IMG/VR virus record: IMGVR_UViG_3300010354_000445
Span: 1 to 28,661 of that record
DNA length: 28,661 bases
Reading direction: 5' to 3' (one strand)
From: a virus
Shown here: piece after piece, positions 1 to 28,661 of the stretch
Position numbering within the stretch: position 1 is the stretch's first letter
Layout: each line of letters starts with the position of its first letter
Notes under the pieces: model-generated
Seen by the model: only the letters and a program-made list of their open reading frames with translations
The model's database searches: none
Told to the model about the DNA's origin: nothing
Translations under genes and position numbers: made by a program

Positions 1-2
1 AT

Positions 3-527
3 GTCGCTTACGAACCCAGTGGGGCTCTGGATGCTTACGTTGGTTATCGATCTATAAGTTCGACTACTGTCGCTGGTGTTAAGACACAGACTGCTTTAAC
101 AGCAGACTACGGCATACGAGATGTTGGTAAGTATACCTATTACAACGGTTTCGCTCCTGATAACCAGGCATATACTCCGTATAACACGCCGGAAGGTAAT
201 ACCACTGCTGAAGGTATTACCGGAGGGGGTGTAACACATCGTAATTACGAAGGGTCTCTCCTAACGAATGATTTGGGCCGACAGGGCACAGCAAACCGTG
301 CTGAATGGAAATACAACCCTCCGGTTTACTGCCGTACATATACGGAAACTGTCCGATCGGAGTCTCCCGGTTTGATGTCCACTGCCGTCCGGTTTATTTA
401 CCGAGGTGGTTCATCACGTTATGTATCTAACTATGGCTCTGTCTATTACCAGAGTCCGGAAAGCGTTCGGGGGCTTATTAGACCCTTTAGTGCATCCGTT
501 AATGTCGGCAACCAGCCGAATGTCTAA
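3..527 (+). CDS. Virion structural protein, 3' part (start outside window)
   Basis: An open frame runs from the first bases of the window to the TAA at 525-527 without interruption, giving 174 residues of a protein whose start lies upstream. The chain is rich in Gly, Ser, Thr and Tyr, has no obvious membrane segment, and ends in a stretch rich in Arg, Tyr and Ser. That composition fits a beta-rich virion protein. A TTG at 273 could be taken for a start, but the frame is open and similar in composition upstream of it, so an internal start is unlikely. It lies directly before the probable capsid gene, on the same strand, with 80 bases between. I do not recognise the family; a head or neck component is an inference from position only. 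Confidence 0.6.
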   Translation, partial: VAYEPSGALDAYVGYRSISSTTVAGVKTQTALTADYGIRDVGKYTYYNGFAPDNQAYTPYNTPEGNTTAEGITGGGVTHRNYEGSLLTNDLGRQGTANRAEWKYNPPVYCRTYTETVRSESPGLMSTAVRFIYRGGSSRYVSNYGSVYYQSPESVRGLIRPFSASVNVGNQPNV

Positions 528-594
528 CGCTAAAAATGCGACAAACCTGTTTCATTTTTATTAGTACTTAGTTAAATTAAATACGTAGTTCTTC

Positions 595-600
595 GGAGGT
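595..600 (+). promoter_or_regulatory. Shine-Dalgarno that fixes a TTG start for the capsid gene
   Basis: GGAGGT ends 7 bases before the TTG at 608, and no ATG or GTG lies at a suitable distance. The strong site supports the rare TTG start of the probable capsid gene. Confidence 0.7.
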
Positions 601-607
601 TGACGCT

Positions 608-1723
608 TTGTTCGTCGACAATGATTTTCCGAAGCTGCTCGGTGCGGAGTTATACCGTCCCCATCCTGCGTATGTCGTAGAGATGGCAGCTGAGCCGGTG
701 GTTGTTCACGATTTCTCGAAGCAACCCGGCCAGACCGTACAGCTTGATCGTTACCGTTTCTGGGGCAATCCCGGCTCGAAAGAGTCTCGGGAGCGCACTG
801 CTGAGCAGACCATCGGTACTGCTAACAGCCGGAATATCGTCAAGGACAAGGTGCTCGTGACCCTCCGCGAGTACACCGGTCCTGCCGACCCGACTGATCC
901 AACCCAGCCCAGCACCTTTAAGATTGCTCGCGAGACTCTGATCACCGCGCAGCGTCTTCTGCTGGACACCGGCAACCTGACTGCCTTCCACCAGTCGATT
1001 GGTTCGCTGACCCTGCTCGACGACTATCGTCGGTGGCGCGACCGTGTATTCATCAACGAACTGCTGAAAGCCGTCTCTAAAGGCAAGGCTTCCGACAGCC
1101 AAGGTGGATACTACTACCCCGGCGATCTCGCTGTTGGTAGCCTCACCTACGCCAACGCCGAGCAAGCTAAGTTCGACGTTAAGGACGACCTGCTGCGCGT
1201 GGTGAAGAGCCTGCGTAAGCGTAACGTTCCTACCTACCAGGACGGTTTCTATCGCTGCGTTTGCGATCCTACCTTCCTGATGCACCTGCGTCAGAACAGC
1301 GACTTCCGTGAAGTTGCTCGTTACCCTGGCAATGGTCAGATCAACCCGCTCATGTCGGCGATGCAGCCTAACGCTGCTATCTACATGGGTCAGGGCTTCG
1401 GTCAAGCCACCTTTGTGGCGGGTGAGCCGATCATGCCCACCGGTTTCGTGTTTGAAGGCGTGCGATTCTTCGAATCCACCAACATGCCTACTCAAACCGC
1501 AACCGCAACCATCGCTGGTACCAATAAGTCTTACGACACCGCGATTGGTATGTTCTTCGGTCCCCAGAGCGTGGGCGTCGGTATCGGCGGCAACAACGCT
1601 CAGGTGCTCCTGAACAACAACGACGACTTCAGCCGTTTCATCATGATGATTTGGAGCCTGTACGCAGGTTTCGAACTTCTGAACGCTGATTTCGCCACCA
1701 TCGGCTACTCCTTTAGCGCTTGA
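608..1723 (+). CDS. Probable major capsid protein
   Basis: A 371-residue soluble protein without signal peptide or membrane segment. Its size, the start of the virion block and its codon choice suggest the main shell protein: it prefers CTG, CGT, AAC, GAC and TTC, unlike the TTA/AAT-rich genes further along, as expected for the most abundant product. Visible landmarks are an early VTLREYTGP strand (about residues 84-92) and an Arg-rich helix LDDYRRWRDR (about 137-146), a layout reminiscent of capsid proteins that assemble without obvious proteolysis (N4 gp56-like). That family assignment is from memory of the pattern and is weak. Translation starts at TTG behind a strong ribosome site. The next gene follows after 14 bases with its own GAGGAGGT site, and the two probably share a transcript ended by the hairpin at 2637. 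Confidence 0.6.
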   Translation: MFVDNDFPKLLGAELYRPHPAYVVEMAAEPVVVHDFSKQPGQTVQLDRYRFWGNPGSKESRERTAEQTIGTANSRNIVKDKVLVTLREYTGPADPTDPTQPSTFKIARETLITAQRLLLDTGNLTAFHQSIGSLTLLDDYRRWRDRVFINELLKAVSKGKASDSQGGYYYPGDLAVGSLTYANAEQAKFDVKDDLLRVVKSLRKRNVPTYQDGFYRCVCDPTFLMHLRQNSDFREVARYPGNGQINPLMSAMQPNAAIYMGQGFGQATFVAGEPIMPTGFVFEGVRFFESTNMPTQTATATIAGTNKSYDTAIGMFFGPQSVGVGIGGNNAQVLLNNNDDFSRFIMMIWSLYAGFELLNADFATIGYSFSA

Positions 1724-1737
1724 GGAGGTAACTAACG

Positions 1738-2610
1738 ATGGCAATTAATCCCGCTCAGATCTCCGTTACCAAGATCTATCCTGGTAACTACACGAACGTT
1801 CTTCGGTATTGGCACGAGTCCAAGTCCGTTGACTTTCTGAATGAAAACGGCAGCCCCGAGACGCTGGCTAACCAGCCTGTCGGTGGTCCCGTTGGTGTGA
1901 TCTTCCGTCCCGGTTGGATCGCTCAGCAAGCTGTTGGTTACGTTGACCTGTCTTATCAGGCTCTGGGTACCAACAACCAGCTCGACTACTACACCACCCC
2001 TTGGGGTTCCGGTCAGAATGGTGCTCCCCAGCCCTTCCTGAACGGGAATGTGATCATTCCCTCCCCGGATTTCCACAAGGATATCCGTGCCGACATCACC
2101 AACGGCATCACCGTTCCCTCCGGTGCCTATGTGTACCGTGTGGGCCTCCGTCTCGACGGCGGCGATGTGGTGAGCAGCGGTGTGGCCGGCGGTTCCGCTA
2201 CCCCCACCCTGGGTCTCGGCCCGAACGTGGGCGTGGGTCTGTCCACCACCCCCAGCGTCAGCGGCTTCTTCGCCACTGTTGCAGGTTCGAACAGCCGTAT
2301 CGAAAACGGTTCGTTCAATTCCAGCAATGCCTGGAACCCTGCAAATATGCACGTGGTGACCGCTGACACCACCTACAAGCTGTACACCGTGGGCAATCTC
2401 GGTGGCACCGCTGCTTCAGGTCTGGCTCAAGCTTCCGGTGTGTACGATCCTCGTGCTCAGTCCGGTAAGCTTTCCGCCAAGAACAAAGCACTCGCTCTGT
2501 GCGAAGTGTGCTGGCTCGTCCCCGATGAGCCGCCCAAGCGCGACGATGTGGCCCTGCAGCCCGCTGGTCTGGTTGAGTCCAGCATCTACACCTCGACGAC
2601 TCCGGCCTGA
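1738..2610 (+). CDS. Abundant virion protein next to the capsid gene (decoration or cement candidate)
   Basis: 290 residues, starting at ATG 1738 behind GAGGAGGT at about 1724-1731. The protein is rich in Gly, Ser, Val and Pro, beta-type, and lacks hydrophobic helices. The middle (about 135-195) is a Gly/Ser/Thr-rich stretch that may be a flexible or exposed loop. Codon use is as biased toward CTG, AAC, GGT and TCC as in the preceding capsid gene, and a strong terminator follows, so the pair seems to be made in large amounts. A second shell or decoration protein is the simplest reading; a major tail protein is the alternative. I do not recognise a specific family. Confidence 0.5.
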   Translation: MAINPAQISVTKIYPGNYTNVLRYWHESKSVDFLNENGSPETLANQPVGGPVGVIFRPGWIAQQAVGYVDLSYQALGTNNQLDYYTTPWGSGQNGAPQPFLNGNVIIPSPDFHKDIRADITNGITVPSGAYVYRVGLRLDGGDVVSSGVAGGSATPTLGLGPNVGVGLSTTPSVSGFFATVAGSNSRIENGSFNSSNAWNPANMHVVTADTTYKLYTVGNLGGTAASGLAQASGVYDPRAQSGKLSAKNKALALCEVCWLVPDEPPKRDDVALQPAGLVESSIYTSTTPA

Positions 2611-2636
2611 TATAGTCAGGACGCGAACCACGGGGG

Positions 2637-2660
2637 CCCCCTCTTCGGAGGGGGTTTTTT
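2637..2660 (+). terminator. Intrinsic terminator with UUCG tetraloop
   Basis: A 7-bp stem, CCCCCTC paired with GAGGGGG, is closed by a C(TTCG)G tetraloop and followed by six T. It sits 27 bases after the stop at 2610. Stem, loop and U tract are all textbook, so this is a strong end for the capsid transcript. Confidence 0.9.
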
Positions 2661-2673
2661 ATTTGCGTGTAGC

Positions 2674-2679
2674 TATACT
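2674..2679 (+). promoter_or_regulatory. Possible -10 element (TATACT) restarting transcription
   Basis: TATACT lies just beyond the terminator and about 24 bases before the ATG at 2703. No convincing -35 box is visible, so this is only a candidate for a promoter serving the following genes. Confidence 0.25.
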
Positions 2680-2702
2680 GAGTGTCGATAACTGATCACA
2701 TA

Positions 2703-3137
2703 ATGGCAGTCGCCGAAATGAAGGAGTACACGTTCACCCCCAACGGTGTAAAAGTCTCCGTCATCAGTGTTCACGATGATGGTGAATACTACATGGTTAA
2801 GTCGGTAACTACCGGTAAAATCTTCTTCGCTCATAAGAATCAGATTGTCGAAAAAGAGGTAGAGGCGGAAGCAACCGAGAAATCAACAAAACAGCGCCGT
2901 GGCCGCACTATCGCTAAACCAGAGGTTCCCGCTTTCAATCGAATCAATATCAACAGCGCTCCTCCTGAACTCCTAACTCAAGTCTTAAAAGGAGTCGGAA
3001 TGAAAACTGCGGTTCAAATTAAAGAGCTGCAGCAAAGTATGCCTGGAGAGCGCTTCTCTAAACTTGAACAGCTTAAGGAAATCAAACACGTTGATTGGGA
3101 TTCGGTTCTGGCCGACGATCACGTTTACGTAGAGTGA
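2703..3137 (+). CDS. Helix-hairpin-helix (ComEA-like) protein
   Basis: 144 residues from ATG 2703; an in-frame GTG at 2682 would add 7. The first 50 or so residues form a small beta-rich segment (YTFTPNG, VSVISVHDDGEYYMVKS) that could be an SH3/KOW-like barrel. After a charged linker the last 65 residues match the ComEA-type helix-hairpin-helix pattern: ININSAPPELL, then KGVGMKTAVQI (hairpin with G-x-G), then FSKLEQLKEIKHV. These domains bind the DNA backbone without sequence preference. The gene lies between the capsid block and two paralogous virion genes, so it may act in DNA packaging, head completion or as a packaged DNA-binding protein; this role is inferred. It has no clear Shine-Dalgarno site. 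Confidence 0.65.
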   Translation: MAVAEMKEYTFTPNGVKVSVISVHDDGEYYMVKSVTTGKIFFAHKNQIVEKEVEAEATEKSTKQRRGRTIAKPEVPAFNRININSAPPELLTQVLKGVGMKTAVQIKELQQSMPGERFSKLEQLKEIKHVDWDSVLADDHVYVE

Positions 3138-3146
3138 TATAACTAG

Positions 3147-3181
3147 GAGCCCTAGAATGTAAAAAAATTAGGGTTCTGTTT
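3147..3181 (+). terminator. Weak stem-loop before the next gene
   Basis: GAGCCCTA at 3147-3154 pairs with TAGGGTTC at 3169-3176 (one G-U pair, 14-base loop), followed by TGTTTTG. It may be a weak terminator or attenuator; it ends next to the GTG start at 3183. Confidence 0.4.
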
Positions 3182-3182
3182 T

Positions 3183-3815
3183 GTGTCTCAGCTCCTGACC
3201 TCTCAGCTTCAGCAAATCGAGAGATTTCTCGCTGAGCAAGGGGTCATTTTTACTGACCAGATAACAGACGCAACTAAACGCGAAGTTGTATATGCAGCAG
3301 TAAATCAATTAACCCGTAACGGTTTTGAAACAGAAAGTCATGCTTTATGTCAGTATGATTTTGATCGTGTCTGTTATCACTTAAATTACAATATAGCTTC
3401 GGTTGATCCTGCCGATTACTCTCGATTACTAGAAGCTTGTAATAACATTCCTAGTGAATTTTATTACGGTAAAGTTGTAGAGCAGATACAACGCTGCGAG
3501 ACAGCAGAACCCCTCTGTGAGCTAGCTAATAATCGCGCTACTAATCGTCAAGAAATAATTTTGGGTGACGGTACTGAAATCTTGAATCGTTCTATCGCGA
3601 TTCAAGATAAACGTGTTGTTGCCCGCCTGTGGCGAGAAAACTATTTATTCGAATGTGACCGATTGTCTCACATTCTTCATGTCGTTAATTATAAAGATCC
3701 GGTAATAGCCCAGTCCCGTTTTATCGAGACTGAGGGAGATTTTATTCAGGGTTATCCTGGTCCTCCTAATCCCGCTTTGGCGGATGATTTGTATTTTTCT
3801 ACCAATTGGCACTAA
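3183..3815 (+). CDS. Virion-block protein, first of a tandem paralogous pair
   Basis: 210 residues, GTG start; the ribosome site is weak and lies in the preceding stem-loop. It is a mostly helical, charged soluble protein. Blocks shared in order with the next gene are: QLQQIERFLAEQG-like N-terminus, DATKRE with a following AxNQLxRN, the YHLxYNIA block, DYSRLxxACNxIPSE, RATxRQExILGD, IQDKRxxARxWRENYxFExDRL, and a C-terminal YFxTNW. The two genes are 30 bases apart on the same strand, so they arose by tandem duplication. Codon use here is more AT-rich than in the copy. The size and position in the head block would suit a head-tail connector or neck subunit, but no known connector motif is recognised. 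Confidence 0.55.
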   Translation: MSQLLTSQLQQIERFLAEQGVIFTDQITDATKREVVYAAVNQLTRNGFETESHALCQYDFDRVCYHLNYNIASVDPADYSRLLEACNNIPSEFYYGKVVEQIQRCETAEPLCELANNRATNRQEIILGDGTEILNRSIAIQDKRVVARLWRENYLFECDRLSHILHVVNYKDPVIAQSRFIETEGDFIQGYPGPPNPALADDLYFSTNWH

Positions 3816-3845
3816 GTAGAATATTTATAACCAGGGAGAAGCAGC

Positions 3846-4466
3846 GTGGCTGATTTAACTACGCAAGAATTAGAACAGATCCAGAGTTATTTAGCTCAGC
3901 AGGGTATTGTTTTTCAACCGGATACGGTTGATGGTACTAAACGTGAAATAATATACGCAACGATTAATCAGCTTGCCAGAAACCCTGCCCAGGTTTTCGG
4001 CTATCGTTTAGACGATTTTAACTTTAGTCGTGTCGCGTATCATCTTGGGTACAACATAGCCACGGTTCCTGCTGGCGATTATTCCCGCTTGATGCAGGCT
4101 TGCAACAGTATTCCCAGCGAAGTTTACGTCGATAAAATTGTGCAGCAGATTGAGCGCTGTGAAGAAGCAGAGCGTCTAACTGAACTTGCAACTGGGCGTG
4201 CCACAAGTCGTCAAGAAACGATTTTGGGTGACGTTAACCGCTCCATCAATATCCAAGACAAACGCGAAACAGCTCGTATCTGGCGCGAGAATTATGTGTT
4301 TGAAACGGATCGTTTGGCCCAAATGTTGTACGTGGCTAACTATCGGAACCCGGTAACAAACAGATATCGGTTTGAACGTAGCGGAGCTTCATTCGTTCAG
4401 GCTATTCCGGGACCTCCTACAGCATCTCGTGCTGATCGAATTTATTTTTATACGAACTGGCGCTAG
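3846..4466 (+). CDS. Virion-block protein, second of a tandem paralogous pair
   Basis: 206 residues from GTG 3846 behind GGGAG. It shares the length, block order and C-terminal YFYTNW end of the preceding gene, at roughly half identity by eye. It is shorter by a few residues because the insertion after ILGD (DGTEILN in the first copy) is missing here. Retention of both copies suggests they form a hetero-oligomer or fill successive rings of the same structure. Function is not recognised; a connector or neck role is inferred from position only. Confidence 0.55.
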   Translation: MADLTTQELEQIQSYLAQQGIVFQPDTVDGTKREIIYATINQLARNPAQVFGYRLDDFNFSRVAYHLGYNIATVPAGDYSRLMQACNSIPSEVYVDKIVQQIERCEEAERLTELATGRATSRQETILGDVNRSINIQDKRETARIWRENYVFETDRLAQMLYVANYRNPVTNRYRFERSGASFVQAIPGPPTASRADRIYFYTNWR

Positions 4467-4498
4467 ACTTCTCTTAGCTTAGAAATTACGTAGATCTA

Positions 4499-6079
4499 AT
4501 GGCTCCTAAACCTTTAACAGCCCAGGATCTTATGAACCTGGCAGGTGTTTTTGCTGGAGCCATAGGCGGTCAATTCCGTAAAGCCGCTGGGAGAGCTGGT
4601 GTTTTGCCTGCTGAAAGGCAGCTCCCTCGTGAAACCATTCAATCTGTCCAGGGAGTTTTTACCCCTCCCGCAAAACCGGCTGTTCGTGCAGGCGGTGGGT
4701 CAACATTTCGCATGGGCGCTGCAGAAACCCCTCCTGCTGCGCCTCCCGTTCGTCGTCCCGAGCCCCCCGTAGCTGGAATCTTCCAGCCTTCTTTAACTCC
4801 TGTTGTTCGTTCGACGGCTCAATCCTCTGTCCAAGCTCCTCCTGTTAACGTCCCGACTCCGAGTCAGGTCGTTACACGTCCTTCTGTAGAGATTGATCCA
4901 CGTCAAGTTTATGGTCCTTCTTTAGAGGCTCCTGCTCCGTCCGTTCAAGCCGAACGGTTTATCCCTAAAGGCGCCGAAATTTTTCAGCCTTCGTTGATGG
5001 GTCGATACAACCCCCAAACGCAGAACATGAGCCCCACCCAGATGAGTGGGAAATTCAGAAAAGGGTTTGCCAGCGAGTTTGAATACGCCCCCGGTGGTAC
5101 TCGCACCTTTAGTGATGAAACCTTTGTTGGTCCTCTCCAGGCAGCCCCGACCCCCTCGGTCCGAGCTACTCCCGACGCTGCCGGTACTGTTTACGATCAG
5201 CTTCCCTTGAATCTTCGTACCGACATTACCTCAGCGTGGACTCCTCAAGGTGCCGCACTTCGGAATGCGTTAACTAATCTGCAGGGGAAGCTTCCTCTCT
5301 TAGCTGGTCTGGGGACTGCGGGTATAACTGCGGCAGGTGTTACCGCTTATAACTTGTTTGGCGGTCAAGGAGAAGAAGCTCCTCTTGGCCCCACAACATC
5401 CGCTCCACCGGTTTCTTTAGAGGAGGAAACTGCTCCTAATAATGTCGATGCTTCGCGAGCTGCCGCTCAAACTGAAACAGCCCGAGCCGCAGCCGCCGAC
5501 CTAGCGGGTGGTGACCTGAGTGCCCGGACTCAACGCTTTAGTGACCGGGACAGCAACTTGACTCAAGCTCGGCAAGCTGCTGAAGCGAGCGCTCGTCTCG
5601 ATCCTTCGCGGACAGGCGGTGCCGCGACAGCCCCCACACGATCCGACGTGGGCGCTCCTGCTGATTACAAACAGATCGCGCAATACTATGCGGCTCGCCG
5701 CCAGGAGGCTTTAAAGCCGAAAACTACTGATGAAACCCTCCTTGAGCTTCAAGCTACCGGCGCTCTGGATAAACCCGGTATTGCTCAATGGGCCGCCGCT
5801 AATCCTGTTCTCGCTTATGAGTTGAATCAGAAACTTCGCGCTCGCGATATTTCTCAGCAAAGTCAAAATAATGTTGGCGCAACAATTACGGCGCCTCTTG
5901 GTTCTAATGTTCAGAATCTCGTTCCTGGTAGTACCCAGGGACTAATTGATGCTGCTGAAGGTCGTGATCCTGCGATCAAAAACGTAACTGATGCAACCGT
6001 GACAACAACTATTGCGCCGATGCCAAAGGAGCTGCAAGCTTTCTTCGCTCGTGCTGGTTTTCAGAACCGCGCCTACTGA
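4499..6079 (+). CDS. Ala/Pro-rich virion protein with a central hydrophobic segment
   Basis: 526 residues. The first 245 or so are rich in Ala, Pro, Gln and Val and look disordered, with repeated short motifs such as GIFQPSLTPVVR and EIFQPSL, and variants VFTPP and PSVRA. Around residues 265-288 (LPLLAGLGTAGITAAGVTAY) is a Gly/Ala-rich hydrophobic stretch long enough to cross a membrane. The C-terminal third is helical and charged (YYAARRQEALKPK, QWAAANPVLAYEL). An internal virion or ejected protein would fit a membrane-insertable segment inside a low-complexity chain, and so would a scaffold or tape-like role; neither is proven. The start is ATG without a clear ribosome site. Confidence 0.5.
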   Translation: MAPKPLTAQDLMNLAGVFAGAIGGQFRKAAGRAGVLPAERQLPRETIQSVQGVFTPPAKPAVRAGGGSTFRMGAAETPPAAPPVRRPEPPVAGIFQPSLTPVVRSTAQSSVQAPPVNVPTPSQVVTRPSVEIDPRQVYGPSLEAPAPSVQAERFIPKGAEIFQPSLMGRYNPQTQNMSPTQMSGKFRKGFASEFEYAPGGTRTFSDETFVGPLQAAPTPSVRATPDAAGTVYDQLPLNLRTDITSAWTPQGAALRNALTNLQGKLPLLAGLGTAGITAAGVTAYNLFGGQGEEAPLGPTTSAPPVSLEEETAPNNVDASRAAAQTETARAAAADLAGGDLSARTQRFSDRDSNLTQARQAAEASARLDPSRTGGAATAPTRSDVGAPADYKQIAQYYAARRQEALKPKTTDETLLELQATGALDKPGIAQWAAANPVLAYELNQKLRARDISQQSQNNVGATITAPLGSNVQNLVPGSTQGLIDAAEGRDPAIKNVTDATVTTTIAPMPKELQAFFARAGFQNRAY

Positions 6080-6108
6080 GCTAAACTTTAATTAACTAGG
6101 TTTTATCG

Positions 6109-6474
6109 ATGCCTAACCCTTATACCTGGGGAGATACAGCCGGTATAAATCCGATGAGCGGATTTGGGTTAGCCGATCCTATCGTCAATGTCCCTGTTCC
6201 CGGCACCGAGACAGGTGGTGGAATGGATTGGAACAAGACCCTGTTAGGTGCCGGTGCTTTATTTGAAGGCATCGGCCAATTAGCCCGTGGCATAAGAGGG
6301 GAACCTCCAGCACCTATGGGTATGGCAACTAGGGCATTGAGCGATTATCTGAATCAGGGTCGGCAGGAATCTATGCTCGCCCGTTTATTAGAGCAATTAT
6401 CCGAAGATAATACCGGGATAGCACTCACGTTAAAACCCGGTACTAAAGATATCACTAAAACAAGTGAGGGTTAA
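6109..6474 (+). CDS. Small protein of the virion block, unknown
   Basis: 121 residues from ATG 6109. The N-terminal 45 residues are Gly/Pro-rich. Next comes a short amphipathic stretch (LLGAGALFEGIGQLARGI) and a helical part (YLNQGRQESMLARLLEQL). No family is recognised. The stop at 6472-6474 lies 2 bases before the next start, so translation of the pair is probably coupled. Confidence 0.45.
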   Translation: MPNPYTWGDTAGINPMSGFGLADPIVNVPVPGTETGGGMDWNKTLLGAGALFEGIGQLARGIRGEPPAPMGMATRALSDYLNQGRQESMLARLLEQLSEDNTGIALTLKPGTKDITKTSEG

Positions 6475-6476
6475 TC

Positions 6477-7046
6477 ATGAGCACGACAAGCACTAACAAG
6501 CAGCCCTGTTTAATTGACCGCCCTTTTCTTCGGGGCGCTCGCATTAATAACAGCACTCCAACCTGTAACCCCACCAATCCGAACCTTACTGATCTTATTC
6601 AGTTAGTCCGCGTGGGTGATCTCCCCTCGGAAGATGGTGCTTTGGTGGAGGATATCTCCATCGTAAGTAACGAAGATTATCCGGATAACAGTGGTATTCG
6701 TACCGCCGATATCGCTTTATATGTTTACGCTCCTAATCAGGCAGCGCCGTCCACGTCCGCTGCATTGATGGTCGGGCGGTTTGAAGTCGGTCTAAGTGGA
6801 TCTACTTTTGGTTATCCGCAGCAAGTTCAATTACTAGGTATTAATGCTCCTGTTCCTCAAGTCGGGGATACAAGTTTGGTTGCTCCGATTCAGATCGGTA
6901 AGGGTGAGGGTTTGTATCTAGAAAAAGGTTACATTCTGTGTGCTGGTTACATCGGTACGGGCCCTGCCGGCGCTTCTGGTGTACGCGCCTCGGGTGGTCT
7001 GAGTCCCTCCGGCATTACGATTCTGGCTCAAGGCGGTTTTTATTAA
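6477..7046 (+). CDS. Beta-rich virion protein, unknown family
   Basis: 189 residues from ATG 6477, 2 bases after the preceding stop and behind GAGGG in the end of that gene. The protein is rich in Gly, Pro, Ser and Ile/Val with alternating hydrophobic residues, as in single-domain tail or head-surface proteins. Near the C-terminus a loop GPAGASGVRASGGLSPSG resembles the Ala-Ser-Gly stretches of the fibre genes downstream. The next gene starts 3 bases after the stop, which places it in a tight virion operon. A head-tail or tail-tip role is inferred. Confidence 0.5.
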   Translation: MSTTSTNKQPCLIDRPFLRGARINNSTPTCNPTNPNLTDLIQLVRVGDLPSEDGALVEDISIVSNEDYPDNSGIRTADIALYVYAPNQAAPSTSAALMVGRFEVGLSGSTFGYPQQVQLLGINAPVPQVGDTSLVAPIQIGKGEGLYLEKGYILCAGYIGTGPAGASGVRASGGLSPSGITILAQGGFY

Positions 7047-7049
7047 ACC

Positions 7050-8588
7050 GTGGCCCGGCGTAAAGGGTCGGATAATTTTGGTTTTAAAAGCTCGAAAGCT
7101 AATCCGAGCTTTGAAAAACCTCTAGGTATTACTGGTGCCGATAACCCTAATCAATTAATTAATCCTCTTCCGTTCAAACGTAGGTTTAGACCTGCAACGG
7201 GAACTAAGGATTTCAGCATCCTTAGTGATTACGATTACGCGTCGCTTTGGGTTCGTTGGCGACGTGGATATGAGCTTGCTATGTATTCGCAGCAAGCTTA
7301 TGACGGTATGACATACAGCTTTAAATACTATTTATTAGGTACACCCGGTGTTGGTTTATTTCTACCGGGTATTGCCTTCATGTACCCATCCACGCGGCCA
7401 GACATGCGGATGTGGATGGTAGGTATTCGACCTAGAGATTCCTTTAACTTCCTTAATTTTGGTTATGCTATCGCCGCCGTTACGGATTATGACGCTGATA
7501 CCTATGCTGTCAAACTAAATAGTAATTTTGGCGCACCTATTTCTTTTTTTACGGGAGAAGTCCTTTCAAATAGATTTACAGCAGCCGGTACTGATAAACA
7601 ATATGGTTTTAACAACTATACAGTTAAGGCTATAGGAATAAATAACGTCCCTGTAAGTAATCCTGGTTACGCTCCTATATACAATACTTTATTCTTATCA
7701 CACGCGAAAGATAATAGCTGGGCTGTTATTAACGCAAACACAATGGCAGTTCCTGCCACTGGGCCTCCTGCTGTCGGAGAATATCTAACCACGGAAATGA
7801 GGTCTCAATGTACTTGCCCGGATTTCCTCGGGCGAGAAGGTTTTAACCTGTACGATTTATCGATACGGCGAAAGTACCCCTATACGAGAGTTCAAAACTT
7901 TGATCCGGGTTTTTATGACGGTGGACCTGACTTAGGTTCTGAAAGAATTCAACAGTCTAGTGACAGTCCAGGTTGGGCTAGAACTTTTGGATTTATCTAC
8001 CTAAACCAGATATACAACATACCTGAGTACACCGAAGCTGTGTATTCAGACCCTAACGTTTATTATTATCAGCCGCGTTGGTGTAAGCACATCTACGCGG
8101 CTATGTGGGATCTTAAATTTCGTTTTGGTCAGAATTCAACAAGTTCTCCTTGGTTGCCACAACCAAACGATGAACCAATGAACGAGTATTACAGAGAGAA
8201 GTTTGACGTAGATCTAGCAAAACAATTTAGTTTCTTCAAACGGGAGCGCGACCTTGTTTGGTGGCAACGGTATAGTCCTGCTAAGGATTCTATGCCGCAG
8301 CAGATGATGTATCCAGATATGTATAATATGATGTCTAAAACGTTAAATAGCGGGGGTGTTAATAGTACACAAACTCTAGAAGCTAACAGTTTTCAGATGT
8401 TTACCGTCGACGAGTTTGATCCATTCGCTCCGGTAAGCTTGGAAAATTTAAACGTATACGACGGAGGTACTTACGCTAATGGTGTTCTCGTTAATCAACC
8501 TGTTAACACATTTAACGGAGGACAGTATATTAATGGTCAGCTAGTCCCCGCTCCGAGTTTCCCGATTAACGGGGGCGTATACACATGA
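7050..8588 (+). CDS. Large virion protein with a split SWIM-like zinc motif
   Basis: 512 residues, GTG start 3 bases after the preceding stop. The N-terminus is basic. The body is very rich in Tyr, Phe, Trp and Asn (YYYQPRW, DLVWWQRY), and the C-terminus carries Asn/Gly repeats (YDGGTYANG, FNGGQYING, PINGGVYT). Most striking is CTCPDF at C254/C256 and CKHIYA at C345/H347. Together these are the two halves of a CxC...CxH SWIM zinc finger, separated by about 88 residues instead of the usual 6-25. The Asn/Gly-Gly repeats suggest a beta-solenoid end. It overlaps the next gene by ATGA, so both are translated together. A baseplate or tail-tip protein is plausible, but I do not recognise the family. 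Confidence 0.5.
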   Translation: MARRKGSDNFGFKSSKANPSFEKPLGITGADNPNQLINPLPFKRRFRPATGTKDFSILSDYDYASLWVRWRRGYELAMYSQQAYDGMTYSFKYYLLGTPGVGLFLPGIAFMYPSTRPDMRMWMVGIRPRDSFNFLNFGYAIAAVTDYDADTYAVKLNSNFGAPISFFTGEVLSNRFTAAGTDKQYGFNNYTVKAIGINNVPVSNPGYAPIYNTLFLSHAKDNSWAVINANTMAVPATGPPAVGEYLTTEMRSQCTCPDFLGREGFNLYDLSIRRKYPYTRVQNFDPGFYDGGPDLGSERIQQSSDSPGWARTFGFIYLNQIYNIPEYTEAVYSDPNVYYYQPRWCKHIYAAMWDLKFRFGQNSTSSPWLPQPNDEPMNEYYREKFDVDLAKQFSFFKRERDLVWWQRYSPAKDSMPQQMMYPDMYNMMSKTLNSGGVNSTQTLEANSFQMFTVDEFDPFAPVSLENLNVYDGGTYANGVLVNQPVNTFNGGQYINGQLVPAPSFPINGGVYT

Positions 8589-9259
8589 CTTCAACACCTG
8601 TTGTTCTTCTTCTTAAACGTTCGGGTCAATCTTCGGACAGACCTAGTGGAACTGTTGTTCAAAACGGTGAACTAGCTCTTGCTTTTGGCGCTTCAGATCC
8701 GGGTCTCTATTTCGAAGATTCTGCTGGTTCGATCCGTAAACTCGGCCCCAATCACTACGGAACTACAGCCCCTAACTCCTCTCCAGTCGGTCTAGCCGGG
8801 AATTCAATTGGGGAGACTTGGGTAGATAGTTCTACGACAAATTACTATTTAAAAGTATGGAACGGTACAGCGTGGGTCAAGGGAGGCGCCGGGTTTGCCG
8901 ATTCCGCTACCACTGCCGGATCGGCTACAACAGCTGGCGTTGCTAATAGTGCTGTTGTAGCCTCAGGGGCCTTAGTAGCTTCTGGTTGCATTACCGCATC
9001 TGGTGCTTTAATGGCCTCCGGTTGTATATCTGCGTCGGGTGCTCGAATGGCATCCGGGTGCATTTTGGCCTCGGGAGCTATTTCAGCTTCAGGGTGTATA
9101 ACTGCGTCAGGAGCAGTTAGCGCAGCTACTGTTGTTTTGAGCGGATTACCTTCTCCCGCAAATTATCCTTCAGGAGCACTTTTTTATCAAATACAGTCCT
9201 CCGGAGTCTTCGCTGCCGGTCTTTATATCCAAGCGACGGGAGCGTGGCTTCTGACTTAA
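8585..9259 (+). CDS. Tail-fibre protein with Cys-alternating hexapeptide repeat
   Basis: 224 residues; the start overlaps the preceding stop (ATGA). Residues 1-60 have the look of a phage fibre N-terminal module (RSG..., NGELALAFG, GLYFEDSAGSIRKLGP). Residues 75-100 form a GETWVDSSTTNYYLKVWNG unit, of the same kind as three units in the fibre gene at 17056. Residues 126-179 are nine hexapeptides beginning ASG, and residues 180-224 are a small C-terminal domain (PSGALFYQI, GLYIQATGAW). A trimeric adhesin or fibre is likely. Its stop codon overlaps the stop of the opposite-strand gene (TTAA at 9256-9259). Confidence 0.65.
   Translation: MTSTPVVLLLKRSGQSSDRPSGTVVQNGELALAFGASDPGLYFEDSAGSIRKLGPNHYGTTAPNSSPVGLAGNSIGETWVDSSTTNYYLKVWNGTAWVKGGAGFADSATTAGSATTAGVANSAVVASGALVASGCITASGALMASGCISASGARMASGCILASGAISASGCITASGAVSAATVVLSGLPSPANYPSGALFYQIQSSGVFAAGLYIQATGAWLLT
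8960..9121 (+). repeat. Nine hexapeptide repeats (ASGAxx / ASGCxx)
   Basis: Nine in-frame 18-base units encode ASG followed alternately by Ala or Cys, so four Cys recur every 12 residues. The ASG codons differ in nearly every unit, so the repeat is exact in protein but scrambled in DNA. Confidence 0.85.
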
Positions 9260-9801
9260 TTTCTAAGTGTTGACTTTAGGAACCACGCTGCTTTAAACAT
9301 CATTCCAACTAATTCGGCCATATAGTTTTCTACGTCAGGGGCCTGCACCTCTTTCGCGGTACATCCAACATCTTTAGCCATCATTCCGCAGGCTTCCAGA
9401 TTTTTTGTATACGTAGTAAGCATCTCCCGCGCTTCGTAAGATTTTACGTGTTTAAATCCTTTGTATGCGGAGCTTAGCCCACGGTCGCACATTGGCATTA
9501 AATAATCCATCGTCCGCACAAATTCAGCTACGGCATCAAACTGATTGATGTGTGCGTCGTACTGTTCTTTTAAAAATTCGTGAACAGGTAAAAACAGAGG
9601 ACCTTCTATATTTAGATGAATTAGGTGAGACTGAGTGTAAAGTTGATTTAAATAGGAAGAAAGCGACACCAATTGAGTGATTAAGTCATCAACCGATGCC
9701 GCTGGTTTTGTCTCAACTTCGCCGACAATCATGCCCTGAGGTTCTGGAGCCCCCTGTGGGACTACAGGCATCCCAGATTCGAATGCGGCGGAGTAAGTCA
9801 T
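9256..9801 (-). CDS. dps: Dps-like mini-ferritin
   Basis: 181 residues in a four-helix pattern. After a 35-residue Pro-rich tail comes the Dps signature HLNIEGPLFLPVHEFLKEQY. Using the spacing known from Listeria Dps (H31, H43, D47, D58, E62), this protein has H62, H74, K78, D89 and E93, so four of five ferroxidase residues are at the right places and the usual Asp is Lys. Dps proteins form 12-subunit cages that oxidise and store iron and protect DNA from peroxide. The flexible N-terminal tail is acidic here rather than basic, so DNA binding through it is doubtful. It lies on the minus strand within the virion genes, 1 base after an HTH gene, with which it probably forms an operon. Protection of phage or host DNA during infection is inferred. 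Confidence 0.75.
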   Translation of the reverse strand: MTYSAAFESGMPVVPQGAPEPQGMIVGEVETKPAASVDDLITQLVSLSSYLNQLYTQSHLIHLNIEGPLFLPVHEFLKEQYDAHINQFDAVAEFVRTMDYLMPMCDRGLSSAYKGFKHVKSYEAREMLTTYTKNLEACGMMAKDVGCTAKEVQAPDVENYMAELVGMMFKAAWFLKSTLRN

Positions 9802-9802
9802 A

Positions 9803-10072
9803 TCAGAAGGAGCAAGCTGCAGCGGTAGAGGTGGCCTCCGCAGTTTCTACTTTAGCGCTAGTCGTGCCTTGAAGATATTCTTCGAGAGCAGACTTGTTCA
9901 CCCGATACAACGACTTTGCGCCGTTAGGTTGCAGGTTCACATACACGCTTTTAGGCCAACCGCCAGGCTGATTTGCTTCGGCGAGTGCGATGCGCTTCCG
10001 AACAAATCCACTACTGCAGTTAAGCAGCTCTGCTGTTTCTGCGATTGTAAGGAGAGTTTTACCGTCCGACAT
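9803..10072 (-). CDS. Small HTH DNA-binding protein (excisionase / HTH_17 type)
   Basis: 89 residues. The first 70 match the MerR-like helix-turn-helix of excisionase-type regulators: LLTIAETAELLNCSSGFVRKRI, a short wing, then SLYRVNKSALEEYL as the closing strand and helix. The last 20 residues are an Ala/Thr-rich tail. Small single-domain members of this type act as repressors, activators or excision factors. The stop is 1 base from the start of the Dps-like gene, so the pair is co-translated and this protein may control it. The start at ATG 10072 has no clear ribosome site. Confidence 0.65.
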   Translation of the reverse strand: MSDGKTLLTIAETAELLNCSSGFVRKRIALAEANQPGGWPKSVYVNLQPNGAKSLYRVNKSALEEYLQGTTSAKVETAEATSTAAACSF

Positions 10073-10191
10073 TTAGTGCTCTTGTAGAGAAGCAACGATG
10101 CCATGGTAACCCTATTTGTCTTCATCGCAACCAACTTTTTGGGGCGTAATACCTTCTTAATTTTTCAGTCGGTATGATTAGGGAGAGTCGA
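10073..10191 (+). promoter_or_regulatory. Divergent intergenic region between HTH-dps and the plus-strand genes
   Basis: 119 bases separate genes reading away from each other, so promoters for both directions are expected here. On the plus strand a TATGAT at 10173-10178 is a candidate -10, and GGGAGAG at 10181-10187 is the ribosome site of the next gene. The two would be too close for one to serve the other unless the leader is very short. The palindromes CCATGG and GGTAACC overlap near 10098-10108 and could be operator halves for the HTH protein. Confidence 0.35.
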
Positions 10192-10449
10192 ATGAGTCTA
10201 GTGACCATCCGGATAGCTGGTGAAATTTTTAAAGGATACAATTCTCCAAAGCGTGATGTACAGAGTGGTAAGGAATATTCTGTAGCAGCTAAAGAAGGTG
10301 ATGAGGTTCGCCTTGTTCGCTTCGGTGACCCTAATATGGAAAATCGGAGTGATGACCCAGCACGGCGAGCTGCTTTTCGTTCCAGGCATAGTTGCGACGA
10401 GAAGAAGAGCAAGCTGACTCCCGGCTACTGGAGCTGTAAAAACTGGTAA
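10192..10449 (+). CDS. Conserved small phage protein with FGDPNM ... YWSC motif
   Basis: 85 residues from ATG 10192, chosen because GGGAGAG ends 4 bases before it; an upstream in-frame ATG at 10174 has no such site. The N-terminal half is a small beta-type segment. The C-terminal half holds a striking ordered signature: LVRFGDPNMENRSDDPARR, AFRSRHSC and YWSCKNW. I recall this signature from small or capsid-linked proteins of many tailed phages, where it is conserved but of unknown function. The paired Cys and the HSC suggest metal binding. Confidence 0.6.
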   Translation: MSLVTIRIAGEIFKGYNSPKRDVQSGKEYSVAAKEGDEVRLVRFGDPNMENRSDDPARRAAFRSRHSCDEKKSKLTPGYWSCKNW

Positions 10450-10495
10450 TATAGTGTTAATATATGCGCTATATGCTCTTTTAATTTTTACGGTT

Positions 10496-10526
10496 TAAAG
10501 CGGCTAAGCTAGGTGTAACCGCTTTA
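10496..10526 (+). promoter_or_regulatory. Hairpin over the start of the NblA-like gene
   Basis: TAAAGCGG at 10496-10503 pairs perfectly with CCGCTTTA at 10519-10526. The second arm runs into the A of the ATG, and the only Shine-Dalgarno-like bases (AGGT) lie in the loop. The structure could control access of ribosomes to this start. Confidence 0.5.
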
Positions 10527-10795
10527 TGGTCGTGGGCCGCCGTAAGCATCAGAGTCTGTCCGATATCAACTGCGGATTGACGCTAGAGGACGAGTTCGTT
10601 CTGACCCGTATTCGAGCTAAGGCTCATTCGCTTACCGACCCGAAGGACCGCGACCAGTATTTATGGACAACTGTTTTCAAACTAATCTGCCGTGAACGAG
10701 CGTTTAAAACAGTTATGAGCGAATGTGGGATTGCTGTAGAAACAAACATGAATTTGTTTGGCCCAGAGGAATCTACCGAAAACTCTGAAAGCTAA
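10526..10795 (+). CDS. nblA: Probable NblA-like phycobilisome degradation adaptor
   Basis: 89 residues from ATG 10526. Residues 17-70 follow the NblA pattern of two helices: GLTLEDEFVLTRIR (family LSLEQEFxLR), a polar middle, then QYLWTTVFKLICRERAFKTVM (family ..LLVxLYxQLxxRExxYKxLL). NblA links phycobilisome proteins to the Clp protease and so drives dismantling of the light-harvesting antenna. Cyanophages of freshwater and marine cyanobacteria are known to carry it. Here the core is extended by 16 residues in front and about 20 acidic residues behind, longer than the usual 55-65. Expression during lysis would free amino acids or lower light absorption. The match is by eye and an unrelated two-helix protein remains possible. 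Confidence 0.5.
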   Translation: MVVGRRKHQSLSDINCGLTLEDEFVLTRIRAKAHSLTDPKDRDQYLWTTVFKLICRERAFKTVMSECGIAVETNMNLFGPEESTENSES

Positions 10796-10826
10796 AATTA
10801 AATAAATTGGTCTTACTGGTATAAAC

Positions 10827-12155
10827 ATGGCTGCTACCGACTATCGCTTAATAGCGCGTCAGAAAGCAGCCCAGTATGGTCTGATTCCTGAAGTTTTCGA
10901 GCGTCAGATACAAGCAGAGTCCGGCTTTAACCCGACAGCAGTTTCAGAGGCAGGGGCTATCGGTATTGCCCAAATAATGCCATCAACGGCAAAAGGTTGG
11001 GGGGTGGATCCACGTAATCCCGTCGCAGCCTTGGATGCTGCTGCCAAGAATATGGCGGCGTATATTAAAACGTATGGCGGCTTGGGTGTAGATGATCCCG
11101 TAAAAGTACGATCTGCTTATGAGAAAGCTCTTCAGGCGTATAATGCAGGGCCTGGAAGTGTTGGTAAATACCTACCAAGCGAGACTAAGAATTATATAAA
11201 CAAAATTATTGGCCCCGATAAATTTAGTTTTACAGAAGCTCTAGCATCCGGTGCTGGTTCTGGTGGTTCGGTAACCGGCGAAACTCCAGAGGTCACTCCT
11301 GTGAGTCTCCCTCGCAGAGACTTCAGGAGCCTCATGCAGAGTGTTACGGAGGATTACTTAAAACGTTCTCTCGCTGAAAGTTCTGCGGCTGTCAGTTCAC
11401 CAGAAGCAGACGCTTATTTAAAAGCTGCCGCTGAGTTACAAGACAGCTCTAATCCCGATGAGCAGATGCTTGCGGAAGAGTATTTAACGAAAGCTACGCA
11501 AATTCAAACCGAAAAAGCATTCAGTTCCGGATTCAATCCAATGGAACTCGCTAGCAAAATTGCTCAGACAGGTTTCGAAACTGAAGCATTTAATAAAAAA
11601 CAAGCCGAACTTGAACAGTATTTAAATACGGCAATAGGCGCTACACAAGCAGCAGATACTACAGATACAAGCAATTTACCCAGTGCAGGTAAAGGTGTTG
11701 CGTATAAAGGTGCCGTAATCACCTCGGCCAAAGACACAACAGGTGAGCCTGGCTTTGATTTTGTTATACCCGGCGGGCGTGGAGCAGCCTTCCGTGCTCC
11801 CTTTAATGCCCAGGTTGTTAAAGTCGTCGGCGATCAGAACTGGGAAACTAATCTGGAAAAAGGACCCGGCAAACGCGGTTATGGGAATTATGTCGATCTT
11901 CGATTTAAAACACCGGGAGGAACCTATGCCGATGTTCGCTTAGCCCACTTCGATAAAGTAAATCCGCAGTTAAAACCCGGAGCTGTAATAGGGCCTGGAA
12001 CTTTTATAGGTACTCAGGGTCGGACGGGCTCAACCACGGGGGCGCATATTTCATGGGATATGTACGATCCGGGAAAAAATTCGACGAGTCCAGAAGTTCT
12101 TAAGTACCGTGATATTTTTGTCGATAGAATACGCAAAGGACAACCGTTACTCTGA
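10827..12155 (+). CDS. Virion lysin: SLT transglycosylase fused to a degenerate M23 domain
   Basis: 442 residues. Residues 5-130 are an SLT (soluble lytic transglycosylase) domain with catalytic E31 in QAESGFNP, GAIGIAQIMPSTA, and the ALQAYNAGPG block; it cleaves peptidoglycan glycan strands. A helical linker of about 170 residues follows. Residues 300-430 have the M23 metallopeptidase layout (LAHF with H374, GxTGSTTGAH), but two zinc ligands are changed: the first His of HxxxD is E307 before D311, and the HxH is HIS (H407, S409). So the peptidase half is probably a binding module only. Such fusions sit at the tail tip and open the wall during DNA entry. The last base of the stop is also the first base of the next start (TGATG). 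Confidence 0.85.
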   Translation: MAATDYRLIARQKAAQYGLIPEVFERQIQAESGFNPTAVSEAGAIGIAQIMPSTAKGWGVDPRNPVAALDAAAKNMAAYIKTYGGLGVDDPVKVRSAYEKALQAYNAGPGSVGKYLPSETKNYINKIIGPDKFSFTEALASGAGSGGSVTGETPEVTPVSLPRRDFRSLMQSVTEDYLKRSLAESSAAVSSPEADAYLKAAAELQDSSNPDEQMLAEEYLTKATQIQTEKAFSSGFNPMELASKIAQTGFETEAFNKKQAELEQYLNTAIGATQAADTTDTSNLPSAGKGVAYKGAVITSAKDTTGEPGFDFVIPGGRGAAFRAPFNAQVVKVVGDQNWETNLEKGPGKRGYGNYVDLRFKTPGGTYADVRLAHFDKVNPQLKPGAVIGPGTFIGTQGRTGSTTGAHISWDMYDPGKNSTSPEVLKYRDIFVDRIRKGQPLL

Positions 12156-12691
12156 TGGGTCAATCACCTGCCCAAAAGGCTGCTGAGGCAGCTAAAAGCG
12201 CTGTGGAGGATGCCCTGCGACAGCAAAAACAATTAGTTAATCAATTACAAAACCGTACTAAAAGCTATACGAATAAATATGAAAGAACACTGGAGGATTT
12301 AAGCAATCTTACAGGCACGACAGCACAAGATTATATTCCTGGTGTAACTAAACAATTTTATGAGACTTTAGGCGGTGTTCGGGGTGAGTTTCAACCTAAG
12401 CTTGAAGATTTCCAGCCGGACCTTTTAAGTTCGTCCAGTTACGCCGGTTTAGCTGGACAACTTTTAGGTATGTCTTCAGAATATGAGAAAGGAATGAGCG
12501 CTGTTTCTGACGATATGAGTAAGCGCCTTTGGTCTACTTTGGAAGCACCTCAAGCATCCTTTACTGCTTCTTCGCTAAATCCAGCATTTGAAAACTTACT
12601 TAATCCTCAATATATGGCGTTAGCTACACGTCCTCCGACAGTTAAGAGTGACGTAGATTCTATGATGTACCTCACTAAATATAATGTTTAA
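12155..12691 (+). CDS. Coiled-coil protein downstream of the lysin
   Basis: 178 residues, start overlapping the lysin stop by one base. Residues 3-55 are a charged, Gln-rich helix (AAEAAKSAVEDALRQQKQL, NKYERTLEDLSNL) likely to form a coiled coil. The rest is polar with no recognised motif, ending in a hydrophobic-aromatic tail. The coupling suggests it acts with the virion lysin, for example as tail-tip or internal virion component. The function is not known. Confidence 0.5.
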   Translation: MGQSPAQKAAEAAKSAVEDALRQQKQLVNQLQNRTKSYTNKYERTLEDLSNLTGTTAQDYIPGVTKQFYETLGGVRGEFQPKLEDFQPDLLSSSSYAGLAGQLLGMSSEYEKGMSAVSDDMSKRLWSTLEAPQASFTASSLNPAFENLLNPQYMALATRPPTVKSDVDSMMYLTKYNV

Positions 12692-12998
12692 CAAATGGAA
12701 GGCATCTAAACATGAGCGGAAGGTTGAGTTCCATGCTGATGCCCCTTCCGCTAAATATGACTATAAATACCGACAGCGCCGTGATATACGACTAGCCGGT
12801 TCCGTGTGGGCGGAAAGTCCAGCAGACCGATCCTTCCGCCTAGCACGATCGCGAAGGTTTGATCGTATGCGCGGCGGTCCTGTCGGGTTAGGATTCGGTG
12901 AACGTGATACTTACGGGCCCGATAACGATTATGGAACTGTAGAAAGTATTAAACAAATACCCGACCAAGGTTACTATAGAGAGAACAGAATTCAGTAA
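12684..12998 (+). CDS. Arg-rich basic small protein
   Basis: 104 residues; the start overlaps the end of the preceding gene by 8 bases, indicating coupling. The first 70 residues are strongly basic with many Arg and Lys (KHERKVEFH, YKYRQRRDIRLAG, RSRRFDRMRGG), suggesting binding to DNA, RNA or a negatively charged virion surface. The last 50 bases overlap the 3' end of the opposite-strand methyltransferase-like gene, so one of the two ends may be overextended or the genes truly overlap. No family is recognised. Confidence 0.5.
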   Translation: MFNKWKASKHERKVEFHADAPSAKYDYKYRQRRDIRLAGSVWAESPADRSFRLARSRRFDRMRGGPVGLGFGERDTYGPDNDYGTVESIKQIPDQGYYRENRIQ

Positions 12999-13527
12999 TT
13001 CTCTCTTCTGTATTATGTACGGACGGTAAGTAATACACAAAACCATAGCATCTAGTTTTAGGTATAGGAGTTAAATCGACGTTATCTATAAATAATTTTG
13101 GATGTTCTTTTAACACACACAAAGGAAGATCTATGCCTATTTTTTGTGTCGTAATAAGCGCTACTTCACTTGAAGTTAAAAAAATAATACCTTCATCAAA
13201 TTCTTGATGGAGGTATTTTCTATAGGCTTCTTCTAACCAGATGCGTTGAGCGGATTTCTGAAATCTCTTTCGTCTGTGATACAAAAGAGGGTCCGGGGGT
13301 TGCTCCCAACTTGTCAGAAAATCTCGCGGTGGGTATAGATAAATGTTTTTAGCTTTCCATTTTTGATTTAAGCCGTTGTCTTTGTGTGTGTAGTACCTAT
13401 TAGCACTTACGATCGTATTTGCATGTTTACTCGAAGCCGGATCTAGGTCTATTGTTCCTCCGAAGAAAGTCGCTGTTATTGCAGCAACATCTACTGGAGA
13501 AACAAAGTCATAGGTTGCTAGTGGCAT
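12949..13527 (-). CDS. Phage Dam-type adenine methyltransferase relative with altered active site
   Basis: 192 residues resembling phage DNA N6-adenine methyltransferases (PF05869-like). The order is YDFVSP near the start, FFGGTIDLDPAS (residues 21-32, the cofactor-binding part), then ANRYYTHKDNGLNQKW (42-57), and YLYPPRDF (63-70) where family members have the catalytic (N/D)PP(Y/F). Position 65 is Tyr instead of Asn or Asp, and R68 replaces the aromatic. After this the chain is less typical, with an insertion rich in Arg, then GIIFLTSSEVAL and CYGFVYYLP strands at the end. It may be inactive or modify an unusual substrate. It is the last gene of the minus-strand operon, overlapping its predecessor by 20 bases. 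Confidence 0.6.
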   Translation of the reverse strand: MPLATYDFVSPVDVAAITATFFGGTIDLDPASSKHANTIVSANRYYTHKDNGLNQKWKAKNIYLYPPRDFLTSWEQPPDPLLYHRRKRFQKSAQRIWLEEAYRKYLHQEFDEGIIFLTSSEVALITTQKIGIDLPLCVLKEHPKLFIDNVDLTPIPKTRCYGFVYYLPSVHNTEERITEFCSLYSNLGRVFV

Positions 13528-13933
13528 CTTCTAACCTTTTCGCGAGCATATCTTCCGCTAAATTTAAATCTATTACATGCACACTCATCCCTGATTGGTC
13601 AGTCATGACGACAACTGGGGAGTCGTTTTCCTGTTCTTTCTGGATTAAGTTTGTTAGTTTTTTAAAAAATGTAGCTAATTCTGCATTCATTAGCTCCTCA
13701 GCTAATGCCATGTCTTTATGGATATCTGAGAGTGTTAAATACTGGGACTCATCTGGTCGCTGTGGGTGAAAAAAGAGAGCACCAAGTCCCTCTGTATTAC
13801 GAAATTCTGTGTACAGCGTAACTATATCGCCGATAATCATTTTCACAGCATTCATAGAGATTCTGTTCTGAACCTCTGATTTGCTGAAAAGACTCTTAGC
13901 TAAACGCTTTGCTTTTTGATCGAAATCAGGCAT
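13508..13933 (-). CDS. Helical protein of the minus-strand operon, unknown
   Basis: 141 residues from ATG 13933, which overlaps the preceding stop as ATGCCTGA; an in-frame start at 13987 lies inside that gene and is less likely. The chain is helical and charged throughout (FDQKAKRLAKSLFSK, ISMNAVKMIIGDIV, LAEELMNAELATFFKKL), with a short beta pair at the end (SPVVVMTDQSGMSVHVID). No motif is recognised. Its place between an HTH protein and a methyltransferase-like protein suggests a DNA-linked role. Confidence 0.5.
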   Translation of the reverse strand: MPDFDQKAKRLAKSLFSKSEVQNRISMNAVKMIIGDIVTLYTEFRNTEGLGALFFHPQRPDESQYLTLSDIHKDMALAEELMNAELATFFKKLTNLIQKEQENDSPVVVMTDQSGMSVHVIDLNLAEDMLAKRLEDATSNL

Positions 13934-14252
13934 CTTGATAACCAGTGAAGTTTTTCCAGGCGTCAGAAAGAACTCTAGTCGAATCAAATAAAAAATTCGA
14001 GATGTTGTTTTCCGAAGGATCTAGTTTGCAATAATGTCTTCCTTCCACTAAGCCTGATGTGCCTCCTGAAGTTAAACCTTGGTATACTAATTTGTCTATT
14101 ACTACAGGTTGCACCCCTAACCTCGCTGCGACGGCTTTCTTAGATATAAAAGCTGTAGTTACATTACCTGTTTTTGTGTTGGCGAGAATCTGAAGCGATG
14201 TGTCGATGCTCCGAATAATGTCGAGCAACTCTTTTGAAACAACTAAATCCAT
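13926..14252 (-). CDS. HTH-like DNA-binding protein of the minus-strand operon
   Basis: 108 residues from ATG 14252; a TTG at 14276 is possible but poorer. Residues 1-30 are an amphipathic helix that could dimerise. About residues 34-60 show an HTH of excisionase type (AFISKKAVAARLGVQPVVI), followed by GLTSGG, GRHYCKLDP and a closing helix (RVLSDAWKNFTGY). It is the first gene after a 115-base gap between stop and next frame, so it may have its own start of transcription or a long leader. Confidence 0.5.
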   Translation of the reverse strand: MDLVVSKELLDIIRSIDTSLQILANTKTGNVTTAFISKKAVAARLGVQPVVIDKLVYQGLTSGGTSGLVEGRHYCKLDPSENNISNFLFDSTRVLSDAWKNFTGYQDA

Positions 14253-14391
14253 AAGAAATTGAAGTGAGGCCGCCAACTCCCCAGGTACCTGGCAAGTCGG
14301 TTCGCTTACGGGCCGCCGGAAACGAGAAAAACGACAGCCACCTCACAGTACCACCGTTTCGCTCGTTCTTGCCCACGGTGACCTTAAAAGT
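14253..14391 (-). other. Leader within the minus-strand operon with palindrome and hairpin
   Basis: 139 bases without a convincing gene lie between a stop (14392) and the next ATG (14252). They contain a perfect 12-base palindrome, CCAGGTACCTGG, at 14281-14292, and an inverted repeat CACCGT/ACGGTG at 14352-14380 (17-base loop). The palindrome would suit a dimeric regulator and the hairpin could shape the leader RNA. No clear -10 box is seen. Confidence 0.4.
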
Positions 14392-14814
14392 CTAAGGTTC
14401 TCTTAGCCATTGTGTATCAGACAAATCTTTTACAGATGTTAATTTTTTGTTTAGCCCTACCCTTGTTTTTTTCGTTATAGATGGTGTTTCAAATCGAGAG
14501 ACGTGGTGACACGGGTTTACGCAACCTATGGTTCCACATATTCGTTTTAGAGTGTAATTTCCGATATCCGCTTTAAAAAAGCCATAATATACATTTTCTA
14601 TCTTCATTTTATTTCCGTTTACCCTCAAAGTTTTGTACCCAGATTTCCAGCATTTATGGAGATCTGTCTCTTGAACTGTTATTTGTGTGAGTAGGGCTCT
14701 TAGTTCAGGTTCTAGCTTATTTAAATCGGGAAAGAAAACAGGATCATCTATAGTTAATAGACAATCCTGACATACTGTTTGAGTTTTTTTGTGTGTTCTG
14801 TCGCGTAAACACAT
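14392..14814 (-). CDS. Cys/His protein resembling an HNH zinc-loop, without the nuclease HNH
   Basis: 140 residues; the start overlaps the previous stop (ATGA). An N-terminal CxxC (C15, C18) is followed at residues 55-104 by a pattern like the zinc-binding loop of HNH-type homing endonucleases: CWKSGY, then GYFF-like strands, then CGTIGCVNPCHH (C93, C98, N100, P101, H103/H104). The His that should precede the first Cys in active HNH enzymes is absent (RIC instead of HxC). So this is probably a DNA-binding or regulatory relative rather than a nuclease. A related C-x4-C-x-NP-x-H motif is in the first gene of the same operon. Confidence 0.5.
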   Translation of the reverse strand: MCLRDRTHKKTQTVCQDCLLTIDDPVFFPDLNKLEPELRALLTQITVQETDLHKCWKSGYKTLRVNGNKMKIENVYYGFFKADIGNYTLKRICGTIGCVNPCHHVSRFETPSITKKTRVGLNKKLTSVKDLSDTQWLREP

Positions 14815-15233
14815 CAGACAAGAGCTTCTAGCTGAGTAATAAAATCAGCCGGTTCTTCGATTAATAGATTAATTAAAGCATCCACTTTATGGGAAAGTTT
14901 GTCTTCACCTTCCTTTCGTTCATTTAAGAGCAGCCAGTAACTATACGCATTCAATAAATACATGTGTGTTTGTTTAGCTCGAAGAGCTTGCGTCCTCCAT
15001 TTCTCGTACTCGTGGCTTGACTGATGTCGACTACTACCCGTCTTTAATTCGAGTTCCCGAATTTCAATTTGAAGCTCAATATCTTTAATTGTGTACTCGA
15101 TAGACGATATTCGTGCCCTGCACTCGCTGATCGATGCAGGCTGCTGGTTATCGCTATAGATCCATACGGGAAGATTATCGATAATGTACTCTTTATCCCA
15201 AAGACAGGGCTTGGTTTCGGGAGTAAAAGTCAT
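14814..15233 (-). CDS. Coiled-coil protein of the minus-strand operon
   Basis: 139 residues, start and stop both in ATGA overlaps with its neighbours. The N-terminal 30 residues carry several aromatics (CLWDKEYIIDNLPVWIY). Residues 35-75 form a heptad-like charged helix (RISSIEYTIKDIELQIEI, RELELKTG), followed by a second helix rich in Tyr and Leu (KQTHMYLLNAYSYWLLLNE). It could be a dimeric partner of the winged-helix protein just upstream. No family is recognised. Confidence 0.5.
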   Translation of the reverse strand: MTFTPETKPCLWDKEYIIDNLPVWIYSDNQQPASISECRARISSIEYTIKDIELQIEIRELELKTGSSRHQSSHEYEKWRTQALRAKQTHMYLLNAYSYWLLLNERKEGEDKLSHKVDALINLLIEEPADFITQLEALV

Positions 15234-15562
15234 AAACTAAGGGTGTCTCTAATGAGTTTGTTAAAATTACCGTTAAGTACGTAAAGAGTGTGACTCTCAA
15301 AAGAGATCTTTTTAACTAGATCCATTTTTATGAGTTGTTTGAGAGCCCGGAGAAGGCTGTCTTTTGGTAAATACAGCTCACTCCGTATCTCCTTAGTCGA
15401 TAACGGCTGCCTGAAGGTTAGCAGCTGAACTAGATCTTCGTAAAGCCGGATTGCCGAAGCTCTTTTTTTATCAACTGAACCGTCCGTGCTGAGAACGATT
15501 TTCCGTATTTGATTTTGAGCAATCCCAAAATCGTCTGTGTGCTCGCGTTGTTGTTGCTCCAT
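15230..15562 (-). CDS. Winged-helix DNA-binding protein
   Basis: 110 residues. Residues 40-105 have a winged-helix layout of MarR/ArsR type: a first helix (LYEDLVQLLTFRQ), then LSTKEIRSELYLPKDSLLRAL with the recognition helix, then MDLVKKISFESHTLYVLNG as the wing. It is probably a transcriptional regulator. The first 44 residues overlap, in another frame, the last 44 codons of the preceding gene; there is no later ATG, GTG or TTG that keeps the domain intact. So the overlap seems real or the two are joined by a frameshift. Confidence 0.55.
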   Translation of the reverse strand: MEQQQREHTDDFGIAQNQIRKIVLSTDGSVDKKRASAIRLYEDLVQLLTFRQPLSTKEIRSELYLPKDSLLRALKQLIKMDLVKKISFESHTLYVLNGNFNKLIRDTLSL

Positions 15563-16104
15563 TGTTGGATGTCCAGTTTCATCTGTGGGCTCACCTTACG
15601 CGCTGGGCTTTTACCTAGCATCATATGGTAAGGATTTAAACAGAATTGATCGTCGCATGTAGAAAGCACATGATCGTCGGATTTTAACTTGACATTGAAG
15701 AAAACTTGATACACATAGCGTCTAGGACGCAGAAGCTGACCCTTCTCGGCGAACCGCTCAAGGGATTCAGGAAGATAAAGATGCTGAATCTTATTGATGG
15801 CCTTTCGGCGACGGCGGATCCACGCTTCGACCATTTGGGTACGGGAGCGAGCGGATCGCGACTCGTGGACACAAAGAGGGCAAGCGAGCAAGCCTTGAAC
15901 GGGCGACGCCTTCTCCAGGTCCTCAAGGGCTACTGGAATTGGCTCATGTCTTCCACAGGCGCAGTCGAGGACACCTCGCTGACCGAAGACCGCCAGTTCG
16001 AAGTTCCCCAGCTCTCGCCTGCCCTCAGGAGACCCCTCGGGAGGTTCGACGGTAGTGGGTTCAAGGATGCCTAGGTAAGCAGTAAGTAATAAGGATGTAC
16101 TCAT
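15430..16104 (-). CDS. Zinc-binding, HNH-loop-like protein, first gene of the minus-strand operon
   Basis: 224 residues from ATG 16104, chosen because an extended -10 lies at 16127-16135 and a longer version from 16161 would start upstream of it. Residues 48-78 hold CxC and CxxC pairs (DCACG, CPLC) that could bind zinc. A basic stretch follows (AWIRRRRKAINK), and residues 150-160 give CDDQFCLNPYH, the C-x4-C-x-NP-x-H loop of HNH-type homing endonucleases without the preceding His. The C-terminal 45 residues (QMKLDIQQW, STQTILGLL, SARTVQLIKKELR) look like the HTH tail found in such proteins. It is therefore probably a DNA-binding protein derived from a homing-endonuclease fold. Confidence 0.55.
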   Translation of the reverse strand: MSTSLLLTAYLGILEPTTVEPPEGSPEGRRELGNFELAVFGQRGVLDCACGRHEPIPVALEDLEKASPVQGLLACPLCVHESRSARSRTQMVEAWIRRRRKAINKIQHLYLPESLERFAEKGQLLRPRRYVYQVFFNVKLKSDDHVLSTCDDQFCLNPYHMMLGKSPARKVSPQMKLDIQQWSNNNASTQTILGLLKIKYGKSFSARTVQLIKKELRQSGFTKI

Positions 16105-16106
16105 AA

Positions 16107-16135
16107 ACCCGTTATCGGGTGTATCCAGTATAGCA
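16107..16135 (-). promoter_or_regulatory. Extended -10 promoter with inverted repeat for the minus-strand operon
   Basis: Read on the minus strand, TGCTATACT (16135-16127) matches an extended -10 element, with no good -35. A perfect inverted repeat ACCCG-4-CGGGT at 16107-16120 lies at the expected start of transcription and just before the ATG at 16104. This would suit a repressor site or a 5' RNA hairpin. Confidence 0.55.
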
Positions 16136-16161
16136 GAGCGTACACAGCGCACACAGTGCAT

Positions 16162-16502
16162 AGCTCGTCCGTCCGGACCCCTGAAAAGGGATTTTCTATT
16201 TAAGGAGAGTTGGCTTAACGGAAATTTCGCTAGGAGTCCGTGATTTTTAACTTTTTGAACTTAGGCGAATTTCTGGTTAGGCGTAATACTGTATAAATTT
16301 ATTTTAAAGTATATAACTAAGGAAACTCAGAACGAAATTCTCGTTAAGTTTGCGGCCCTGAGACCTGTTTAGTGAGTAGCAGCCGCCAGAGTAACGACGT
16401 GGAACCCGGTATCCACTAATAGATAGCACGACTAAGAGCCCTCTTGGCATTTCTTAAGCATTGCTGTTAGTATGACGGCATACAGTGTTTTAAGGATTCG
16501 GA
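16162..16502 (+). other. Non-coding region between divergent transcription units, hairpin-rich
   Basis: 341 bases with no convincing reading frame on either strand. TATAAATT at 16292-16299 is one base from the T4-type late promoter TATAAATA. Three short perfect inverted repeats follow in order: AACGA/TCGTT (16331-16345), GCGGC/GCCGC (16352-16386, a 25-base loop) and GTGGA/TCCAC (16399-16416). The stretch 16331-16416 could be a structured leader or a small RNA. No tRNA consensus box was found. Confidence 0.4.
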
Positions 16503-16658
16503 ATGTCCGCTGACACGGTTCGTACCTCAGAGGTTCTAGAAGCTGACTTTTGGGCTGAGTGCCGTAGGCGTTCTGTAGAGCTAAATATTCCTGCCTGGAA
16601 ACTTGCTGAGGAACTGTACCGGCACTTTGAGGTTGACTCTCGAACAAGTGACCGCTAG
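16503..16658 (+). CDS. Small helical protein, 51 residues
   Basis: ATG 16503 is preceded by AAGGA at about 16491-16495, and the frame ends at TAG 16656-16658. The product (MSADTVRTSEVLEADFWAE...) is a charged helical peptide with RRRSVELNIPAWKLAEELY, which looks like a short HTH or helix pair. It lies directly before an HTH regulator gene, after the non-coding region. I do not recognise the family. The ribosome site and coherent amphipathic composition are the reasons for calling it. Confidence 0.5.
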   Translation: MSADTVRTSEVLEADFWAECRRRSVELNIPAWKLAEELYRHFEVDSRTSDR

Positions 16659-16685
16659 GGTCGATTCGCTGCGTTCTTTCTGATT

Positions 16686-17030
16686 GTGCTGACGAAATCT
16701 CAGGTTGAGGAACGGATCTCCCGCTTTTCAGATATTTACGATATGTACTTGAGCGGGAGCACGTATTCCCAGATTGGTGCGAAATATAAAATCTCGAAAG
16801 AGCGCGTCCGTCAAATTCTCGTTAGTTACTGCACTGCGCAGCAGTACGCGAAGGTTCGGGAACGTATTGAACGTCGCTGTTTATCGACCTATTTGGGCAA
16901 GGAAATTATTGCTCAGTTAGAAGCAGGTCATTCGTGCAGCCAAGTCGCTAAAAATATGGGTTGCAGTTTGTCGCTAGTTAAACGAGTTTCTGCTAAGAAG
17001 AACAAAGAAAAGAATGATCAGTTAAACTGA
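16686..17030 (+). CDS. Sigma-70 region 4-like HTH regulator
   Basis: 114 residues, GTG start, no clear ribosome site. Residues 20-48 read YLSGSTYSQIGAKYKISKERVRQILV, very close to the sigma-70 region 4 helix-turn-helix (EIGxxxxVSRERVRQI). A second HTH-like unit follows at about 75-105 (IIAQLEAGHSCSQVAKNMGCSLSLVKRV), and the C-terminus is Lys-rich. There is no region 2, so it is not a complete sigma factor. It may be a transcription factor that touches the host or phage RNA polymerase or promoters, and its position before the fibre locus would suit control of late genes. That role is inferred. Confidence 0.6.
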   Translation: MLTKSQVEERISRFSDIYDMYLSGSTYSQIGAKYKISKERVRQILVSYCTAQQYAKVRERIERRCLSTYLGKEIIAQLEAGHSCSQVAKNMGCSLSLVKRVSAKKNKEKNDQLN

Positions 17031-17055
17031 CTATACGGAGGGGTTTACGTTTTAA

Positions 17056-18063
17056 ATGGCCGAACTAAACGTACCTCCCTGTCCTACACACGGTGCAATA
17101 CCTCGTGCCCTTCACTCCGAAAACTTCGAGGGTATCGTCACCGTCATTGAAGAAATTATCGCAACTGTAAGCGGCGTGGGAACTACAAGCTACTCTCGGT
17201 GCCCTTACGGTTATCCTTGGAATTTTGAAGGTGTTGTAAGGGCTCTAGAGGATTTAAATACGTCTATAAGCGGTATTCAAAGTGGGGGCGGCGGAGGAGG
17301 TTCTGCTAGCGGTATTGCTGCTGGTTCTGGTATTTATATTACTGAAAGCGGGACTTTCCAGGTCATCAATGCGACTATAAGTAGCGCGTCTGGTGTTACT
17401 TACACGGCTGGTTCCGGTTTATATCTTTCTGACGGGGGTACTCGGTTTAACGCGGATTACAGCGCAATTTTCCAGGATTCTGCTGGCTCTGGTTTATATC
17501 TTTCTGACGGCGGTATTCGTCTTAACGCTAATTACGACGCAATTTTCCAAGGTTCTGTTTCTGGGCACCTTATTCCTCAAGGTGCTGTATCTATTACCTA
17601 TAGCGGTAATACCGCTGTTATTAGTGGTACCGACACCCAAGGTGGAGGCGGTGGAGGTTCTGCTGTTGTTATTTCTGGCGAACCCGGAACCGGTTACAGC
17701 GCAGGTAGTCTCTGGTTCGACACAAACGAAGGTCGTCTCTTCGTTTATGCCTCCGGTAATGGTGTGTCCGACCCCGCGTGGTACCAGACAAATGCCGAAG
17801 CTATCGCAAGTAAAGGCGAAGCTCCTCCTTCAGGGACTGGACTTAATGCACCCCCGCGAGACGGAAGTATCTGGTTCAGCACTCTCCTCGGTTCGCTGTT
17901 TGTTTATGACGCGACCACTTCGGGTTGGTATGAGACCGGTCCATCCAGAAGTTTTGCTTATGGACCTAGTTCACCTGCACCTAGCGCACAGGGTGCTGGT
18001 TGGTACGATAGTGCTAATAATCATCTTCGTGTTTGGGATGGCAGTAACTGGATTCAGGTCTAA
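17056..18063 (+). CDS. Modular tail-fibre protein
   Basis: 335 residues; CGGAGGGG at about 17036-17043 is a ribosome site at the long end of the usual distance. The N-terminus has a duplicated NFEG unit (residues 23 and 56) with a helix after each (VTVIEEI, VRALEDL). Then come a poly-Gly hinge (about 76-82), two 25-residue GSGLYLSDGG repeats (from about 120), a second poly-Gly hinge (about 196-202), and three similar C-terminal units: LWFDTNEGRLFVY (about 219), IWFSTLLGSLFVY (about 272) and GWYDSANNHLRVW (about 315). The last unit type is shared with the fibre gene at 8585. Together these indicate a rod with flexible joints and small beta domains, typical of cyanophage fibres. Confidence 0.75.
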   Translation: MAELNVPPCPTHGAIPRALHSENFEGIVTVIEEIIATVSGVGTTSYSRCPYGYPWNFEGVVRALEDLNTSISGIQSGGGGGGSASGIAAGSGIYITESGTFQVINATISSASGVTYTAGSGLYLSDGGTRFNADYSAIFQDSAGSGLYLSDGGIRLNANYDAIFQGSVSGHLIPQGAVSITYSGNTAVISGTDTQGGGGGGSAVVISGEPGTGYSAGSLWFDTNEGRLFVYASGNGVSDPAWYQTNAEAIASKGEAPPSGTGLNAPPRDGSIWFSTLLGSLFVYDATTSGWYETGPSRSFAYGPSSPAPSAQGAGWYDSANNHLRVWDGSNWIQV

Positions 18064-18088
18064 GCTCTAGGCGCTGCTGCTTAGGCAC

Positions 18089-18214
18089 ATGGCCAAGCCC
18101 AAAACCACTCAACTAATCGAGCGTAAACCGAAAACCACTTCGATTGGACATAGCGTTCTTTCGCGACCCCGGCGACGCGGAAAAAAACGTTACCGTGGAC
18201 AGGGTAAAGGCTAA
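18089..18214 (+). CDS. Small Arg/Lys-rich conserved phage protein, 41 residues
   Basis: ATG 18089 to TAA 18212-18214, in the gap between two fibre genes. The product begins MAKPKTTQLIERKPKTTSIG and ends with a strongly basic tail finishing in YRGQGKG. Short basic proteins of this kind with a YRGQGK end occur in cyanophages, to my memory, but no role is assigned. The high charge suggests binding to nucleic acid or ribosome. The frame is short, so confidence rests on the composition and the recalled ending. Confidence 0.6.
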   Translation: MAKPKTTQLIERKPKTTSIGHSVLSRPRRRGKKRYRGQGKG

Positions 18215-18216
18215 AC

Positions 18217-18224
18217 TATAAATA
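18217..18224 (+). promoter_or_regulatory. TATAAATA, match to the T4-type late promoter
   Basis: An exact TATAAATA lies 15 bases before the ATG at 18239, in the short gap after the small basic gene. Exact copies elsewhere in the window fall within coding sequence (for example near 12760 and 13086), so chance cannot be excluded. Confidence 0.35.
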
Positions 18225-18238
18225 ACTAGTAGGTCGAG

Positions 18239-18718
18239 ATGGCGATTGCGAGTTTTAGAGCTGGTGAAGCCGTCTCGGCTGGTAACGCAATTTATGTAGG
18301 CTCGAACGGACTTATTTATAAAGCGTCCGCTTTTAATGCGACGCAGGCCAGCGTGGCTGGTGTCGCTATTGATAACGGTACTACCGGTGATCTGATTCGA
18401 GTCGATGTTGATGGGCTTTACACTGGTTTAAGTGGTTTGACCGCTGGTGAGTATCAGTATCTTTCCGTTACTACTTCTGGCGCTCTAGTTGACTATGCAA
18501 CTTGGTCTGCTGAATTAGCTACTGTTTCTACTGATGCTTATTTAACTAATGTAGGCCGTGCAACTAGCTCTACGCAACTAGCTGTTGAAATAGATCCACC
18601 AACTTTGGTCGCTAATCCGACATCAGTTCTTTTACTTGAGTCCAGCTCCGGTATAACAATCGATGCTATCCTGTTAGAGGATGGATCAGTTATTGATCTA
18701 GAAACCGCTTCTGTGTAA
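18239..18718 (+). CDS. Small fibre-associated protein with the shared beta-domain
   Basis: 159 residues. The N-terminal part (AGEAVSAGNAIYVGSNGLIYKA) and middle (LSGLTAGEYQYLSVTTSGALVDY) lead to VGRATSSTQLAVEIDPP. This is the same domain pattern as the gene at 21912 and the C-terminal modules of the three large fibres. It resembles small phage surface or decoration domains (DUF2190-like in style). After it a second beta tail follows (VLLLESSSGITIDAILLEDG). It stands alone, without stalk, so it may cap a fibre or decorate the virion. The next gene starts 5 bases after its stop. Confidence 0.6.
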   Translation: MAIASFRAGEAVSAGNAIYVGSNGLIYKASAFNATQASVAGVAIDNGTTGDLIRVDVDGLYTGLSGLTAGEYQYLSVTTSGALVDYATWSAELATVSTDAYLTNVGRATSSTQLAVEIDPPTLVANPTSVLLLESSSGITIDAILLEDGSVIDLETASV

Positions 18719-18723
18719 TCGCA

Positions 18724-19281
18724 ATGGCAAGTCAGAAGATTTCCCAACTGACAGCGATTACAACAGTCGCTAGTGGTGATTATTTTCCTATTGTACGCGC
18801 ATCAGGTGTAACTAACCAACGTGTCGAAGTTGGTGTATTGGATGAGCGTTATACTTTGGCGGCAAGCGGCGTAGCCGCTCAGAGCACGGCTAATACCGCA
18901 CTTGCTAGCGGTAATGCTGGTCTTTCAGCAGTCGGATCACGCTACGCCATTTCCGGTGGTCTTATTGATGGCCAGGTGCGTAGTGTAATTACTACACTCG
19001 GTCTAAACGGTAGCGGTATCCCTTGCACATCAGGTAACTACTTCACCGCGATTCTTAGTGGTAATTCCTCCGTTTATTTCACTGGAGTTCCTGCGGCTTC
19101 TTATAGCTTGGCTTACGAAGTTCGCCATGATACAGGAACTATAACTTGGCCTACATCTGTTACCTGGCCTAGCGCTACTGCACCGACGTTAACTACAGGG
19201 AAAACACATCTATTTATGTTCGTCACAGACGACAGCGGTACAACTTGGCGAGCTTCTTCTTTGATTAATTATACGACTTGA
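18724..19281 (+). CDS. Short tail-fibre protein
   Basis: 185 residues. It starts with a typical phage-fibre N-terminus (QKISQLTAITTVASGDYFPIV). A short stalk with one ASGNAGLS unit (about residues 61-68) follows. The C-terminal 85 residues form a beta-domain (NYFTAILSG, GTITWPTSVTWPSATAPTLT, HLFMFVTDDSGTTWRAS) seen at the ends of many phage fibres. It lies 5 bases after the stop of the previous gene, and the next start comes 5 bases after its stop, so it is part of the fibre operon. A receptor-binding or side-fibre role is likely. Confidence 0.7.
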   Translation: MASQKISQLTAITTVASGDYFPIVRASGVTNQRVEVGVLDERYTLAASGVAAQSTANTALASGNAGLSAVGSRYAISGGLIDGQVRSVITTLGLNGSGIPCTSGNYFTAILSGNSSVYFTGVPAASYSLAYEVRHDTGTITWPTSVTWPSATAPTLTTGKTHLFMFVTDDSGTTWRASSLINYTT

Positions 19282-19286
19282 TATAA

Positions 19287-21257
19287 ATGGATTCTACTAC
19301 TCTCAGGCTTATGCAGGGTGCCGCTGGTGCAGCAAGTGCTGGCACTTACGTCGAAGATGTCTTCAGCACCTGGCTCTATACCGGCAACGGCAGCACGCAG
19401 ACAATCACGAATGGGATTGATCTGGTCGGGAAGGGGGGATTGGTTTGGATTAAAAGCAGAAATATTGCTGGGTCTGCTCAGGTTAATTCGCAGATCCCGC
19501 AATACAATCATTTTCTTTTCGATACTTTAAGAACCAATCAAAACGCCTTAAACACAGCTTCTAATTTTGGCCAAGATTCTACCTGGGGCGCTCTGTACTT
19601 AAATTTTTTATCCACTGGTTTTAATGTCGGAAACGCATCAAACATTTATACCAATGAATCCGCTACTACATACGCCTCCTGGACTTTCCGCGAGGCGGAG
19701 AAGTTCTTTGATGTCTGCACGTGGACCGGTTCGGGCGCGAACCGCACCATCAGCCACAACCTAGGCAGCGTGCCCGGCTGCATCATTGTCAAGCGCACGG
19801 ATACCACTGGTGACTGGCAGGTTTACCACCGCAGCCTCGCCAACACCGAATACATGGTGCTGAACAGCACCGCTGCTAAAGCAACAGGCGCCACCCGCTG
19901 GAATAGCACCACACCGACCAGCACGGTCTTCAGTCTTGGCACTGATGCCACTGTGAACGCCTCCGGCGGCACCTACGTCGCCTACCTGTTCGCGCACGAC
20001 GCTGGCGGGTTTGGCGATAGCGGCAATGACAGTGTGGTGAGTTGCGGGACTTTTACGACAGACGGAAGTGGCACTGCCACAGTCACGCTGGGCTGGGAAC
20101 CGCAGTGGTTGCTAATAAAAAGTCCTAGTATCGCAGGGAATTGGTTATTAATAGATAACATGCGCGGATGGAGTGCCGGTAACGACGCATTTTCGTTTGC
20201 AAATACTTCCGGCGCTGAAGCAACAGGAAGCGATTTTGGTGAATGCAACTCTACGGGGTTTAGCATGAAAAGTATTGGGGCTAACCTCAGTGTGGTCTAC
20301 ATCGCCATCCGCCGTGGGCCGATGAAGACGCCCACCGATGCCACGAAGGTGTTTGGCTTAAACGCACGAACTGGAACAGGAGCAGACGCAACAGTTACTG
20401 GCGGTCAACTTGCGGATTCGGTACTAATTAAAAACCGTGGCGCAGCAGTGGGCGATTTATTTGCTGCAAGACTAACTGGCACGGGTTACCTAGAAACCTC
20501 ATCCACTGCGACAGAAGTGGCAGCTGGGACCACAATTTTGCAGGCTAATCCGTGGGATGTGATGGATGGCGTGAAAGTTGGAACAACGTCAACCATTACC
20601 AACGCCTCTGCCAATACGTTTATCAATTATTTGTTCCGCCGTGCTCCCGGCTTCCTCGATGTGGTCGCTTATACGGGGAACGGCATTTCTGGAAGTACTG
20701 TTACGCATAATTTAGGCGTCCCTCCTGGCTTTATTTTTGCAAAAGGCAGAGACGCAGGATTTAACTGGATTGTCTACAATGAAAGCCTAGGTGGGACGAC
20801 GGCTCTAAATCTCGATACCACTGATGCGGGTCTAGTAAGCAGTACATATTGGGGCAACACAAATCCCACATCCTCTGTTTTTACAGTTGGTACCCTTACA
20901 ACAAACAACTCGGGCTCAAAATACATCGCCTATCTCTTCGCCTCCTGTCCCGGCGTGAGCAAAGTCGGAAACTACATCGGCACTGGCACCACGCTTAACA
21001 TTAACTGCGGCTTCACAGCAGGCGCACGGTTCGTGTTGATTAAACGCACGGATTCCACAGGTGACTGGTACGTCTGGGACACCGCACGAGGCATTGTTAG
21101 CGGTAACGACCCCTATTTGCTACTCAACTCCAGCGCTGCCGAAGTCACCAATACCGACTACATCGACCCGCTGAGTTCTGGCTTCCAGATCAGCTCCACT
21201 GCCCCTGCCGCCATCAATGCAAACGGCGGGAGCTTCATTTATCTCGCTATTGCCTGA
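19287..21257 (+). CDS. Large fibre protein with six repeated DUF7483-like units
   Basis: 656 residues made almost entirely of repeats of about 100-110 residues. The units are marked by a hydrophobic strand with Ile/Val-Lys: LVWIKSRN (about 52), CIIVKRTDTTGDW (164), WLLIKSPSIAGNW (273), VLIKNRG (378), FIFAKGRDAGFNW (480) and FVLIKRTDSTGDW (581). Between these come Ser/Thr-rich strands and FAHDAGGF- or RRAPGF-like joints. I recall this pattern as DUF7483 of cyanophage tail fibres. The gene is a patchwork: GC-rich stretches (for example 19690-20100 and 20280-20340) alternate with AT-richer ones, suggesting recombination between sources. It probably contacts the host surface. A tail-assembly-chaperone-like gene follows 5 bases after. 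Confidence 0.75.
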   Translation: MDSTTLRLMQGAAGAASAGTYVEDVFSTWLYTGNGSTQTITNGIDLVGKGGLVWIKSRNIAGSAQVNSQIPQYNHFLFDTLRTNQNALNTASNFGQDSTWGALYLNFLSTGFNVGNASNIYTNESATTYASWTFREAEKFFDVCTWTGSGANRTISHNLGSVPGCIIVKRTDTTGDWQVYHRSLANTEYMVLNSTAAKATGATRWNSTTPTSTVFSLGTDATVNASGGTYVAYLFAHDAGGFGDSGNDSVVSCGTFTTDGSGTATVTLGWEPQWLLIKSPSIAGNWLLIDNMRGWSAGNDAFSFANTSGAEATGSDFGECNSTGFSMKSIGANLSVVYIAIRRGPMKTPTDATKVFGLNARTGTGADATVTGGQLADSVLIKNRGAAVGDLFAARLTGTGYLETSSTATEVAAGTTILQANPWDVMDGVKVGTTSTITNASANTFINYLFRRAPGFLDVVAYTGNGISGSTVTHNLGVPPGFIFAKGRDAGFNWIVYNESLGGTTALNLDTTDAGLVSSTYWGNTNPTSSVFTVGTLTTNNSGSKYIAYLFASCPGVSKVGNYIGTGTTLNINCGFTAGARFVLIKRTDSTGDWYVWDTARGIVSGNDPYLLLNSSAAEVTNTDYIDPLSSGFQISSTAPAAINANGGSFIYLAIA

Positions 21258-21262
21258 TCACC

Positions 21263-21772
21263 ATGGAACTCCGCAACCGCACAACCGGCGCCGTCATCAC
21301 TGAAGACGAGTTTCGCCGCTCTAACCCCAACACCAGCTTCCCACCGCAGCTGACCGCCGAGATCATCGACGATTTCGGCTACGACCCCGTGCTGGAAGGC
21401 CCCCAAGCCACCACCATTCCCCCCTACCAGTACAGCCAGCGTGACGGCGTGGTTGAGGTGGACGGCCAGTGGTTCACGCACTACATCGCTGGTCCTGTCT
21501 TCCAGGACTACACCGACGACGAAGGCGTGGTACACACCGCTGCTGAGCAGTATGAGGCGTACTGTTTCGCCAAGGATGCTGAGCAGGGCAAGGCTGTCCG
21601 CGAGGATCGCAACCGCCGTTTAGCTGAATGCGACTGGACCCAGCTTGCTGACAGTCCCCTCGATCCTGATGGCAAAGGTGCCTGGGCGCTCTACCGCGAA
21701 ACCCTTCGCATGGTGCCGCAACAGGCTGGCTTCCCCTGGAACGTGCAGTGGCCACCTAAGCCCGGAAGCTGA
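21263..21772 (+). CDS. Tail-fibre assembly chaperone-like protein
   Basis: 169 residues. The first 95 residues are a unique domain (MELRNRTTGAVITEDEFRR, FDDYG-like region, then WFTHYIAGPVF). The last 65 match the phage tail-assembly-chaperone pattern (PF16778): RNRRLAECDWTQLADSPLD, AWALYRETLR, GFPWNVQWPPKP. Such proteins sit next to the fibre gene they serve and help it fold or trimerise, so its partner is probably the DUF7483-like fibre just upstream. GC-rich codon choice matches the GC-rich patches of that gene, consistent with transfer as one unit. Its stop overlaps the next start (TGATG). Confidence 0.7.
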   Translation: MELRNRTTGAVITEDEFRRSNPNTSFPPQLTAEIIDDFGYDPVLEGPQATTIPPYQYSQRDGVVEVDGQWFTHYIAGPVFQDYTDDEGVVHTAAEQYEAYCFAKDAEQGKAVREDRNRRLAECDWTQLADSPLDPDGKGAWALYRETLRMVPQQAGFPWNVQWPPKPGS

Positions 21773-21861
21773 TGCTATCTATTTTTGCCCTTGGGTCTTT
21801 AGGTTTCCTGTTGCTAATGGGGTATAGCCTTATGGCAATTAATCCCCGCGATGACGACTGA
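21772..21861 (+). CDS. Tiny membrane peptide, 29 residues
   Basis: ATG 21772 shares its A with the preceding TGA, which indicates coupled translation. The product is a single hydrophobic helix (LSIFALGSLGFLLLMGYSL) followed by a polar end MAINPRDDD. The final codons lie in the stem of the following hairpin. It could be a small inner-membrane protein, perhaps of lysis or superinfection type, but no family is recognised. Confidence 0.5.
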   Translation: MLSIFALGSLGFLLLMGYSLMAINPRDDD

Positions 21862-21885
21862 TTTTTTTGAGTCGTTTATAATTTA
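21854..21885 (+). terminator. Stem-loop terminator after the fibre-chaperone unit
   Basis: ACGACT at 21854-21859 pairs with AGTCGT at 21870-21875 (loop GATTTTTTTG), followed by TTATAATTT. The stem includes the stop codon of the small membrane peptide. A TATAAT at 21877-21882 directly behind could act as -10 for the next gene, though no -35 is clear. Confidence 0.5.
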
Positions 21886-21911
21886 GGTAATAGAAGTCTG
21901 GGTTTTAAATA

Positions 21912-22415
21912 GTGACGGAACGCGCCATTTTTAACCGAAAGTATACGGACTTCACACCCGGCGGCACACAGGTGTGGCTCATTAACGGGGCGGGTGTAAC
22001 CACTAATGCCGTGTCGACTCAGACCTTTACGGCTGGTTCAAATTTAATCCAGGGACAGGTCGTATATGTTAGTGGTGTCTATGCGTTACCTGCAACAGCT
22101 GCTAGTGGCGTAGACCCCGCGTGGTATCAAGCTATCGGTATTACAGCGGCGAGCGCTGGGGTGTCGAGTGGCGTCACAGTTAATCTTGACGATATAGCTG
22201 TTGTTAGCGCTGACAATATTACCGCTGAGTCCTCTTTAACTCCTGGACAATATTATTATTTATCGAAGTACACCGGACAGTTAGTTAAATATTTGACTGC
22301 CTCTGGTACCGTCACTGCGTCCGGAGGTTATGCTGCTCTCGTGCTTGTCGGTAAGGCATTAAGTTCTTCCGAGATACACGTAGAGATTGAGCCTCCTGTT
22401 ACACTCACCACCTGA
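21912..22415 (+). CDS. Small fibre-associated protein with the shared beta-domain
   Basis: 167 residues, GTG start, no clear ribosome site. The N-terminal 30 residues are polar. The remainder (VSTQTFTAGSNLIQGQVVYVSGVYALPAT and on) contains LTPGQYYYLSKYTGQLV and KALSSSEIHVEIEPP, the same framework as the protein at 18239 and the C-terminal modules of the three large fibres. It is stalkless, like the protein at 18239. The two are about half alike across the core, so they are paralogues placed on either side of the DUF7483 cassette. A virion surface or fibre-tip role is inferred. Confidence 0.6.
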   Translation: MTERAIFNRKYTDFTPGGTQVWLINGAGVTTNAVSTQTFTAGSNLIQGQVVYVSGVYALPATAASGVDPAWYQAIGITAASAGVSSGVTVNLDDIAVVSADNITAESSLTPGQYYYLSKYTGQLVKYLTASGTVTASGGYAALVLVGKALSSSEIHVEIEPPVTLTT

Positions 22416-22433
22416 ATTTTACCGGACTGATAT

Positions 22434-24305
22434 ATGACCACTTACCGTCCTCTTGTTATTGTTAGCGGGCTCGTCTCCGCATTACCTGCAGGCGATTCGT
22501 TTTCTGCTGGTTCTGCATCCTCTTCGCAGCTTATCGGCACAAGCGGCCTTGTGGGCAGTGGGTCAGTTAATGGTGCTGTTCGTTTAGACGTACAACCCGC
22601 TGTTGCTTCCAGCGGAGTTATTTTTACAGATTCGGCTTTAGGTTGTGACGGCGCTGCTTTTGCAACCGCAACAACCGCTCAGGCGTCAGGTACTGCAGCT
22701 CTTAGTTTAAGTAGTACTGCTCAAGCCAGCGGTAATGCCGCTATTTCGCTGGCTCTTACTGCACAAGCTTCGGGTAATGCCGCTTTAGCCGGAGCCGCCG
22801 GGACATCTACTAATGGACCCACGGCAACCTTTACAGCTGGAGTCACATTTAGTGCAGGCGTTGTTCCGGCTGGGTTAAATAATGCGAATCTTATTGAGCC
22901 TATAAGAGTTGCCACAACTCCCACTGTATCTCAATCTGTCACTACCTTCCCTAGTGGGAATACCCCGATGGGATCAACCTGTACTTATCATTCTGCTCAA
23001 AACAGAACTGTTAATGTCTTTGCTTTTCCAGGCACTTATTATCCCGCAGCTAACGTATGCCAAGTCGTCTCGGGATCTGGGACCTGGACTACTCCCGTTA
23101 TTCTTGAATCTGTTGGTGTAGGCACCGCTCAAGTAGTTTCCACTTATGAACCTACAAGTCAACGCATATTAGTTACCTATGCCTCCGGTGGCACTAGTCT
23201 TAGGGGCATAGTATTATCTTTAACTGGTTCTACTATAACCGCATTTTCACAGGGTGCATTTCTTAGTGGTGCTTATATCTACTATGTGGATCAGGCAAGT
23301 AATTCCGCTGGCTCTAATATTGTATTAGCTTATACAGATAATACTACTCTTTCAGCCCGTATTGTTACCATAAGTGGCAACACCGCTACTTATGGTACAG
23401 CTGTTGTAGTACGCAGTTCAAATAATCCATATCCTGTTAGATTAGCTGTTTTAACATCTACTAAATTCTTTATAATGTATTCTACAACCGTTGGCATTTT
23501 GGCTAACGTTTGCACAACCGCAGGCACTACTATAACAGTAAATAGTACTTATACACTTTTTTCTTATCCCGCTCAAGGACCTGACTATTTCGGTTTAGCT
23601 TATCATGTATCCGGTGACTATTTACTAGCAGCTTTTTACATTAATACGGATACGTATCCAGTTCCTTTTGAGTATAACTGTTTGTATATTACTGTTAGTG
23701 GCACTGTTATTTCCGTTGTTAACTATACAAATCTTGGATCGTATGGAAATTTTTCTAGTTTTGCTTATCTAACGTATTCGTCTAATTTAAACCGCATACT
23801 TCTTATAGACTGTTACTATAATCGTGTTGCACAATTTTATTTATATGGAACTGTTCCTTATTTAAGCAATGTGCAGGGCGGCGCCGGGTATACTTACAGG
23901 TGTATTCAACCTGCCTATGACTCTACTTCTAATACCTACATTACTGCTGGGGATAATCTTACTTCTACTAATACTGGTAATGGCATCGTTACTTCAATCA
24001 GTGGAAATTATTCCATTTTACCGACCAGAAACGGTTTTAATAACTTTATAGGTTTAGTCAATACTGCGGCTGGTGTTCCTAGTGGAACTTCTACAACAGT
24101 AACGCTGCCGGGGGGCTACGTAAGACGAAACGCTACCACATTCAGTTCTAACCAAAAAATATATTTGGGTGACGCCTCTGTACAGTATTCTGACACTTAC
24201 AACTTATTACCTAATAATTTGCCGGGTTGGAACTCAGATCTTCCCTGGACCAACATCGGCTATTCAGCTACTGCGAGCGGTATTCTGGTTCTAAAATCTA
24301 TCTAA
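22434..24305 (+). CDS. Tail-fibre paralogue A, with central beta-propeller-like domain
   Basis: 623 residues. The N-terminal module (YRPLVIVSGLVSALPAGD, then GLGCDG-like and stalk residues 82-123) is shared with the genes at 24336 and 26544. Residues about 160-525 are rich in Tyr, Thr, Ser and Val and fall into about seven units with a repeated form: a strand like RILVTYASGG, a hydrophobic strand, a loop SGTVI or SGNTATYG, and a final strand. This suggests a beta-propeller. The C-terminal module starts near residue 530 (NGFNNFIGL, then a strand-rich end) and is shared with the other two genes, though it lacks the NQTGLTTGS wording. It is probably a receptor-binding fibre. Confidence 0.7.
   Translation: MTTYRPLVIVSGLVSALPAGDSFSAGSASSSQLIGTSGLVGSGSVNGAVRLDVQPAVASSGVIFTDSALGCDGAAFATATTAQASGTAALSLSSTAQASGNAAISLALTAQASGNAALAGAAGTSTNGPTATFTAGVTFSAGVVPAGLNNANLIEPIRVATTPTVSQSVTTFPSGNTPMGSTCTYHSAQNRTVNVFAFPGTYYPAANVCQVVSGSGTWTTPVILESVGVGTAQVVSTYEPTSQRILVTYASGGTSLRGIVLSLTGSTITAFSQGAFLSGAYIYYVDQASNSAGSNIVLAYTDNTTLSARIVTISGNTATYGTAVVVRSSNNPYPVRLAVLTSTKFFIMYSTTVGILANVCTTAGTTITVNSTYTLFSYPAQGPDYFGLAYHVSGDYLLAAFYINTDTYPVPFEYNCLYITVSGTVISVVNYTNLGSYGNFSSFAYLTYSSNLNRILLIDCYYNRVAQFYLYGTVPYLSNVQGGAGYTYRCIQPAYDSTSNTYITAGDNLTSTNTGNGIVTSISGNYSILPTRNGFNNFIGLVNTAAGVPSGTSTTVTLPGGYVRRNATTFSSNQKIYLGDASVQYSDTYNLLPNNLPGWNSDLPWTNIGYSATASGILVLKSI
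22677..22802 (+). repeat. Three 14-residue stalk repeats (paralogue A)
   Basis: Three units of AQASGxAAxSxxxT span residues 82-123. The 14-residue period (two heptads) suits a trimeric coiled stalk. Confidence 0.8.
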
Positions 24306-24335
24306 AGGAAGTATTTCTGATTTAAATTTTTAATT

Positions 24336-26201
24336 ATGGCTAGTCGCATCCCTGTTGTTACCATTAGTGGGCAAATCTCACAGTTGCCTCCTGGGGATTC
24401 CGTTTCAGGAGCTTCCTTTGGATCTTTTGTAGCTGGTAGCGGATTAGCAGGCTCTGCGGCTTTTGGTTCCAATTTAACTCCTTCTATATCACTCAGTTCT
24501 AATCCGAGTGGATTATTCATTAGTTCAGGTAGCCTCGCCAATAACGGATCTGATTTAGTCGCAGCTTCCTCCGCCCTTGCCAGTGGCGTTGCTGCTAATT
24601 CGGCTGCCACTGTCGCACTTGCCAGTGGGAATGCCGCTTTCCCCATCGCAAACTCCGCTTTAGCCAGCGGTAATGCGGCGTTATCCACTATCGCTTCCGC
24701 GCCTGCTGGAGTATTTCAAGCATACACAGCATCGTCTACTGTTATATCCGGATCTCCCGTTGGCGTGGACAACTCAAATCGAATTCAAACGATCCGTACT
24801 GTTCCAACAGATTTTCCAACATTTTCTTCTCAAGGTACTCTTACCACCGGGGGCGGGAATTCTAACAATAATAACACTGCTTACGATTCTACAAATAACC
24901 AAACTATATTAGTTTATCAAAATTCTTCTGGTTATCCAACGGCTGTTGCTTACACAGTAACAGGGACAACTGCAACAGCGGGTACACCCGTTGTTATGGA
25001 GTCTTTTTCTGGTTTTCCTAGTATTGTTTCTATAAATAGTACACAGTCTGTCGTAGTTTACACTCGATCGGCAGGTAGTGCAGGTACTATTAGAGCCGCT
25101 GTTCTTACATCGTCAGCTGGTAGAACTGTTTCTTTTGGGGTTGTTGGTACTGCGGCGACAAATGTGTACAGTTATGCCGGGTATAACCTTACTCCTATTG
25201 GCTACGATGTTTCTACATCTAGAGTAGTTGTAGCCTATCTTCGTAGTACTACTATTGATTTATTTGGAATTGTAGGTAGTATTTCCGGTACAACTATAAC
25301 ATGGGGCACTCCTACTGCAATTGACGCTAATAATAATAATTACAGTACATACGCATCCTTTGTCTATTTTTCTTCCCAGAGTAAATTATTAATTGTATAT
25401 TATGACAGTGCTGTTACTGGCACTGGGCTTGTACGATACCTTACAATTTCGGGTTTAACTCTTACGCCATCTACTGCTTCTACGTTTTATTCAGGTACAT
25501 CTTATTTTATATCTACTGCTTATTCTACTGTCGCAAACAAGTGTGCCATCTTCTTTGAGAGCTACGCTAATGGAGTTTCTGCCGTTGTCTTAGATTTCAA
25601 TGGGTCCACTTTTAGTGCAGGCTCCCGCACTGTATCTCCATCTTTATATAACGCTGATTATTATTACTATATGAGTTCTGCCTATTATTCTTCTTCGGAT
25701 AAGTTTATTGTTACTGCTGGTTATACTAATTCTGGCGCTGTTGTTTGTAGCATCGTAGGCACCTCCATCATCTTCGGTCCGTTTCGTGCCTTTCCCGACT
25801 ATTACAACACCGCTAATTATACATCAGTATCTTTATTTTCAAGTTTAGGGGTATTTGTCGTTGTAAGATTGATCGCGAGCGGTGCAATAGCTTATTACGT
25901 TGTAACGTCTTTATCATCTAATTTGCTACAACCCACTAAAAATGGCTACCCTAATTATATTGGGGTCGCTCAAAGCACCGTTGCTAGTGGATCTTCTATT
26001 AATGTTAGGTTGCCTGGGTCTGTCGACAAGAATCAAACCGGATTAACTACTGGTTCTTTCTATTATTTAAATCCCACGACTAGCGGCATAACGACAGCCT
26101 CTGGCCAGCCCGCAACCTGGAGTGGGAGTTACCCCGAGAGCTGGCAACCAGTAGGAAAGGCTATAAACTCTTCGAGTTTGATTTTAACTGGTATACTTTA
26201 A
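24336..26201 (+). CDS. Tail-fibre paralogue B, with central beta-propeller-like domain
   Basis: 621 residues. It has the same N-terminal module as the neighbours (IPVVTISGQISQLPPGD, NPSGLFISSGSLANNG), a stalk at residues 79-120 and the linker SGSPVGVDN. The central part, about residues 160-530, is a series of repeats with hydrophobic strands such as QTILVYQ, SRVVVAYLR, KLLIVYYD and KCAIFFES. These recur every 45-55 residues with loops of Ser/Thr/Gly, consistent with a seven-bladed propeller. It differs in sequence from that of paralogue A, so it may bind another receptor. The C-terminal module (NGYPNYIGV, NQTGLTTGSFYYLNPTTSG) is shared with paralogue C. AAGGAAG lies about 25 bases before the ATG, far for a ribosome site. 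Confidence 0.7.
   Translation: MASRIPVVTISGQISQLPPGDSVSGASFGSFVAGSGLAGSAAFGSNLTPSISLSSNPSGLFISSGSLANNGSDLVAASSALASGVAANSAATVALASGNAAFPIANSALASGNAALSTIASAPAGVFQAYTASSTVISGSPVGVDNSNRIQTIRTVPTDFPTFSSQGTLTTGGGNSNNNNTAYDSTNNQTILVYQNSSGYPTAVAYTVTGTTATAGTPVVMESFSGFPSIVSINSTQSVVVYTRSAGSAGTIRAAVLTSSAGRTVSFGVVGTAATNVYSYAGYNLTPIGYDVSTSRVVVAYLRSTTIDLFGIVGSISGTTITWGTPTAIDANNNNYSTYASFVYFSSQSKLLIVYYDSAVTGTGLVRYLTISGLTLTPSTASTFYSGTSYFISTAYSTVANKCAIFFESYANGVSAVVLDFNGSTFSAGSRTVSPSLYNADYYYYMSSAYYSSSDKFIVTAGYTNSGAVVCSIVGTSIIFGPFRAFPDYYNTANYTSVSLFSSLGVFVVVRLIASGAIAYYVVTSLSSNLLQPTKNGYPNYIGVAQSTVASGSSINVRLPGSVDKNQTGLTTGSFYYLNPTTSGITTASGQPATWSGSYPESWQPVGKAINSSSLILTGIL
24570..24695 (+). repeat. Three 14-residue stalk repeats (paralogue B)
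   Basis: Residues 79-120 hold three xALASGxAAxxxxx units, at the same place in the chain as in the other two fibres. Confidence 0.75.
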
Positions 26202-26231
26202 TAGCGTGTCGTTTAAGTTCTCACGCAATCT

Positions 26232-26510
26232 ATGAAAACAATTTGTCGGCTTCCGGATTTTGAAGTTCCTAACGTCAGTCTGTATCTTTATTCGGACGAC
26301 ACCCCCATCTCTGTGGAAAGCGATCGAACCATCATCGGGGATCCCGCTAACCCCAGTTTATATATCTTAGATTGCAAGACATCTAACTGTGTTCTTCACG
26401 AAGATGTTTCGGAACCCTCGGATTGGTACGGGTGGAAGTACACGTACACGGATGAGGACGGCTGGGAATTAAACCCTCAATGGGAACCTCCTATCCCTCC
26501 TCGTCAGTAA
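26232..26510 (+). CDS. Small Trp-rich protein between fibre paralogues
   Basis: 92 residues, no clear ribosome site. It is acidic overall, has several Cys (C5, C48, C53), and ends in a Trp-rich segment (SDWYGWKYTYTDEDGWELNPQWEPPIPP). Small proteins of this type with a W-P-rich end accompany cyanophage fibre genes, often presumed to be assembly helpers; this is from general memory. Its place between two fibre paralogues supports such a role. Codon use is slightly GC-richer than in the flanking fibres. Confidence 0.5.
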   Translation: MKTICRLPDFEVPNVSLYLYSDDTPISVESDRTIIGDPANPSLYILDCKTSNCVLHEDVSEPSDWYGWKYTYTDEDGWELNPQWEPPIPPRQ

Positions 26511-26543
26511 TCAGATAAACTAAAGGAATAACGGGCGGTTAAT

Positions 26544-27287
26544 GTGACTGAATACTCTCCTCTTGTCTTAATAAGCGGGGCGTATAGTCAACTTCCGCCC
26601 GGTGATTTCATTGAGGGAGTGAGTCCGGGGACCGTTACCCCCGTAAGTGGTTTAGGCGGCGGTGGAGACCTAAACGCTGGGAATGTTTCCGTTTTTATTC
26701 AATTAAGTGCTAACCCTAGTGGACTCATCTTCGCCAACAACCGGTTAGGTTTTGATGGTGTTTCGCTTGTTAATTCTGCCGCAGCTTCGGCTTCTGGGAA
26801 CGTAGCCCTTAGTACCGCCAGTCGAGCTTTGGCAAGCGGTAATTCCGCTCTGTCTCTTGCTTCTACAGCTCTAGCGAGCGGGAATGCGGCTCTCTCAGCT
26901 GCGGCAGCCGCAGGTACGGGCGCTGCCAATAGCGCTACTTTTACAGCAAGTGGTCCCCTTCTTTCTGGTACTCCAGTCGGCTTTGACAATCGCGGCTTTG
27001 TACAGGCGGTCTTTGGAAGCTCTCCGACTAATAACGGATTCAATAATTTTTTAGGAGTAGCTCGTTCTGCAGCAGCTAGCGGCGGAACCGTTACTGTCGA
27101 TTTTGCCGATACTGTCGTTACTAATCAAACAGGGTTAACCACTGGATCTACTTATTACGTAAATCCCACCACGAGCGGCTTTACTACAGCTTCTGGTCGA
27201 CCTGCTTCCTGGACCGGCGCTATCCCGTGGGCACCAGTAGGTCGGGCTGTGTCTACTTCGGGGCTACTTCTTTTCAATATTATTTAA
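26544..27287 (+). CDS. Tail-fibre paralogue C, lacking the central domain
   Basis: 247 residues, the shortest of the three. The N-terminal module (YSPLVLISGAYSQLPPGD, NPSGLIFANNRLGFDG), the three stalk repeats and the SGTPVGFDN linker lead directly into the C-terminal module (NNGFNNFLGVARSA, NQTGLTTGSTYYVNPTTSG, PWAPVGRAVSTSGLLL). The roughly 370 residues that form the variable domain in paralogues A and B are missing, with no frameshift or stop, so the gene is intact. It may be a minimal fibre, a regulator of fibre length, or a recombination partner that supplies the end modules. The start is GTG 26544. Confidence 0.7.
   Translation: MTEYSPLVLISGAYSQLPPGDFIEGVSPGTVTPVSGLGGGGDLNAGNVSVFIQLSANPSGLIFANNRLGFDGVSLVNSAAASASGNVALSTASRALASGNSALSLASTALASGNAALSAAAAAGTGAANSATFTASGPLLSGTPVGFDNRGFVQAVFGSSPTNNGFNNFLGVARSAAASGGTVTVDFADTVVTNQTGLTTGSTYYVNPTTSGFTTASGRPASWTGAIPWAPVGRAVSTSGLLLFNII
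26790..26915 (+). repeat. Three 14-residue stalk repeats (paralogue C)
   Basis: Residues 83-124 contain ASGNVALSTASRAL, ASGNSALSLASTAL and ASGNAALSAAAAAG, the clearest version of the stalk repeat. Confidence 0.85.
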
Positions 27288-27324
27288 ATCCCTAACTTAT
27301 CGTTATATTCTTTTACACGTAAAG

Positions 27325-27350
27325 AGTAACTTTAATCCTGTTACTTCTTT
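27325..27350 (+). terminator. Probable terminator of the fibre locus
   Basis: AGTAAC at 27325-27330 pairs with GTTACT at 27340-27345 (9-base loop), followed by TCTTT. It lies about 40 bases after the last fibre gene and before speD. Confidence 0.5.
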
Positions 27351-27374
27351 CCGCATTACAATTAAAAAGTTTGA

Positions 27375-27743
27375 ATGCTATCGATGAGCAACGGTAAGCA
27401 CTGCATTTTGGAGCTATATCGCGCTAGTGCTGCCAAACTAAATGATGAGGCGCTGATCCGGAATATCCTTGAGGAGGCTGCTCGGGTTTCAAACGCCACT
27501 CTGTTAGATATAAAAACGCATCCATTTATCCCTCAAGGTGTAACGGGATTTGCCCTTCTAGCTGAGTCTCATATATCAATTCATACTTGGCCTGAGAACG
27601 GTTACGCGGCGGTAGACGTTTTTACCTGCGGTGAGAAGACTGATCCAGAAATTGCCTGTAAGTTTTTAGCAGAAACTTTTGAGGCTAAATCGCATCACAT
27701 CATTACTCTTGACCGTTATTTACCCGACCTTATTACTGCCTGA
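27375..27743 (+). CDS. speD: S-adenosylmethionine decarboxylase proenzyme
   Basis: 122 residues, about the length of bacterial SpeD. It has GKHCILELY near the start, then FIPQGVTGFALLAESHISIHTWPE and DVFTCG. The ESH site (S65) is where the proenzyme cuts itself to make the pyruvoyl group, and H70 and C85 correspond to the catalytic His and Cys (S63, H68, C83 in Thermotoga). The enzyme makes the aminopropyl donor for polyamines such as spermidine, which help pack phage DNA. speD is a known auxiliary gene of cyanophages. The second Met (27384) could be the true start. A hairpin overlaps its stop. Confidence 0.9.
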   Translation: MLSMSNGKHCILELYRASAAKLNDEALIRNILEEAARVSNATLLDIKTHPFIPQGVTGFALLAESHISIHTWPENGYAAVDVFTCGEKTDPEIACKFLAETFEAKSHHIITLDRYLPDLITA

Positions 27744-27774
27744 CATCATTTCCCACCTAAAATAGTAGTCAGGC
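27738..27774 (+). promoter_or_regulatory. Inverted repeat spanning the speD stop
   Basis: GCCTGAC at 27738-27744 (holding the TGA) pairs with GTCAGGC at 27768-27774, with a 23-base loop. It lies 12 bases before the GTG of the HNH gene. Without a T tract it is a poor terminator; it may protect the mRNA end or shape the next start. Confidence 0.4.
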
Positions 27775-27786
27775 GCACACTTCTGA

Positions 27787-28182
27787 GTGAGCGAACAAGA
27801 TCTACTGTTCGAACTCAAGTGTTTACAAAGAAGTTCTGCCCGTAAACGATTCAGAAAAGATATTTTTGAAGCGTGGGGACACTGCGCTTACTGCGGTTCC
27901 GATAGAGCTACCACGTTAGATCATGTTGTACCGCGAGCTAAGGGCGGATCTACTTGCCGTAGTAATCTAGTAGCTTCCTGTGCTACCTGTAATTTACAAA
28001 AGTCAGACTCTATCTGGTTTACTTGGTTTAGGGCACAGGAATTCTGGTTACCAGAGCGCGAAGATCGCTTACTCGAATGGGTCAATCAAGATCATATGAA
28101 AGTGGAGTCTGCTAGAGAGTACACACAGCTCTGTCAGACTCCACTAATTAGTCCAGCTTTTACTGCTTCGCCAGACGGGTGA
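27787..28182 (+). CDS. HNH endonuclease
   Basis: 131 residues from GTG 27787. The HNH core runs from CAYCG (C33, C36) through TTLDHVVPRAKGG (D45, H46) and CRSNLVASCATCN (N60, C65, C68), with K72 after. It has the zinc-knuckle and catalytic His expected for a working enzyme. Such genes are common as free-standing homing enzymes or as packaging-associated nucleases near terminase genes; neither is decided here. The C-terminal half has Trp-rich helical residues (WFTWFRAQEFW). Its 3' end overlaps the opposite-strand holin-like gene by 23 bases. Confidence 0.85.
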   Translation: MSEQDLLFELKCLQRSSARKRFRKDIFEAWGHCAYCGSDRATTLDHVVPRAKGGSTCRSNLVASCATCNLQKSDSIWFTWFRAQEFWLPEREDRLLEWVNQDHMKVESAREYTQLCQTPLISPAFTASPDG

Positions 28183-28336
28183 TGATACCTGCCAGTATTT
28201 CGATCACTCGGTAATACTTGGCAACAGCGTCGTTATCCCGTTGCGTTGGCGTAAGGTTTACGATCAGGACTGCCAACGCGTGGATGGCGAATAAGATTTC
28301 AAGCAGGGTTTTAGCGTTGGCTAATAGGTTGTCCAT
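28160..28336 (-). CDS. Holin-like small membrane protein, 58 residues
   Basis: Read on the minus strand from ATG 28336, behind a perfect AGGAGG 4 bases away, to TAA at 28160-28162. The N-terminal half is a hydrophobic helix (LLEILFAIHALAVLIVNL), then a polar loop TPTQRDNDAVAKYY, and an amphipathic helix (VIEILAGIITRLAKQ) with a basic end. One membrane helix plus an amphipathic one and a short basic tail fit small phage holins or membrane effectors. Very similar short proteins are, to my memory, common in cyanophages. A function in lysis is inferred only. Confidence 0.65.
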   Translation of the reverse strand: MDNLLANAKTLLEILFAIHALAVLIVNLTPTQRDNDAVAKYYRVIEILAGIITRLAKQ

Positions 28337-28340
28337 AAGA

Positions 28341-28346
28341 CCTCCT
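28341..28346 (-). promoter_or_regulatory. Consensus Shine-Dalgarno of the holin-like gene
   Basis: CCTCCT on the plus strand is AGGAGG on the minus strand, 4 bases before the ATG at 28336. It is the strongest reason to accept this short gene. Confidence 0.8.
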
Positions 28347-28382
28347 GGATACTTTTATCTTAAATGGTCTCCGAGTTTGTTC

Positions 28383-28661
28383 CTATTCTCTTTTGAAGTT
28401 GCTTTTTATTTCTAACATCCCGCCTAAGAGTTCTTGAGCTTTCGAGCCGTCAGGCCGGTGCTCTATATATGTACTTTTAGGGGGCTCCAGTTTATCCCAT
28501 TCTCTTTTTATTTGTTCTACTTGTTTGTCTACGTCGTTTAAGGTTGTATCTATTTTCCATAGTACCCAGTCGTGTTTACAGTAACGCAGTACTAATTTTA
28601 GTATTTTATATTTTTTGAGTATAGGGAAGTGGTCAGCAAAGTCTCGTATAACTTCGTAAAT
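28383..28661 (-). CDS. Unknown protein, C-terminal 92 residues (start outside window)
   Basis: An open minus-strand frame enters from the right edge and ends at TAG 28383-28385. The visible part is helical and charged: ILKKYKILKLVLRYCKHDW, VDKQVEQIKREWDKLEPP (coiled-coil-like), then HRPDGSKAQELLGGMLEI. It precedes the holin-like gene on the same strand with 46 bases between. No family is recognised, and the missing N-terminus prevents a better call. Confidence 0.6.
   Translation of the reverse strand: MYEVIRDFADHFPILKKYKILKLVLRYCKHDWVLWKIDTTLNDVDKQVEQIKREWDKLEPPKSTYIEHRPDGSKAQELLGGMLEIKSNFKRE

Follow-up and report, generated by a model that had tools for sequence, protein, structure and literature searches.

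The closest described system is in the Synechococcus phage S-EIV1 (KJ410740), which carries a minus-strand gene cluster, AHV82253 to AHV82249. The genes of this cluster are annotated as hypothetical, except for the last, which encodes a dCTP deaminase. In one ocean survey (PMC5332604), 3.3% of the cyanophage signal came from the S-EIV1 group. S-EIV1-like phages are also common in IMG/VR, where at least 591 stretches code for a relative of the capsid protein.

The window (the whole stretch of DNA analysed here) is a virus contig of 28.7 kb. The capsid protein encoded at 608-1723 shares 68% identity with its S-EIV1 homologue, and a query of 50,697 phage records with this protein gave no match besides S-EIV1. 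In IMG/VR the identity is 92-96% for the best 80 of the 591 or more matching stretches. The window also contains speD and a Dps-like gene, both of which have homologues in S-EIV1. Judged by its sequence, the window is an S-EIV1-like cyanophage and a relative of S-EIV1, and by analogy with that phage the host would be a cyanobacterium. At the DNA level, the operon region described below has no similarity to known phages.

The seven minus-strand genes between 16104 and 12949 had been predicted to form a compact operon, and all the ORFs are present. They would be transcribed in the order G-F-E-D-C-B-A: G (15430-16104), F (15230-15562), E (14814-15233), D (14392-14814), C (13926-14252), B (13508-13933) and A (12949-13527). 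The start of G at 16104 is supported by relative L003, which has a stop codon immediately 5' of the equivalent Met. Overlaps between neighbours had also been predicted, and this was correct in part. The first 133 bases of F lie inside the end of G exactly as described (112 to 205 bases among relatives) and B and A overlap by 20 bases, but D and C do not overlap and have 139 bases between them. The other junctions overlap by 4 bases (F/E), 1 base (E/D) and 8 bases (C/B). Between the window and relative L088 there are 17 substitutions in the 133 bases of the G/F overlap, 161 in the 542 bases of G alone and 32 in the 200 bases of F alone; fewer substitutions inside the overlap are expected if both frames are in use. 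At its 3' end the operon overlaps the neighbouring late gene convergently, by 50 bases in the window.

A profile search with an alignment of A identified 80 IMG/VR loci. The original prediction would have failed had the genes not been conserved together. Counting the window, there are 53 close-clade sources, and 49 of these have the whole block with constant order and antisense orientation; in the remaining four it is interrupted by contig ends. Gene D was scored as present in 20 of the 49 blocks and as absent from 29, and is missing from one subclade. Contig L116 was scored without D by mistake: D was found there by tblastn, and the contig ends within G. The operon is flanked by the same late genes across the close-clade sources. 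In a separate survey of 43 records found via the capsid gene, A was present in all 18 contigs that reach at least 12.7 kb downstream of that gene and was missing solely where the contig stops sooner. In a record beyond these 18, G004, A lies near the opposite contig end. Bacterial genomes gave no more than short, weak matches to A, and no host or prophage source was found. The antisense operon is strongly conserved in the S-EIV1-like clade, and since its order is repeated in 49 sources the arrangement is not due to chance. No named module matched this set of genes, in agreement with the original prediction.

In the distant clade, which includes S-EIV1, A and B are kept together with a distant C, and the dCTP deaminase gene is last. 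The S-EIV1 cluster is likewise antisense and lies about as far downstream of the capsid gene as the operon does. It has homologues of A (AHV82250) and B (AHV82251) and a distant homologue of C (AHV82253; hhalign probability 87, E 4e-6), as well as an additional gene, AHV82252. G, E and the RNA described below were not found in S-EIV1, where a relative of D and G (AHV82135) is located elsewhere in the genome. The S-EIV1 cluster appears to be a shorter version of the operon.

An extended -10 element, TGCTATACT, had been recognized at the head of the operon (16127-16135, minus strand), and comparison with relatives shows that it is strongly conserved. Within 60 bases upstream of G, TGNTANNNT is found in 26 of 33 non-redundant relatives (mean 2.8 and maximum 9 in shuffles) and TGCTANNNT in 23 of 33 (mean 1.4 and maximum 5), the sites being mostly 30-41 nt 5' of the G start. 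In each of two long relatives (82 and 86 kb), TGCTATNCT occurs as a single copy, at the G promoter. A scan for the sigma-70 consensus failed to pick this promoter, which was instead exposed by its conservation. On these sequence comparisons, the extended -10 before G is a conserved promoter element. The inverted repeat ACCCG-ATAA-CGGGT noted beside it (16120-16107) occurs in the window, but relatives show no evident counterpart and we give it no weight. Close to the promoter, a CTGTGCGCT-like motif is repeated and has the look of an operator; this reading was set aside, since further copies lie elsewhere in the genomes. Three related genomes were searched for a sigma factor, with positive controls that were detected, and for a single-subunit, T7-type polymerase (PF00940), without a positive control; neither was found. 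Host RNA polymerase is therefore likely to read the G promoter.

The products of several of these genes look like DNA-binding proteins, as had been predicted, with helix-turn-helix and winged-helix matches. F is a winged helix-turn-helix protein by profile matches (MarR/TrmB/Lrs14-like) and C is a helix-turn-helix protein. E, which looks helical, is the best conserved product of the operon, with 14 invariant columns in 32 sequences. G has a zinc ribbon (C48, C50, C75 and C78 invariant), a His-Me/HNH-like zinc loop and a C-terminal helix-turn-helix. D has a zinc CxxC and an HNH-like loop and can be aligned with G (hhalign probability 91.8, E 7e-7); on this evidence the two are distant paralogues. 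A search of solved structures with a D profile gave chance matches alone.

The original prediction of HNH loops in G and D holds as far as the zinc loop is concerned, C-x4-C-x-N-P-x-H being invariant in alignments of relatives. Modelled structurally (pLDDT 87), G resembles viral HNH proteins (E 5.8e-5 to 1e-3, probability about 1.0), although whole-chain TM-scores are low, and PF05551 is matched weakly by four of 39 G members. In active His-Me nucleases the His two residues before the first loop Cys (H-x-C-x4-C) is catalytic. G shares the fold and zinc loop of these endonucleases, and D an HNH-like loop, but the residue at this position is never His in any G or D. A genome search with PF05551 returned no reference nuclease against which the catalytic His could be aligned. 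Judging from these motifs, both proteins are probably catalytically dead, the presumed catalytic His having been lost. The top matches of the G model in the PDB, which are weak, are to the Smad MH1 domain (E 0.07, probability 0.85, TM 0.22-0.39), with I-PpoI, also weak, further down the list. A degraded homing endonuclease is how MH1 has been described (Grishin 2001, as cited in PMC4999995). G would likewise be a retired His-Me finger that has kept the zinc-loop residues and lost the nuclease residue, with DNA binding proposed as its role. Unlike MH1, G has an extra zinc ribbon and a helix-turn-helix, and sequence similarity between the two is undetectable.

The resemblance of G and D to HNH nucleases, together with the absence of D at times, could mean that the block is a mobile homing-endonuclease cassette with captured neighbour genes. 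We consider this very improbable: the location is fixed in all contigs examined, the presumed catalytic His is lost in every copy and no insertion or empty-site pattern was found for the block.

A had been described as methyltransferase-like, and its family relation is borne out. It shares its overall domain and SAM motif with the phage N6-adenine methyltransferases (PF05869, PHROG 111 and TIGR01712), the motif IDLDPASS being invariant in all A proteins, and its profile matches the JSF10 enzyme with a probability of 97.5. It falls, however, below the curated cut-offs for PF05869 (26.0 bits; cut-off 28.1) and TIGR01712 (18.5; cut-off 97.05). A search of solved structures with an A profile gave chance matches alone. 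The catalytic motif of these enzymes is [DN]PP[YFW], whereas motif IV of A is [YF]PP[RSKHN] in 81 of 81 proteins (59 distinct), never [DN]PPY; in the window it is YPPR. These motifs suggest that A is probably a catalytically dead derivative of a Dam-family N6-adenine methyltransferase with an intact SAM motif. If A were an active adenine methyltransferase, as its superfamily and SAM motif allow, the operon could be a DNA-modification or restriction-evasion module. The altered motif IV makes methylation-based evasion of defence unlikely, and the related proteins of Vibrio, Anabaena and Nostoc phages retain the Asn (NPPY or NPPG); we regard this explanation as quite improbable. Neither PADLOC, whose matches were weak and uninformative, nor NCBIfam produced a convincing hit to a defence or counter-defence system.

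B is an alpha/beta protein (model pLDDT 86). Its best fold match, a weak one (E 0.038, probability 0.95, TM 0.39-0.46, rmsd 7.8), is to CcmS, a chaperone of beta-carboxysome assembly (PMC11635287) from cyanobacteria, the likely host group. The match takes in helices and four strands, there is no sequence similarity, and we do not claim B as a member of that family. The likeness need not point to transcription. It does bear on the alternative that the operon, which is situated among late genes, serves late assembly or packaging, with B as a chaperone, HNH-like and helix-turn-helix proteins in packaging and an antisense orientation that is accidental. The C-terminus of G has a weak structural match to the helix-turn-helix of small terminase, which is consistent with such a role. 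The operon is nevertheless on the strand opposite to the late genes, with promoters of its own, and runs convergently into the neighbouring late gene; an assembly module is improbable.

Two features that were absent from the first reading, a structured RNA and a second promoter, are located between D and C. The gap is 139 bases long from D to C and about 123-147 bases from E to C where D is absent. An alignment of 33 gaps gives a hairpin, P1, followed by a closing stem, P0, around two further hairpins, P2 and P3, with the P1 and P2 loops joined by a helix. In the window the element as modelled takes up 139 bases (14253-14391, minus strand), with a predicted 5' end near 14382. Among relatives the structured RNA stops about 10 to 25 bases 5' of the C start codon. 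P1 (14352-14380) pairs CACCGT (14380-14375) with ACGGTG (14357-14352), and P2 (14311-14339) pairs GGCTGTCG with CGGCGGCC. The P1 loop AACGAG (14367-14362) pairs with the P2 loop CTCGTT (14326-14321) to form a kissing helix of 6 bp. P0 (14264-14346) pairs GTGAGG (14346-14341) with CCTCAC (14269-14264), and P3 (14276-14297) contains conserved tandem U-G/G-U wobble pairs.

The structure is paired in 91.4% of alignment cells, and for 27 of the 31 pairs both partners vary somewhere in the alignment. Covariation scores 0.715, whereas shuffled alignments give 0.207 and slid ones 0.166 at most. In all 33 gaps the kissing helix is paired, with C-G, G-C, A-U and U-A types at one position, and RNAalifold unaided recovered this helix and P3. 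The unpaired bases AAGAA, UUUU and GUAA are also conserved. Folding of the single sequence is unremarkable (z -1.5), the structure being apparent solely in the alignment. With a covariance model, 51 sources gave a single strong copy per locus, and this copy always precedes C. IMG/VR was also scanned independently with a DNA pattern; of the 29 stretches returned, 27 have the same RNA in the same operon. The RNA is absent from ten distant-clade records and from S-EIV1, and also from one close contig, L106, although C-B-A is present there. A DNA similarity search with the RNA gave chance fragments alone, and there is no family match in Rfam 15 at the gathering threshold. In its apparent leader position and its pseudoknot the RNA recalls cis-regulatory RNAs, but its layout, with P1, P0 enclosing P2 and P3, and the P1-P2 kissing helix, had no counterpart in the library searched. 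By the covariation of its sequence, the D-C gap holds a new structured RNA that is undescribed.

There is a -10-like hexamer, TAGACT, immediately before this RNA (14389-14394, minus strand), which overlaps the D stop codon. A TANNNT sequence (TAGACT, TAAACT, TAAAAT etc.) is found in 35 of 35 relatives at a fixed distance (-21 to -26) from the P1-loop anchor, ending about 7 bases upstream of P1. The hexamer lies across the stop codon of the preceding gene in one subclade, whereas the other subclade has it upstream of the stop and in a different register, so that it is the hexamer, and not the stop codon, that is constrained. The position of TANNNT directly before P1 suggests an internal promoter from which transcription would begin at the base of P1, making the RNA the 5' leader of C-B-A.

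Alternatively, the RNA could be a stable non-coding RNA made from its own promoter, such as a decoy, a trans-acting regulator, a ribozyme or an antitermination element, which the flanking proteins bind or regulate. The promoter-like hexamer, the compact fold with its loop-loop helix, the conserved unpaired bases and tandem wobbles, and the constant position between D or E and C even where D is missing are all consistent with this. Against it, the RNA is not separated from C by any clear terminator, C is always directly downstream, and L106 keeps C-B-A without the RNA. We consider a free RNA of this kind rather unlikely.

Overall, the operon has its own promoters, products that look DNA-binding, an orientation antisense to the late genes and clade-wide conservation, which fits a regulatory operon. 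The reading that we favour, although we hold it evenly poised between acceptance and doubt, is that this may be a fixed regulatory operon of S-EIV1-like cyanophages that is read by host polymerase and in which C-B-A has a structured leader RNA. The idea of a control module put forward in the original prediction stands; its early action, any part in host takeover and its target are conjectural. Under this regulatory reading, host RNA polymerase would read both promoters, and G, F, D and C would be sequence-specific DNA binders. G may bind DNA much as Smad MH1 does, as a retired homing endonuclease that has become a DNA reader. A would sense or use SAM without methylating DNA, and the RNA, as 5' leader of the C-B-A transcript, would set C-B-A output. 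The operon would be expressed separately from the late genes on the opposite strand, and its output would be control over the transcription programme of the phage (or host). We suggest tentatively, going further, that the kissing-loop RNA may be a new regulatory class, riboswitch-like or protein-bound, and that it may act with retired enzymes of DNA, namely a relic of a methyltransferase that binds SAM and relics of nucleases that resemble MH1, in a phage control circuit unlike any described.

S-EIV1-like phages seem to encode neither a sigma factor nor a T7-type polymerase. The operon supplies candidate regulators in these phages and the promoters that go with them, and its covarying RNA is a structured RNA that is missing from Rfam. 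If our readings are true, the operon would also offer a case from phages in which nuclease and methyltransferase folds have become DNA readers, as has been proposed for the Smads of animals.

The capsid gene of S-EIV1 (L086:30785-32011; KJ410740.1 60784-62010) seems to be wrongly annotated. A single open frame at these positions aligns with the capsid protein of the window over 99%, and in the KJ410740.1 record the first half of this frame is given as the minus-strand AHV82227 and the remainder as a truncated plus-strand AHV82228. Adjoining the capsid genes are tandem paralogues (window 3183-3815 and 3846-4466), for which there is just one matching place in S-EIV1 and several relatives. The late genes also hold a second antisense pair (window 9256-10072, minus strand), kept in about 25 related loci; one product is Dps/ferritin-like and the other is a small HTH protein.

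At the head of the minus-strand operon, repeated CTGTGCGCT-like motifs adjoin the promoter of its first gene, G (window 16140-16190, minus strand). They lie upstream of G in many lineages, are possibly an operator, and are also present at other places in the genomes. G overlaps the second gene, F, by 133 bases (window 15430-15562; 112-205 bases in relatives), which appears to be a long dual-coding stretch on the same strand with constraint on both frames.

In the operon of one subclade, an additional gene of about 92 codons lies between B and A (L129:9736-10017; L130:9736-10014). In the S-EIV1-like clade (L141, L152, L161 and L086), the last gene of the A-B operon encodes a dCTP deaminase, possibly tying A, the Dam-family methyltransferase derivative, functionally to nucleotide metabolism. 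Finally, a close relative (L106:9180-9300) has G-F-E-C-B-A with a gap of just 31 bases where the structured kissing-loop RNA would precede C, and lacks this RNA. With the operon kept and the RNA missing, L106 is a natural comparison case.
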